DNA of 64,000 nucleotides from Jiella endophytica (lineage in GTDB: Bacteria > Pseudomonadota > Alphaproteobacteria > Rhizobiales > Rhizobiaceae). The stretch lies in assembly GCF_004519335.1 (NCBI RefSeq), contig NZ_SOZD01000003.1:1-64000 (forward strand), given 5' to 3'. The position numbers were made by a program, and so were the translations under genes. Below, piece after piece: positions 1 to 64,000 of the stretch (positions are counted from its first letter, which is position 1; the number at the start of each line of letters is the position of its first letter). The notes beneath the pieces were generated by a model that saw only the letters and a list, made by a program, of their open reading frames with translations, was not told where the DNA came from and did not search any database.

Positions 1-109
1 CCATCTTCGCCTCCACGGGACATCTCCATGGATGCTTCCAGAATCAATCAGAGCCAAAACCGCAAGCCCGATCAGCTTCAAATCACCGCCGGCCATATGC
101 GATTCGCCT

Positions 110-147
110 GCCCTTGAGGGGGAGATGCCGGCAGGCAGAGGGGGGTG
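110..147. repeat. Half-copy of dispersed palindromic repeat, family A
   Basis: About 35 bp, starting CCCTTGAGGGGGAGATG and ending in a run of G, match the right half of the element inside bchB at 60512-60546 base for base. It lies just downstream of cbbS, between its stop codon and the window edge. The inverted partner half seen at the other loci is not recognisable in the 110 bases to its left, so this copy is partial or decayed. Nothing else was recognised in positions 1-187. Confidence 0.8.
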
Positions 148-187
148 CCTCGGCACGAACCTCTCGGTCGACGCGAATGCCAACCCT

Positions 188-610
188 TCACCCCCCGTAG
201 CGCTCGCCCTCCGGCTTGCCGTCGGCATAGGGCTCGGTGGTGTAGCGCATGGTGCGGCCGTAGGTTTCCTGGCGGCGCAGGCGGTAGCCAGGCTCGTCCG
301 CCGGCCGGTTGACCAGGAAGGACAGCTTCACCGATTCCCAGCCATGCGAGGAGTCGAAGGCCGAGAGCCGGATGTAGCGGTCGCCATAGGCCTTCCGGCA
401 GGCGGCGAGTTCCATCATCACGCCGGCGGCGTCGGCGACGTCGAACATCGGCTGGCCCCACATGTCCCAGTAGGTGTTCCGGGGATGCGGATCGTCGGTG
501 TATTCGAGATTCACCGCCCAGCCATTGTCGAGGCAGTATTGCACCTGTCGGGTGATCTGCTCGTCGGAAAGGTCGGGCAGGAAGGAAAACGTTCCCTGTG
601 TCACGCGCAT
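188..610 (-). CDS. cbbS: RuBisCO small subunit (red-like form I)
   Basis: Small subunit of form I ribulose-1,5-bisphosphate carboxylase/oxygenase, the non-catalytic partner in the L8S8 CO2-fixing enzyme of the cytoplasm. The 140-residue protein starts MRVTQGTFSFLPDLSDEQI and contains the typical 'NPRNTYWDMWG'-like segment (here HPRNTYWDMWG). The length fits red-like (form IC/ID) small subunits, which carry a C-terminal extension absent from the shorter green-like type. The ATG at 608-610 is chosen because an AAGGAGAT Shine-Dalgarno lies just upstream; the frame stays open further upstream without family similarity. It is the last visible gene of the cbb operon, 97 bp after cbbL. The activase gene cbbX, which often follows cbbS in this class, is not seen in the 187 bases left in the window. 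Confidence 0.97.
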   Translation of the reverse strand: MRVTQGTFSFLPDLSDEQITRQVQYCLDNGWAVNLEYTDDPHPRNTYWDMWGQPMFDVADAAGVMMELAACRKAYGDRYIRLSAFDSSHGWESVKLSFLVNRPADEPGYRLRRQETYGRTMRYTTEPYADGKPEGERYGG

Positions 611-707
611 GGTATCATCTCCTTCGATGGGATCGGGGTGACGGACGGCGTGGAGTGGCTGGGGCGGCCCCTGGGAGGAAACATCCGCCCCAGCCCTCAC
701 GCACGGC

Positions 708-2294
<1,587 letters not shown>

Positions 2295-2472
2295 TCACGC
2301 TTTGCGGCCGGTCGTTCGGCCGCGGCTACTCGCTGCCCGCCTAGGGGGACGCGCATCCATTCGCACGCGCGAAGGACGCTCCAACTGATTCAGTCACCAG
2401 ATCGTGCTTTGCGAAAAGCGGTTCCGATTTTCGGGGCCGATACTGTGAGCGGCGGCGGTCCTCGCTTCTCCC

Positions 2473-2500
2473 GCTCCGGGCCGGTGGTCCGGCCCGGAGC
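2473..2500 (-). terminator. Strong 12-bp hairpin between cbbT and cbbL
   Basis: A perfect 12-bp inverted repeat (GCTCCGGGCCGG with its complement around a TGGT loop) lies 20 bp past the cbbT stop. No T-run follows in the direction of transcription, so it fits an mRNA-stability, processing or Rho-related hairpin better than a classical intrinsic terminator. The rest of the 355-bp gap (2166-2520) holds no gene; part of it, near 2400-2445, resembles a simple dispersed motif (TTTGCGAAAAGCGGTTCCG). Confidence 0.6.
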
Positions 2501-2520
2501 GTCATGCCGTGGTCAGACGG

Positions 2521-4530
2521 TCAGCGCTTCAGCATCTCGCCGGCGGCCTCGACGACCGCATCGGCGGTGATGCCGAAATGCTTGTAGACTTCCGGCGCCG
2601 GCGCCGAGGCGCCGAAGCTGGTCATGCCGATGAAGTGGCCGTCCTCGCCGATCCAGCGATCCCAGCCGAGCCGGGCGGCCGCCTCGATGGCGATGCGCGG
2701 CGCCGTGCCGAGGACGGACTTGCGATAGGCCGCATCCTGCTCCTCGAACAGCTCCCAGCAGGGCATCGAGACGACGGCGACCTTGAGACCGTTCGCCTCG
2801 AGCCGCTTGGCCGCCTCGACGGCGAGCGAGACCTCGGTTCCGGTGGACAGGATGGTGATGTCGCGCGGCCCGTCGGTGTCCTTGAGGACATAGGCGCCCT
2901 TGCGGGTCTTGTTCTCGGAGACCGAACCCGAGCGCAGCGTCGGCACGCCCTGGCGCGACAGCGCCATCACCGAAGGCCGCTTGGTCTCGCCCATGGCGAT
3001 CTCCCAGGCCTCGTTGGTCTCGACGGCGTCGGCCGGCCGGAACAGGAGAAGGTTCGGCGTCGCCCGGTGGATCGCCAGATGCTCGATCGGCTGGTGCGTC
3101 GGGCCGTCCTCGCCGAGACCGATGGAATCGTGGGTCATCACATAGACGACCCGGATGCCCATCAGCGCCGACAGGCGGATGGCGCCGCGCGCATAGTCGG
3201 TGAAGCACATGAAGGTGCCGCCATAGGGAACGAAGCCGCCATGCAGCGCGATCCCGTTCATCACGGCGGACATGCCGTGTTCGCGGATGCCGTAGCGGAT
3301 GTAGCGGCCGGCATAGTCGCCGGGGGCGATGTCCTTCAGCCCTTTGGTCCGGGTGTTGTTCGAGGGCGTCAGGTCGGCCGAGCCGCCGATGGTCACCTCG
3401 GACGCGCCATTGATCACCTCGAGCGCCATTTCTGATGCCTTGCGGGTCGCGACATTCGGCTTGTCGGTGACGACGTCGGCGCGGGCCGCGGCCATCAGCT
3501 CGGCGAGGTTCTCCGGCAGCGCCGTGGCATATTGCGCCTCGAAGGCGGCGCGGTTCGGCGCCGCGTCACGGCGCTTTTCCCAGGCCTCGCGGGCTTCGCG
3601 TCCCTTCGTCGCGGCGGCATGCCAGGCCTTGGTGATCGGCTCGGGAACGACGAAGGCCTTAGAGGTCCAGCCGATGTTCTTGCGCGTCGCGGCGACTTCG
3701 TCCGCCCCGAGCGCCGAGCCGTGCACCTTGTCGGTGCCCTGCATGTTCGGTGCGCCATAGCCGATGATGGTGCGGCAGGCGATGAAGGCCGGCTTGTCGC
3801 TCTTCTGCGCCTCGAGGATGACCTTCTCGATCGCCTCGGGGTCGTGACCGTCCACCGCAAAGGTATTCCAGCCATGCGCCTCGAAGCGCTCGCGCTGGTC
3901 GATCGAGGTCGACAGCTTGGTGTCGCCGTCGATCGAGATGTGATTGTCATCGAAGAAGAAGATCAGCTTGTTGAGCTTCAGGTGCCCGGCAAGATCGATC
4001 GCCTCGTGGGAGATGCCCTCCATCAGGCAGCCGTCGCCGCAGAAGGCATAGGTGTAGTGGTCGACGAGATCGTCGCCGAAGCGCTGGTTGAGCATCCGCT
4101 CGGCGAGCGCCATGCCGACCGACATGGTGATGCCCTGGCCGAGCGGGCCGGTGGTCGCCTCGATGCCGGCGGCATGGCCGTATTCCGGATGGCCGGCGGT
4201 GCGGCTGCCGAGTTGGCGGAAGTTCTCGATCTCCTCGATCGTCATTTCCGGGAAGCCGAGGAGGTGCATCACCGAATATTGCAGCATCGAGCCGTGGCCG
4301 TTCGACAGGATGAAACGGTCCCGGTTCGGCCAGTGCGGCTGGGAGGGATCGATCCTCAGGAACTTCGAGAACAGCACGGCGGCGACGTCGGCCATGCCCA
4401 TCGGCATGCCGGGATGGCCGGAATTGGCCTTCTGGACGGCGTCCATCGACAGCGCGCGGATGGCGTTCGCCATGTCTCGCAGAGAGACGCCCGCCATCTC
4501 GTGGGGCATTTTGTCGGCGGCTTCGGACAT
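2521..4530 (-). CDS. cbbT: Transketolase
   Basis: Thiamine-diphosphate enzyme that moves two-carbon units between sugar phosphates in the regenerative phase of the Calvin cycle. The 669-residue length is normal for bacterial transketolases. Visible motifs are [13 protein letters not shown] near the N-terminus, the substrate-site [10 protein letters not shown], the ThDP motif starting GDGCLMEG, and the pyrimidine-domain signature [20 protein letters not shown] with its catalytic histidine. It lies 31 bp after cbbP on the same strand in the cbb operon, which is why it is named cbbT instead of tktA. The ATG at 4528-4530 has a GGAAAG ribosome-binding site. Confidence 0.96.
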
Positions 4531-4561
4531 GATGTCTTTCCTTGGAATTTCGTGTTCGAGC

Positions 4562-5434
4562 TCAGGACGCGCGGCGTTTCTTTTCCATCAGCTGGAGGAT
4601 CAGCGGCGTCAGGATGAGCTGCATTGCGATGTCGAGCTTGTTGCCCGGTGCGACGATGGAATTCGCCCGGGACATGAAGCTCCCGTGGATCATAGACAGA
4701 AGATAGGGAAAATCGATGCCGCGGGGTTTGGCAAAACGGATGACGATCATCGATTCGTCCGGCGTCGGGATCCAGCGGGCGATGAACGGGTCGGAGGTGT
4801 CGACGATCGGCACCCGCTGGAAGTTGATGTCGGTGCGGGCAAATTGCGGGCAGATGTATTTCACGTAGTCGGGCATCCGCCTGAGGATCGTGTCCATCAC
4901 CGCCTCGGTGGAATAGCCGCGGGTCGCCCTGTCGCGATGGATCTTCTGGATCCATTCGAGATTGATCACCGGCACGACGCCGATCTTCAGGTCCACCAGC
5001 GGCGCCAGATCGACGGTGTCGGTCTTCACGCAGCCATGCAGCCCTTCGTAGAAGAGCAGGTCGCTCTCCTCGAGCGGCGTCCAGTCCGAGAAGGTGCCGG
5101 GCTCGCTGCCATAGAGCTGTGCTTCCTCCTCGTCGTGGATGTAGTGGCGGGTCTCGCCGCGACCCTTGCGGCCGAAATCGGAAAACACCTCCTGCAGCTT
5201 CTCCAGAACGTTCGCCTCCGGGCTGAAATGCGAGAAGTCGCGGTTCCCCCTCGCCTCTTCCTCCAGCATCTTGGCCTTCATCGCTTGACGGTCGTAGCGG
5301 TGGAAGGCGTCGCCCTCGATGAAGGCGGCCCGCACCTCTTCGCGCCGGAAGATCTGGTCGAAGATATTCTTTACCGAAGTCGTACCGGCCCCCGACGACC
5401 CGGTGATGACGATGATCGGATGCTTCGCGGACAT
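4562..5434 (-). CDS. cbbP: Phosphoribulokinase
   Basis: Phosphorylates ribulose 5-phosphate to ribulose 1,5-bisphosphate, the RuBisCO substrate; the reaction is specific to the Calvin cycle. The 290-residue protein is the length of the proteobacterial (class I, octameric) enzyme. Its P-loop is GSSGAGTTS at residues 12-20, and FYEGLHGC and DRATRGYS are typical internal segments. The start at 5432-5434 follows a GGAGGAAA ribosome-binding site; an upstream ATG in the same open frame is rejected because family similarity begins at [12 protein letters not shown]. It sits between cbbF and cbbT in the operon. Proteobacterial enzymes of this class are activated by NADH; this is family knowledge, not visible here. 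Confidence 0.97.
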
Positions 5435-5553
5435 CGGATTTCCTCCCAGACCCGCCGCGCGTCCCAACGCAACGGGCCGATTCGCAAAGGCGCATTCGCC
5501 CTCATGCACTACGCTCCGGCCTGTCCCCCGGGCCTTTTGCGGCCGTCAGACGC

Positions 5554-6591
5554 TCATGCCCGGAAAAGGCTCCTCTTGCCGAACAGCGGCGAGCGCTCGG
5601 CAAGCGCCGAGGGGTCGGCGATGTAGCGGGCGACCCGCTCCACCTCGCGCTTCGAGCCGAATACCAGCGGCGTTCGGTCGTGCAGACCCTCGGGCTCGAT
5701 ATCGAGGATCGAGGTGGTGCCGTCGGTCGCCTTGCCGCCGGCATTCTCGATGCAGAAGGCGACCGGATTGGCCTCGTAGACCAGCCGCAGCCGGCCCTTG
5801 GCGTAGCCTTTGCGGCCATCGCCCGGATAGAGGAAGATCCCGCCGCGCAGGAGGATACGATAGCAGTCGGCGACCATCGAACCGACCCAGCGCATGTTGA
5901 AGTCGCGCTCGCGCGGGCCCTCGCTGCCGGCGAGGAGATCGTCGACATAGCTGCGGATCGGCTGGTCCCAGTGCCGGTAGTTCGAGGCGTTGATGGCGAA
6001 CTCGTTCGCCTTGTCGACGATGGCGATCGAGGTCTTGAGTTCGACGAAGCCGCCGAAGCCCGGCGAGAAGATGAAGACGTGGGTGCCGTTGCCCATCGAC
6101 ATGACCAGGAGAAGCTGCGGCCCGTAGATGAAGAAGCCGGCGCCGAGCTGGCGCGATCCCTTCTGCCGGAACACCCTGGACGGATCGGCCCGGTGCTCCT
6201 CGTCCACCGGCAGGATCGAGAAGATCGTTCCGATCGAGACGTTGGTCTCGATGTTCGAGGAGCCGTCGAGCGGATCGATCGCCATCGCCAGCGAAGCGTC
6301 CGGCTTCAGGGCCACCGCGCCTTCCTGCTCCTCGGAGCCGAAATAGGCCAGCGGCGATGCCTCGGCCGCCTCCAGGAACACCCGGTCGGCGATGACGTCG
6401 AGCTCCTTCTGGACGTCGCCGCCGGCATTCGTCCCGCCGCGCGCCTGGCCCATGCCGTCGCCGCCGGCGATGATCTTGTTGCGCAGCTTGACCGCGGCGC
6501 CCGCGAGATTGCGGATCGTTTCGGCGACCTGCTGCTTCAGCGGATCGTTGCCGCATTCCGATCTGAGATGGGCGTCGAGAGACGATGCCAT
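5554..6591 (-). CDS. cbbF: Class I fructose-1,6-bisphosphatase
   Basis: Hydrolyses fructose 1,6-bisphosphate to fructose 6-phosphate in the Calvin cycle and gluconeogenesis. The 345-residue protein carries the metal-binding motif DPLDGSSNIE at 106-115 and upstream acidic residues typical of class I FBPases. The start at 6589-6591 (MASSLDAHLR) is preferred because GGAGGACAGC sits right before it; an ATG 12 bp upstream overlaps that ribosome-binding site. It is the first gene of the minus-strand cbb operon, 119 bp upstream of cbbP, and is divergent from cbbR, the usual arrangement for CbbR-controlled operons. Confidence 0.95.
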   Translation of the reverse strand: MASSLDAHLRSECGNDPLKQQVAETIRNLAGAAVKLRNKIIAGGDGMGQARGGTNAGGDVQKELDVIADRVFLEAAEASPLAYFGSEEQEGAVALKPDASLAMAIDPLDGSSNIETNVSIGTIFSILPVDEEHRADPSRVFRQKGSRQLGAGFFIYGPQLLLVMSMGNGTHVFIFSPGFGGFVELKTSIAIVDKANEFAINASNYRHWDQPIRSYVDDLLAGSEGPRERDFNMRWVGSMVADCYRILLRGGIFLYPGDGRKGYAKGRLRLVYEANPVAFCIENAGGKATDGTTSILDIEPEGLHDRTPLVFGSKREVERVARYIADPSALAERSPLFGKRSLFRA

Positions 6592-6719
6592 GCTGTCCTC
6601 CATTGAGCTGCGGAATTCTGCGCCCCGCTCGCTCGTTGATAGCGAGCATCGGCGTGCTTTGCGGATAAGTAAAATTTAATATCTTTACCCAAGCCATAAA
6701 ACAAAATAACTACGGTGTC
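6592..6719. promoter_or_regulatory. Divergent cbbR/cbbF control region
   Basis: The 128-bp spacer between divergent cbbR and cbbF is AT-rich around 6665-6710, against a GC-rich background. It contains the T-N11-A spacing typical of LysR sites in ATAAGTAAAATTTAA (6665-6679). CbbR proteins usually bind such a divergent spacer; the exact operator cannot be fixed from sequence alone. Confidence 0.5.
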
Positions 6720-7667
6720 ATGCGGAACCTCACTCTTCGCCAGTTGCGCTCGATCCAGGCGATCAGCCGGCACGGGACCATTGCCGCCGCCGCAAGGCAA
6801 GTAGGGCTTACGGCGCCGGCGGTGACCCTGCAGGTCAAGCAGATCGAGGACGACTGCGGACTCGCGCTGTTCGACCGCACCAGCGACGGCATGCGCCTCA
6901 CCGTGGCGGGAGAGGCGGTTCTCTCCGCCGCCAACGCCATCGACACCACCCTTCGCGGGCTTTGCGAGCAGATCGATTCGATCAAGGGCGTCCGCTCCGG
7001 GACGATCAATCTCGGCGTCGTCTCGACGGCGAAATATTTCGCGCCCCGGCTGATCGCGGCCTTTCGCGATGCCTATCCCGAGATCGTCGTGAAGCTCAGG
7101 GTCGGCAACCGCCACGCGATCACCGCCGAGCTCAAGGACTACAAGCTCGACATCGCGCTGATGGGCCGCCCGCCGATGGAGTTTCCGGTCACCTCGACCT
7201 TCTTCGGCGACCACCCGCTGGTGATCGTCGCCGATCCGGCCCATCCCCTCGCCCGCGAACGCGACATTCCCCGCGAGCGGCTGCTGTTGGAAACGATCAT
7301 CATTCGCGAGCAGGGATCGGGCACCCGCGCGGCGCTCGAGGGATTCTTCATCAGCGATCTCGACCGGCTGGCGGCGGCCAGCGTCGAGATGGGGTCCAAC
7401 GAGACGATCAAGCAGGCGGTGATGGCGGGGCTCGGGATCGCCTTCATCTCCGCCCACACCATCGCCTTCGAGGTTGAGATGGGCCGGCTGGCGGTGCTCG
7501 ACGTCGCCGATATGCCGATCCGGCGCAAATGGTATGCCGTCTGCCGGCAGGAGCGGATCGCCGCGCCGGCGGAACGCGCCTTCAAGGCGTTTCTGGTGGA
7601 GCGCGGCGCCAAGCACCTGCCGCTGCTCGGCGCTCTCTATCCGGAGGGGGCGGTGCGGGCGGGTTAA
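6720..7667 (+). CDS. cbbR: LysR-type Calvin-cycle regulator CbbR
   Basis: LysR-family transcription factor predicted to activate the divergent cbbFPTLS operon in response to carbon metabolites. The 315-residue protein has an N-terminal winged helix-turn-helix (about residues 1-62, containing TIAAAARQVGLTAPAVTLQV) and a periplasmic-binding-like effector domain from about residue 90 (GTINLGVVSTAKYFAP). Both sequence and divergence from cbbF support CbbR. The ATG at 6720 starts directly at the conserved MRNLTLRQLR, with a weak ribosome-binding site. Confidence 0.93.
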   Translation: MRNLTLRQLRSIQAISRHGTIAAAARQVGLTAPAVTLQVKQIEDDCGLALFDRTSDGMRLTVAGEAVLSAANAIDTTLRGLCEQIDSIKGVRSGTINLGVVSTAKYFAPRLIAAFRDAYPEIVVKLRVGNRHAITAELKDYKLDIALMGRPPMEFPVTSTFFGDHPLVIVADPAHPLARERDIPRERLLLETIIIREQGSGTRAALEGFFISDLDRLAAASVEMGSNETIKQAVMAGLGIAFISAHTIAFEVEMGRLAVLDVADMPIRRKWYAVCRQERIAAPAERAFKAFLVERGAKHLPLLGALYPEGAVRAG

Positions 7668-7762
7668 CGAGGGACCCGGCCGCAGGTTTCGGGCCAGTCG
7701 GCGCCGGACGTTCTGTTCTGCACCGGTCATTTATTGTTTCAAGGGCCGCGCGCTTTAGCGTA

Positions 7763-7970
7763 CCCCCCTCTGTCCTGCCGGACATCTCCCCCTCAAGGGG
7801 GGAGATCAACCTCGCTTGGACGTCCAGCTCCCCGACCGACTTAACATCCGACTTCCGATCGACGATGCCATTGCCTCCGCCCATGACCGATGCGCACCGC
7901 CCAAATGCCGCCGATCTCCTCCCTTGAGGGTGATGTCCGCCCTTCGACAGGCTCAGGAGGACAGAGGGGG
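7763..7970. repeat. Paired palindromic repeat, family A, intergenic copy
   Basis: Left half at 7763-7808 (CCCCCCTCTG, then CTGCCGGACATCTCCCCC and CAAGGGGGGAGATC) and a diverged, reverse-oriented right half at about 7913-7970 enclose roughly 105 bp of unrelated sequence. The right half also contains CCTTCGACAGGCTCAGGA, another short motif often repeated in alphaproteobacteria. The same paired architecture occurs inside bchB at 60377-60549. The rest of the 7668-8030 gap between convergent cbbR and fni holds no gene. Confidence 0.75.
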
Positions 7971-8030
7971 TCAAGGGCGCAAAGGAGCGCCTCTCAAAAA
8001 CCAGGCACGGCAGCAACGATCTATGGCCGC

Positions 8031-9140
8031 TCAGCCTTCCGGTGCGACGGTTTCACCGTCGATCGCCGCAGCCACAAAGCCCGGCGGATCGATCAGCGGC
8101 GCCCGCCTCAGCGCGGCGAGATCGGCCGAACCGGTGCAGAAGCAGGCGATCCTGAGCTCCTGGATGACGGCCGCAAAATGGGCCGCCACCGCCTCGGCCG
8201 AATGGTCTGCGGCCGCCAGGGTCGCCGCGGCCTGGCCGCCGAGATCGGCGCCGAGGCGGATCGCCCGCGCGACGTCGAGGCCGCTTCGCAGTCCGCCGGA
8301 GCCGATCATCGTCGTATCGGGACAGGCCGCCCTCACCCCTGCGATCGCCCGCGCCGTCGGGATGCCCCAGTCGGCAAAGGCCATCGCGGTCCTGCGCAGA
8401 AGCGGGTCGTCGGCGCGTTCCGCCTCGACCGCCGCCCAGCTGGTGCCGCCTGCACCGGCAACGTCGATGGCCGCGACGCCGGCCTCGACCAGACGGCGGG
8501 CAAGGCTCGCCGAAATGCCGGCCCCGACCTCCTTGACGACCAGCGGCACGGCGAGGTCGCGAGCAAGCGTCTCGATCCTTGTGAAAATGCCTTGCCAGTC
8601 GGTGTCGCCGCCGGCCTGCACCGCCTCCTGCAGCGGATTGAGATGGACGATCAGCGCATCCGCCTCGATCATCTCCACCGCCCGCATCGCCTCGGCCGTC
8701 CCGTAGCCGAGGCCGAGCTGCGCCGCGCCGATATTGGCGAGGATCGGCACGTCTTGTGCCAGCCGGCGCAGCGACCGGTCGAGCCCGCCGGTCGCCCTTC
8801 CCTCGATTGCGATGCGCTGCGAGCCGACGGCGAGCGCGATGCCGAGGTCGCCGGCCACCTCGGCGAGACGGGCGTTGATCCGCGCGGCCCGCTCCGGCCC
8901 GCCGGTCATCGACGAGATCAGCAGCGGCGCCTTGAGCCGCCGGCCGAGGAAACGGGTGGAGAGATCGATCGCGGCGAGCGACAGCTCCGGCAGCGCGCAG
9001 TGCTCGAATCGGATCGCCTCGAGCCCGGTCGTCAGCCGCTCCGGGCGGTCTGCGGCGGCGGTCGCGAGCACGATGTCGAGGTGATCGCTCTTGCGTCCCG
9101 CGATGTCGGAGCCCTTCGGCCGGGGGTGGTCATCGCTCAT
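8031..9140 (-). CDS. fni: Type 2 isopentenyl-diphosphate delta-isomerase
   Basis: FMN- and NADPH-dependent enzyme that interconverts isopentenyl and dimethylallyl diphosphate, feeding the prenyl chain synthesis of the neighbouring crt genes. About 369 residues from the start at 9138-9140 ([20 protein letters not shown]). Visible family segments are RKSDHLDI near the N-terminus, [41 protein letters not shown] and a C-terminal phosphate/FMN loop [16 protein letters not shown]. An in-frame ATG 39 bp upstream is possible; neither start has a clear ribosome-binding site. It is divergent from crtE. Type 2 isomerases sit in many bacterial carotenoid clusters. Confidence 0.92.
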
Positions 9141-9448
9141 CAAGCATTCGTGTCCGGTCGTCGGCGAATGGCCGTGCACTGCCGCAGTTTCGCCCGCCGC
9201 ACGCTATTGTCCATCATCAAATCCTTTGCAACGATGCCGCCCGTCGCCCGGGGGTTTTGCGGCAATCGAGGGTCCGCGGGCAAGACGGAACGGGCGGCTG
9301 TTTGCGCGGCGCGTTTCCCGATATGAGTGCAAGGCGAGGTTCCTTGGCGGAACCCGGCATGGAGTCCAAACGATCGCAACGAGACAACAATGCGCGTACC
9401 GCCGGTCAGGGGCAATCCCTCGTCCATTCAAGGCTTGGGGTCGGCGAC
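9141..9448. other. Divergent fni/crtE spacer
   Basis: About 308 bp with no recognisable gene. It must hold the promoters of fni (minus) and crtE (plus). The crtE frame stays open through much of it, so the true crtE start could lie further upstream. No clear TGT-N12-ACA PpsR-type site was found. Confidence 0.5.
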
Positions 9449-10378
9449 ATGACACCTGAGCTGAAGCGCAGCCTCGCCGCCCAGCGCGAGATGATCGACG
9501 GGCGGCTGCGCCGTCTCGTGCCCCGCGCCCTGCCCGGCCAGACACCCCTCGACGAGGCGATCGCGGCGAGCGTTCTCGCGCCCGGCAAACGGCTGCGTCC
9601 GATGATGACGATGATGGTGGCGATGGATCTCGGCGGCGACGTCGAGGTGGCGATCGATGCCGGCTGTGCCATCGAAATGGTGCATGCCGCCTCGCTTGCC
9701 CTCGACGACCTGCCGTCGATGGACGACGCCACCATGCGGCGCGGCCGCCCGGCGGTGCATGCCGCCTATGGCGAGGACGTCGCGATTCTCGCGGCCATCG
9801 CCTCGCTCTCCGGCGCCTTCGAGACGCTGGCGAAGCTTTCCGGCGCGAGCGACGAGGTGCGGGCCCAGAGCGTCGTCATCCTCACCCGTGCCGTCGGCGT
9901 CTCGGGCCTCGTCGCCGGACAATTCGCCGATCTGAGGGACGGCTCCCACCAGCGGGAGGTCACCGACATCGCGGCGACCAACAGCCTGAAGACCGGCTCG
10001 CTGTTTTCCGCCGCCGTCGAGATCGGCGCGGTAGTCTCCGGCGCAAGTCACGCAGTCCGGCTGGCTCTACGCAGCTTCGGTGCCGAGCTCGGCCACGCCT
10101 TTCAGCTGCTCGACGATCTGCTGGATCAGGACGGCAATGCCCTTCGCACCGGCAAGGACGTCGGCAAGGACATCGGCAAGTCGACGATCGGTTCGGTGAT
10201 CGGCAGCCAGTCGGTCGTCGACCGGATCACCGGCCACGTGGCGAAGGCTCACGCCTATCTCGACGAATCCGTCGGGCCAAAGAGCTTGATGCATGGCTGC
10301 GTCGACTTCATCTTCCAGGAAGCGCTTCCGACATCGGCCGATCCTGCGACGCAGCGGCAGGACGTCGGGGCGAAATAG
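9449..10378 (+). CDS. crtE: Geranylgeranyl diphosphate synthase
   Basis: Trans-prenyltransferase that extends prenyl diphosphates to the C20 precursor of carotenoids and of the bacteriochlorophyll side chain. The 309-residue form from the ATG at 9449 (MTPELKRSLAAQ) matches the family length. It has the chain-length-determining first aspartate motif DDLPSMDD, the GKRLRP segment upstream of it, and the second motif DDLLDQDG. In-frame starts at 9323 and 9359 would add poorly conserved residues. It is followed by crtZ after 57 bp on the same strand and is divergent from fni. Confidence 0.93.
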   Translation: MTPELKRSLAAQREMIDGRLRRLVPRALPGQTPLDEAIAASVLAPGKRLRPMMTMMVAMDLGGDVEVAIDAGCAIEMVHAASLALDDLPSMDDATMRRGRPAVHAAYGEDVAILAAIASLSGAFETLAKLSGASDEVRAQSVVILTRAVGVSGLVAGQFADLRDGSHQREVTDIAATNSLKTGSLFSAAVEIGAVVSGASHAVRLALRSFGAELGHAFQLLDDLLDQDGNALRTGKDVGKDIGKSTIGSVIGSQSVVDRITGHVAKAHAYLDESVGPKSLMHGCVDFIFQEALPTSADPATQRQDVGAK

Positions 10379-10435
10379 TCCCCTCCCGGCGGCGGGTCGT
10401 TCCGCCGTCGCGCGAGGTGCCCGCGGGAGAGACGG

Positions 10436-10966
10436 ATGGGTCTCATGGAATTTCTCGGCCTCGCCGCCATTGCCGTCGGCGTCTTCCTGCTGATGGAGGG
10501 CGTTGCCTGGGCGGCGCACAAATACATCATGCACGGCTTCGGCTGGGGCTGGCACCGCTCCCATCATGAAGAGACCGAGGGCGTGTTCGAGAAGAACGAC
10601 CTCTACGCCGTGGTCTTTTCGGTGCTGGCGATCGCCCTCTTCGTCGTCGGCTCGAACGGCCATCCCGTCGTCTTCGCCGTCGCCGTCGGGATCACGCTCT
10701 ACGGCGTCTTCTATTTCGTCGTCCATGACGGGCTGGTGCATCAGCGTTGGCCGTTCCGGGCGATTCCCCACCGCGGCTATGCCAAGCGCCTCGTCCAGGC
10801 GCACAGGCTGCACCACGCGGTGGAAGGCAAGGAGGGCTGCGTCTCGTTCGGCTTTCTCTACGCCCCGCCGGTGGAAAAGCTTTCCGCCGAACTGCGCTCG
10901 CGAGGCACGGTCGTGGCCGAGCGGCAGGCCCGCAAGCCGTCAGAGCCCCGCCCGACGGTCTCCTGA
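10436..10966 (+). CDS. crtZ: Beta-carotene 3-hydroxylase
   Basis: Membrane diiron hydroxylase that adds 3-hydroxyl groups to the beta-rings, turning beta-carotene into zeaxanthin. The 176-residue protein has all the histidine boxes of the fatty-acid-hydroxylase superfamily: HKYIMHG, HRSHHEE, HDGLVHQRWP and HRLHHAVEGKEG, with hydrophobic segments between them. The ATG at 10436 has a GGGAGAGACGG ribosome-binding site. Its last 27 bp overlap the 3' end of convergent crtB, an arrangement also known from Pantoea carotenoid clusters. Confidence 0.95.
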   Translation: MGLMEFLGLAAIAVGVFLLMEGVAWAAHKYIMHGFGWGWHRSHHEETEGVFEKNDLYAVVFSVLAIALFVVGSNGHPVVFAVAVGITLYGVFYFVVHDGLVHQRWPFRAIPHRGYAKRLVQAHRLHHAVEGKEGCVSFGFLYAPPVEKLSAELRSRGTVVAERQARKPSEPRPTVS

Positions 10967-11968
10967 CGTTCGTTCCTCGCCCTTTGGCCGGCCCTTCGGC
11001 CGGGTCCACAGCTTGGCCGGCCGCGGCACGGGCCAGGCGATCCGCGTCGCTGCCACCTTCAGCGCGCCGAGGACGACGTGGCGCAGCTTGTCGCGCCGCC
11101 GGGTGGAAACCCGCGTGCCGTAGGCTGCCGCACCCTTCGCCCTGAGGTCGAGACCGATCTGGCGGTAGACGCCATGGGCCGTCGCCACGGCCCAGGCAGA
11201 GCGGGCCGGCAGCGCCGCCAGGCCGATGAAGGCGGAGCGGTAATAGGGCTCGGCGAGATCGACGAGCCGCGCCGCAAGCCGCGCGACCTCCTGCCGGCGG
11301 GCGGGATCGGTCAGGTCGGCGGCATCGAGCCCCGCCTCGGCCAGCCAGTCATCCGGGACATAGACCCGGCCGTTGCGGGCGTCCTCGACGATGTCGCGGG
11401 CGATGTTGGTGAGCTGGAAGGCGATGCCGAGATCGCTCGCCCGGTCGAGGGACCGCTCGCCCTTCGCGCCCATGATCAGCGCCATCATCACGCCCACCAC
11501 CCCGGCGACGCAGTAGCAATAGCCAAGCGTGTCGTCGATCGTGGCGTAGCGCTCGCCGCCGGCGTCCATGCGGTAGCCCTCGAGATGCTCGATCAGCAGC
11601 CGCTGGGGCAGGTCGTGGCGGGCGACGACGTCGGCCACCGAGAGATAGGCGGGATGCAGGTCGCGCTCGCCGGAAAGCGCCCTCAGCGTATCGATCGCCA
11701 GATCGCTCAGGCGCTGCATCGGTTCTGGCTGGCCAGCCGTCGGACGGCGGGCGAAGCCCAGCTGCTGGCCGTCGATGACGTCGTCGCAGTGGCGGCACCA
11801 AGCATAGAGCATCATCGCGCTGCGGCGGACCTCGGGATCGAAGAGTTTTGCCGCCGCGGCAAAGCTCTTCGACCCCTTGGCGATGGCATCCTCGGCAAGG
11901 GCGGCGAGTTCCGCCCGATCGGCCTGGCCGGATGACGGCGGCTGCAGGGGTTCGGAGGCAACGGACAT
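10940..11968 (-). CDS. crtB: Phytoene synthase
   Basis: Condenses two geranylgeranyl diphosphates to 15-cis-phytoene, the first committed carotenoid step. The 342-residue protein has the two aspartate-rich motifs YAWCRHCDDVID (D62-D66) and NIARDIVEDARNGRVYVPDD of squalene/phytoene synthases. The start ATG at 11966-11968 overlaps the crtI stop codon (TGATG), implying translational coupling. The C-terminal 30 or so residues are Arg/Lys-rich. The 3' end overlaps convergent crtZ. Confidence 0.95.
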   Translation of the reverse strand: MSVASEPLQPPSSGQADRAELAALAEDAIAKGSKSFAAAAKLFDPEVRRSAMMLYAWCRHCDDVIDGQQLGFARRPTAGQPEPMQRLSDLAIDTLRALSGERDLHPAYLSVADVVARHDLPQRLLIEHLEGYRMDAGGERYATIDDTLGYCYCVAGVVGVMMALIMGAKGERSLDRASDLGIAFQLTNIARDIVEDARNGRVYVPDDWLAEAGLDAADLTDPARRQEVARLAARLVDLAEPYYRSAFIGLAALPARSAWAVATAHGVYRQIGLDLRAKGAAAYGTRVSTRRRDKLRHVVLGALKVAATRIAWPVPRPAKLWTRPKGRPKGEERTSGDRRAGL

Positions 11969-13494
11969 CAGATTGCCCGCGCCCCGTCCGCGATCATCAG
12001 GCCGGCCGTCGCCTTGGCCGAGCCGATGACCCCCGGCACGCCGGCGCCCGGATGGGTGCCCGCCCCGACGAGATAGAGATTGCCGATCCTGTCGTCGCGA
12101 TTGTGCGGCCGGAACCAGGCGCTCTGGGTGAGCACCGGATCGAGCGAGAAGGCCGAGCCGAGATGGGCGTTCAGCTCCGACTTGAAGTCGGCGGGCGTGA
12201 AGATCCGGCAGGTGGCGAGATCGGCTCTCAGGCCCGGAATGTAGCGCTCCTCGAGATAGGCGAGGATGCGGTCGCGGTAGCGCGGCCCTTCGCTCTCCCA
12301 GTCGATGTCGGCATTGCCGAGATGCGGCACCGGCGACAGGACGTAGAAGGCGCCCGCCCCCTCCGGCGCGAGCGACGGATCGGTGACGCAAGGGTTGTGG
12401 AGATAGAGCGAGAAGTCGCCGGGAAGGTCGGAGCCGTTGAAGATCTCCGAAATCAGCTCGCGGTAGCGCGCACCGAAGCAGACGGTGTGGTGGCGGATGT
12501 CCGGCCGGTGCGTCTTCAGGCCGAAATAGATGACGAAGAGCGACATCGAGAAGCGCTTCTTCTTCAGCCGCGCCGCCTCGCTCTCCCCGCGCTTCGTGGC
12601 GGAGAGGAGGTCGCCATAGGTGTGGACGACGTCGGCGTTGGAGGCGACCATCTCGGCGGGAAAGCGCCGGCCGTCCTTCAGCCTCACGGCGGACGCCCTG
12701 CCAGACGCCGTCTCGATCTCGGCGACCTCGGCCGACAGTTCGATCCGCCCGCCGATATCGGTGAAGAGCTTGACGAGCCCTTCGACGAGGGCCCCGGTGC
12801 CGCCCTTCGCGAACCAGACGCCCCATTTCCGCTCCAGCGCGTGGATCAGCGCATAGATCGACGAGGTGGCGAAGGGATTGCCGCCGACGAGCAGCGAATG
12901 GAAGGAGAAGGTCTGGCGCAGATGCTCGTCGGAGATGAACTCCGCCACCTTGGCATGGACGCTCTTCCAGGCCCCGAGCCGCGCCAGCTGCGGCCCGGCC
13001 CGCACCATGTCGCGAAACGAGAGGAACGGCACGGTGCCGAGCTTCTCGTAGCCTTCGCGAAAGACCTCCCGCGAATAGGCGAGGAAGCGGCGGTAGCCCT
13101 CGACATCCTGCGGCGCGAACTCGGCGATCTGCCGATCGAGCTCGGCCTGGTCGTTGACATAGTCGAAGAAGCGGCCGTCCTCCCAGCAGAGGCGGTAGAA
13201 GGGCGAGACCGGCAGCAGCGTGACATAGTCGGACATCGGCCGTCCGGCGGCGACGAAAAGCTCCTCGATCGCCGTCGGGTCGGTGATCACCGTCGGGCCG
13301 GCGTCGAAGGTGTAGCCGGCGTCCTCGTAGACATAGGCCCGGCCGCCCGGCCGGTCGCGCTTTTCGACGAGCACCGTCTCGATGCCCGCCGCCTGCAGGC
13401 GGATGGCAAGGGCGATGCCGCCGAAGCCGGCACCGATCACCACCGCCCCTCTCTCACCCTGCGTCGGGGCGGTTCCGTCCAGCGCGGCGCTCAT
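11968..13494 (-). CDS. crtI: Phytoene desaturase
   Basis: FAD-dependent bacterial-type desaturase that introduces four double bonds into phytoene to give lycopene. The 508-residue protein has an N-terminal dinucleotide-binding motif VVIGAGFGGIALAIRLQAAG, the segment GGRAYVYEDAGYTFDAGPTV, and the C-terminal signature NLYLVGAGTHPGAGVPGV. The start at 13492-13494 overlaps the crtY stop by ATGA, and the stop overlaps the crtB start. Length and context with crtY fit the four-step (lycopene-forming) type, though step number cannot be proved from sequence. Confidence 0.95.
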   Translation of the reverse strand: MSAALDGTAPTQGERGAVVIGAGFGGIALAIRLQAAGIETVLVEKRDRPGGRAYVYEDAGYTFDAGPTVITDPTAIEELFVAAGRPMSDYVTLLPVSPFYRLCWEDGRFFDYVNDQAELDRQIAEFAPQDVEGYRRFLAYSREVFREGYEKLGTVPFLSFRDMVRAGPQLARLGAWKSVHAKVAEFISDEHLRQTFSFHSLLVGGNPFATSSIYALIHALERKWGVWFAKGGTGALVEGLVKLFTDIGGRIELSAEVAEIETASGRASAVRLKDGRRFPAEMVASNADVVHTYGDLLSATKRGESEAARLKKKRFSMSLFVIYFGLKTHRPDIRHHTVCFGARYRELISEIFNGSDLPGDFSLYLHNPCVTDPSLAPEGAGAFYVLSPVPHLGNADIDWESEGPRYRDRILAYLEERYIPGLRADLATCRIFTPADFKSELNAHLGSAFSLDPVLTQSAWFRPHNRDDRIGNLYLVGAGTHPGAGVPGVIGSAKATAGLMIADGARAI

Positions 13495-14672
13495 GCGAGG
13501 TCTCCCGTCAGACGGTGGCGGGCAAGGACGCGGATCGCGTTGCCGAACGGCACCGGCGGCTTGCCGGTGAGGATGCGCAGCTTGTCCCGCGTCTTCAGCC
13601 GTGCGGCGTAGAACCTTGCGACCAGCGGCGCGTCGAGCCGGTAGAAATGTTCGAGGATCCGGTAGCGCTCCGATGCATCGCCGGCAAAGTACAGAAGCCG
13701 GTTGAGCATGCGGAAGAAGCCGCGCGCCTTCCACGCCCCGACCGAATGGGCGCGGGTCTCTGCATGAAGCGTTGCTGCTGAATGGTCCGGCAGTGCCGCC
13801 AGCCGGTCGGCTAGCTTCACCGCGTCGGGCAGCGAATAGCCGGTGGTCGGGTGGAAAAGTCCGGCGGCAAGACCCGACGCCGCGACGCCGGACTTGTCGT
13901 CCCAGAAGGCCTCGATGTCGCCATCGATGGCGATCGGCAGGATGCCCTCTTCCTCCCGCAGGATCTCGGCCACCTGCCAGCCATGGGCGGCGACATAGTC
14001 GGCGATCGAAGCCGCGAGGCGGTCCCTATCGAGTTCTGCGCCGTCGGCGTAATAGGTGTCCTCGATCAAAAGCCGCGTAGCGCTCAAAGGCAGCAGATAG
14101 ACGAAGCGGTAGCCGTCCGCCTGGGGCACCGTCGCATCCATGATCACCGGCCGCACGACGCCGTGCGATGCCGCCGTCTCGATTTCCTGGCCGAGGAATT
14201 TCTGAAAGCCGAGGCGCATGTGCGGGCTCGGCGCGTGGCCGCGCCCGTCGATCACCGCAGCGGCGGAAACGCTCGTCCCGTCGTCGAGCGTCACCGAGGT
14301 CGGCGTCAGCGCCCTTGCCGGCACGCCGCAATGGATTCGACTGCCGAGCCGGCCTTCGAGAAGGAGGCGAAACTCTTCCGACGAGACGCTGCGATAGCCG
14401 GTGCCGAGCCGTTTGGCGCGGTTCGGAAACCGCACCTCGTTGTCCGGCCAGGCATAGGTGACGAAGGGTGCCAGCCAGCGATGCTCGGGGGACGTGAGAT
14501 CGCCCTCGTGGAAGGACCAGGTGTGATTGCCGCCGACGGCCGGCCCGGCCTCGAAGATCCGCACCTCGAGGTCCGGGCGCATCTCCGCCAGCCGCCAGGC
14601 GATCAGGCCATTGGCGAGCCCGCCGCCGACGAGGGCGATATCGACGCCGTTACTGGCGGCCATTGCTGTCAT
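13491..14672 (-). CDS. crtY: Lycopene beta-cyclase
   Basis: Flavoprotein that cyclises both ends of lycopene to give beta-carotene. About 393 residues from the ATG at 14670-14672. It has the N-terminal dinucleotide fold ALVGGGLANGLIAWRLAE, the CrtY-type segment GGNHTWSFHEGDL, IMDATVPQADGYRFVYLLP, and the C-terminal LFHPTTGYSLPDAV. An alternative ATG is 9 bp further in. The 5' end overlaps crtX by 23 bp. Cyclase presence means the products are beta-ring carotenoids, unlike the acyclic spirilloxanthin or spheroidene series. Confidence 0.94.
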   Translation of the reverse strand: MTAMAASNGVDIALVGGGLANGLIAWRLAEMRPDLEVRIFEAGPAVGGNHTWSFHEGDLTSPEHRWLAPFVTYAWPDNEVRFPNRAKRLGTGYRSVSSEEFRLLLEGRLGSRIHCGVPARALTPTSVTLDDGTSVSAAAVIDGRGHAPSPHMRLGFQKFLGQEIETAASHGVVRPVIMDATVPQADGYRFVYLLPLSATRLLIEDTYYADGAELDRDRLAASIADYVAAHGWQVAEILREEEGILPIAIDGDIEAFWDDKSGVAASGLAAGLFHPTTGYSLPDAVKLADRLAALPDHSAATLHAETRAHSVGAWKARGFFRMLNRLLYFAGDASERYRILEHFYRLDAPLVARFYAARLKTRDKLRILTGKPPVPFGNAIRVLARHRLTGDLA

Positions 14673-15933
14673 GCCCTTCCCGTCGTTCCTCCCGCCCGGC
14701 GGTGGCCTCGACGATGTCCGCCGCCAGTCGCACGCCGCCGGAGCCCTTGATGTCGCTGCCGATCCTGGCGGCGTTTTGTCCAAAACTAGCCTGGGTTAGC
14801 AATCGCTCAAGGCAGGCGGCGATCGACGCCTCGGACAAATGGCCGCGTGTCAGCCGCTCGCCGACGCCGTGATGGACGATCCGCGCGGCGATCCCGGGCT
14901 GATCGAAGGCCATCGGGATCGCCAGCATCGGCTTGCCGGCTTCGAGCGCGTCGAGGACGGTGTTCATCCCGGCATGGGTGACGCAGACATCCGCCTGCGC
15001 CAGCATCGCCCGCTGCGGCACGAAATCGGTGACGAGCCGCGCATCGATCGTCCCGGCCTGGCGCTCGGTCAGGCGGCCACAATGGGCGACGACGCAGTCC
15101 GCCCCGAGGCGCTTGCAGGCGCCGGCGATCTTGCGGAACAGCCGCAGCCTGTGCCCCTGCAGCGTGCCGAAGGAAACGAAGACCAGCGGCCGGTCGGGGG
15201 CATGGCGAAGCGGCGGCGGCTTGTCGTCGCTGTGAGCCCTGCGGATCGGGCCGACGGCGTGGCGGACCGGCGAAGCTTCGCGCGGAAAATCGAAGCTTTC
15301 GGTGAGTTGGCTGATCTGGCAGGTCGTCGAGAGACAGTCGGCGAGCGATGCGCGGCCCGGCAGGCCAAAGCGTTCGGCCCAGCGGGCGATCGTCTTCCTC
15401 TGCCGTGCCAGCAGGAGCTTTGCGACCATGACGCCGCCGCGGTTGCGCTTCAGCCCCGCCTCGCTCGGGTCGTAGGGCCAGTCGAGAAAGGGCAGCGGCA
15501 CCGTCGGGTCGTCGTGGACGGGCAGCGCCGATGCGATCGAGGCGAGCGGCAGGCCGAGATGGTCGGCGACGAGCCCCGCTGCCGGCTCCATCTGGTCGCC
15601 GAGGATCGCCTCGACGCCGAGCGACCGGCATAGATCAGGGGCCTCGCGGCAGAGCTCATCGGTCAGCCTTGCCGAATCGCGCACGGTCCTCAGCACCGAC
15701 ATCGGCCTGCCGCCGCCCACCGCCCGGGCGGTGAGCCTTGCGAGATCCTCGCGGCTGCGCCGGCCGACCTCGTGGACGCCGAGCCCCTCGCCTTTCGCCT
15801 CGATCATCGCGCCGGCGCCGGCATTGACGACGAAATGCACCGCATGGCCGCGCGAAAGCAGCTCTTCGGCCAGCGCCTCGAACAGCCGCAGATGGCTGTA
15901 ATAGGGCGGGCAGATGATCGCGAAGGTGGTCAT
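14650..15933 (-). CDS. crtX: Zeaxanthin glucosyltransferase-type UGT
   Basis: GT1-family glycosyltransferase predicted to add glucose from UDP-glucose to the hydroxyls of zeaxanthin. About 427 residues from the ATG at 15931-15933 (MTTFAIICPPYYSHL); an upstream GTG would add nine residues. It has the N-terminal acceptor domain (SHLRLFEALAEELLSRGH) and the C-terminal sugar-nucleotide motif THAGMNTVLDALEAGKPMLA followed by IPMAFDQPG. It is the first gene of crtX-crtY-crtI-crtB, the same internal order as in Pantoea. Sugar identity is inferred from CrtX homologues. Confidence 0.9.
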   Translation of the reverse strand: MTTFAIICPPYYSHLRLFEALAEELLSRGHAVHFVVNAGAGAMIEAKGEGLGVHEVGRRSREDLARLTARAVGGGRPMSVLRTVRDSARLTDELCREAPDLCRSLGVEAILGDQMEPAAGLVADHLGLPLASIASALPVHDDPTVPLPFLDWPYDPSEAGLKRNRGGVMVAKLLLARQRKTIARWAERFGLPGRASLADCLSTTCQISQLTESFDFPREASPVRHAVGPIRRAHSDDKPPPLRHAPDRPLVFVSFGTLQGHRLRLFRKIAGACKRLGADCVVAHCGRLTERQAGTIDARLVTDFVPQRAMLAQADVCVTHAGMNTVLDALEAGKPMLAIPMAFDQPGIAARIVHHGVGERLTRGHLSEASIAACLERLLTQASFGQNAARIGSDIKGSGGVRLAADIVEATAGREERREGHDSNGRQ

Positions 15934-16227
15934 CGAAACGCTTGCCGGAGAACGCAGCACACCGCGGGAACGCTGCGCGGATCCTTACCCCAAGCCGTTC
16001 CGCAGCGCCAACGCGAAGCCGCTTGCCGCCGCCCGGCGTCGGTGATTGAATGGCAATGTCGAAAAGGATGAGGGCGGCAAAGGTGAGTCCGCCCCTTCTC
16101 GGTCCGAGAAGATCCGTGCCCGCCAGCGGGACCCGCGACGAGCGAGAGCAATCGTGCTCGCTTGGCGGTGACGGATCGGAACGAACGCCTTGTTCTCCGC
16201 CAGGCATCGGGACATGGAGAACGAGTA

Positions 16228-16548
16228 ATGCCCATCATCCGCGCCGGAACCGGCATCGTCACCCAGATCAACGTCTTCACCGTCGCCGAGGGCGGTCAGG
16301 AGGCGCTGCTCGACCATCTGTCGCAGGCCGCGCGCTGCTGCAGAGCCGCCGTGCCCGGCTGGCTCTCGGCGAGCCTGCACCGCAGCCATGACGGAACCCG
16401 CGTCGCCAACTACGCCCAGTGCCGGGACCTCGCCTCCTGGCATGCGGTGATGGAGTGCCTTCATCGCGAAGGCTTCATCGACGGCAACAGGCGCTTCGGC
16501 ACGGCATCGCCGGGCCTCTACGACGTGGCGGCCACCTTCGAGCGATAG
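16228..16548 (+). CDS. Antibiotic-biosynthesis-monooxygenase (ABM) domain protein
   Basis: A 106-residue protein of the dimeric ferredoxin-like ABM fold: one domain, with INVFTVAEGGQEALLDHL at the start and GWLSASLHRSHDGTRVANY in the middle, a typical layout. Members include small cofactor-free monooxygenases and proteins of unknown role. The ATG at 16228 has a GGAGAACGAGTA ribosome-binding site. It is divergent from crtX with a 294-bp spacer; a role in quinone or carotenoid oxidation would be speculation. Two adjacent cysteines (RCCRAA) are unusual. Confidence 0.75.
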   Translation: MPIIRAGTGIVTQINVFTVAEGGQEALLDHLSQAARCCRAAVPGWLSASLHRSHDGTRVANYAQCRDLASWHAVMECLHREGFIDGNRRFGTASPGLYDVAATFER

Positions 16549-16650
16549 GCCCCGCATGCAGGGATCCAGAAACAGCCCTCGGTACACCCAGCGGCATGCT
16601 CCTCGGAAATGATACGAGGATGACGGCCGGCGCGCGATGACCTGCCGCCG

Positions 16651-18222
16651 TCAGCTTCCCTGCCGCGCCAGCCGTGCTGCCCGGCGCGCGCGCGCCTCGT
16701 CGATGCTGTCGAGGGAGACCTGCGGCAGCCTGGTGCGCCACTCGGTGCCGGCGATCGTGACAACCCGGTTGCCGCGAAAGTCGCGGTCGGCCTTGATCAG
16801 CCCGCGCTCGTCCATGAACGACAGGAGGAACCGGCCGCGCGACGGCGAATGGCTGCCATAGGCCCTGGCAAGCGCCTCGTCGGACGGGCATTCCGCCTCG
16901 TCCCGCGCGGCGCGGGCGAGCATCATGAAGACGCCCTGCATCTCTTCGGGCAGCTCGCCGGCGCGCTCGATCACCGTCTGCCATTCCGGATCGTCGGTCG
17001 CCTCGCCGATGCCGGCCCGCGCCAGCGACAGCCGGCGGCGGAAGGCGGTCATGTCGGTCGCAGCGCCCGAGATCCGCTTCAGCCGGCAGTGGGTCAGGAA
17101 TTCCTGATAGAGGACCGGCACGGGACGGAAGGCCGCTTCCGGATCGTCGAGCATCTCGGCAAAGATCGCATCGACCGCCGCCGCCCGTTCCTCGGCGCTG
17201 CGCGGATCGTCGGGTTCGGCCGGCTCGCTGATCGATGGGCTCTGACTCACCCGTTCGAGGATGGCGCGGGTCGGCACGGCCGGGGCGGCGGGCTCGCTCG
17301 GGGCGGCCGGTGGCGGCGGAAAGCCCGGCATCGCACGCCTTGCCTGGCGGCGCTCGGCCTCCTGCTCCTCCGGCGTCGCGGTGAAGACGAGGTCGGCGAG
17401 ATCCTCCGGCGCCAGCTGCGGCAGCGGCGCGAGCTTCGGGCGCCCGGCCTTGGAATGGGTCTCCGTCGCGCCGATGGTGATCGGCACCGGGCGGCGGTAG
17501 AGCGCCGGCCCGAGGGCGACGAACTCGCCCGTGTTGAGATCGCGGAAGCGCTCGGCGGCGCGCCGGTCCATGCCGAGAAGGTCGGCGGCGCGCTGCATGT
17601 CGATGTCGAGGAAGGTGCGGCCCATCAGGAAGTTCGAGGCCTCGGCGGCGACGTTCTTGGCGAGCTTGGCGAGGCGCTGGGTGGCGATGACGCCGGCAAG
17701 GCCGCGCTTGCGGCCGCGGCACATCAGGTTGGTCATCGCGCCGAGCGAGGCCTTGCGCGCCTCGTCCGAATGCTCGCCGGACATCGAGGGCGCGAAGAGA
17801 TGCGCCTCGTCGATGGCGATCAGCATCGGAAACCAGAAGGCACGGTCTGCCTCGAAAAGGCCGTTCAGGAAGGCCGCCGAACAGTGCATCTGCACCTCGG
17901 CGTCGAGGCCCTCGAGGTTCAGCACCACCGAGGCGCGGTGCTGGCGGATGCGCCCGGCGATCCGCGTCAGCTCGGCGGGCGTGCGGTTGGCGTCGACGAC
18001 GACGTGACCATAGCGCTCGGCGAGTGTGACGAAGTCGCCCTCGGGATCGACGATCGCCTGCTGGACGTGGCCGGCGCTGCGCTCCAGGAGCCGGCGAAGG
18101 AGATGCGACTTGCCCGAGCCGGAATTGCCCTGGACGAGAAGCCGCGTCGACAGGAGCTCCTCGAGGTCGAGTTCGGCGGGTTCACCGGTCTTGGTCGCGC
18201 CGAGATCGACGGCAACGGTCAT
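16651..18222 (-). CDS. HerA/VirB4-like ATP-binding protein
   Basis: A 523-residue P-loop ATPase of the HerA/FtsK-like group (DUF87 type). The Walker A motif is GNSGSGKSH at residues 32-40, Walker B is MLIAIDEAHLF, and RGRKRGLAGVIATQRLAKL is a typical sensor/arginine-rich segment of this family. After about residue 330 comes a Pro/Ala/Glu-rich linker, then a helical C-terminal region with a winged-helix look (SHSPSRGRFLLSFMDERGLI). The second of two adjacent ATGs (18220-18222) is best spaced from GAAAGG. No NurA nuclease neighbour is present. DNA-related function is inferred from the family. Confidence 0.8.
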   Translation of the reverse strand: MTVAVDLGATKTGEPAELDLEELLSTRLLVQGNSGSGKSHLLRRLLERSAGHVQQAIVDPEGDFVTLAERYGHVVVDANRTPAELTRIAGRIRQHRASVVLNLEGLDAEVQMHCSAAFLNGLFEADRAFWFPMLIAIDEAHLFAPSMSGEHSDEARKASLGAMTNLMCRGRKRGLAGVIATQRLAKLAKNVAAEASNFLMGRTFLDIDMQRAADLLGMDRRAAERFRDLNTGEFVALGPALYRRPVPITIGATETHSKAGRPKLAPLPQLAPEDLADLVFTATPEEQEAERRQARRAMPGFPPPPAAPSEPAAPAVPTRAILERVSQSPSISEPAEPDDPRSAEERAAAVDAIFAEMLDDPEAAFRPVPVLYQEFLTHCRLKRISGAATDMTAFRRRLSLARAGIGEATDDPEWQTVIERAGELPEEMQGVFMMLARAARDEAECPSDEALARAYGSHSPSRGRFLLSFMDERGLIKADRDFRGNRVVTIAGTEWRTRLPQVSLDSIDEARARRAARLARQGS

Positions 18223-18421
18223 CATCTGCCTTTCGGTGCTGGACGAAAATCGGGCGGGGAGCGGCGGAGGACGGCGGATCCTCCGGCACTCGCCATGGAC
18301 TAGCACGGACCGGCCGTCACATGGCCGGCGCCGTTGCGGCTGTCCACAGAAACGCGCCCGGCGGACCGGCGGCCTAGCGCGAATGCATTTCGCCCGGCCG
18401 TCCGACGTTGCATCCTGAGGA

Positions 18422-19642
18422 TCAGCGGGCTCCCGTCTCGATCGCCCTGTTGATCAGCGCGAGCTGGCGTTCGATGCAGTCCTCCAGGGCATAGCGCGAG
18501 ACGACGGTCTCGCGGGCGGCAGCCCTCAGCTCGTCGACCTTCTTGCGGGCCGCCAGCGCCTCGATGAGCCGTTCGGCCATCGCCGGCGCGTCGAAGAAGT
18601 CGACCAGCCAGCCATTGCGGCCGTCTTCGATCACTTCCATCACCGGCGGCGTCGCGGAGCCGACGACAAAGGCGCCCATGGCCATCGCCTCCAGCATCGA
18701 CCAGCTGAGGACGAAGGGATAGGTCAGATAGACGTGCACCGACGAGATCTGCATCAGCTGCTTGAAATCCCGGTAGGGGATCCGGCCGGCAAAGGTCACC
18801 CGCTCGGACAGCGGGCCGATCTCCTGGAGCATCACCTCGCGCCAGCAGGTTCCCTCCTTCGGGGCAGAGCCATAGCTCACGCCGTCGCCGCCGACGATCA
18901 CGACCTTCGCCTTGGGCCGGCGGCGGAGGATCTCCGGCAATGCCCGCATGAAGGAATGAAAGCCGCGATAGGGTTCCAGATTGCGGGCGACGAAGGTCAG
19001 CACCTCGTCGGAGCGCGTCAGGACCCGGCCGTTCGGCAGTTCGTACTGGCTCGTCGGGTCGGGCGTGAGATTGGCGACGTCGATGCCGTCATGGATCACG
19101 TCGATCTTGTCCTGATAGGCGGACGGGAACTGCGCCTTCTGCCAGTCCGTCGGGGCGTAGGCGGCATCGGCGGCATCGATGGCGAGAAGATGCGGGCCCG
19201 AGCGGACGCGGGCGCGCAGGATCGAATCGATCCCGCGGGCAAATTCCGGGTCGAAGCCGACATCCGCCCCCAGCCCCCGGTAGAAGAATTCGACCATCAG
19301 CACGAGCGGCACATCCGGCCAGATATCCTTCATGAACAAGGTCTCGCCCCAGCCGGGATTGCCGACGATGACGTCGGGCCGATAGCCCTGCCTCTGAAGC
19401 TTCATCGCCATGCGGGCGACGGCCTGGCCGTTCAGCACCGCAGTCTCGCTGGAGGTGAGATAGGGATGGGTCTCCCGCGAGGCCTTGCGGTGCGGGCTGT
19501 AGAGGATTTTCCCGACGCGGGCCGGTGCCGGGCCCTCGTTCTGCGTCATGAACAGCACCTCGTGCCCGGGCCGTGCTGCAAGCCTCGGAGCCAGATGCTT
19601 GAACTGGCCGGGGCAGTTCTGGTGCAGGAAGAGTGCTTTCAT
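18422..19642 (-). CDS. Group 4 glycosyltransferase
   Basis: About 406 residues from the ATG at 19640-19642 (MKALFLHQNCPGQFKHLAP), which resembles family members starting MK-LFLHQN-PGQF. Another ATG four codons upstream has GAGGGA almost touching it. The C-terminal half is a GT-B/GT4 domain: FVARNLEPYRGFHSFMRALP, VVIVGGDGVSYG, RVTFAGRIPYRDF and the donor-binding VLSWSMLEAMAMGAFVVGS. Such enzymes build envelope or extracellular polysaccharide. The gene stands alone, 199 bp downstream of the HerA-like gene and divergent from cydA; acceptor and sugar cannot be inferred. Confidence 0.85.
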   Translation of the reverse strand: MKALFLHQNCPGQFKHLAPRLAARPGHEVLFMTQNEGPAPARVGKILYSPHRKASRETHPYLTSSETAVLNGQAVARMAMKLQRQGYRPDVIVGNPGWGETLFMKDIWPDVPLVLMVEFFYRGLGADVGFDPEFARGIDSILRARVRSGPHLLAIDAADAAYAPTDWQKAQFPSAYQDKIDVIHDGIDVANLTPDPTSQYELPNGRVLTRSDEVLTFVARNLEPYRGFHSFMRALPEILRRRPKAKVVIVGGDGVSYGSAPKEGTCWREVMLQEIGPLSERVTFAGRIPYRDFKQLMQISSVHVYLTYPFVLSWSMLEAMAMGAFVVGSATPPVMEVIEDGRNGWLVDFFDAPAMAERLIEALAARKKVDELRAAARETVVSRYALEDCIERQLALINRAIETGAR

Positions 19643-20057
19643 GATATTCGTCATTCCCTCAAACCGGATACACGGCTCGGCCGTCTCGCGAGCCCTCGCG
19701 GATGTTGCGGTGCCGCGAGCGCCCGACTCCTGCCACTGTTCCGCTTCGACGACTGTGATCCCCGACACACCCCGCTGCCGCCGGAGTCCCGCGGACAGAT
19801 TGGCCCGTTTGCGCCGCAGCAGCAAGAAGTAAGGGAGACTGCGCGTTTTTCGGGCAAGTGCGCCGATGCGGCGCGCGGTCACCCAGCAAATGGCCGCCGA
19901 TCCGCAAATCCCGCCACACCGGCACCTGGAGCCGAGCGTGTGTCAAAAATGCATGGCGGCTATGGGCGAAAAACGTCGCACGAGCGCCTCGCAGCCATGA
20001 CGGCCAGCCTGGAACGGGTGTAAACCACGCCCAACCGAATCAACCGGGAGCCATCAG
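19643..20057. other. Intergenic region upstream of cydA
   Basis: A 415-bp spacer between the divergent glycosyltransferase and cydA. No gene, tRNA or clear FNR box (TTGAT-N4-ATCAA) was recognised. A promoter for cydAB is expected here but could not be located. Confidence 0.4.
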
Positions 20058-21464
20058 ATGTTCGAAGGCTTCGACCCTGTCAATCTTGCCCGTTTCCAGT
20101 TCGCTTTCACCGTCTCCTTCCACATCATCTTTCCCGCCTTCTCGATCGGCCTCGCCTCCTATCTGGCGGTGCTCGAGGGCCTTTGGCTGGCGACCGGCAA
20201 ATCCGTGTTCATGGACACGTTCCGCTACTGGGTGAAGATCTTCGCCATCTCCTTCGGCATGGGCGTCGTCTCGGGCATCGTGCTGAGCTACCAGTTCGGC
20301 ACCAACTGGTCGGTGTTTTCCGACAAGACGGGCCCGATCCTCGGGCCGATGATGGGCTACGAGGTGCTCTCGGCCTTCTTCCTCGAGGCCGGCTTCCTCG
20401 GCATCATGCTGTTCGGACAGAAGCGCGTCGGCAACGGACTGCACTTCTTCGCGACTTTCGTCGTCATGCTTGGCACGCTGTTCTCGGCCTTCTGGATCCT
20501 CTCGGTGAACAGTTGGATGCAGACGCCGCAGGGTTATGGCATCGATCCCTCCGGCCAGTTCATCCCCGAGGACTGGTGGGCGATCGTCTTCAACCCCTCC
20601 TTCCCCTACCGCCTCGTCCACATGGTGCTTGCCGCCTATCTCACGACGGCCTTCGTGGTCGGCGGCGTCGGCGCCTTCCATCTCCTGCGCAACCGTCACA
20701 ATGCCAGCGCCCGGCTGATGTTCTCGATGGCGCTGTGGATGGCGACGATCGTCGCGCCGATCCAGATCTTCGCCGGCGACGCCCATGGCATCAACACGCT
20801 GGAGCACCAGCCGGCCAAGGTCGCCGCGGTGGAGGGGCATTTCGACACCAACACCGACCATCCGATGCCGCTCACCCTTTTCGGCATTCCCAACATGGAA
20901 GCCGCGACGACCGACTACGCCCTCGACGTGCCCTATCTGGGCTCGCTGATCCTCACCCACAGCCTCGACGGCGTGGTGAAGGGTCTGAAGGACTTCCCGC
21001 GGGAAGACTGGCCGGATTCCACCGTCGTCTTCTGGACCTTCAGGGCGATGGTGGCGATCGGCTTTGCCATGCTCGGTCTCGGCCTGTGGTCGCTGTGGAA
21101 ACGCTTCCGCGGCACGCTGTACGATTCGCGCTGGCTGCAGCGGACGACGATCCTCATGTCGCCGGCGGGTTTCGTCGCCGTCATCTGCGGCTGGGTGACC
21201 ACCGAGATGGGCCGCCAGCCCTATACGGTCTACGGGCTGCTGCGCACCGCCGAGAGCCATTCGCCGATCGAGGCACCGGCCGTCGGGACGTCGCTGATCG
21301 CCTTCATCGTCGTCTATTTCCTGCTTTTCGGCGCCGGGACCTTCTACATCCTGCGGCTGATGAGCAAGGCGCCGAGCCCCTTCGAGGAGGACACGCCGCA
21401 CGAGCCGACCCGCACCGCCGGCATCACGCCGGCGCCGGCCCTCGGCGGCCATCCGGCGGAATAG
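20058..21464 (+). CDS. cydA: Cytochrome bd-type quinol oxidase subunit I (CIO type)
   Basis: Haem-binding subunit of a cytochrome bd-family ubiquinol oxidase that reduces O2 in the cytoplasmic membrane. The 468-residue protein is short, lacking the long C-terminal Q-loop insert of E. coli CydA; this is the 'short Q-loop' cyanide-insensitive (CioA) class. The haem ligand histidine is in TVSFHIIFPAF (H22), with other conserved sites in FPYRLVHMVLAAYL and EMGRQPYTVYG. Many hydrophobic segments are visible. The ATG at 20058 has a GGGAG ribosome-binding site. It forms an operon with cydB after 9 bp. Confidence 0.95.
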   Translation: MFEGFDPVNLARFQFAFTVSFHIIFPAFSIGLASYLAVLEGLWLATGKSVFMDTFRYWVKIFAISFGMGVVSGIVLSYQFGTNWSVFSDKTGPILGPMMGYEVLSAFFLEAGFLGIMLFGQKRVGNGLHFFATFVVMLGTLFSAFWILSVNSWMQTPQGYGIDPSGQFIPEDWWAIVFNPSFPYRLVHMVLAAYLTTAFVVGGVGAFHLLRNRHNASARLMFSMALWMATIVAPIQIFAGDAHGINTLEHQPAKVAAVEGHFDTNTDHPMPLTLFGIPNMEAATTDYALDVPYLGSLILTHSLDGVVKGLKDFPREDWPDSTVVFWTFRAMVAIGFAMLGLGLWSLWKRFRGTLYDSRWLQRTTILMSPAGFVAVICGWVTTEMGRQPYTVYGLLRTAESHSPIEAPAVGTSLIAFIVVYFLLFGAGTFYILRLMSKAPSPFEEDTPHEPTRTAGITPAPALGGHPAE

Positions 21465-21473
21465 GAGAGAGAC

Positions 21474-22475
21474 ATGGACCTGACCATCGTCTGGGCATTC
21501 CTGATCGCCTTCGCCGTCTTCGCCTATGTCGTTCTCGACGGTTTCGACCTCGGCACCGGCATCCTCTTCCCCTTTCTCGGCCGGCATGAGAGCCGCGACA
21601 CCGCGATGAACTCGGTCGCGCCGATCTGGGACGGCAACGAGACCTGGCTGGTGCTCGGCGGCGGCGGGCTCTTCGCGGTCTTCCCGCTGGCCTATGCGAT
21701 CATCATGCCGGCGCTCTACGCGCCGATCATCGCCATGCTTCTGGCGCTGATCTTCCGGGGCGTCGCCTTCGAATACCGCTTCAAGACGGTGCGCGGCCGC
21801 TGGCTGTGGGACGTGTCGTTCTTCATCGGCTCGCTCACCGCCGCCTTCTGCCAGGGAATTTCTCTCGGCGCCCTCGTCCAGGGCATCGACGTCGAGGGCC
21901 GCGCCTATGCCGGCGGCTGGTTCGACTGGCTGACGCCGTTCTCGCTGATGACCGGCGTCGCCGTCGTCGTCGGCTATGCGCTTCTCGGCTCGACCTGGCT
22001 GGTGATGAAGACCGAGGGCGAGGTTCACGACGTCGCGCGGCGTTACGCCTATTTCCTTGCCGCGGGCACGCTCGCCGCGATCGGCATCGTCAGCGCCTGG
22101 ATGCCCTTCCAGCAGCCGGAATTCTATTCGCGCTGGTTCGCCAGCCTGCCGCAGTTCCTGACGGTCGCCTGGGTGCCGGTGCTTCTCGCCCTCTTCGCCG
22201 TCAGCCTGTTCCAGTCGCTGATCGCAGGCAGGCACCAGAGGCCGTTCTTTTCGGCGCTCGGCCTGTTCCTTCTCTGCTTCGTCGGGCTGGGCATCAATTT
22301 CTATCCGAACATCATCCCGCCGGACGTGACGATCTTCGACGCCGCAGCGCCCGAATCGAGCCAGACGTTCCTGCTCGTCGGCGCGGCCGTGCTGATCCCG
22401 CTGATCCTGATCTATACCGGCTTTGCCTACTGGATCTTCCGCGGCAAGGTGCGCGAAGGCGAGGGCTACCATTGA
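21474..22475 (+). CDS. cydB: Cytochrome bd-type quinol oxidase subunit II
   Basis: Second core subunit of the bd-type oxidase, a structural relative of CydA. The 333-residue protein starts MDLTIVWAFLIAFAVFAYVV and has the conserved DGFDLGTGILFPFLG and APIWDGNETWLVLGGGGLF segments and about eight hydrophobic helices. It starts 9 bp after cydA with a GGAGAGAG ribosome-binding site, and its stop codon overlaps the TTG start of the small downstream subunit. Confidence 0.95.
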   Translation: MDLTIVWAFLIAFAVFAYVVLDGFDLGTGILFPFLGRHESRDTAMNSVAPIWDGNETWLVLGGGGLFAVFPLAYAIIMPALYAPIIAMLLALIFRGVAFEYRFKTVRGRWLWDVSFFIGSLTAAFCQGISLGALVQGIDVEGRAYAGGWFDWLTPFSLMTGVAVVVGYALLGSTWLVMKTEGEVHDVARRYAYFLAAGTLAAIGIVSAWMPFQQPEFYSRWFASLPQFLTVAWVPVLLALFAVSLFQSLIAGRHQRPFFSALGLFLLCFVGLGINFYPNIIPPDVTIFDAAAPESSQTFLLVGAAVLIPLILIYTGFAYWIFRGKVREGEGYH

Positions 22476-22612
22476 CCCCGGAGGACGTCAGACGCGAGAC
22501 CGACAAAAGCCCGCGCTGGCATCGCTGGCTCTGGTTCGTGCTGTTCTGGCTCGCCGGCGTCGGCATGGTCGGCGCCGTGGCGCTGACGCTGCGGCTTGTG
22601 CTGGTTGGGTGA
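22472..22612 (+). CDS. DUF2474-type small subunit of bd oxidase
   Basis: A 46-residue single-TM protein. It begins at TTG 22472, overlapping the cydB stop (TTGA), with GCGAGGG upstream acting as a ribosome-binding site. The sequence has a charged N-terminus, SPRWHRWLWFVLFWLAGVG, and then one membrane helix. This matches DUF2474, a small protein commonly encoded directly after cydAB of the cyanide-insensitive type and thought to be an accessory subunit like CydX. Its short size and TTG start mean automated annotation would easily miss it. Confidence 0.78.
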   Translation: MTPEDVRRETDKSPRWHRWLWFVLFWLAGVGMVGAVALTLRLVLVG

Positions 22613-22654
22613 CCCCGACGCTTTGCAGGGACTCCCGAAGGGTTTGGGGTCTGT

Positions 22655-22678
22655 AACAGAATTGAGAATTCTGTTTCA
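22655..22678. promoter_or_regulatory. Palindrome AACAGAAT-N5-ATTCTGTT, copy 1
   Basis: Perfect 8-bp arms around a 5-bp spacer at 22655-22675, with the right arm extended to ATTCTGTTTCA (22668-22678). It lies just past the 3' end of the low-GC two-TM gene. The extended right arm is identical to that of copy 2 at 23274-23284. Confidence 0.6.
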
Positions 22679-22695
22679 GATGGATGCAGTGGTAG

Positions 22696-23175
22696 CTAAC
22701 GGTCGAGTGGGCCCCTTTGAATTCGAAGGATGGATTCAATCTTCTGCATCGCTTGACGGAACACCAGAACAAGCGTTGTGGCTCCTAGGAAAATGCTGAC
22801 AATTCCGACGTTTCCGGATTTAATTGTGGAACCGAAAAATTCGACTGAGGAGTCGCCGGTAGCGCCCAAATAAACTAGCCCAATACCTGCCGCTATGAAG
22901 CATACGGAGGCAATCAGAGCTCCCAGAACAATCAGGTAAAGTAATCCTTTGGCACTATGTAGGTGCTCTCCCACCGAAATGTACTCCTGTGATTTCGAAG
23001 AGAATTCTTTTGCGACAAGCCTAACTTCGTCATGATTTGAGCCACGAACATCTAGGCGGCCCCTTTCTAAAGTTAGGTAGCAAAACGAACATTTTCCCGG
23101 AGCCATCAGATCGAGAATGGGGGTCCCTCCGCGCTCGGAACAGCTTTCGCGGACAGGCGCTTCCTTATCGGGCAT
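22696..23175 (-). CDS. Low-GC hypothetical protein with two TM helices
   Basis: Not recognised with confidence. The 159-residue protein has a soluble N-terminus with a CSFC pair (near residues 29-32), a charged stretch ending SQEYISVGEHLHSA, a first TM helix (LLYLIVLGALIASVCFIAAG), a polar loop of about 25 residues, and a second TM helix (VGIVSIFLGATTLVLVFRQ) followed by a basic tail. The layout (soluble head, paired helices, short amphipathic tail) recalls two-TM effector-like membrane modules in bacterial conflict systems, such as TRADD-N-associated or SLATT types; that is a weak inference. Base composition and codon use are clearly more AT-rich than both neighbours, and the gene is bracketed by related palindromes, suggesting acquisition. 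Confidence 0.6.
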   Translation of the reverse strand: MPDKEAPVRESCSERGGTPILDLMAPGKCSFCYLTLERGRLDVRGSNHDEVRLVAKEFSSKSQEYISVGEHLHSAKGLLYLIVLGALIASVCFIAAGIGLVYLGATGDSSVEFFGSTIKSGNVGIVSIFLGATTLVLVFRQAMQKIESILRIQRGPLDR

Positions 23176-23256
23176 TCTAACTTGCCTCGCTACGAATGCG
23201 TATGGATCTTACATCGATTGTAGCAATTCTACCATGTCGTGGACGCGCTCCCTTTC

Positions 23257-23284
23257 TGAAACAGAATCATTGTATTCTGTTTCA
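23257..23284. promoter_or_regulatory. Perfect palindrome TGAAACAGAAT-N6-ATTCTGTTTCA, copy 2
   Basis: A perfect 28-bp palindrome with 11-bp arms around CATTGT. It lies about 80 bp upstream of the start of the low-GC two-TM gene, so it could be its operator, or one end of an inserted segment. Copy 1 lies at the other end of that gene. Confidence 0.65.
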
Positions 23285-23336
23285 AGTTCCGCGCGAGCCT
23301 CCCGCGGCGGGGCATGCATCCCCCTGCCGCAGCCCC

Positions 23337-23990
23337 TCACGCCTTCGCCGGCCGGCTAAACCCCGTGCGCTCGGCTTCGCAAACTTCCCGCACCGAGCAG
23401 CCCTCGATGTGGTCGTTGACGAAGCCCATGGACTGCATGAAGGCGTAGACCGTCGTCGGCCCGACGAAGCTGAAGCCGGCCTTCTTCAAAGCCTTGGAAA
23501 GGCGCGTCGAGGCAGCGCTCGCCGGCGTCGCCCGGACGAATTCCGCCGTCACCGCACTGGGCCGCTCGCCGGCGCCGGGCTCGAAGGACCAGAGGAAGGC
23601 GGCGAGCGAGCCGTGGGTCTCGCGGAGCGCCGCCGCGCGCCGAGCGTTGTTGATCGCCGAGACGATCTTGCCGCGATGGCGCACGATACCGGGATCGGCA
23701 AGCAGCCTCTCGATGTCCGTCTCGCCCATCTGCGCCACACGGTCGATCGAGAAACCGTCAAAGGCCTGCCGGAACGCCTCGCGCTTCCTGAGGATCGTCA
23801 GCCAGGACAGCCCGGCCTGAAAGCCTTCGAGGCAGAGCTTTTCGAACAGCCGATCGTCGTCGGCCGAAGGACGGCCCCACTCATCGTCGTGATAGCGGCG
23901 ATAGAGCGGTTCGGCTCCGTGCCAGGCACAGCCGAGCGAGCCGTCGTCGCGGCGCAGGAGACCGTTGGAAATGGCGTGATCGTGATCCAT
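23337..23990 (-). CDS. tag: DNA-3-methyladenine glycosylase I
   Basis: Excises 3-methyladenine from alkylated DNA in base-excision repair. The 217-residue protein has the family segments CAWHGAEPLYRRYHDDEWG, FEKLCLEGFQAGLSWLTIL and, near the C-terminus, MGFVNDHIEGC. The structural zinc ligands known from E. coli Tag correspond to C21, H34 and the H and C of NDHIEGC. The N-terminus is about 17 residues longer than in E. coli. It stands alone; the 3' end faces the low-GC islet. Confidence 0.95.
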   Translation of the reverse strand: MDHDHAISNGLLRRDDGSLGCAWHGAEPLYRRYHDDEWGRPSADDDRLFEKLCLEGFQAGLSWLTILRKREAFRQAFDGFSIDRVAQMGETDIERLLADPGIVRHRGKIVSAINNARRAAALRETHGSLAAFLWSFEPGAGERPSAVTAEFVRATPASAASTRLSKALKKAGFSFVGPTTVYAFMQSMGFVNDHIEGCSVREVCEAERTGFSRPAKA

Positions 23991-24048
23991 CGCCGCCGGT
24001 CATGGCAGCCTGCGTGGCGCGAGGCAAGAGGTCGGCTATGCGCCTTGC

Positions 24049-24243
24049 TCAGGCGTCCTTGAGGCGACGCGACGAGCAGCGATAGCGCTTCAGCGACCAG
24101 TTCGGACGGCCGTTCATGTAGTTGGCGGCGACTGCCTGGCCGAACATGGCGCATTGCATGATCGATCCGTCGAAGGCGACGTCCTCGGCATGGCAGTTGG
24201 CAGGCTCGGAATTCAGGCACATCAGCAAGGTCAGGGCGATCAT
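24049..24243 (-). CDS. Small conserved-type hypothetical protein
   Basis: A 64-residue protein starting MIALTLLMCLNSEPANCHAED, with four further features: CAMFGQAVAANYM, a Trp-Leu-Lys segment, a cysteine in YRCSS and a basic tail. It resembles small proteins common in Hyphomicrobiales that have a hydrophobic N-terminus followed by conserved cysteines, but no function is known to me. The region downstream of the start (towards tag) has a 58-bp spacer. Confidence 0.55.
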   Translation of the reverse strand: MIALTLLMCLNSEPANCHAEDVAFDGSIMQCAMFGQAVAANYMNGRPNWSLKRYRCSSRRLKDA

Positions 24244-24706
24244 TCGTCGATTCCCGTTCTGAAAGCCGCCCTCCCCGCGGCGGGTTTGGTTCCGGTCCGG
24301 CAGGGCCGGACATTCACGCCATTGTCACCGACGCCGAGCGTCCTGGCGCTGCGCGGCGGTTCGACCGGTCCGTCTGGAAGGCTTACCGATGCCGTTCCAG
24401 TGGAAGGGTCAGAGCACTTGCACACCGATCGGATCGGTCATGCTGCACTGCACAATGCAGCATAAATGGGCGATCCCATCAATGCCCAACTTTTGCACGG
24501 CGCGCTTGTCCAGAGCTTTGGTCGCATTTCGGCAACGCTCGCCCCGGCGGGGCCGCAGATACCCTCCGTTAACCCTACGGAAGAGTTTCCAAACAGCCTT
24601 TCCTGCAAGGGCTTTGCGGTTAACCATTCGGTCGGGCTTTCGCGCGAGCCTCCTCGTCGAACGGCCGCGCTTTCATGCGGCCGATGGTCACATGAGGAGA
24701 CTGAAG
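24244..24706. other. Intergenic region upstream of L,D-transpeptidase
   Basis: A 463-bp spacer between the divergent small gene and the first L,D-transpeptidase. It contains the palindrome at 24440-24463 and GTTAAC motifs near 24570 and 24620, but no recognised gene. Confidence 0.4.
24440..24463. promoter_or_regulatory. Palindrome ATGCTGCA-N8-TGCAGCAT
   Basis: Perfect 8-bp arms around CTGCACAA. The CTGC...GCAG half-sites resemble those described for PhaR-type regulators of polyhydroxybutyrate granule genes in alphaproteobacteria, but no phasin or pha gene is adjacent. It lies 244 bp before the first L,D-transpeptidase. Confidence 0.45.
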
Positions 24707-25423
24707 ATGCTTCGACGGGCTGTTCTCGCCGCGCTCGCCCTGACGACGGGCCTTGCCGCTTCGACGGAGATGGCCGCGGCCCAGGATGCGCGCGCCTATC
24801 GCTCCGGCGTCCGCATCGCCTCCGGCATCGGCGGCCCGTGGATGGTGGAGTTCGCCTCGCCGAGCGGCGTCGTGCTCGCCGCCCGCACCCCCGACACCAA
24901 CGGCCGGATGGCGGGCGCGGGCATCCCCGCCGATGCCGGGCGTGCGGTCCAGCCGGGCCGGACGCTCGATCCGAAGTTCCTGCCGCAGGATGTCGCCTAT
25001 GACGGCAAGGAGCGTCCCGGGACGATCGTCATCGATTCGCGCAGCCACTTCCTCTACCTCGTCGGCGAGAACGGCACCGCCCGGCGCTACGGCGTCGGAA
25101 CCGGTAAGGAGGGCTTCGGCTGGTCGGGGACCCATCACATTTCCCGCAAGGCCGAATGGCCGGGCTGGACGCCGCCCTCCCAGATGATCGCCCGCGAGAA
25201 GAAGAAGGGCCGCATCCTGCCCGCCCACATGGCCGGCGGACCGGCCAATCCGCTCGGCGCCCGGGCCATGTATCTCGGCTCGACGCTCTACCGCATCCAC
25301 GGCACCAACCAGCCCTGGACCATTGGCCGGAACGTCTCCTCCGGCTGCATCCGGATGCGCAACGACGACGTGATGGACCTCTACGACCGCGTCCCGGTCG
25401 GCACCACGGTGAAGGTTCTCTGA
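24707..25423 (+). CDS. L,D-transpeptidase, ErfK/YbiS/YcfS family (1)
   Basis: Periplasmic enzyme of the YkuD fold, which forms 3-3 peptidoglycan cross-links or attaches proteins to peptidoglycan. The 238-residue protein has a signal peptide (MLRRAVLAALALTTGLAAS, cleavage near AAA-Q), then a YkuD domain from about residue 104 (GTIVIDSRSHFLYLV). The catalytic motif is HGTNQPWTIG with H198 and SSGCIRM with C214. The ATG at 24707 has GAGGAGA six bases upstream. It is the first of two tandem paralogues. Confidence 0.92.
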   Translation: MLRRAVLAALALTTGLAASTEMAAAQDARAYRSGVRIASGIGGPWMVEFASPSGVVLAARTPDTNGRMAGAGIPADAGRAVQPGRTLDPKFLPQDVAYDGKERPGTIVIDSRSHFLYLVGENGTARRYGVGTGKEGFGWSGTHHISRKAEWPGWTPPSQMIAREKKKGRILPAHMAGGPANPLGARAMYLGSTLYRIHGTNQPWTIGRNVSSGCIRMRNDDVMDLYDRVPVGTTVKVL

Positions 25424-25655
25424 CCGCTCACACAAACGTTATTGCATCGAATCGCGTGAACTGGGATCGATCGCCGGCCTGACGCGTTCGAATGATGGCG
25501 AAAACGTGGTCAGACCATGGCGTAGCGCCGCTGCAGGCCGGCATGGCCTGCGGGTCGATCGAGAAGGTGTGCCCCGTCCGGGCCATGACGACCCGGATCT
25601 CGACAACGAAACGTCTGCCGAAAACGAGCGGGCGACTGGCTGGAGAAAGACATTG

Positions 25656-26387
25656 ATGAAATCGTTGAAGACGCTCGTTCTGGGCGCGACGGCTGCTGGC
25701 ATGGTCATGGCGCTCGCCACCGAAGCCTCGGCCGAGATGGTCCGCCGTTACAACTATGCGACCTTCTCCTGGGAGACGCTCGACGCCAGCGCGCCGTCCG
25801 TTCGCCGGTCAGTCCAGACGCGTCGCCCGGCGCCGCAGTTCATGCGCCGGGAAGTGCGCATCGACACCGACGAGAAGGCGGGCACGATCATCGTCGATTC
25901 CAGCCGCCGCTTCCTCTACTACGTCGAGGGCAACGGCATGGCGACCCGCTACGGCGTCGGCGTCGGCCGCGAGGGCTTCGGCTGGTCCGGCACCATGAAG
26001 GTCGGCCGCAAGGCCGAGTGGCCGGGCTGGACGCCGCCGGCGACGATGGTGGCGCGCGAGCGCGCCAAGGGCAAGGAGCTCCCGGCCTATATGGAAGGCG
26101 GCCCCGGCAATCCGCTCGGCGCCCGGGCGATGTATCTCTTCAACCGCGGCGGCCACGATTCGATGTTCCGCATCCATGGCACCAACCAACCCTGGACGAT
26201 CGGCCAGATGATGTCGTCGGGCTGCATCCGGATGATGAACGAGGACGTCGAGCACCTTTACTCCCGCGTTCCGGTCGGCTCGAAGGTGGTCGTCATCGGC
26301 CCCGACGGCCGCGGCGCCAAGAACGTCTATGCCGAGCTCGGCGAGGCCCGTTCGCCGAACGTGCTCGAGGCGCTGTTCGGCGGCTGA
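25656..26387 (+). CDS. L,D-transpeptidase, ErfK/YbiS/YcfS family (2)
   Basis: Tandem paralogue of the preceding gene, 232 bp downstream on the same strand. The 243-residue protein has a signal peptide (MKSLKTLVLGATAAGMVMAL, cleavage near ASA-E) and a YkuD domain starting about residue 76 (GTIIVDSSRRFLYYV). Catalytic residues are H174 in HGTNQPWTIG and C190 in SSGCIRM. The segments GREGFGWSGT and RKAEWPGWTPP are nearly identical in both copies, pointing to duplication. A C-terminal extension of about 25 residues is absent from the first copy. Confidence 0.92.
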   Translation: MKSLKTLVLGATAAGMVMALATEASAEMVRRYNYATFSWETLDASAPSVRRSVQTRRPAPQFMRREVRIDTDEKAGTIIVDSSRRFLYYVEGNGMATRYGVGVGREGFGWSGTMKVGRKAEWPGWTPPATMVARERAKGKELPAYMEGGPGNPLGARAMYLFNRGGHDSMFRIHGTNQPWTIGQMMSSGCIRMMNEDVEHLYSRVPVGSKVVVIGPDGRGAKNVYAELGEARSPNVLEALFGG

Positions 26388-26633
26388 TCACTCTGACGGT
26401 GACGTGGCGCCCGCCTCCCCGACAAAAGGGGACGGCGGGCGCTGCCGTATCGTCGAAGCGGCGTCGTCCGCCGGTCTTGTTCGCGACGGGACCTTGCGCT
26501 ATAGGCACATGCGTCCGCGCGGACACCCTTGGAGGCAGCGCGGAGTGAAGCGGTCCCCGGCCGGGGCGCCGCTTTTCGTCGTTTCGGGCATGGGGCCCGG
26601 CTCGACCCCTCGATAACAAAAGGACGTAACGCC

Positions 26634-27293
26634 ATGCACCAGACCTTCACGGTCAAGGCCGAGGCGCGCGACAAGGTCGGCAAGGGGGCCGCCAGATATC
26701 TGCGCCGCAACAACATGATCCCCGCCGTCATCTATGGCGGCAAGGAAGAGCCGCTGCCGATTGCGCTGCCCTACAAGGAGACCTTCCTGGCGCTCCACGC
26801 CGGCGGCTTCATGACCTCGATCGCGACGATCGAGCTGGACGGCAAAGAGATCAAGGTCCTGCCGAAGGACTACCAGCTCGAGCCGATCCGCGACTTCCTG
26901 ATGCATGTCGATTTCCTGCGCGTGTCTGAATCGACGCGCGTGACGGTCGAGATCCCCGTGCATTTCGAGAACGAGGAGAAGTCTCCGGGCCTGAAGCGCG
27001 GCGGCACGCTGAACGTCGTGCGCCATGAGGTCGAGGTCCATGCTCCGGCTGGCTCGATCCCGGAATTTTTCGCCGTCGACCTCAGCGGCCTCGAGATCAA
27101 CGACTCGGTCCATGCTTCGGCTCTGACGCTGCCGAAGGGGGTCGATCTGACGATCACCGATCGCGACTTCACCATCGCCACCATCGCCACGCCGGCGGCG
27201 CTGCGTTCGGAGGGCGACGAAGAGGAAGAGACCGAGGTCACCGAGCAGAAGGCTCAGACCGTCGAGGGCGAGACCGAGGCCGGCGAGGAGTAA
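26634..27293 (+). CDS. rplY: Ribosomal protein bL25 (CTC/general stress form)
   Basis: 5S-rRNA-binding protein of the large ribosomal subunit. The 219-residue protein is the long form: an N-terminal L25 domain (about 1-95, starting [20 protein letters not shown]), then the TL5/CTC C-terminal beta domain (about 100-190), and an acidic tail rich in Glu after residue 195. AAAGGACG precedes the ATG at 26634. It is followed by an intrinsic terminator, then pth on the same strand, a common alphaproteobacterial pairing. Confidence 0.97.
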
Positions 27294-27317
27294 GCCTCCG
27301 GGTCCTGCACATCATGC

Positions 27318-27350
27318 AACGGCCGGGCATTGTCCGGCCGTTTTCGTTTG
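27318..27350 (+). terminator. Intrinsic terminator of rplY
   Basis: A 9-bp stem (AACGGCCGG with CCGGCCGTT around GCATTGT) is followed by TTTTCGTTT, 25 bp after the rplY stop codon. Confidence 0.85.
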
Positions 27351-27407
27351 GGGCGCATTCTGCGGGCGACAGCGACGTCAACAGTCTCGATGCCAGCGTC
27401 AAGGCTT

Positions 27408-27551
27408 CGTCATCCCGGGCTTGACCCGGGATCCATTCCAGATCGCCGACGCCGCCAAGCCGTTGGACGTCTGGCAGGTCGTATTTTCTGCACTGCAGGG
27501 GCGGTTTCAGGGTAGAGGAATGGATCCCGGCTCGGGGGCCGGGATGACGAA
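27408..27551. repeat. Paired palindromic repeat, family B
   Basis: Two arms of about 32 bp in inverted orientation (27408-27439, CGTCATCCCGGGCTTGACCC then GGGATCCATTCC; 27517-27551, its complement with small changes) enclose about 77 bp. Each arm is itself palindromic (CCCGGG-centred). A variant of the same family lies at 48808-48937. The rest of the 418-bp gap between rplY and pth holds only the terminator. Confidence 0.8.
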
Positions 27552-27711
27552 CCTTCACCGTATTCGCCTCTCCTCCGTCCTGATGCGTCGGTAGCCAATC
27601 CTGATACAAAGAGCGATGCCAGCCAGGCCCTTCGCGTGATTTCGGAGGGGAGCTGCACAGGGCGTCGTTATTGACCGAGACGAAATTCGACAAATCCCAG
27701 GGAGTGTCCCG

Positions 27712-28443
27712 ATGCTTCTGATCGCAGGTCTCGGCAATCCGGGGCAGAAATATGCCGGCAACCGCCACAATATCGGCTTCATGGCGGTCGACGAGATCGC
27801 CCGGCAGGCGAATTTCCCGGGCTTTTCGAAGAAGTTTTCCGCCGAGATCAGCGAAGGCGTCATCGGCGGCGTGAAGGTCCTGCTCTTAAAGCCGCAGACC
27901 TTCATGAACGACTCCGGCCGCTCGGTCGGCGAAGCCGTCCGTTTCTACAAGCTCGATTCGAAGGACGTCGTCGTCATCCATGACGAGCTGGATCTCGCGC
28001 CGGCCAGGATGCGGGTGAAGACCGGCGGCGGCCATGGCGGCCATAACGGGCTGAAGTCGATCGACGCCCATCTCGGCACGAAGGACTATCGGCGCGTGCG
28101 CCTCGGCATCGGCCATCCGGGCTCGAAGGAAGCCGTGACGCCGCATGTCCTCGGCGATTTCGCCAAGGTCGACCGGGAGTGGCTGGAACCCTTCCTCGAC
28201 GCCATCGCGCGCAACGTCGACAGTCTCGTCAAAGGCGAGGACGCGCTGTTCATGAACAGGGTGAGCCTTGCCACCGGCGGCCGCGAGGAGCCCGCCGGCG
28301 CCAAAGGCTCAGGCGCATCAAAGCCTTCCCCGAAAGGGCAGAGCCACATTCGGCAGGCCCGCTCGCCAAAACCCTCCGTCAAGCTGCCGGAAAAGGGCCC
28401 GATGGCTGACATGCTGAAGCGGATGTTCGGCGGCAAGGACTAG
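27712..28443 (+). CDS. pth: Peptidyl-tRNA hydrolase
   Basis: Releases tRNA from peptidyl-tRNAs dropped by stalled ribosomes. The core (about residues 1-190) has [20 protein letters not shown] with the catalytic histidine, [17 protein letters not shown] and [13 protein letters not shown]. It is about 50 residues longer than the E. coli enzyme because of a basic Pro/Ser/Lys-rich tail (residues about 195-243), common in alphaproteobacteria. The ATG at 27712 begins at the conserved [11 protein letters not shown]. Confidence 0.97.
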
Positions 28444-28480
28444 ATCACGGGACCCGCTAGCGAACCGGCCCGGCAAGACC

Positions 28481-28903
28481 TCAGTTCGGCGCTCGGACGG
28501 TCCAGGTCCGGTCGATGCCCGGGTCGCGCCAGGCGACGGTGGTGTCCACCATGATCTTGCGATCGCCGAAGGTGACATTGCGCGGATTTTCCCCGCCGAT
28601 ATCGGCCGAACCATCGAAGCGGTAGCCGCCGCCCTCCCGCCGGAACAGTGCTGCCTCCAGGACGACACCCTCCCCCGGTTTCTGATAACGGCCGTGCTGC
28701 GGCTTTTCGTAGTAGTAGAACGCGACGGCATCGGCCGCGCCATCTCCCGAATAGTCCCCGTAGAAGATGCAGGTCCGGCGCTCGCTCCCCATCTGGGACA
28801 GCCAGTGCTGCTTGATGAAGCTGGCGGCCGGGCCGGCATCCTCGCAGGCGGCCAGAGCCGGCGTGCCGAAAATCACAAGCATGAAGAGAATGAGAAGGCG
28901 CAT
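28481..28903 (-). CDS. Secreted hypothetical protein
   Basis: Not recognised. The 140-residue protein has a signal peptide (MRLLILFMLVIFGTPALAAC, cleavage after ALA) and a small soluble domain with FIKQHWLSQM, CIFYGDYSGDGAADAVAFYY and a Gly-rich middle. The segment YGDYSGDGAADA resembles an FG-GAP/EF-hand-like acidic loop, which might bind Ca2+, but this is weak. It is transcribed convergently with pth (37-bp spacer) and divergently from ychF. Confidence 0.65.
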   Translation of the reverse strand: MRLLILFMLVIFGTPALAACEDAGPAASFIKQHWLSQMGSERRTCIFYGDYSGDGAADAVAFYYYEKPQHGRYQKPGEGVVLEAALFRREGGGYRFDGSADIGGENPRNVTFGDRKIMVDTTVAWRDPGIDRTWTVRAPN

Positions 28904-29082
28904 GGCAATGGTCCTTTCTCGGTTCGGCGGTCCTGAACGGGACGCCGCGGCGTAACTCTAGCATGCCGGCGCCCGAGCCGGAACACCGATGCTGTTGACC
29001 CCTCGCCCGTTCGGCTGCAAACAGCGCGTCAAGATCAGGCTGCACACGCGGCCGGAACACATCTTTTCCGAAGGACGACCCC

Positions 29083-30186
29083 ATGGGTTTCAGATGCGGG
29101 ATCGTCGGCCTGCCGAATGTCGGCAAGTCGACGCTGTTCAACGCCCTCACCAAGACGGCAGCGGCTGCCGCCGCCAACTATCCGTTCTGCACCATCGAGC
29201 CGAACACCGGCGACGTGCCGGTGCCGGACCCGCGGCTGAAGGCGATCGCCGGCATCGCCAAGTCGGCCAACATCCTGCCGACGCGGATCACCTTCGTCGA
29301 CATTGCCGGCCTCGTGCGCGGGGCGTCGAAGGGCGAAGGCCTCGGCAACCAGTTCCTCGCCAATATCCGCGAGGTCGACGCCATCGTCCATGTGCTGCGT
29401 TGCTTCGAGGACGACGACATCACCCATGTCGAGGGCCGGATCGACCCGGTCGCCGATGCCGAGACGGTCGAGACCGAGCTGATGCTGTCGGATCTCGAAA
29501 GCCTCGAGCGGCGCGTGGTCGGCACCCGCAAGAAGGCGACCGGCAAGGACAAGGAGGCGATCGCCGTCCTGCCCGTCATGGAAAAGGCGCTGGCGGTACT
29601 GAACGAGGGCAAGCCGGTGCGGGTGCTCTTGCCCGAGCTCGACCCGGAAGACCTCAGGATCCTGAAGAACCTCAACCTCCTGACCTCGAAACCCGTCCTT
29701 TACGTCTGCAACGTCGCGGAGGACGACGCGGCCGCCGGCAACGAACATTCCCAGGCGGTCGCGAAAATGGCCGAGGCGCAGGGCGCCAGCACGGTGATCA
29801 TCTCCGCTGCCATCGAGGCGGAGATCGCCCAGCTGCCCGAGGAAGAGGTCGGCGATTATCTCGAAGCCATGGGGCTTCACGAGCCCGGCCTCGACCGCCT
29901 GATCCGCGCCGGCTACGAGCTCCTCGACCTGATCACCTATTTCACCGCCGGGCCGAAGGAGACCCGCGCCTGGACGATCGACAAGGGCACCAAGGCGCCA
30001 CAGGCCGCCGGCGTCATCCACACCGACTTCGAAAAGGGCTTCATCCGCGCGCAGACCATCGCCTATGACGACTTCGTCGCCCTCGGCGGCGAGACCGGCG
30101 CCAAGGAGGCCGGCAAATCCCGCGACGAGGGCAAGGAATATGTCGTTTCGGACGGCGACATCATGAACTTCAAGTTCAACGTCTGA
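29083..30186 (+). CDS. ychF: Redox-regulated ATPase YchF (Obg-family)
   Basis: Translation-factor-class P-loop NTPase that binds ribosomes and, unlike related GTPases, prefers ATP. The 367-residue protein has the P-loop GLPNVGKST (9-17), switch DIAGLVRGASKGEGLGNQFL, and a G4 motif CNVAED in place of NKxD, the change linked to ATP specificity in this family. A coiled-coil insert and a C-terminal TGS domain (AWTIDKGTKAPQAAGVIHTD) complete it. Length and order are standard. Confidence 0.97.
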   Translation: MGFRCGIVGLPNVGKSTLFNALTKTAAAAAANYPFCTIEPNTGDVPVPDPRLKAIAGIAKSANILPTRITFVDIAGLVRGASKGEGLGNQFLANIREVDAIVHVLRCFEDDDITHVEGRIDPVADAETVETELMLSDLESLERRVVGTRKKATGKDKEAIAVLPVMEKALAVLNEGKPVRVLLPELDPEDLRILKNLNLLTSKPVLYVCNVAEDDAAAGNEHSQAVAKMAEAQGASTVIISAAIEAEIAQLPEEEVGDYLEAMGLHEPGLDRLIRAGYELLDLITYFTAGPKETRAWTIDKGTKAPQAAGVIHTDFEKGFIRAQTIAYDDFVALGGETGAKEAGKSRDEGKEYVVSDGDIMNFKFNV

Positions 30187-30369
30187 GGCTTCGCCGCGAT
30201 GGATTGCCGCGCGTCCGACGGGACGCGCTGAAGATGCTCTCACGCGTCGAGCGGGAGCATCGAAGTATTCGATTTTCGGGCCGATGCCGTAGCGACCGCA
30301 CAGCATGTTCCAGCAACCCCATCGAACATGGATCGATTGTCGCCGACGAGGAATGAACCGCGTATCAGT

Positions 30370-30530
30370 CCCCTCATCCTGAGGTGCGAGCGCAGCGAGC
30401 CTCGAAGGGCGAGGGGCTTCGCGCGACCGCAGACGAGCCTGTCAGCGCCCGAAACCGTTCATGCAACCCGCCCTCGCCCTTCGAGGCTCGCCGGTTCGGT
30501 GAACCGGCTCGCGCCTCAGGATGAGGGCGA
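30370..30530. repeat. Paired palindromic repeat, family C
   Basis: A left arm (30370-30413, CCCTCATCCTGAGGTGCGAG onward, through GCCTCGAAGGGCGAG) and an inverted right arm (30470-30530) enclose about 55 bp. The right arm carries an extra inner palindrome (GCCGGTTC/GAACCGGC). It runs into the 3' end of the OsmC-like gene. The remaining 30187-30369 sequence after ychF shows no gene. Confidence 0.75.
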
Positions 30531-31010
30531 CTGCGGCGCAGCGACCACGATCTCGGCCTCGCACGCCACATCGAAATTCACCGAACGGGCGATGAAGCAT
30601 CTGGCATGGGCATCATGGTGGAGCGCCTGCGCCTTGGCGGCGTCGCTCTTTGCCCATATGGTCACCCGCGGCCGGAGAACGACCCGCTCGAAGGCCCCGC
30701 CGCCGTCCTCGCTCTCCCGCATCTCGCCCTCTGCGGCATCCTCATAGGCCATGACGACGACGCCCGCTTCCGCGGCAAGATGCAGGTACCAGAGCTGGTG
30801 GCAGGCCGAGAGGGAGGCGATCAGCATCTCTTCCGGGTTCCAGCGGGCGACATCGCCACGAAAGGCCGGGTCGGCCGAGGCTTCGATCGCCGGCTTGCCG
30901 GGCACGGACAGGCGATGATCGCGCGAGTAACTGCGATAGCTTGCCGTCCCCTCGCCGCGATTGCCGGTCCATTCGAGCCTCACCGAATAGCGGTGGATCC
31001 TGCCGGCCAT
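30516..31010 (-). CDS. OsmC/Ohr-family peroxide-defence protein
   Basis: Predicted thiol-dependent peroxidase-fold protein of the OsmC family. The 164-residue protein has WTGNRGEGTASYRSYSRDH near the N-terminus, the first conserved cysteine region in NPEEMLIASLSACHQLWYLH, and the second cysteine in HDAHARCFIARSVNF. It is the YhfA/OsmC-like subtype instead of classical Ohr. The ATG at 31008-31010 has GGAGGGCAGC. The last four codons and the stop lie within repeat family C, so the repeat has replaced or extended the original C-terminus. Confidence 0.88.
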   Translation of the reverse strand: MAGRIHRYSVRLEWTGNRGEGTASYRSYSRDHRLSVPGKPAIEASADPAFRGDVARWNPEEMLIASLSACHQLWYLHLAAEAGVVVMAYEDAAEGEMRESEDGGGAFERVVLRPRVTIWAKSDAAKAQALHHDAHARCFIARSVNFDVACEAEIVVAAPQSPSS

Positions 31011-31133
31011 GCTGCCCTCCCTTTTCGACGAACCTGGCTCGCGACCTGCCCTTGATGGAACCATCCCGGCAGTGACGCCGGTAACCCTGTCTTGACGGCG
31101 ATGGCGCCGGTGCTTGCACAAGCCGATGAGGCA

Positions 31134-31742
31134 ATGCTTAGTGCCGGCATGATTTTGCCACAATCACGGCAGCCACTACGCCGCCACGCCAATCGTCCCT
31201 CGTTCCGCCCCGCTCTCGGGCTGATGCTGGCGTTGGCGACGATTCCGGTCTCGTCCGCACTCGCGCAGACGCAGGGTCCGGCGCAGTCGCAATCGCAGGC
31301 TCAGGCCAAATTGGAAGACCGCCTGTCGCCCGATGCAGACCCTGCACCAGCGACCACGGTGGCGACTCCCGACAACGAAGCCTCGCTGCAGATTTCGGCG
31401 CCGGAAGCACCGACGCGGCTCACGCTCGTCCTTGCGCCCGCCGCCATCGAGCCCGGCGAACAGGTCTTCATCGATGTCTACCTCATGGCCGTCGATGCGA
31501 ACGGACAGCCGCCCTCACCCGCCGATACCGCCCAGCTTTCCGCGGCCGACGCCAGCCGGCTTGCCGGCACCCTCGCCTTCACCGAGGCGAACGAGGTGGG
31601 CGAGGAAGAGTATTTCGTCGTCAACGTGCCGCCCGGCATGCGCTTTCCGGACGGCGCCGCGGTCGTCACCATCAGGCTGACGGACGGCGCCGCCGTGCAA
31701 GGCTCTGCCGTCGAGCTCCGGTCGGCCACCCTTCTCAGATAG
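31134..31742 (+). CDS. Exported hypothetical protein
   Basis: Not recognised. About 202 residues from the ATG at 31134 (GAGG just upstream); an ATG at 31149 is an alternative. An Arg-rich n-region leads to a hydrophobic core LGLMLALATIPVSSALAQ with likely cleavage after ALA. A Gln/Ala-rich low-complexity stretch (TQGPAQSQSQAQAK) follows, then a beta-rich domain of about 100 residues (LTLVLAPAAIEPGEQVFIDV, EEYFVVNVPPGMRFPDGAAV). The pattern suggests a periplasmic beta-sandwich. It is convergent with the phosphatase gene, 9 bp apart. Confidence 0.6.
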   Translation: MLSAGMILPQSRQPLRRHANRPSFRPALGLMLALATIPVSSALAQTQGPAQSQSQAQAKLEDRLSPDADPAPATTVATPDNEASLQISAPEAPTRLTLVLAPAAIEPGEQVFIDVYLMAVDANGQPPSPADTAQLSAADASRLAGTLAFTEANEVGEEEYFVVNVPPGMRFPDGAAVVTIRLTDGAAVQGSAVELRSATLLR

Positions 31743-31751
31743 ATGCTCCGG

Positions 31752-32639
31752 TCACTGGCCGCTGGTCGGCGTCCAGGGCTGCAGCGCCTTCACCTTCATC
31801 TTGCGCTTCTCGTCATTCGAAAGCTTGAAGTCGTCGCCATAGGCCGAGGATTCCCACGAGCCGTAGGTCGGGTTGGCCAGCATGAACCAGTCCTTGCCGA
31901 AATGGTCCTTCATCTTGTCGAAGGCCGCCTCGCGCTCGTCGATCGAGCCTTCCGCCTCGCTGGTGAAGTCGTTGAAATTGTCGCCGAACAGCGCGACCAC
32001 CCGGTAGTCCTTGGCGACGAAGTCGCGGCGGGTCTTCTTGTCGGAAGTCCAGTCGGGTTTTTCGTCGCGCATCAGGAAGGTGTCGACATTGCCGCCCATC
32101 GGATAGCCGAGCGCCTTCATGTTGGCTTTCGTCGCCTCTTCCTGGCCGGCCTTGCGATTGGTGACGTAGAAGATCTTCACGCCCTTCTCGTCGGCATATT
32201 TCAGATAGTCGAGCGAGCCGGGCACGGCCTTGGCCTTTTCGGCCTTGGTCCACTCGTCCCAGGTCTTCGAGGAATAGTCGCTGTTGGTGGTGACGAGGCC
32301 CGATTCATAGGCCGAGTTGTCGATCACCGTCTCGTCGAGGTCGAGGATGACCGCCGGTGGCAGGTCGCCGGCATCGCTCTGGTCCATCGCGCTGGCGGTC
32401 TTGTCGGCCAGTTCCTCGTCCAAGCGGATCTTGCCGAGAGCGAAGACCGCCATGGAATTGGCCTTGTATTCCACCGAGCGCTGCATCCACAGCGTCGCAT
32501 TGAGAAGATCGTTCGCGCCGGTCATCGCCGCCTCGGGCTTGGCCGTCGCGTCCTCGGCGAGCACCGGCGCGGCCAGCACGACGGCGAGGACGAGGCCGCC
32601 CCCCGCGAGACATTCGGACAGGGAGGCGTGCTTGAACAT
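31752..32639 (-). CDS. HAD-type acid phosphatase / 5'-nucleotidase, lipoprotein e(P4) family
   Basis: Periplasmic class B/C-like acid phosphatase that removes phosphate from nucleotides such as NMN. The 295-residue protein has a signal peptide (core LAGGGLVLAVVLAAPVLA, cleavage before EDATA) and no lipobox cysteine at the cleavage site, unlike Haemophilus e(P4). HAD motif I is ILDLDETVIDNS at about 98-109, motif II is IFYVTNRK, and the acidic motif is LFGDNFNDF. The start at 32637-32639 has AAGGAG; in-frame codons upstream are unlikely. Confidence 0.88.
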   Translation of the reverse strand: MFKHASLSECLAGGGLVLAVVLAAPVLAEDATAKPEAAMTGANDLLNATLWMQRSVEYKANSMAVFALGKIRLDEELADKTASAMDQSDAGDLPPAVILDLDETVIDNSAYESGLVTTNSDYSSKTWDEWTKAEKAKAVPGSLDYLKYADEKGVKIFYVTNRKAGQEEATKANMKALGYPMGGNVDTFLMRDEKPDWTSDKKTRRDFVAKDYRVVALFGDNFNDFTSEAEGSIDEREAAFDKMKDHFGKDWFMLANPTYGSWESSAYGDDFKLSNDEKRKMKVKALQPWTPTSGQ

Positions 32640-32908
32640 CGAAGGCTCCTTGCGGGGGATGACGGTCAAATCCTGAGGTCCTGCTGCAATGATATGAAGT
32701 CGCAACTTTCACTGGAACAGTTTCGCCGCGAAAAGGCTCCCGGCCGAAACAGGTTTCCCTCCTCAAAGTCTGTTGATGGCTTCTCATGCCGCAGTGCGGC
32801 GAATATGCTGGCGCGTGGTCTTTCGGCTCCGGCATTGGCTGTGCGGTCGCCACGCGCGATCCGACATGTCGCAATCGGACCACCTTTTTAACGACAGGAA
32901 CTCTCCCT

Positions 32909-33364
32909 TTGCGGACCTATGAAGATTTCACCGCCGGGCTGGAGATCCCGCTCGGCCCTTATGTCGCCGATCGCGACGACATGATCGCCTTTGCCCGGGA
33001 GTTCGACCCCCAGCCCTTCCATCTCGACGACGCGGCCGGCGGCGCCAACGAGCTCGTCGGCTCGCTGACGGCTTCGGGATGGCACAGCTGCGCCATGCTG
33101 ATGCGGATGATGGCCGACGGCTTCATCAACGATTCCAGCTCGCAGGGCTCGCCCGGCGTCGATTTCGTCAACTGGAAGGCGCCGGTGCGTCCCGGCGATA
33201 CGATCACCGGCAGGGTCCGGGTGCTGTCGCGCCGGCTGTCGGGCAAGCGCCCCACCCTCGGCATCGCCAAGATCGGCGCGACGCTCGAGAATCAGGACGG
33301 CGTCACCGTGCTCGAGACCGAATACACGCTGCTGCTTCTGACCCGGGAAGGCGTCGCCGCATGA
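32909..33364 (+). CDS. MaoC-like hotdog dehydratase (1)
   Basis: A 151-residue single-hotdog MaoC-like protein, related to (R)-specific enoyl-CoA hydratases. Visible are YEDFTAGLEIPLGPY, FAREFDPQPFHLDD (hydratase active-site region) and LTASGWHSCAMLMRM. No ATG fits; the TTG at 32909 is chosen because AGGA lies nine bases upstream and the conserved domain starts right there. Its stop overlaps the start of the second MaoC gene (ATGA), so the two probably form a heterodimer or are coupled. Confidence 0.85.
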   Translation: MRTYEDFTAGLEIPLGPYVADRDDMIAFAREFDPQPFHLDDAAGGANELVGSLTASGWHSCAMLMRMMADGFINDSSSQGSPGVDFVNWKAPVRPGDTITGRVRVLSRRLSGKRPTLGIAKIGATLENQDGVTVLETEYTLLLLTREGVAA

Positions 33365-33831
33365 GCTTCTGGGACAGTTTCGTCATCGGCGAGCCGATCG
33401 TTCTCGGCTCGCACCGCTTCACCGCCGAGGAAATCGTCCGCTTTGCGGAAAAATACGATCCCCAGCCGTTCCATTTGGACGCCGAGGCGGCGAAGGCCTC
33501 GGTTCTCGGCGGGCTTTGCGCCTCCGGCTGGCACACGGCCGCCGCCTGCATGCGGCTGAATGTCGAATATCGCTACGCCAGGCTGCGCGAATGGGTCGAG
33601 GCCGGCAATCCGACACCGCGCATCGGCCCCTCGCCCGGCTTCAAGAACATGCGCTGGCGAAAGCCGGTCTATGCCGGCGACACGGTGACCTTCACCCAGA
33701 CCGTCACCGGCAAGCGCGTCTCGGAAAAACGGCCCGGCTGGGGGGTTCTCAGCTTCAACACGAGCGGGAAGGACCAGGACGGCGTCGAGGTCTTCTCCTT
33801 CGACGGCGTGGTTTTCCAGGGAACCGACTGA
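33361..33831 (+). CDS. MaoC-like hotdog dehydratase (2)
   Basis: Second 156-residue MaoC-type hotdog protein, coupled to the first by a 4-bp overlap. It has FWDSFVIGEPIVLGSHRFTA, FAEKYDPQPFHLDAEA, LCASGWHTAAACMRL and GFKNMRWRKPVYAGDTV. The substrate is unknown; acyl-CoA or acyl-ACP intermediates are expected from the family. The tandem pairing suggests duplication and a two-hotdog functional unit. Confidence 0.87.
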   Translation: MSFWDSFVIGEPIVLGSHRFTAEEIVRFAEKYDPQPFHLDAEAAKASVLGGLCASGWHTAAACMRLNVEYRYARLREWVEAGNPTPRIGPSPGFKNMRWRKPVYAGDTVTFTQTVTGKRVSEKRPGWGVLSFNTSGKDQDGVEVFSFDGVVFQGTD

Positions 33832-33966
33832 CTCGAAACAGACTCGAAACACAACCCGAAATCGCAACGAAACGCGCCGGCGTTATTGCAACGTCGGCCG
33901 AACGGTTCCGTAGGCGAACTTGCCCGGAAGACCCGTTGGTTTCGGCTGTCTTCGAGATCCAGACCC

Positions 33967-34368
33967 ATGCGCAACATCGACAAGATCTATGTCGCCAGCG
34001 GATTCGGCTGGCTGATCTTCTCCGCCGGGTTCGGCACGTGGCTCGGCGCGAGCGGCCACTTCAACTTCGCCGAATCCCATGCCCATATCGGCCTGCTCGG
34101 CTTCGTCGCCTCGCTGCTCTTCGGCCTCGTCCATCGCTGCTGGCCGGAGCTGCGGCAGCGGCTGCTCTCGACCATCCAGTTCGCCGTCTACGAGATCGGC
34201 ACGATCGTGCTCCTCGCCGGCAAGATCATGGTGGACGCGACCGGCACGCCCAACCTGCTTCTGATGATCGGCGCGCCGATCGTCATCGTCGGCGTGCTCC
34301 TGTTTCTCTGGCTGTTCCTCGCTTCCCCCGAGCAAAAGAGGACGCCGGAGCTGGTGCCTGCGGAATAA
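33967..34368 (+). CDS. Four-TM membrane protein with HAHIGLLG motif
   Basis: A 133-residue protein with about four hydrophobic helices: IYVASGFGWLIFSAGFGTWL, HIGLLGFVASLLFGLVHR, YEIGTIVLLAGKIM, and LLLMIGAPIVIVGVLLFLWL. The ESHAHIGLLGF segment resembles the haem-ligand helix of haem-copper oxidase subunit I-like small membrane proteins found in alphaproteobacteria. Function is unknown. ATG at 33967; it is followed by a strong hairpin and is convergent with the helicase gene. Confidence 0.7.
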   Translation: MRNIDKIYVASGFGWLIFSAGFGTWLGASGHFNFAESHAHIGLLGFVASLLFGLVHRCWPELRQRLLSTIQFAVYEIGTIVLLAGKIMVDATGTPNLLLMIGAPIVIVGVLLFLWLFLASPEQKRTPELVPAE

Positions 34369-34394
34369 TCCCCCGAAGTCCCCGCACCACCAAG

Positions 34395-34426
34395 AAGGCC
34401 TCGACCGTCCCCCCGGTCGGGGCCTT
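34395..34426. terminator. Hairpin terminator, probably bidirectional
   Basis: A 13-bp stem (AAGGCCTCGACCG with its complement, one T-G pair) around TCCCCC, between convergent genes. It is followed by GCCGTTTTCG in the plus direction; the T-run is weak. Confidence 0.6.
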
Positions 34427-34474
34427 CGCCGTTTTCGGGCCGCGTCTCGCGCAAGGCGCAGAAGACCGAGCGCC

Positions 34475-35605
34475 TCAGCGAACGACGGTCAGCTTCTCCG
34501 CCGCCCGGGTGATCGCCGTGTAGAGCCAGCGCTCGCGGGTGTCGCGAAAGGCGAAGCTCTCGTCGAACAGCATGACGTCGTTCCATTGCGAGCCTTGAGC
34601 CTTGTGGACGGTCAGCGCGTAGCCATAGTCGAAGTCGTCGAAGCGCTTCTTCGTCGACCAGGGAACGTCGGCGTCGGGATCCTCGAAGGCCTGCTTCAGC
34701 AGGCGGATCTTCGCGGCGCCCTGGTCGATGTCGTCGTCGTCCGGCTTGACGATCAGGTTGACGCCGGGCTTCGCCGTCTCCCTCGAAGCGGTCATCACCT
34801 GCCAGAGCGAGCCGTTGAGGAGGCCCTTGGGCGGGTCGTTCCTGAGGCACACCAGCTTGTCGCCGGCCTGGGGCAGCGGCCCCTCGAAGCCTTTCAGCTG
34901 GCGCAGGCGGGCATTGTAGCGCCGGCGCGTCCGGTTGGTACCGACGAGCACCTGGTCGGCGGCGAGCACTTGTTCCGTCTCGACATCGCGCTTCGAGATC
35001 ACCTGCGCCGTCGGGCCGTAGTCGCCATACATCAGCTCGCGGCCCTCGCGCACCGCCAGCGCCATCTCGATGATCGGATTGTCCCGCGCCTGGCGGTGGA
35101 TCTCGGTGAGCAGGAAATCGGGCTCGGCCTCGGTGAAGAAGCCGCCGCCGGACACCGGCGGCAGCTGGCCGGGATCGCCGAGAACGAGGATCGGCGTGCC
35201 GAAGGACATCAGATCGCGGCCGAGCGCCTCGTCGACCATCGAGCATTCGTCGACGACGACGAGCTTGGCCTTGGCGACCGGGCTCTGGCGGTTGAGCGAA
35301 AAGGTCGGCGAAACGCGCGAGGTGCCGCTGGTCTCGTCCGAAACGGTCTCCTCGCCGCGCGGCCGGTAGATCAGCGAATGCAGCGTCCGGGCCGACTTGG
35401 CACCCTTCGTGCGCAGGACCTGTGCCGCCTTGCCGGTGAAGGCGGCGAACTGCACGGCGCCGTCGATCCCTTCGGCGAAATGCCGGGCGAGCGTCGTCTT
35501 GCCGGTGCCGGCATAGCCGAACAGGCGGAAGATCGGCTGGTTGCCATGGTCGAGCCAGTCGGCCACCGCCTTGAGGGCGTCGTCCTGTTGCGGCGTCAGT
35601 TTCAC
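34475..35605 (-). CDS. RecD/Dda-like superfamily 1 DNA helicase
   Basis: A 376-residue P-loop ATPase of the SF1B helicase group. The Walker A motif is GYAGTGKTT (30-38), Walker B is VVVDECSMVD, motif III is LVLGDPGQLPPV, and the UvrD_C2-type motif is ALTVHKAQGSQW near the C-terminus followed by LYTAITRA. The length matches small RecD2/Dda-like enzymes lacking RecBC partners. The start is GTG at 35603-35605 with GGGAG eight bases upstream; longer in-frame extensions are Arg-rich and look non-coding. Confidence 0.9.
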   Translation of the reverse strand: MKLTPQQDDALKAVADWLDHGNQPIFRLFGYAGTGKTTLARHFAEGIDGAVQFAAFTGKAAQVLRTKGAKSARTLHSLIYRPRGEETVSDETSGTSRVSPTFSLNRQSPVAKAKLVVVDECSMVDEALGRDLMSFGTPILVLGDPGQLPPVSGGGFFTEAEPDFLLTEIHRQARDNPIIEMALAVREGRELMYGDYGPTAQVISKRDVETEQVLAADQVLVGTNRTRRRYNARLRQLKGFEGPLPQAGDKLVCLRNDPPKGLLNGSLWQVMTASRETAKPGVNLIVKPDDDDIDQGAAKIRLLKQAFEDPDADVPWSTKKRFDDFDYGYALTVHKAQGSQWNDVMLFDESFAFRDTRERWLYTAITRAAEKLTVVR

Positions 35606-35981
35606 GCGCGTGTCTCCCGTCGCTCGCTCTGTCACTTCCTGCCGGGTCGCAACCCGGCCTGCCGCTCTTTCGCCGCTCGCCCGAATGGCGCGGCGCGGCC
35701 CCCTCCGGCCGGATGCCGGCGACAGCGCCGGGGCCACGGCCGAGCCGAGACCTTCTTGGAGGAAGCGGTCCTGCGCGAGATGTTCGACCGGTCGATGAAA
35801 ACGCGGTCGTCGGCGTCATCGGTCGCAGGAATTGGCGGCAGGATCAAGCGCCGAGGCGCGATCGCGCGTCGGCAGGGCGGCCTATCCACGCCTGATGCAT
35901 GGCAGGTCGAACGCCTCGCCCCTTGGTCGGCCCGAAAACCGGGATCGATGTCCGGTAAGCGCGATGCGCAGGAGCAAAGAT
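35606..35981. other. Gap between kinase and helicase genes
   Basis: 376 bp with no gene that can be supported; short open frames here look like GC-rich noise. Confidence 0.4.
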
Positions 35982-38003
35982 CTAGCGCGATGCGCCGAGG
36001 ACGGCCTTCGGCGGCGCTGCGCCATCGCCGGGCTCTCCGGCGTTTTCGAGAGGATCCGGCCGGACCGCCCGCTCGATCGCGCCCCTGAGATCGCGGATGC
36101 CGAACGGCTTCCGCAGCAGCACGCCGTCCGCCGGGTGATAGTCGATCGCATCCTCGGAATAGCCCGAGGCGAGGATCACCGGGAGGGCCGGCCATTGCGC
36201 CTTCACCGCCGCAGCAAGCTCGACGCCGGTCATTCGCGGCATCGCGTGGTCGGTGATCAGGAGGTCGATGGGCGGCTGGCCGCCATTCGACAGGATGCCA
36301 AGTGCCTCCTGTCCGGACCCCGCCTCGACGGTCTCGTGTCCGAGATCGGACAGCATCGCCACGACGTTCAGAAGGACGAGCGCGTCGTCGTCGGCGACGA
36401 GGATGCGCAGATGCCTGGCGGGTGGATTGTCCAAATCTTCGGCCTCGATGTCCTCGTCCGCCAGCGCGCCGAGACCTCCCCTCCGCGCTGCGGGCAACAG
36501 GAGCGAGATCGTCGTGCCCTTGCCCGGCCGACTTGCGATCGACATCCGCCCATGCACGGCGTCGACATAGCTCTGAACCATCGAGAGCCCCAGTCCGGTT
36601 CCCTTGCCCGCCGGTTTTGTCGTGAAAAACAGCTCCGAGGCCCGCGCCAGGGTCTGCTCGTCCATCCCGGTTCCGGTGTCGACGACCTGCAGCTCGACAT
36701 AGCGCCGAGCCCCGCCATTCGCGGCAGCACCGGCGATCCGCCGGTTGCGGCCGCGGATTTCGATCGTCCCGCCGGTCGGCATGGCGTCGCGGGCATTGAC
36801 GATGAGATTGATGAGGGCGAGTTCGAGCTGGTGCGGATCCACCTCGACGGGCGCCAGCGGCGACGAACAGCTGACCTGGACGGTGACGTTCGGGCCGATG
36901 GTGCGAAAGACGAGGTCGCCGAGCCCCTCGATCAGTTCGGGCAGCGCGACGGTCCGCACCCATTCCGGCCGTTCGCGGGTAAAGCTCATCATCCGGCCGA
37001 CCAGGGCCGCGCCCCGCTGCGCCCCGATCACCGCATTGTCGATGAAGCCGCGGATCTCGCTGTCGAGCGCGATGCGCCTGCGGCTGAGTTCGAGATTGCC
37101 GAGAATCGCGCTCAGGAGATTGTTGAAGTCGTGGGCGAAGCCGCCGGTCAGCCGGCCGATCATCTCGAGCTTCTGGGACTGCGACAGCGCCAGCCGCGCA
37201 TCGACCAGTGCCTGTTCGGTCTCCTGCTGCACCGAGCGGTCGCGCATCACCACGGCAAAGCCCGCAGGAGAGCCGTCGTCGCCGCGGATGGCGTCGACGA
37301 TCCCGCTCATCGGGACGAGCTGGCCGTCCCTGTGCTGGTGGCAGCCATGGTATTCGTAGCGGCGACGCCCGAGAGCCGCCGTCAGGGTGCGGTCCGGCGC
37401 GCCGGCAATCCGGTCCTCGCCGGAGAACAGCTTCGAGAACGGCTCGCCGACGACCTCGGTGCCCCTGTAGCCGAGAATCCGCTCGAGCTCGTCGCTCCAG
37501 CCGCTGATCAGGCCGTCGGCATCGAGCATGCAGATCGCATGGTCGCGGAACCCGTCGAGAAGCTGGCGGAAGCGGTCCTCGGTGCGGCGCGAGACGCGCT
37601 CGGCGCTGCGGCGAAGGGTGCGGTCGCGGCAGATCGCGACATAGCCGCCAGGGCTGCCATCCTGCGGAGGCGCTCCCTGGATGGTCAGGTGAATCCAGAT
37701 GCTGTTGCCGTTCTTGCGACGGCACCAGCCTTCGCTTTCGAATCGCCCATGCCGCGCAAGTTCCGCGATGACGTCGTCGACCGACGTGTCGGATGCCTCT
37801 GCGCGAAAGAAGAACTGGAAGAAGTTCAGCCCGAGGACGTCGTCGCTGACGTAGCCCTTGAGTTGTTCCGCACCACGGTTCCAGCTGGTGATCGTTCCAT
37901 CGCCGTCGAGAAGGATGATCGCATAGTCGACCAGGCTATCGACCATTTGCCGATATGCCTGGTCAGAGATCGGGCTCGGGACGACGTGGGGCTGGGCCTG
38001 CAT
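35982..38003 (-). CDS. Hybrid histidine kinase (PAS-PAS-HisKA-HATPase-REC)
   Basis: A 673-residue cytoplasmic sensor kinase. Domains in order: PAS 1 (about 15-130), PAS 2 (about 145-262), HisKA with phospho-acceptor H291 in GGFAHDFNNLL, HATPase_c with N-box N403 (NLIVNARDAM) and G-box GKGTGLGLSMV, and a C-terminal receiver with D585 in LLITDHAMPRMTG. No membrane helices are seen. The PAS cores lack an evident FMN-binding NCRFL motif, so they are not LOV domains. ATG at 38001-38003 follows AGGCGG. No response regulator or output gene is adjacent. Confidence 0.93.
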   Translation of the reverse strand: MQAQPHVVPSPISDQAYRQMVDSLVDYAIILLDGDGTITSWNRGAEQLKGYVSDDVLGLNFFQFFFRAEASDTSVDDVIAELARHGRFESEGWCRRKNGNSIWIHLTIQGAPPQDGSPGGYVAICRDRTLRRSAERVSRRTEDRFRQLLDGFRDHAICMLDADGLISGWSDELERILGYRGTEVVGEPFSKLFSGEDRIAGAPDRTLTAALGRRRYEYHGCHQHRDGQLVPMSGIVDAIRGDDGSPAGFAVVMRDRSVQQETEQALVDARLALSQSQKLEMIGRLTGGFAHDFNNLLSAILGNLELSRRRIALDSEIRGFIDNAVIGAQRGAALVGRMMSFTRERPEWVRTVALPELIEGLGDLVFRTIGPNVTVQVSCSSPLAPVEVDPHQLELALINLIVNARDAMPTGGTIEIRGRNRRIAGAAANGGARRYVELQVVDTGTGMDEQTLARASELFFTTKPAGKGTGLGLSMVQSYVDAVHGRMSIASRPGKGTTISLLLPAARRGGLGALADEDIEAEDLDNPPARHLRILVADDDALVLLNVVAMLSDLGHETVEAGSGQEALGILSNGGQPPIDLLITDHAMPRMTGVELAAAVKAQWPALPVILASGYSEDAIDYHPADGVLLRKPFGIRDLRGAIERAVRPDPLENAGEPGDGAAPPKAVLGASR

Positions 38004-38224
38004 CCATCCGCCTGATGACGCGATTCGATCGCAATCAAGCTGAAGCGAAACCCCGCTGAAATCTACTGAAACCAATCAAAATAGCTTGCTATATCTGCGA
38101 CATCTTGTCGCTTTATCATCCCCGCGCGGCGTTATGCCAGAAAAACGCCTCGGCAACTGGATGATGTATCCAATATATTTTTCCCTTATCTTATCATCAA
38201 CATTCGGGGGGCATGCGCCAGGCG

Positions 38225-38800
38225 CTACATCCCCTCCTTGCCTCGCGACAACGCTGCCACTCCCGTCCGGCAGATCTCGACGAGGCCGAGCGGCGCCATC
38301 AGCGCCACGAACTTGTCGAGCTTCGAGGGCCGGCCGGTGATCTCGAAGACGAAGTGCTCGATCGAGGAATCGACGACCTTGGCCCGGAAGACGTCGGCAA
38401 GACGCAGCGCCTCGACGCGCTTTTCGCCATGGCCGGCGACCTTGACGATGGCGAGTTCCCGCTCGATCGGCCGGCTCTCGCCCGTCGCACCGGCCGAGGT
38501 GGTGAGGTCGACGACCCGGTGCACCGGCACGATCCGGTCGAGCTGGCTTTTCAGCTGCTCGATGACGTGCGGGGCGCCGCGGGTCACGATGGTGATGCGG
38601 GAGAGATGCTTCTCGTGCTCGGTCTCCGAGACGGTCAGGCTCTCGATGTTGTAGCCGCGGCCGGAAAACATGCCGATGACCCGGGCGAGAACGCCCGGTT
38701 CGTTGTCGACGAGCACTGCGAGGGTGCGGGCCTCCGTCGCCTCCTTTTCGGGCGTGATGAAATAGGCCGATGCGGGCGGCTGGACGGCAGGATTGGTCAT
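38225..38800 (-). CDS. ilvN: Acetolactate synthase small (regulatory) subunit
   Basis: Regulatory subunit that mediates valine feedback inhibition of acetolactate synthase. The 191-residue protein has an N-terminal ACT domain (TLAVLVDNEPGVLARVIGMF, about 26-100) and the C-terminal ALS_ss domain (ELAIVKVAGHGEKR to SKLDKFVALMAPLGLVEICR). It starts 35 bp after ilvB and shares its attenuated transcript. The AT-rich sequence at 38004-38224 probably holds the promoter of the downstream kinase gene. Confidence 0.96.
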   Translation of the reverse strand: MTNPAVQPPASAYFITPEKEATEARTLAVLVDNEPGVLARVIGMFSGRGYNIESLTVSETEHEKHLSRITIVTRGAPHVIEQLKSQLDRIVPVHRVVDLTTSAGATGESRPIERELAIVKVAGHGEKRVEALRLADVFRAKVVDSSIEHFVFEITGRPSKLDKFVALMAPLGLVEICRTGVAALSRGKEGM

Positions 38801-38835
38801 GGTCGTTTCCGGTTGTCGTTTGTCTTTTTGGGCCG

Positions 38836-40644
38836 TCAGACCAGCACGCGGTCCTTGGCGTCGATCGCCTTGGCCACCGCCTCGTCGGTCGCTTCCTCCG
38901 GCAGGAGGATCTCGTTATGCGCCTTGCCCGACGGGATCATCGGGAAGCAGTTGGCGAGATTGGCGACGCGGCAGTCGAACAGCACCGGCGCGTCGACATC
39001 GAGCATCTCGGCGATCGCATCGTCGAGATCGCGCGGCTTGTCGCAGCGCAGGCCGACGGCGCCATAGGCCTCGGCGAGCTTGACGAAGTCGGGCAGCGCC
39101 TCGGTGTAGGAATGCGACAGCCGGTTGCCGTGCAGCAGCTGCTGCCACTGGCGGACCATGCCCATATACTGGTTGTTGAGGATGAAGATCTTGGCGTTCG
39201 CCCGATGCTGCACCGCCGTCGACATCTCCTGCATGTTCATCAGCACCGAGGCGTCGCCGGCGATGCAGACCGACAGCGCATCGGGATGGGCGATCGCCGC
39301 GCCGATCGCCGCCGGCAGGCCGTAGCCCATGGTGCCGAGGCCGCCCGAGGTCAGCCAGTGATTGGGCTCCTCGAAGCCGTAGAACTGCGCCGCCCACATC
39401 TGGTGCTGGCCGACTTCGGTGGAGATGTAGGTCTCGCGTCCTCGCGTCGCCTCGTAGAGACGCTGGACGGCATATTGCGGCATGATGACGTCCTCGCTCG
39501 GCCGGTAGGCGAGGCAGTCGCGGGCCCTCCAGGTCTCGATCTCGGCCCACCACTCGGCCAGCGCCTCGCGGTCGACGACGGCACCAGCCTCCTTCCAGGC
39601 GGCGACGAGATCCTTCAGAACATGGGCGACGTCGCCGATGATCGGCAGGTCGACCCGGACGTTCTTGTTGATCGAGGAGGGATCGATGTCGATGTGGATC
39701 TTCTTCGAACCCGGCGAGAAGGCGTCGAGCCGACCGGTGATCCGGTCGTCGAAGCGCGCGCCGATGCACAGCATGACGTCGCAGCCATGCATGGCGAGAT
39801 TGGCTTCGTAGGTGCCGTGCATGCCGAGCATCCCCATCCAGCTCTTGCCGGATGCCGGATAGGCGCCGAGGCCCATCAGCGTCGAAGTGATCGGAAAGCC
39901 GGTCATCCCGACGAACTCGCGCAGAAGGCGCGAGGCCTCCGGGCCGGAATTCACGACGCCGCCGCCGGAATAGATCATCGGGCGCTTGGCGCCGGCGAGC
40001 AGCGCCACCGCCGCGGCGATGCGCTCCGGCTCGGCGGACAGCTTCGGCCGGTAGCTCTCATGGGTCTGGCTCGGCGGCGGCGGCGAATACATGCCGGTGG
40101 CGAACTGGACGTCCTTCGGAACGTCGACGACGACCGGCCCGGGGCGTCCGGTCCGCGCGACGTGGAACGCCTCGTGCAGGATGCGCGACAAATCATTGAC
40201 GTCCTTCACCAGCCAGTTGTGCTTGGTGCAGGGCCGGGTGATGCCGACGGTATCGCATTCCTGGAAGGCGTCCGAGCCGATCAGCGTCGTCGGCACCTGG
40301 CCGGAGATGCAGACCAGCGGGATGGAATCCATCAGCGCGTCCTGCAGCGCCGTCACCGCATTGGTCGCGCCGGGGCCGGAGGTCACCAGCATCACCCCGG
40401 TCTTGCCGGTCGAACGGGCATAGCCTTCGGCGGCATGGCCGGCGCCCTGCTCGTGGCGGACGAGAACGTGGCGAACCTCGGACTGCTGGAAGATCTCGTC
40501 ATAGATCGGCAGCACTGCGCCGCCCGGATAGCCGAAAATGTCGGTCACCCCGTTGTCGATCAGCGCCTGGACGACCATCTCGGCGCCCGTCATCTCCCGC
40601 GCACCCGTCATCTCGGGGGCTTTGCTATCGGCCTTGCTGTCCAT
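38836..40644 (-). CDS. ilvB: Acetolactate synthase large (catalytic) subunit
   Basis: Thiamine-diphosphate enzyme that condenses pyruvate with pyruvate or 2-oxobutyrate in the first common step of valine, leucine and isoleucine synthesis. The 602-residue protein has IFGYPGGAVLPIYDE, HEQGAGHAAEGYARSTGKTG with the conserved catalytic Glu nearby, the FAD-region segment CIGARFDDRITG, and the ThDP motif IAGDASVLMNMQEMSTA. ATG at 40642-40644 with GGAAGCG. It follows a leader peptide and terminator, described separately. Confidence 0.97.
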   Translation of the reverse strand: MDSKADSKAPEMTGAREMTGAEMVVQALIDNGVTDIFGYPGGAVLPIYDEIFQQSEVRHVLVRHEQGAGHAAEGYARSTGKTGVMLVTSGPGATNAVTALQDALMDSIPLVCISGQVPTTLIGSDAFQECDTVGITRPCTKHNWLVKDVNDLSRILHEAFHVARTGRPGPVVVDVPKDVQFATGMYSPPPPSQTHESYRPKLSAEPERIAAAVALLAGAKRPMIYSGGGVVNSGPEASRLLREFVGMTGFPITSTLMGLGAYPASGKSWMGMLGMHGTYEANLAMHGCDVMLCIGARFDDRITGRLDAFSPGSKKIHIDIDPSSINKNVRVDLPIIGDVAHVLKDLVAAWKEAGAVVDREALAEWWAEIETWRARDCLAYRPSEDVIMPQYAVQRLYEATRGRETYISTEVGQHQMWAAQFYGFEEPNHWLTSGGLGTMGYGLPAAIGAAIAHPDALSVCIAGDASVLMNMQEMSTAVQHRANAKIFILNNQYMGMVRQWQQLLHGNRLSHSYTEALPDFVKLAEAYGAVGLRCDKPRDLDDAIAEMLDVDAPVLFDCRVANLANCFPMIPSGKAHNEILLPEEATDEAVAKAIDAKDRVLV

Positions 40645-40710
40645 CGCTTCCGTCTTTCCCGTCGGCGCCCGACCTGTCGTCGGAAGGGCATTTCACTGAA
40701 TTTTCGGCAA

Positions 40711-40734
40711 TAAAAAAGGGCCTCTGGGGCCCTT
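40711..40734 (-). terminator. Attenuator terminator upstream of ilvBN
   Basis: On the minus strand, stem AAGGGCC/GGCCCTT with a CCAGA loop runs straight into a U-run. It lies between the leader peptide and ilvB, 67 bp before the ilvB start. The segment GGGCC right after the leader stop codon could pair alternatively with the 3' arm to block it. Confidence 0.85.
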
Positions 40735-40768
40735 GTATCGCGCACACGTGGCTATCGCCGGGCGGCCC

Positions 40769-40819
40769 TCAGACCGCCACGCGTGTGCGCATTCCTACGA
40801 GAATCAGCTTCGTCGTCAT
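40769..40819 (-). CDS. ilvL: ilv operon leader peptide
   Basis: A 16-codon open frame MTTKLILVGMRTRVAV with Leu, Ile, Leu, Val, Val, Val codons, directly upstream of an intrinsic terminator and ilvBN. The run of branched-chain residues is the control signal of ribosome-mediated attenuation: starved ribosomes stall here and favour the antiterminator. On the minus strand the late codons (GCGCACAC-GC-GTGGC) can pair with GCCACGTGTGCGC further down, giving the expected 1:2 pause hairpin. Confidence 0.85.
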   Translation of the reverse strand: MTTKLILVGMRTRVAV

Positions 40820-40896
40820 GGCGCGCAAACTAGGCGGCAGGCCGAGTGGCGTCAACGGATTTTTCGCCGTGCCCCCGCATTGCCTCGAAAACCGTC

Positions 40897-41730
40897 TCAA
40901 TCGACGCCGGGAACATCCGGCATGTTGATCCGCCGGTAGATCGCCTCCGCGACGCAATAGACGCCGAAAGCGATCAGCCCGAGACCGGTCAGCGACAGGA
41001 AAAGCCAGCCGAAGCTCCAGCCCGAAATCTCGCTCAGAGCCGCGTCGAGGCCCGGTGTGTCGCCGGAGCTGTACTCGGCCGCACCCGTCGCCAGAAGGCC
41101 GGCAAGGACCATGAAAGTGACGCCCCTTGCCAGCAGTCCGAACTGGCAGACCGGCTTGAGGATGCGCCGCCGGGCCTCGGGGATATCCATATATTTCTCG
41201 AAACCCGCCTTCGCGCCCTTGATGAAATGCGCGATCGCCGCCCCGGCCATGCCCGCGGCGATGAGATAGGTGAGCCAGATGCCGAAGCCGGCTTCATAGC
41301 CGGCGGAGATGGCGCCGCCGCCACCGCCCTCGCCGCCGCCCGAGCCGAGGCCGATCACCAGCGACGCTGCATAGAAGGCCAATGCGCCATAAGAGAAGGC
41401 GCTGACGAGAAGCCCGCCGCGCACGAACACGCCCTTGGCGCCGGTGCCGTGATTGTCGACATCCATCAGCACCTGGATCAGCCGCCAGGCCGAAAAGGCC
41501 GCGAGTGCCACCACCATCGCGACGAGGAGGATCGTCCCGAAGACCGAACCGGCAATCACCTCGATGGCGTCCTTGGTGTCCATCGCCTCGCCGCTGGCGA
41601 AGGCGGCACGGAAGGAGAAGTAGCCGACGATCAGAAACACCAGGCCTCTTGCCGCATAGCCGGCTCGCGCGGCGGATTTCAGCCAGTCCTGTCCATCCTG
41701 CGGTACGAGACTATTGGTTGTGATCGTCAT
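40897..41730 (-). CDS. DUF1206 membrane protein
   Basis: A 277-residue integral membrane protein of the DUF1206 family. About six TM helices form three repeated two-helix units, each with a Gly/Arg-rich start such as ARAGYAARGLVFLIVGYFSF, FVRGGLLVSAFSYGALAFYA and FGLLARGVTFMVLAGLLATG. A Gly-rich loop lies near residue 130. Function is unknown. It ends 77 bp before the ilv leader peptide, so the ilv promoter must lie in that spacer or within the end of this gene. Confidence 0.88.
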   Translation of the reverse strand: MTITTNSLVPQDGQDWLKSAARAGYAARGLVFLIVGYFSFRAAFASGEAMDTKDAIEVIAGSVFGTILLVAMVVALAAFSAWRLIQVLMDVDNHGTGAKGVFVRGGLLVSAFSYGALAFYAASLVIGLGSGGGEGGGGGAISAGYEAGFGIWLTYLIAAGMAGAAIAHFIKGAKAGFEKYMDIPEARRRILKPVCQFGLLARGVTFMVLAGLLATGAAEYSSGDTPGLDAALSEISGWSFGWLFLSLTGLGLIAFGVYCVAEAIYRRINMPDVPGVD

Positions 41731-41799
41731 GGGGTCCTCCTTGCGGAGGGAAGACGCACAGCGTGCAGCCTTGGTTCCTTGCGGGGTCGCGCGCGGCGG

Positions 41800-42582
41800 T
41801 CAGATCACCACGCGATTGCGCCCCGCCTGCTTGGCCAGATAGAGCTTCACGTCCGCGCGCTTGATGATCTCGGCCGGGGCGTCGCCCGGCTTCACCGCGA
41901 CGATGCCGATCGAGGCGGAGACCGCGAGCCTCTGGCCGTTCACCTCGACCTTCAGCCGGAACAACTCGTCGCGCAGCTTCTCGCCGAAACGCCGCAGATC
42001 GTCCTCGCCGAGATTCGGCACGATGATGGCGAATTCCTCGCCGCCGATCCGGGCGACGACGTCGTGGAAGCGGGTGTGCTCGAACAGGCAATAAGCAACC
42101 GCCTTCAGCACCTCGTCGCCGCCGTCATGGCCGTGGCTGTCGTTGATCGACTTGAAGTGGTCGAGGTCGATCAGCAGCAGGCCGAGCGGCTTCTCGATGC
42201 GTGCAAACTCGGCGACATATTGCTGCAGCGCCTCGTCGAAGAAGCGCCGGTTGTGCATCCCGGTCAGCGCGTCGGTCAGGGCAGCGGCTTCGAGAACCTG
42301 CGAGCGCTCCTTGAGGATGCCGGTCAGCGAATGGAGCTTGCCCTGCTCGCGGTTGTGGCGGCGCATCAGCGGCAGGATCACGAACAGCGCCCCGAGACCC
42401 GCGGCGGCGAGCAGCCCCAGGGTCAGCCAGGTCATCCAGGCGTGCTGGGCACGGAAGGCGGCGTCGGCGCCGGCGACCAGCGAGCGGTCGATCACCAGAT
42501 AGTTGGCATAAATGACCGACGCCGCAGCGACGACGGCACCGATGACGAACGCGACCGACAGCTCCGCCCTGGCAAGTTTCAT
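41800..42582 (-). CDS. Membrane diguanylate cyclase (GGDEF)
   Basis: Predicted to make cyclic di-GMP. The 260-residue protein has two N-terminal TM helices (about 8-30 and 50-72) flanking a short periplasmic loop, a short linker helix, and a GGDEF domain from about residue 100. The active-site motif is GGEEF (180-184), an accepted functional variant, and an inhibitory-site RxxD (R171-D174) stands five residues before it. LIDLDHFKSINDSHGHDGGD is the metal-binding segment. ATG at 42580-42582 with only a weak GAAAAG. Confidence 0.92.
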   Translation of the reverse strand: MKLARAELSVAFVIGAVVAAASVIYANYLVIDRSLVAGADAAFRAQHAWMTWLTLGLLAAAGLGALFVILPLMRRHNREQGKLHSLTGILKERSQVLEAAALTDALTGMHNRRFFDEALQQYVAEFARIEKPLGLLLIDLDHFKSINDSHGHDGGDEVLKAVAYCLFEHTRFHDVVARIGGEEFAIIVPNLGEDDLRRFGEKLRDELFRLKVEVNGQRLAVSASIGIVAVKPGDAPAEIIKRADVKLYLAKQAGRNRVVI

Positions 42583-42649
42583 CTTTTCTGGACGTCCCCT
42601 GGATCGATGCCGGCAAGTATAGGGAAAAGGCTCTACCGAGCGGTTAAGG

Positions 42650-43576
42650 TCAGCCCTCCAGACCGACCGCAAGGGCGTCTGCCGCAGCGATCCGACGCCA
42701 ACGATCGTCGAACTGGTGGCGAAACCAGGTTTCCTGGCGCTTGGCATATTGCCGGCTGCGGATGATCGCCCGCTCGCGCGCCGCTTCGTAAGTCGTTCTT
42801 CCTTTGAGGAAATCGGAGAGTTCCTGAAGGCCGATGGCCTTTCCGACGGTGCGGTCGTCAGCGAGCCCTTTAGAAGCAAAGCGCCTCTCGAAGCTGCGCA
42901 CCTCGTCGAGCGCGCCGGCCGCCGGCATGGCGTCGAATCGCTCGGCAATGCGGCGGCGAAGCTCCGCCCGTTCCGGCGTCAGCACGACCATCCTCGCCCG
43001 GTCTGGGTCGATCAGCGCCCGTCCCGTGCCGCTCTGGAGCGCCGAGAGCGACCGGCCTGCCACCTCGCCGACCTCGAGCGCGCGGGCGATGCGCTGGCCG
43101 TCGCTTGGGGTAAGCCGCGCTGCCGTCGCCGGATCGCTACGAGAAAGCTCGGCATGCAGCGCCTGCGGCCCCTCTTCGGCGAGCCTCGCCCGCCATTTCT
43201 CCCGGATCGCCTGTGGCACGGCCGGCATTTCGTCGAGAAGCCCGAGCAGCGCCTTGAAATAGAGGCCTGTTCCGCCGCAGAAGATCGGCAGGAGCCCGGC
43301 CCCGCGAAGCTCGCCGAGAACTCGTTCGGCATCCTTCAGGTAGCTGCCGGCCGAATAGTCGGCCCGCGGATCGACATGGCCGTAGAGGCGATGCGGCACC
43401 CGCGCGAGATCCTCCGCGGCGGGCCGGGCGGTGAGGATTTCGAGCCCGTCATAGACCTGCAGGGAATCGGCATTGACGACGGCACCGCCGTGCCGCTCGG
43501 CGAGTTCCATGGCGAGCCGCGACTTGCCGCTGGCAGTCGGGCCGGCTATCAGGATCGCCTCGATTTTCCCCGTCAT
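42650..43576 (-). CDS. miaA: tRNA dimethylallyltransferase
   Basis: Adds a dimethylallyl group to A37 of tRNAs that read codons beginning with U. The 308-residue protein has the P-loop GPTASGKS (12-19), NADSLQVYDGLEILTARP, the substrate-binding GGTGLYFKALLGL and the C-terminal SRQYAKRQETWFRH. The ATG at 43574-43576 follows GAGGGGGCG. It is divergent from serB with a 24-bp spacer, so the two share a very compact promoter region. Confidence 0.96.
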   Translation of the reverse strand: MTGKIEAILIAGPTASGKSRLAMELAERHGGAVVNADSLQVYDGLEILTARPAAEDLARVPHRLYGHVDPRADYSAGSYLKDAERVLGELRGAGLLPIFCGGTGLYFKALLGLLDEMPAVPQAIREKWRARLAEEGPQALHAELSRSDPATAARLTPSDGQRIARALEVGEVAGRSLSALQSGTGRALIDPDRARMVVLTPERAELRRRIAERFDAMPAAGALDEVRSFERRFASKGLADDRTVGKAIGLQELSDFLKGRTTYEAARERAIIRSRQYAKRQETWFRHQFDDRWRRIAAADALAVGLEG

Positions 43577-43600
43577 CGCCCCCTCACCGGCAGTTTCTCT

Positions 43601-44488
43601 ATGCATGTCGCAACGCTCATCGCCCATCCCGCGGGACCCCATCTTTCCGAGGAAGCGATCGGCGCCGTCGCGGACCGGCTCGGTGTCTCGGCGCATGCGG
43701 CAGAGTGGCTGGCCGAGGGCATCGCCGCCGACCTGCCGCTCGGCGACGCGCCCACCGCCGCGGCCGTCGACGCCGCCCGGGAGGCGGCTGGCGGCTATGG
43801 GCTCGACCTCGTGGTGCAGGAGGCTGGGGGCCGCCGCAAGCGCTTTCTCATCGCCGACATGGATTCGACCATGATCGAGCAGGAATGCATCGACGAACTC
43901 GCCGCCGAGATCGGCATCAAGGACCAGATCGCGGCGATCACGGCGCGGGCGATGAACGGCGAGATCGCCTTCGAGCCGGCCCTTCGCGAGCGCGTCGGCC
44001 TGCTGAGGGGACTTGCCGAAAGCGTCGTCGACAAGGTCATCGCCGAGCGCATCCGCTTTGCCGGCGGCGGCAAGACACTGGTCGCGACGATGCGCGCCCA
44101 TGGCGCCCACACAGCCCTGGTCTCCGGCGGCTTTACCGTCTTCACCGGACCGATCGGCACGGCGCTCGGCTTCCACGAGAGCCGGGCGAACCGGCTGATC
44201 GCGAAAGACGGCAAGTTGACCGGCGAGGTCGGCGAGCCGATCCTCGGCGCCGAGGCGAAGGTCTCAGCGCTTCGGGAGATCTCGGCCGAGAAGGGTCTCT
44301 CGCCTGCCGACGTCATCGCCGTCGGCGACGGCGCGAACGACCTGCCGATGCTGCAGATCGCCGGGACGGGCGTTGCCCTCCACGCCAAGCCGAAGGTCGC
44401 GGCCAACGCGCCGCACCGGGTGGATCGCGGCGACCTCACCGCCCTCCTCTACATCCAGGGCTACCGCCGGCAGGACTTCACCGGCTGA
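43601..44488 (+). CDS. serB: Phosphoserine phosphatase
   Basis: HAD-family enzyme of the last step in serine synthesis. The 295-residue protein has a short N-terminal regulatory region (about 1-75), then the catalytic domain with motif I DMDSTMIEQEC (D86, D88), motif II LVSGGFTVFTGPI and motif IV GDGANDLPML. ATG at 43601. It is divergent from miaA, an arrangement common in the Hyphomicrobiales. Confidence 0.96.
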   Translation: MHVATLIAHPAGPHLSEEAIGAVADRLGVSAHAAEWLAEGIAADLPLGDAPTAAAVDAAREAAGGYGLDLVVQEAGGRRKRFLIADMDSTMIEQECIDELAAEIGIKDQIAAITARAMNGEIAFEPALRERVGLLRGLAESVVDKVIAERIRFAGGGKTLVATMRAHGAHTALVSGGFTVFTGPIGTALGFHESRANRLIAKDGKLTGEVGEPILGAEAKVSALREISAEKGLSPADVIAVGDGANDLPMLQIAGTGVALHAKPKVAANAPHRVDRGDLTALLYIQGYRRQDFTG

Positions 44489-44523
44489 GGCCTTATCCTC
44501 GCCGCGGCCTTGTCCATCAGGCT

Positions 44524-45786
44524 TCAGCAGCCGTGGTCGCGCAGCATCGCGTCGTAGATCTCGACCATGCTGCCGGCGTCGTAGCCGGTGCCGGTCGCAT
44601 CGAGCGCTTCGGCAACGCGCGAATTGCCTGCCGCGAGCCGTTGGCGCTGGGCCCTGATGTCGGCGCAGAGGCCGGTATCGCCGGACTCGCCCGGGGCTGC
44701 GGCGGCATTTTCGGCCGGCGGGAGTTCCGCCTGCAGCGGCGGCGACGGCTCTGCAGCCGGCTGCGCCGGTGCCGGCGCGGCATCCTCGCTCCCCTTCGGC
44801 GGCGTGCCGAAGCAGGTGCGCTGGACCCAGGTCGCGACATTGGCGGCGCAGAGATCGTCCATGAAGGGATGATGCATCTCCTTGACGCCCGCCTTCATCA
44901 TCGCCGCCACGACGAAGTTGCCGTCGACGCCGAGTTCGAAGGCATAGTCGCGCACCTGGCCATAGACGTCGCTGTCGTCGGGGATGGCACGGCCGCCGCT
45001 GGCGATGCGGTGGAAGCCGAGCTCGGGATAAGGCGACCAGATGGTCCGGTCGGCACCGCCGAGAAACACCAGCGAACAGGCCGACTGGCAGTTGTTGTAG
45101 AGCTCGGTCGCAAGGCCCCTCTGGCGAATGTAGCGACCGGCCTTCACCGCATCGCCGACGCTGCCGCCGGCCGATCCGAGCTGGATTTTCTTCGCCCCCG
45201 GGTTCTCCTCGATGGCCGCCTTGAGCTCTTCGTAGAAGCCCTTTTCGACATTGCCGAGGACGCGGATCGCCTCGCCATCGACCTCGACCAGCGCGCGGCG
45301 GCTGTCCTCCCGGATATGGTCGCGGCCGGTGATGCCGAACTTGCCGACGCAGTCGAGATTCCAGGCGCGGATCCGCTCGATGTCCGATTCCGCCAGATAG
45401 GTCCTGGCAAGATGCGCCCAGTTGGAGCGGGAATTGCTCTCGACTCCCTCGGCAAAGCCCGGCTCGTCGTCCGGCTGCGGTGGATCGGGCTGAGCCACCA
45501 GAAGCGGCGTCAGGTGATCCTTGCCGAGCATGATCGACAGGATGTGGCAGCTGTGAATGTCGACATCGACCTCGTTGAGCAGCGTGCCGACCGAAAAGGT
45601 GCCCTTCGACCGCATGATCGTCGCAAGCCGGTCGGCATCGGCTTCGGCTCTCGCGATCTCGCCATTCCACCAGGCGGGATCGACATTGGCCGCAGCAGCG
45701 GCCGGGCGCGGCGCCGAAATCGCGGCCACCGCGACGAGGACCGCAAATGCGCCGGCGAGGCACGAGCGGAGGATGCGAGACATCAT
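44524..45786 (-). CDS. Periplasmic ClpP-like fold protein (COG3904 type)
   Basis: A 420-residue exported protein. A signal peptide (SCLAGAFAVLVAVAAISAP, cleavage near AAA) is followed by a region with VDVDIHSCHILSIML, then a ClpP/crotonase-like module: IQLGSAGGSVGDAVKAGRYI, LYNNCQSACSLVFLGGADRT and LGFHR. The pattern GGS...SACS...H resembles the catalytic layout of ClpP-like serine hydrolases, so proteolytic activity is possible but unproven. A Pro/Ala-rich linker precedes a small C-terminal region ending in Cys. Confidence 0.8.
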   Translation of the reverse strand: MMSRILRSCLAGAFAVLVAVAAISAPRPAAAAANVDPAWWNGEIARAEADADRLATIMRSKGTFSVGTLLNEVDVDIHSCHILSIMLGKDHLTPLLVAQPDPPQPDDEPGFAEGVESNSRSNWAHLARTYLAESDIERIRAWNLDCVGKFGITGRDHIREDSRRALVEVDGEAIRVLGNVEKGFYEELKAAIEENPGAKKIQLGSAGGSVGDAVKAGRYIRQRGLATELYNNCQSACSLVFLGGADRTIWSPYPELGFHRIASGGRAIPDDSDVYGQVRDYAFELGVDGNFVVAAMMKAGVKEMHHPFMDDLCAANVATWVQRTCFGTPPKGSEDAAPAPAQPAAEPSPPLQAELPPAENAAAAPGESGDTGLCADIRAQRQRLAAGNSRVAEALDATGTGYDAGSMVEIYDAMLRDHGC

Positions 45787-45970
45787 GGTGTCACCCTTCG
45801 GGGATGATCTGCTCGCCGGAAAAATCCGAGAGCGGGGTGCCGAAGATACCGTGTCGGAAGATCGGAGCAACCCGCCCGTCGGCCATCACTTGGCGCCGAC
45901 AGGACGATCGGGCCATGATGTCGGAGCGACCGTCGGGCCGCATCAAGAACCGTCCGCCGGAGAACATGCC

Positions 45971-46552
45971 ATGGACATGCGCAGGCCCATCGTCACAGAG
46001 CGCACCCGTGTCCGGCGCTGGGAGGAGCGCGACCGCGACGCCTTCCATCGCCTCAATCTCGACGAAACGGTCATGCGGTTCTTCCATATGCGCCGGACCC
46101 GCGAAGAGTCCGACGGGGTGATGGACGAGTTGAACGAGCGCCTCGATCGCGACGGCTATTCGTTCCTGGCACTCGATGCCGGCGGGTCCGAAGCGGCGGT
46201 CGGCATCCTCGGCATGGCGATCGTCAAGCCGGTCATGCCCTTTGCGCCGGGGATCGAGATTGGCTGGCGGCTGCTGCCGGATTATTGGGGCAAGGGCTAC
46301 GTCACCGAGGCTGCCGCTGCCTGCCTCGACCGCGCCTTCGCCGAGCCTGATCCTGTCGGCGAGATCGTCAGCTTCTGCAACGAGGAGAACCGGGCATCCG
46401 AGGCGGTCATGCTGCGGCTCGGATTTTCGCGAGCCGAGGATTTCGACCATCCCTCGGTGCCGGCTGACACCCATCCGCATCTCGTCCGCCATCGGCTCTA
46501 TCGCCTGAGGCGGGAGGATTTCGCGCCTGAACGGAAAATGCGGGGCGACTGA
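45971..46552 (+). CDS. GNAT-family N-acetyltransferase (RimJ-like)
   Basis: A 193-residue acetyltransferase. TERTRVRRWEERDRDAFHRL is the RimJ/RimL-type start, the acetyl-CoA loop is GWRLLPDYWGKGYVTEAAAA, and FCNEENRASEAVMLRLGF is the typical C-terminal strand. The acceptor is unknown. ATG at 45971 has GGAGAACATGCC. It converges on the end of the photosynthesis superoperon, 122 bp away, and is divergent from the ClpP-like gene. Confidence 0.88.
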   Translation: MDMRRPIVTERTRVRRWEERDRDAFHRLNLDETVMRFFHMRRTREESDGVMDELNERLDRDGYSFLALDAGGSEAAVGILGMAIVKPVMPFAPGIEIGWRLLPDYWGKGYVTEAAAACLDRAFAEPDPVGEIVSFCNEENRASEAVMLRLGFSRAEDFDHPSVPADTHPHLVRHRLYRLRREDFAPERKMRGD

Positions 46553-46674
46553 GCCGGCAAGTCAGCGGGTCAGGACCTCCGCCCGAACAGTCGCGAACGA
46601 GTGCGACCCCCGCCGCAGCTTGGCGGCGTCCGACGGAAGCGGGCCCAACCCCCGGGCGAGGCAGAGGAGCGGGC

Positions 46675-48744
46675 CTATTCCGCCGGCAGGATGTTGACGG
46701 CCGGCGCATGCACGCTGAGCGGCGGCTCGGCCTCCGGCGCCGGCTCGACCAGCCCGCCTGTCAGATCGCGGAACGCCCGGTCGAGCCACACGGCATCCGG
46801 GTCTGCGCCGATCGCCAGTGCCCGCGGCGTCTCGCCCGGTTTCGGCACATGCGCCGCCATCGAAGCCCTGCCACCGGCGACGTCGAAGCGCAGCCAGCCG
46901 CCGCGGGTCTCGACGATGCCCTTCATCCGGTCGATGCCGCCGCCCTTCCCCTCGACGACCCTTGCGAGCACGGCGCGCAAGGCATCGGCGTCGATCCTGC
47001 CGGAGAGCCGCCGGCTCCATGACGACAGGCCGAGCCCCGGCTCGTCATGGTGATGATGCCCGTGGTGGTCGTGGTGCCCGTGGTGGTCGTGGTGGTCGTG
47101 GTGGTCGTGGTCGTCGTCGTGGGAATGGTCGTGATCGTGGCTGCCCTGGCTGGAGCCGTGATGGTCGTGGCCATGATCGGGGGCGTGACGATCGGGGGCG
47201 TGATGGTGGTGCCCCTCCGACCCTTCGGACACTGCCTCGCCCGCCGCGCCGTGATGGCCGGTTTCGCCGGCCTCGTGACTGTGGCCGGGCGCATGATGAT
47301 GGCGATCTGCGCCGTGGGCGACATGGGCGTGAGCGGGCGCCGGACGGGGGGCGTCATCCTCGTCCACCGCCGCCTCGTGCCACTTCGACAGCGCCGCCGC
47401 CGGGTCGAGCCCGCCCTCGACGACGCCGTAGCGCGCCGTCATGATCGCCGCCGCCGGATTGAGGGCGGTAAGCGTCTCGCGGATGGTCTCGATCTCGCCG
47501 GCCGAGACGAGGTCGGTCTTGTTGAGGATGAACACCGGGGCGAGCTTCGCCTGGATGCGGAAATAGTCCGGCATGCGGGCGAAATCCTTGAGGAACGCCC
47601 CGGCGTCGATCACCGTGTAGAGCCGTAGCGACCTCGTCAGCCCGGCAATCTCGGGCTCGTTGAGGACGCGCAGCAGCGAGGCGACGTCGGCGACGCCGGA
47701 GGGCTCGATCAGCACCCTCTGCGGCTTGATCCTGGCGACCACCTCGCGCAGCTGCATCGAGAGATCCTTGCGCAGCGAACAGCAGATGCAGCCGTTGGAG
47801 AGTTCGACGACATCCGCCCCCTGCCCTTCGAGCAGCGAGCCGTCGATGCCGAGTTCGCCAAAGTCGTTGACGAGGACGACGGTCTTCACGTCGGGATCGG
47901 CCTCGGCCAGCATGTGGCGCAGCGTCGTCGTCTTGCCGGCGCCGAGGAAGCCGACGACGATCTCCGCCTCGAAAGGCTGGCGCTCGCCCCGCGACTTCAG
48001 CGCCGGCGACCAGATGGCGCCGGCCGGCATCGGCAGGACGAGCATCCAGTGTTCGAGGATCGCCAGCGCCATCAGCACCGCCAGGAAGGTGTAGCCCGCC
48101 CGCTCGAAGGCGCTCGCCCCTTCCGCCACCGCCGCGACGACGAGCAGTGCGGTGATCACCGTCGAGATGGTGACGGAGAACGGAAAGAGCAGGTTCATCG
48201 AGCGCTTGTTGAGGAAGCCCTTGAGGAACTCCAGATGCTCCGGCAGGAACTCCTCGTTGAGGTTCCTGACGCCGAAGAAGACGTTGAGCTTAGCGCTCTG
48301 ATGCATCCACCACAGCACCATGAAGGTCCACATGCCGATCTGGTTCGGCGCGCCCCAGGTGAGCCAGACGACGATCGCCGCGGCGGCGATGATTGCAAGC
48401 TCATGGTAGAGGCTGGTCTGCACCGCATGGACGAAGTGCGCGAAGCCCCGGCAGTTCTCCGGGCATGGCTGCTTCCGCGGGCCGGTGACGTAGCCCATGT
48501 AGAAGCTCATCTCCTGCCAGCCCCAGGCGAGCAGGCCGAAGGTGAAGGCGAGATAGGCGCCGGTGACGCTGGCATCCTCGGCCGAGCGCTGCAGCCCGAT
48601 CAGCGAGACGGCGAAGATCAGCGTCGCGCCGATCATCGAGTATTTGAAGGTCTTTTTCGGCAACCCGTCGAGATAGATGATCGCCACGGTCGAGGCCCAC
48701 CAGACGAAAAGGGCGAACAGCGCCGGGTAGAGATATTCGGTCAT
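46675..48744 (-). CDS. puhE: PuhE-CobW fusion: photosynthetic complex assembly protein joined to COG0523 metallochaperone GTPase
   Basis: A single 689-codon frame with no stop. Residues 1 to about 250 are PuhE (DUF3623): multiple TM helices, starting MTEYLYPALFALFVWWASTV and including the Cys-containing GPRKQPCPENCRGFAHF. After a short linker (SRGERQPFEAEI) a complete CobW/COG0523 GTPase follows: Walker A GAGKTTT (268-274), VNDFGELGIDG, the metal-binding CXCC (C319, C321, C322) in SNGCICCSL, NKTD (408-411), then a His-rich segment at 472-566 with 38 His in 95 residues, and a CobW C-terminal domain (about 575-665). No internal start with a ribosome-binding site is evident at the junction. In known gene orders puhE and a separate hemA follow acsF. 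A role in metal delivery to AcsF or Mg/Fe homeostasis is inference. Confidence 0.9.
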   Translation of the reverse strand: MTEYLYPALFALFVWWASTVAIIYLDGLPKKTFKYSMIGATLIFAVSLIGLQRSAEDASVTGAYLAFTFGLLAWGWQEMSFYMGYVTGPRKQPCPENCRGFAHFVHAVQTSLYHELAIIAAAAIVVWLTWGAPNQIGMWTFMVLWWMHQSAKLNVFFGVRNLNEEFLPEHLEFLKGFLNKRSMNLLFPFSVTISTVITALLVVAAVAEGASAFERAGYTFLAVLMALAILEHWMLVLPMPAGAIWSPALKSRGERQPFEAEIVVGFLGAGKTTTLRHMLAEADPDVKTVVLVNDFGELGIDGSLLEGQGADVVELSNGCICCSLRKDLSMQLREVVARIKPQRVLIEPSGVADVASLLRVLNEPEIAGLTRSLRLYTVIDAGAFLKDFARMPDYFRIQAKLAPVFILNKTDLVSAGEIETIRETLTALNPAAAIMTARYGVVEGGLDPAAALSKWHEAAVDEDDAPRPAPAHAHVAHGADRHHHAPGHSHEAGETGHHGAAGEAVSEGSEGHHHHAPDRHAPDHGHDHHGSSQGSHDHDHSHDDDHDHHDHHDHHGHHDHHGHHHHDEPGLGLSSWSRRLSGRIDADALRAVLARVVEGKGGGIDRMKGIVETRGGWLRFDVAGGRASMAAHVPKPGETPRALAIGADPDAVWLDRAFRDLTGGLVEPAPEAEPPLSVHAPAVNILPAE

Positions 48745-48807
48745 GGCGTGACTTCTTTCATGCCGGTTCGGTGGATACATCCGAGAATTTGCGGGGCTTC
48801 GATGCGG

Positions 48808-48937
48808 CGTCATCCTCGGGCTTGTCCCGAGGATCTACTGTCGGCCATTTCGTCCGATTCGTTTCCGAACGGCTTATCTGGCAAAGCTCCGTCGTTGCGA
48901 TGGCAGTAGATCCTCGGGACAGGCCCGAGGATGACGG
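48808..48937. repeat. Paired palindromic repeat, family B variant
   Basis: Inverted arms at 48808-48840 (CGTCATCCTCGGGCTTGTCC onward) and 48903-48937 enclose 62 bp, between acsF and puhE-cobW. It is a variant of the element at 27408-27551. It occupies most of the 210-bp gap, the longest inside the superoperon. Confidence 0.8.
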
Positions 48938-48954
48938 GCGTTACCGCCTTTCGA

Positions 48955-50046
48955 TCACCACGCCGGCTGCAGCCGGCTTTCCGCCGGGATCTCGTTGCGG
49001 ATCGCCGGCAGCGTGTAGAGCCGCGCGAAGGTCAGCGCCGCCGCCGCCTTGCAGCGCCAGACCTTCAGCCGGCCGATCACACCGCCCTGGCGCGAGGCCA
49101 CCTCGATGTCGCGGTTGATCCTCAGCAGCCGCTCGAGCCCCGCCTTGAAGCGCGGATCGTCGATGTCGAGCATCACCGGGAAGACCTGTTTCGAGATTTC
49201 GTTGGTGATGCGGAACACCTTGAAGCCGTAGTCGGACGGATCGAGACCGAGCGCCTTATGGAATTCCGGCCGGGCATGGTCGCGCACATACATCGTCGCG
49301 TAGACGGCGAGGAGGAAGAAGCGGACCCAGAGCTTGTTGCGGCCTTGAAGGGTGTGCCGCTCCGCCCGCATCAGCAGCGAAAACGCCTCGCCATGGCGGA
49401 ACTCGTCGTTGCACCACTTCTCGAACCACTTGAAGATCGGATGGAAGCGCCGCTCCGGATGCTGCTCCAGATGCCGGAAGATGGTGATGTAGCGGGCGTA
49501 GCCGATCTTCTCGGAGAGATAGGTGGCGTAATAGATGAACTTCGGCTGGAAGAAGGTGTACTTCTTTTCCTTGGTGAGGAAGCCGAGATTGACGCCGATG
49601 CCGAACTCCTTCAGCGCGTCGTTGATGAAGCCGGCATGGCGGGCCTCGTCGCGGCTCATATAGGAGAAGAGCTCGCAGATGTCGGGGTTGGTGCCGCGCC
49701 GTTTCATCTCCTTGTAGAGCACGCAGCCGGAGAACTCGGCGGTCAGCGAGGAGACGAGGAAGTCGACGAACTCCTTCCGCAGGCCCTCAGGCAGATCGTC
49801 GAGGGAGATCGTGTCCCAGTTTTCGTCGCGCTTGAAATGGCCCTTGTTGGGGTCGGACTTCATCTCGGCGATGAGCGCGTCCCATTCCCGCCTGACACCC
49901 GAGACGTCGACCTTGTCGAGCTTGTCGAAGTCGGTGGTGTAGAAGCGCGGCGTCAGCAGGGTGTCCTGCTGGGCGGTCCTCGTGGTCTCGTTCGGCGCCT
50001 CGGCGCGGACCGGCCTTGCGTCGGAGATCTTGGCGTGCGCGTTCAT
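48955..50046 (-). CDS. acsF: Oxygen-dependent Mg-protoporphyrin IX monomethyl ester cyclase
   Basis: Diiron enzyme that forms the isocyclic E ring of bacteriochlorophyll using O2. The 363-residue protein has carboxylate/histidine iron ligands in [17 protein letters not shown] (E104), [10 protein letters not shown] (E134, H137) and [11 protein letters not shown] (E215, H218). The ATG at 50044-50046 overlaps the bciE stop by ATGA. Presence of AcsF implies aerobic or semi-aerobic pigment synthesis; an anaerobic BchE is not in the window. It sits between bciE and puhE-cobW in the superoperon. Confidence 0.96.
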
Positions 50047-50345
50047 AGGCTTGCCCTTTCCGAGAAGGAGAATTCGCAAAGTTCCATGAATTCGAAATCG
50101 CCGGTCGCCCGGGTCCACAGCCGCTCCAGCGGGCCGGCCCGGCGGATCGTCGCGTGGCGCCTGAGATAGGCCGTCTCGCCGTAAGGCACCTCGACGGGCG
50201 CGCCATGCACCAGCACCTCGTCGCCTGGCTGGACGGTGACGCCGCCATCGAAGCGGACATGGGCGTGCAGGCTGTCGAAGGTGTTGGAAACCTCGACGGT
50301 GCAGCAGACGTCTTCGGCCCGCTTCTTCAGCAATCGCTCGATCAT
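50043..50345 (-). CDS. bciE: Cyclase auxiliary subunit BciE
   Basis: A 100-residue soluble protein starting [20 protein letters not shown] and containing [17 protein letters not shown] and a C-terminal [14 protein letters not shown]. It is placed directly upstream of acsF with a 4-bp overlap and its own start overlaps puhC by 4 bp. Alphaproteobacterial AcsF enzymes need a small partner, BciE, encoded at this position (known from Rhodobacter sphaeroides). Position, size and remembered sequence features support the assignment, but I cannot align it here. Confidence 0.8.
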
Positions 50346-50854
50346 TTCGAAGCTCCCTCACTGGCGCCTGCGCCGGCAGGCAACATCTTGGCGAAGGCCT
50401 CGGCCTGGAGTTTGCCGAAGGCCCTCAGTTCCACCTGCTGGCGGGTTTCGGGATCCTCGACCACCAGGCGGCCGTCGGATTTCAGCGCCAGGACGAAGGG
50501 CCCGGCGTCGGAAGCGCCCTTGCGGACGCGGTCGCGGCTGAGGTTGCGCAGCACCTCCACCGTGAAGGCGCCCTGCCCCGCAGCCACCTCGACCAGCGGC
50601 TCGCGGCTCGATGCGTCGATCACCGCGACCGAGCCGTCGGCATGCTCGTCGATCTGCAGGCCGCGCGACGCGACGGTGCCGACCTCCGGCGTCTCGGCGA
50701 GGCCGATGCCCGTCGTGCGGCCCATGCCGATCGCCACCAGCGCCGTCAGCGCCAGCGCCCCGGCGCCGATCAGGATCGGCTTCGGGATCGGCTTGTCCTG
50801 ATCCGGGGCGATCTTGATCTGCCCGTTGCGGATGGCGGCAGCGAGACCTCTCAT
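50342..50854 (-). CDS. puhC: Photosynthetic complex assembly protein PuhC
   Basis: A 170-residue inner-membrane protein needed for normal reaction centre-LH1 levels. It has an N-terminal cytoplasmic segment, one TM helix ([19 protein letters not shown], about 27-45) and a periplasmic domain with [18 protein letters not shown] and [15 protein letters not shown]. It lies 15 bp after puhB. The start ATG is at 50852-50854. Length and topology match known PuhC. Confidence 0.92.
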
Positions 50855-50869
50855 GGCAACGCTCCCGCC

Positions 50870-51565
50870 CTAGACCGCCGCCGGCCGCGCGCCGGAGAAC
50901 CCTGCCTTAGCCTTGCGGACGCCGCTCCTCGCGCCGGCAGCCGGCTTCGGCTCGGGCATCGCCGGGCGCTTGCCGCCCTGCGAGGCAACGAGCGCGTCAG
51001 ACACCAGCCGTGCCGCAGCGGCGGCATCCGGCACCGCCCGCAGCATCGGCTGGGCGGAGCCGAACTTCCAGGGCCGGGCATAGGGCCAGAGCTGGAAATA
51101 GGAGGGCCGCCCGGCCTTGCCGATGGCAAGCGGAATGTCGCCGGATCCGTCGGAATTCAGCTTCAGCGCCGCATGGTCGATCTCGCCGAGCGGGATGTTG
51201 AGCTGCGCCGGCAGCGCGACGCCGTAGCGCATCACCAGCCGGCGCGGCGTCAGCGTGAAGCTCGTCGCCCGCGCCGTAACGAAGGCGAGAAGCATGATCA
51301 GCCCGACGCCGAGGCCGAGCGCCGGCAGCAGCGTCGCGGCATCGGCAAAGCCCGCCGCCCAGGAGCCGGTGTCGTGATGCGTCGCGCCGATCTTCCACAG
51401 CGCGAAGGCGAGGAACCAGATGCCGACGAGCCTCAGCCGGTAGGCGGTGAGGGCGAGCCGCCACCAGTCCGGCTTTGCCTGCCAGAGGATCGCCTCGCCC
51501 GCCGGCAGCTCGTCCTCGGTGACGACCGGCTTGATGTCGTCGAATTCGTCCATCTCGGCGCTCAT
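50870..51565 (-). CDS. puhB: Photosynthetic complex assembly protein PuhB
   Basis: A 231-residue membrane protein that helps assemble the reaction centre. It has PAGEAILWQAKPDWWRLALT at the start, three hydrophobic helices in the first half, a bPH2-like domain (TSFTLTPRRLVMRYGVALPA), and an unusually long Ala/Pro/Lys-rich tail after residue 200. Its ATG at 51563-51565 overlaps the puhA stop by ATGA. Confidence 0.93.
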   Translation of the reverse strand: MSAEMDEFDDIKPVVTEDELPAGEAILWQAKPDWWRLALTAYRLRLVGIWFLAFALWKIGATHHDTGSWAAGFADAATLLPALGLGVGLIMLLAFVTARATSFTLTPRRLVMRYGVALPAQLNIPLGEIDHAALKLNSDGSGDIPLAIGKAGRPSYFQLWPYARPWKFGSAQPMLRAVPDAAAAARLVSDALVASQGGKRPAMPEPKPAAGARSGVRKAKAGFSGARPAAV

Positions 51566-52356
51566 GACAGGGCATCCTCCGTGGGCGAGCCGTCGTAGAA
51601 GGCGCCGCCGGCGAAATAGCCGTTGAGGCGGTCCTCCTCGCGCATGGTGATCTGGTCGGCGCTGGCGAGCGGCGGGATGCGCGAGAACTGCGACCGCGTC
51701 AGCTGGCCGAAGCGGACGATGCCGAGGCCCTTGCGGATGTTGGCGAAGGCGAAGGGCGCCAGCACCCTGCGGCCGCCGCTCTCGACATTTGCGTCGATCT
51801 CCAGATAGCGCGGGAAATATTCATGGGCGTTGATCCAGACGTCGGCGACGGTGCCGACATCGAAGCCGTCACGGGTGACGACGCGCATGCCGATCGGGTC
51901 GATGCCCGTCTCCTCCAGCCGGTAGTGCGGATGATTGCGCAGCGGCGTCAGCTTCAGCGAGCCGTCGACGGTGAGATCCGGCGTGTCGGATTTCAGCGCG
52001 TAGGAGGCCGGGCCGATGCCGTCGACCAGCGGATCGCCGGACGGCATGATCGGCGAGCCGGGAAATTCGTAGGCCGAGAAGGCAGCTAGTTCGCGTGCGG
52101 GTTCGGGCCGCGGCGCCATCACCGTACCGCCATGCATCAGCCGGAAGACCTTCGGCGCCGGGATCGGCGGGAAGCCGACGACCTTCATCCGGCCGCCGGT
52201 GCCGAGCGTGCGGTCGCTCTCGAGCGGATAGCCCTCGCGCTTGTCCTCGCCGCGCAGGTAGTAGACCAGCCCGAGGAAGAACAGGAAGAACAGGATGACG
52301 AGCAGCAGCGGAATATCGAGCTGCTCCGTGAAGGAATGACCTGGCAAGACACGCAC
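51562..52356 (-). CDS. puhA: Photosynthetic reaction centre H subunit
   Basis: H subunit of the type II reaction centre, which caps the cytoplasmic face and guides proton entry to quinone QB. The 264-residue protein has one N-terminal TM helix (IPLLLVILFFLFFLGLVYYL), the conserved LRGEDKREGYPLE after it, and a cytoplasmic PRC-barrel domain (GTVADVWINAHEYFPRYLEI). The start used is GTG at 52354-52356; a TTG three codons in is better spaced from AAGGGAG. It is in the usual lhaA-puhA-puhB-puhC order. Confidence 0.95.
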   Translation of the reverse strand: MRVLPGHSFTEQLDIPLLLVILFFLFFLGLVYYLRGEDKREGYPLESDRTLGTGGRMKVVGFPPIPAPKVFRLMHGGTVMAPRPEPARELAAFSAYEFPGSPIMPSGDPLVDGIGPASYALKSDTPDLTVDGSLKLTPLRNHPHYRLEETGIDPIGMRVVTRDGFDVGTVADVWINAHEYFPRYLEIDANVESGGRRVLAPFAFANIRKGLGIVRFGQLTRSQFSRIPPLASADQITMREEDRLNGYFAGGAFYDGSPTEDALS

Positions 52357-52371
52357 TCCCTTGGCTTTTTT

Positions 52372-53850
52372 TCAGTTCGGCAGATCGGCGAGCCCGAAGC
52401 GCGCCGGTGGCTTGGCCCGCGGCTCGATGCGCCGCGGCTTGACGAGCGGCCCGAGGCTGACGAGCGCCCCGAAGACCAGAAGAATTTCGACGAGATAGAC
52501 GACGGAATAGCCGCTGGCGGGCCCGGCAAAGGCGGCGCCGAGCCAGCCGGCATCGGCGAGCCCGACCACCGCGTCGCGCGTGAAGCCGCCGACCGCGACC
52601 GCAAGGCCGAGCGCCACCGCCTGCACCGCGCTCCAGGCGCCGAGGGCAAGGCCGCCCCGCCCGGTGCTGACCATCGCCATGGCGGCGATCAGCATCGACA
52701 CGGCGAACAGGCCGCTGCCGAGGCCGATCAGGGCCGTGCCGACGGAAAACACCACCACCGAGCCGAAGGGCGCCGCCATGATCACCGCGGCAAATCCCGG
52801 CAGGCCAAGCATCAGGCCGACGCCGGCAACGACGTAAGGGTTGCCGCCGCGGCTCATCAGTCGCGCCGAGACGAAATAGCCGGCGAGGCTTCCCGTCGCG
52901 AACAGCGCCGTCAGCAGCGTCGTCGCGCCGACCCCCATGCCGAGCACCGTGCCGCCATAGGGTTCCAAAAGCACGTCCTGCATGCCGAAGGCACCGGTGC
53001 CGATGGCGAGCGCCACCAGCAACCGGTCGAGCCCCTTCTGCGCCCTGAGGGCCCGCAAGGCGGCGCGGAACGGCTCCTTCGGCGCAGCGTCGGGCGCCAT
53101 GTCGCGGCGCCGCGGCTCCTGCTTCCAGATGGCGATGACGGTGAGCGCGATCGTCAAAAGGGCCGAGCCCTTCAGGACCTCGATCAGCCGCAGCGGCGAG
53201 AAGTCGGCGAGCATCCGGCCGATGACGATCGCCCCGGCGACCATGCCGACCAGCAGCATGGTGTAGAGCATGGCGACGACGCGGGGCCGCTTGTCCGCCG
53301 GCGCGAGATCGGTGGCGAGCGCCAGCCCTGCCGTCTGCACCGTGTGGAGGCCGAAGCCGGTCATCAGGAAGGCGAGCGTCATCCCCGCCTCGCCGTAGAT
53401 GAGGGTGCCGGGCCGCGCCTCGGCGATGATCAGCAGCGAGATCGGCATCACCGCGAGGCCGCCGAACTGGATCAGCGCGCCGAACCAGATATAGGGCACC
53501 CGCCGCCAGCCGAGATAGGAGCGATGGGTATCGGACTTGTGGCCGATCAGCGCCCGTGCGGGCGCCGCCACCAGCGGCAGCGCCAGGGCGACGGCGATCA
53601 GCGAGACGGGAATGCCGAGCTCCACCGCCATCACCCGGTTGAGCGTGCCGCCGAGCAGCACCATGGTGATGCCGACCGAGACCTGAAAGAGCGACAGCCT
53701 GAGCAGCCGGCCGAAGGGCAGCTCGGTCGAGGCCGCGTCGGCGAACGGCATGATCATGGTGACGAACTGGCGCATCCGCGCCCGCGCCAGCGCTTCGGCC
53801 GGCGACATCGCCCTCGCTTCGCCCCGGTCGCTCTTTCGGAAAAGCCTCAT
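52372..53850 (-). CDS. lhaA: LH1 assembly protein LhaA (PucC family)
   Basis: A 492-residue major-facilitator-type transporter of the PucC/LhaA family with about 12 TM helices, required for LH1 antenna assembly; likely to bind bacteriochlorophyll. Visible features are the RLLRLSLFQVSVGITMVLLG start, YLGWRRVPYIWFG, LATDLAPADKRPRVVAML and FGMQDVLLEPYGG, all typical of the family. The ATG at 53848-53850 overlaps bchM by ATGA. Placement before puhA favours LhaA over PucC. Confidence 0.93.
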   Translation of the reverse strand: MRLFRKSDRGEARAMSPAEALARARMRQFVTMIMPFADAASTELPFGRLLRLSLFQVSVGITMVLLGGTLNRVMAVELGIPVSLIAVALALPLVAAPARALIGHKSDTHRSYLGWRRVPYIWFGALIQFGGLAVMPISLLIIAEARPGTLIYGEAGMTLAFLMTGFGLHTVQTAGLALATDLAPADKRPRVVAMLYTMLLVGMVAGAIVIGRMLADFSPLRLIEVLKGSALLTIALTVIAIWKQEPRRRDMAPDAAPKEPFRAALRALRAQKGLDRLLVALAIGTGAFGMQDVLLEPYGGTVLGMGVGATTLLTALFATGSLAGYFVSARLMSRGGNPYVVAGVGLMLGLPGFAAVIMAAPFGSVVVFSVGTALIGLGSGLFAVSMLIAAMAMVSTGRGGLALGAWSAVQAVALGLAVAVGGFTRDAVVGLADAGWLGAAFAGPASGYSVVYLVEILLVFGALVSLGPLVKPRRIEPRAKPPARFGLADLPN

Positions 53851-54551
53851 GACCGCACGAGCTCCATGCCGTGGGACTTGTAGAAGCCGCTGGAAACGCG
53901 CTGCTCCGCGCCCGGCCGCCAGCCGGCGAATGCCGGATCTGTCGCCAGCCGGCGGGCGAAGCGGCCGGTCTCGACCGGCACGATCGACGGCGCGCGGTCG
54001 GAGCGCGGGAACAGCCGCCCGGCGCGGTGCATCAGGGCGAGCAGCGGCGTCTTCGGCGCCAGGGTGAAGGCGATCGATCCGCTCGTGCGGGCGGCGAGCC
54101 GGGCAAGCGCCGCGGCGGCATCGTCCGGCTCGTAGTGGATGAGGGAATCCATCAGGACGACGTGGTCGAAATGCCCGAGGCCATCCGACAGCATGTCGCC
54201 GGAAACGAAGCGGATCGCCGCGCCGACGCCAGCGGCCGATGCAAGCTCGCGGGCATGGGAAACCAGCGTCGGCGACAGATCCACCGCCACCACCTCGGCG
54301 CCCCGTTTAGCCAGAAGGATCGACAGGGCGCCCGTGCCGCAGCCGGCATCGAGCACCCGCGCGCCGGCAAGGTCTGACGGCAGCGTTCCGGCGAGAAAGC
54401 CCCGCATCGCATCCCGCCCGGCCCTGACGCTCGCCCGTATGCGGCCGAGCGGCGCGTCGGAAGTGAGCTTCTTCCAGGCGTCGGAGGCAGTGCGATCGAA
54501 ATAGGTCTCGATCTCGCCGCGCCTTGTCTCGTAGGTGGCCACGTCGCTCAT
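53847..54551 (-). CDS. bchM: Mg-protoporphyrin IX O-methyltransferase
   Basis: SAM-dependent enzyme that methylates the propionate of Mg-protoporphyrin IX after chelation. The 234-residue protein has the SAM motif VLDAGCGTGALS (66-77), VVAVDLSPTLV and FDHVVLMDSLIHYEP. ATG at 54549-54551, 8 bp after bchL. Its substrate comes from BchH (with BchD and BchI, not in the window) and its product goes to AcsF. Confidence 0.94.
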   Translation of the reverse strand: MSDVATYETRRGEIETYFDRTASDAWKKLTSDAPLGRIRASVRAGRDAMRGFLAGTLPSDLAGARVLDAGCGTGALSILLAKRGAEVVAVDLSPTLVSHARELASAAGVGAAIRFVSGDMLSDGLGHFDHVVLMDSLIHYEPDDAAAALARLAARTSGSIAFTLAPKTPLLALMHRAGRLFPRSDRAPSIVPVETGRFARRLATDPAFAGWRPGAEQRVSSGFYKSHGMELVRS

Positions 54552-54559
54552 CGCCCGCC

Positions 54560-59182
<4,623 letters not shown>

Positions 59183-59211
<29 letters not shown>

Positions 59212-61051
59212 AGAGCGTCTCCACGGTGATCTGTGACAGACCCCGTTCGAGGGCGAATTGCTCGGTGTTCCGGCGGGCTTTGCCCCGCACGAAAAAGGGT
59301 ATCTTTTTCAGTTCGAGTTCGGCTTCGTTCAGCCAGCCGGGGGCGATCGATGCAGCAGTGGCAGCCGGGAACGAAGGCTCTTGCTCGTCTTCGGGCTCGG
59401 CCGCGATGCGGGCGCCGCCGCCGAGATGCGAAGGCCGTGCCGCGTCGTTGAATTCGAAGTCGTCGCGGAACATGCCGAGAAGGTGTTCCTCGAGCCCCAT
59501 CACCAGCGGGTGCACCCAGCTGTCCCAGAGGACATTGGCGCCCTCGAAGCCCATCTGCGGCGAGTAGCGGGCGGGATAGTCCTGCACATGCACCGGCGCG
59601 GAGATCACCGCGCAGGCGATGCCGAGCCGCTTGGCGACGTGCCGCTCCATCTGGGTGCCGAGGACGAGCTCCGGCTGCGCCGCGGCGATCGCCGCTTCGA
59701 CGTCGAGATAGTCGTCGGAAATCAGCGGCTCGACGCCGTATCTTTCGGCGGCGGCGCGGATGTCACGGGCAAATTCGCGGGAGTAGGTGCCGAGACCACA
59801 GAGGGTGAAGCCGAACTCTTCCGTCGCGACGCGGGCGGCGGCGAGCGCGTGCGTCGCATCACCGAAGACGAAGACGCGCTTGCCGGTCAGATAGTTGGAA
59901 TCGACCGAACGGGAGAACCACGGCAGGTTCGACTTCGCTTTCCCGCTGCCGAGCCTCGCCTCGCCTGCCGCCTCGGGCAGTTTGGCCAGTTGGCGGACCT
60001 CGGCGATGAAATCCTGCGTCGCACCGACGCCGATCGGCACCACGGTGGTGAAGTCCTGCCCGAAGGTCCGCTTCAGCCACTTCGCCGCGACGCCGGCGAT
60101 CTCCGGATAGAGGACGACGTTGAAGTCCGCCTCGCCCAGCCGCGCGATGTCGTCCGGCGAGGCGTCGAGGGGAGCGACGACTGCGACGTCGATGCCGATC
60201 CCGCCGAGCAGCCTGCGGATCTCCGCGACGTCGTCGCGGTGCCTGAACCCGAGGGCCGTCGGGCCGAGGATGTTGCAGCGGGGGCGCGCGGCGTTGCGCG
60301 GCGCATGCCGTGCGTCTGCCGCGCTGGTTGAATCCGCAACCTCGTTTGCGCCGGGGGAATGGATGACTCCGGCCTCACCCCCCTCTGCCCTGCCGGGCAT
60401 CTCCCCCTCAAGGGGGGAGATCGATCCTGCGGAAACGCCTCCGGCGTCTTTCTGGTCGGCGCCTTGCTGCGGCGCAGAATGGAGCGCGGCACCCACGCCT
60501 TCGATCTCCCCCCTTGAGGGGGAGATGCCGGCAGGCAGAGGGGGGTCTCCAGACGCAACATCGGACGAAACCGTCGTCGACACGGCGCCACCATCGTTTC
60601 GCGACGACCCTCCCGCCGCCAGCGTCCGCACCACCTGGTAGAACGTCTCGGCGGCGCCCCAGTTTTCCTTGCGCTGGTAGGAGGGGAGTTCCAGCGGGAT
60701 CACCGGCACCGGCAGGCCGGCGGCTCTCGCAAGACCGGCCGGGTCGTCCTGGATCAGCTCTGCCGTGCAGGACGCGCCGACGAGCATCGCCCGCGGCTGG
60801 AAGCGCTCGAAGGCGTCCCTGAGCGTCGCCTGGAACAGCGCCGCCGTGTCGGTGCCGAGGTCTCGCGCCTCGAAGGTCGTGTAGGTGACCGGCGGGCGCC
60901 TGTCGCGCCGCTCGATCATGGTGAAGAGCAGGTCGGCATAGGTGTCGCCCTGCGGCGCATGGAGAACGTAGTGCACCCCTTCCATCGCGGTGGCGACGCG
61001 CATCGCGCCCACATGCGGGGGTCCTTCATAGGTCCAGACGGTGAGCTGCAT
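59183..61051 (-). CDS. bchB: Dark-operative protochlorophyllide reductase subunit BchB, with repeat-derived insertion
   Basis: NifK-like subunit of light-independent protochlorophyllide reductase. The 622-residue protein keeps the cluster ligands D36 ([10 protein letters not shown]) and C95 (VGASCTAE) at the positions known from Rhodobacter capsulatus, and the C-terminal region [20 protein letters not shown]. It is about 100 residues longer than usual. The extra sequence lies at about 148-256, between [12 protein letters not shown] and [13 protein letters not shown], normally a short linker. Part of it ([16 protein letters not shown] and [16 protein letters not shown]) is translated palindromic repeat. 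The frame stays open, so the gene is probably functional. Confidence 0.96.
60377..60549. repeat. Paired palindromic repeat, family A, inside bchB
   Basis: Left half at 60377-60424 (CCCCCCTCTG, CTGCCGGGCATCTCCCCC, CAAGGGGGGAGATC) and inverted right half at 60501-60549 enclose about 76 bp. The right half is identical over about 35 bp to the half-copy at 110-147. The same layout is found intergenically at 7763-7970. Read on the minus strand it adds open coding sequence to bchB. Confidence 0.85.
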
Positions 61052-61062
61052 CGCCGCCTCCC

Positions 61063-62885
<1,823 letters not shown>

Positions 62886-62914
62886 GGGGTGGAGTCTGCG
62901 GCGGGCGGGTCCAA

Positions 62915-62957
62915 TGTGTCAAGTTAAATTGACGCTCTGGAATTTTTACACTTTTAT
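62915..62957. promoter_or_regulatory. PpsR/CrtJ-like site in bchF/aerR divergent region
   Basis: TGTCAAGTTAAATTGACG (62917-62934) matches the PpsR/CrtJ consensus TGT-N12-ACA with one mismatch. Two possible -35 boxes overlap it: TTGACG on plus, with TTTTAT 17 bp further on, and TTGACA on minus facing bchF. An overlapping repressor site for both directions is the expected arrangement for a PpsR-controlled cluster. Confidence 0.55.
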
Positions 62958-63094
62958 CGTCACCCGCCGCATTGATTTGTCCGCCGGATTGGAGGAAGCT
63001 CCATGAATAACGATCGCCGAACATGGGCGAGTGCCGGGATGCCAGGGGTTTGGCGTCGCGGCAGATCGCGGCGACCTTCTGGGAGGGGCAATTT

Positions 63095-63958
63095 ATGCCG
63101 GGCATCCCCCACGTTTCTGAATTGTATGCCGATGAGTTTCGCGGACCTGCTCACGGCCCCACCCTGTCCAGCCGCGTTGACAGGTCCAGTCGCCGTGACT
63201 GGAAGGGCCGGCTCTCAGATGCGATCGTCAACAAGGTGATCCCGTCCCTTTATGCCGCCCATGGGGAGACGAAACCCGGCGGACGCACAGCCCAGGAATG
63301 TGCCGAGCTGCGCCGCAGGGTCGAGGCGGAACGCTTTCTCGGTCTCGTCCTCTCCAACAGTCCCGAAGCCCAGTGGCAGCATCTTCTCGGGCTGCGCGCC
63401 TCGGGCATGGGCCTCGAGACGCTGCTGATGGAGATCATGGCCCCCGCCGTGCGCGAGCTCGGCGAGATGTGGCTGAACGACCGGATGAGCTTCGTCGAGG
63501 TCACGACGAAATCGGCTCGCCTGCAGCACATGATCCGCTCCCTCGGCCGGTCCGATTCCGACTTCCTGCCGGACGGCTGCGGCAGCGTTCTGCTGGCGGC
63601 GGCGCCCGGCGAGCAGCACACATTCGGCCTGTTCGTCCTCGCCGAGATGTTCCTCGCCGCCGGCTGGAGCGTTTCGCTGGAAGCCAATTCCACCATGGAA
63701 ATGCTCTGCGAGCTGGTCGCGAGCCGCCGCTTCGATGCGGTCGGCCTCAGCGTCGGCAGCGAGCGCTTCCTTGCCCCCGTCGGCAGCCAGGTCGCGGCCC
63801 TCAGGCAGGCCTCCGAAGCCCATGCGAGCCGCATCTTTCTCGGCGGGTGGGCTTTCACGACGGCCGGACAGTCGTTAGATGACTATGGAGCCGACCTGGT
63901 TGCGGTGGATGGGCGCAGCGCCGTCGAGAAGGCAGAGACCCTGCTGATCGGGCGCTAG
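63095..63958 (+). CDS. aerR: Cobalamin-binding antirepressor AerR/PpaA
   Basis: B12-binding regulator that modulates the PpsR/CrtJ repressor in response to light and oxygen. The 287-residue protein has a long N-terminal extension (about 1-85), a helical segment (ETLLMEIMAPAVRELGEMW), and a B12-binding domain with GEQHTFGLFVLAEMFLAAGW, whose H175 is the expected cobalt ligand in the HxxG variant. FDAVGLSVGSERFLAPV and IFLGGWAF follow. ATG at 63095 has GGGAGGGGCAA. It is divergent from bchF; ppsR is probably just beyond the window. AerR and PpaA are names for the same family. Confidence 0.9.
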   Translation: MPGIPHVSELYADEFRGPAHGPTLSSRVDRSSRRDWKGRLSDAIVNKVIPSLYAAHGETKPGGRTAQECAELRRRVEAERFLGLVLSNSPEAQWQHLLGLRASGMGLETLLMEIMAPAVRELGEMWLNDRMSFVEVTTKSARLQHMIRSLGRSDSDFLPDGCGSVLLAAAPGEQHTFGLFVLAEMFLAAGWSVSLEANSTMEMLCELVASRRFDAVGLSVGSERFLAPVGSQVAALRQASEAHASRIFLGGWAFTTAGQSLDDYGADLVAVDGRSAVEKAETLLIGR

Positions 63959-64000
63959 GCATTCACGCATTCAGGGACGAGGCCGCACCGGGGGGACAGG

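Follow-up and report, generated by a model that had tools for sequence, protein, structure and literature searches.

Why does the puhE gene of Jiella endophytica, located among photosynthesis genes, continue in frame into a GTPase of the COG0523 family, and what may such a GTPase do on PuhE? The gene was analysed within a window of 64,000 nucleotides (contig NZ_SOZD01000003.1, positions 1 to 64,000), the whole stretch of DNA under study (Table 1). The frame, here called puhE::cobW, extends from an ATG at 48744 to a stop at 46675 with 0 internal stops, has a third-position GC of 0.89 over its whole length and codes for a protein of 74.9 kDa predicted mass. The single uninterrupted frame of PuhE and GTPase read in a first-pass annotation was borne out; it lies on the minus strand, a detail absent there. 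Pfam assigned residues 1-253 to DUF3623 (360.7 bits), a match spanning the whole family, residues 262-435 to cobW (148.0 bits) and residues 574-660 to CobW_C (30.4 bits, above the cut-off of 22). The NCBIfam model TIGR03055 for PuhE scored 322 bits, above its equivalog cut-off of 164. Motif reading revealed GFLGAGKTTT (Walker A), GCICC with the CxCC at residues 319-322, and NKTD. Together with Pfam it confirmed the Walker A, CXCC and NKTD motifs and the CobW C-terminal domain of the first reading, whose count of 38 His in 95 residues was exact. A scan of window positions 46500-49200 for promoters and terminators yielded no match, and PADLOC had none.

Table 1. Features of the puhE::cobW locus in the window.
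Feature	Coordinates	Strand	Basis or remark
puhE::cobW fusion gene	46675..48744	minus	689 aa; open frame, Pfam and NCBIfam
PuhE/DUF3623 domain	47986..48744	minus	residues 1-253; 7 membrane helices, predicted N-out/C-in
C94-x3-C98-x4-H103-x2-H106, putative metal site	48427..48465	minus	spans loop 3, cytoplasmic by prediction, and the beginning of helix 4
H114-E115	48400..48405	minus	conserved together with E231-H232 in 214/218 PuhE rows
H148, helix 5	48301..48303	minus	same fusion-associated Cys/His set; alignment
E231-H232, helix 7	48049..48054	minus	conserved together with H114-E115 in 214/218 PuhE rows
COG0523 GTPase domain	47440..47961	minus	residues 262-435; Walker A, CxCC (47779-47790), NKTD
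Linker, residues 436-573	47026..47439	minus	His-rich part 472-566 (38/95 His)
CobW_C domain	46765..47025	minus	residues 574-660; Pfam, AlphaFold2 model
Open frame holding acsF, directly upstream of the fusion	48955..50361	minus	family match from frame residue 119
bciE-like gene, 100 aa, between puhC and acsF	50043..50345	minus	60% identical to Roseobacter litoralis gene

An assembly error, absent from close relatives, had been considered as the origin of the joined frame. This is not the case. A contig scan covered 75 loci in other genomes; open-frame BLAST recognised 40 one-frame fusions, and a profile search added two (L021, L054), giving 42 of 75, Jiella included, among which L047 lacks the N-terminus at a contig start and L036 and L037 belong to one MAG. 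Because of these 42 one-frame fusions, an assembly artefact or a chance read-through is practically excluded. The fused GTPases moreover form one clade, and purifying selection acts on both the PuhE and the GTPase part: the GTPase dN/dS was 0.04-0.27 in 11 of 12 pairs tested. In favour of an artefact stands a single relative, L030, with a frame broken inside the gene; two further fusions beyond the 42 (L046, L049) were cut by contig ends. In this relative, Jiella pelagia (L030/L120, complete genome), the fusion is split over two frames near residue 314, through either a true inactivation or an error of sequencing. Carriers included Jiella, Aurantimonas, Fulvimarina, Pararhizobium mangrovi, Lichenibacterium minor, Lichenicoccus roseus, Acidiphilium rubrum (L035), Acidiphilium sp. 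PA, Acetobacteraceae bacterium KSS8 and a number of MAGs. Some fusion-bearing contigs came from genomes with improbable labels (L026, L049, L041, L042, L047 and L023, labelled Kouleothrix, Ferrovum, Thiodictyon or Acidobacteria); such contigs reflect either mis-binning or gene transfer.

The frequency of the fusion was estimated in four samples of genomes chosen without regard to it. In the class sample (385 genomes) puhE was present in 27, as 3 fusions and 24 plain genes. The order sample (397 genomes) had puhE in 75, of which 70 new ones were classed as 1 fusion, 8 PuhE with a CobW_C domain lacking the GTPase (PuhE-CobW_C) and 61 plain, three split or fragmentary matches being left out. The order of A. 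rubrum (395 genomes) had puhE in 101; the 88 new and classed comprised 20 fusions, 17 PuhE-CobW_C and 51 plain, the last including a probably cut fusion (G1153), with 11 fragmentary or unfetched matches left out. In the phylum sample (398 genomes) puhE occurred in 31, and the three outside the class were all short frames of 286-304 aa. With architecture profiles built from 22 fusions, the window's included, 218 distinct PuhE rows were sorted into three architectures: 48 full and 3 cut or broken fusions, 26 PuhE-CobW_C and 141 plain. The PuhE-CobW_C proteins (e.g., L053, L110, L164, L201, L248) are spread over several PuhE lineages. Of the GTPase-less proteins five were submitted to Pfam, which detected CobW_C in each with an E of at most 0.01 and in one of them above the cut-off; in the intact fusion L009 the domain was unreported by Pfam, though found by the custom profile. 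In L053 and L248 a His-rich stretch remains ahead of CobW_C.

That genomes lacking the fusion supply the GTPase in trans was considered and rejected on a search of 54 genomes, three of them fusion controls that were all recovered. The other 51 had no recognised fusion, and in 50 of them no fusion-type GTPase was found elsewhere (E 1e-30), although four of the 50 carry a generic GTPase with 38-42% identity. Only G1153 has one of the fusion type (56% identity); its GTPase and PuhE both lie at contig ends and are therefore probably one gene cut by the assembly. G1153 was counted as plain PuhE throughout. The window genome itself has two stand-alone COG0523 matches of equal score, each in a frame of 518 aa and on a contig of its own (G000:C11:27504-28031 and C24:269757-270284), either a duplication or an assembly repeat.

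The fused GTPases separated as one clade from stand-alone COG0523 proteins, both with all 49 fusions against 48 stand-alone rows (SH-aLRT 99) and in a careful tree of 26 fusions against the 48 (support 100/99). The nearest stand-alone rows were three clostridial ones, L058-L060 (95/80), on flagged long branches. Both halves are inherited together: PuhE and GTPase distances of 48 fusions gave a Mantel r of 0.87, with 0.28 as the largest of 2000 permutations. An AU test did not reject the fusions as one PuhE clade (p 0.29). Since the fused GTPases are one clade, the distances agree and a single PuhE clade is unrejected, the fusion most likely arose once. The PuhE-CobW_C proteins as one PuhE lineage were rejected (AU p 6.6e-5). 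The CobW_C tree, which is weakly rooted and built from 89 columns, is at odds with the PuhE tree on their grouping and places 23 of the 26 in one clade inside the fusion rows (SH-aLRT 90). Their scatter may reflect either an older fusion that shed its GTPase or transfer of the CobW_C tail. In the twelfth pair of the selection analysis, L048/L050, the GTPase dN/dS was 0.39 versus 0.16 for PuhE; these fusions have lost CxCC and most of the linker histidines (1-2 remaining), and have kept Walker A and the CCHH residues of PuhE (C94, C98, H103, H106). A Walker A loss indicated by the motif pattern in L048, L050 and L125 was an artefact, the motif being present in the alignment. L048 and L050 as well as the GTPase-less, His-rich L053 and L248 look like stages in the decay of a metal loader with CobW_C kept, hence apparent decay intermediates.

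PuhE has seven helices by hydropathy and in AlphaFold2 models (mean pLDDT 72.6 and 75.8), and seven transmembrane segments are stated for DUF3623 in a passage of PMC12423673. Lysine and arginine are concentrated in loops 1, 3, 5 and 7 (12 residues versus 2 in loops 0, 2, 4 and 6). This bias puts the C-terminus of PuhE, and therefore the GTPase, into the cytoplasm; by predicted topology the GTPase is tethered on the cytoplasmic side of the membrane. The complete set of C94, C98, H103, H106 and H148 was present in 51/51 fusions, 20/141 plain PuhE and 0/26 PuhE-CobW_C; C98, H103, H106 and H148 individually are fixed in fusions versus 16-25% of plain PuhE. Regardless of H148, CCHH occurred in 25 plain rows without GTPase, two of which (L052, L153) end at contig ends and are probably cut fusions. 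Once corrected for kinship, the Cys/His association was not significant (p 1 in a sign test on the only three independent pairs with support); kinship alone could produce it. The AlphaFold2 models place C94 and C98 in a loop of low confidence. A comparison of the PuhE half with solved membrane folds gave no clear structural match, and a rhodopsin-Arf1 chimera returned by the fold search (TM 0.12) was given no weight.

In 49/49 fusions, 5-6 residues separate PuhE from the GTPase domain. CxCC is kept in 47 of these 49, and the G domain has no other conserved Cys. The second Glu of the stand-alone motif (E297 in the window) was found in 16/49 fusions versus 36/48 stand-alone rows; the NEFG motif of 37/48 stand-alone rows has D for E in the other 11, and D in all 49 fusions. 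The linker is predicted to be disordered (pLDDT <50 at residues 463-569) and is His-rich in most fusions, with a median of 17 His. CxCC is also kept where the linker has just 0-1 His, in Lichenibacterium and two MAGs labelled Ferrovum. Histidine stretches are common in the family: according to passages of PMC2770081, about 40% of 887 COG0523 proteins have them, some with up to 29 His, a length exceeded by the 38 of the window protein.

Tentatively, and at somewhat less than even confidence, we propose that the protein is a membrane-tethered metallochaperone, probably of the zinc type, whose client or switch is PuhE itself. From the predicted cytoplasmic C-terminus of the seven-helix PuhE, with the GTPase following 5-6 residues on, the disordered His-rich linker would gather metal, most likely Zn(II), and the CxCC site would hold it while the GTPase is GTP-bound. 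GTP hydrolysis would then pass the metal to a site of C94, C98, H103, H106 and perhaps H148 at the cytoplasmic face of PuhE, and the loaded or empty state of this site would set the restraint or permission of bacteriochlorophyll production and photocomplex assembly. Pigment synthesis would thus follow the supply of metal and GTP, because site loading would set the effect of PuhE. CobW_C may serve as a docking part that is useful on its own, given the PuhE-CobW_C proteins, which have kept only this domain. In favour of the proposal are the single clade of fused GTPases, the joint inheritance of both halves, the constant junction spacing, the charge bias, the conserved CxCC with no other Cys, the Cys/His set of PuhE, the purifying selection and the lack of a fusion-type GTPase elsewhere in genomes without the fusion. 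Against it stand L048 and L050, which lost CxCC yet keep CCHH, the plain rows that keep CCHH without a GTPase, the kinship behind the Cys/His association, the His-poor linkers of Lichenibacterium and the Ferrovum-labelled MAGs, and the low retention of E297 in fusions. A bolder reading, hardly likely, makes PuhE itself a metalloprotein, the fused GTPase its dedicated in-cis zinc loader and, in the Acidiphilium/Acidocella lineage, this arrangement part of the replacement of Mg by Zn in bacteriochlorophyll; the PuhE-CobW_C proteins would then descend from an older fusion whose loader was lost.

Metal might also be sensed rather than delivered. The GTPase would then be a nucleotide- or metal-responsive switch on the hold of PuhE on its partners (assembly factors, BchM, AcsF), with CobW_C as the contact surface. 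This fits the persistence of CobW_C without GTPase in 26 of the 218 distinct PuhE rows (five checked by Pfam), the two fusions with Walker A but without CxCC, and a passage of PMC9164220 in which target-specific contacts are predicted for the C-terminal domain. The retention of CxCC in 47/49 fusions and the His-rich linker of most favour metal handling, however, and we consider such a switch rather unlikely, although a real possibility.

In the window the fusion is preceded by lhaA, puhA, puhB, puhC, a bciE-like gene and acsF. The Roseobacter litoralis gene at the place of the bciE-like gene carries no name in its record; we take it to be bciE. A gene order puhBC-bciE-acsF-puhE is given in a passage of PMC10576062. 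With the bciE-like gene present, a replacement of the cyclase subunit BciE by the GTPase was rejected. A large part of the gap between acsF and puhE is taken up by an inverted repeat (window 48808-48936) whose 33-bp arms are 97% complementary and stand 63 nt apart, and the gap shows strong RNA folding (z -8.3); the repeat core also occurs in L009 and L030 (Jiella), and the element is possibly a small mobile palindrome. Past the fusion stop follows a convergent GNAT acetyltransferase, and the sole ALAS match of the window genome lies on another contig. The view that the fusion ends the operon thus holds for the window but is not general, as hemA follows puhE in 26/52 fusion loci, Acidiphilium included, in 25/26 PuhE-CobW_C and in 127/141 plain rows. 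In three genomes, L122 (G514), L123 (G405) and L090 (G547), puhE runs in frame and without stop into hemA-like sequence, so that PuhE seems fused to HemA (5-aminolevulinate synthase), the latter identified by eye.

The first-pass annotation had proposed a metal-delivery GTPase tethered to the photosynthetic machinery, for example to load the neighbouring diiron cyclase AcsF. A conserved in-frame tether of a COG0523 GTPase to PuhE is evident; AcsF as the client was not upheld. The adjacency is common, acsF being the recognised gene before puhE in 46/52 fusion rows, and passages of PMC9164220 report that the COG0523 protein Nha3 matures an iron enzyme. However, the same neighbourhood exists without the GTPase in 155 rows (25/26 PuhE-CobW_C, 130/141 plain), the fusion of Lichenibacterium lies about 350 kb from acsF, and bciE is still present in the window. 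Since most acsF-puhE loci lack the GTPase, AcsF alone does not explain it, and iron delivery to the cyclase is improbable. The description of PuhE as a support of reaction centre-LH1 assembly, taken over in the earlier reading, is incomplete in the light of Aklujkar et al. The annotation of TIGR03055 as putative photosynthetic complex assembly protein and the position of the gene after puhA, puhB, puhC and acsF could suggest another iron client. Purple reaction centres in general have a non-haem iron site, which the GTPase might load during assembly with PuhE as the docking part. Most puhE rows lack a GTPase and there is no direct evidence for this role, which we regard as very improbable.

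Nagashima and colleagues are said to have described, in 1997, a Glu at position L168 of PufL as the mark of zinc-bacteriochlorophyll (Zn-BChl) reaction centres, and the reaction centre of A. rubrum presumably has this Glu in place of His. We read pufL in 49 genomes (50 were given, G099 being without pufL): L168 was Glu in 11/26 fusion genomes, which include one broken and one cut fusion, in 0/10 PuhE-CobW_C and in 0/13 plain genomes, G1153 among them. L168 was His in the other 15 fusion genomes, including that of the window. A DNA pattern for L168 Glu detected 4/4 positive controls, 0/2 fusion genomes with His and 0/74 genomes without fusion, ten of the 74 being judged fusion-free by frame length only. 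In the PuhE tree the 11 Glu genomes all belong to a single clade (13 rows, support 98); the overlap of L168 Glu with the fusion is therefore one event, and the link is suggestive only. The sole bacteriochlorophyll of A. rubrum, a fusion carrier, is Zn-BChl, and how zinc enters it is stated to be unknown (passages of PMC7242693 and PMC12654162). In acidophiles the fusion might supply zinc for Zn-BChl or guard the selection of Mg or Zn, with relatives that use Mg having inherited it. The presence in A. rubrum and the contrast of 11/26 with 0/23 other genomes read and 0/74 by DNA pattern speak for this role; the single event and the His of the 15 fusion genomes speak against it, and its probability appears low. 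Three Acidocella-labelled MAGs, G960, G991 and G1043 (PuhE matching L032, L027 and L033), have L168 Glu and may use Zn-BChl.

No description of a PuhE-CobW fusion was found in the literature searched, in agreement with the first-pass annotation, the 2021 COG0523 review being outside that search. The main text of the 2009 COG0523 survey never mentions photosynthesis or a fusion, and PMC10715153 and PMC7677001 mention neither puhE nor CobW. A GTPase fusion is unmentioned in the passages on DUF3623 and in the puhE passages of PMC6052148 and PMC10576062. Neither metal binding nor GTPase activity nor a phenotype was found described for any of the fusion proteins. Both halves belong to known families; the combination of PuhE with a probable metallochaperone is, as far as we found, undescribed. 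Many COG0523 GTPases lack a known client (passages of PMC9164220), and where a metallochaperone forms one chain with a photosynthesis protein, the fusion itself is a pointer to the client. The fusion also offers a handle on the role of PuhE, and makes the Zn entry described as unknown for Acidiphilium (passages of PMC7242693) testable by removal of a single domain.

Compared with known systems, the window protein resembles PuhE (TIGR03055, DUF3623/PF12291) in the whole-family match and the place after acsF, but has in addition the GTPase, the His linker and CobW_C in the same chain. By sequence and fold the best solved match to the fused GTPase is YjiA (PDB 1NIJ, 4IXM). The fused GTPase shares the G motifs, including NKxD, as well as CxCC and CobW_C with the COG0523/G3E GTPases, and is distinguished from them by its tether to a membrane protein and its own clade. 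To the zinc metallochaperone ZigA (NF038288) the G domain matched in part (98.4 bits, below the cut-off of 600). The similarity to CobW (TIGR02475) is a family resemblance only, with 93.7 bits against a cut-off of 332.1. CobW serves a tetrapyrrole metal-insertion pathway and CobWs have an extra Cys pair absent from homologues, while YeiR and YjiA preferentially acquire Zn (passages of PMC7895991). The fused gene stands among photosynthesis genes, and its G domain, without an additional conserved Cys, is unlike CobW and like the Zn-preferring YeiR and YjiA.
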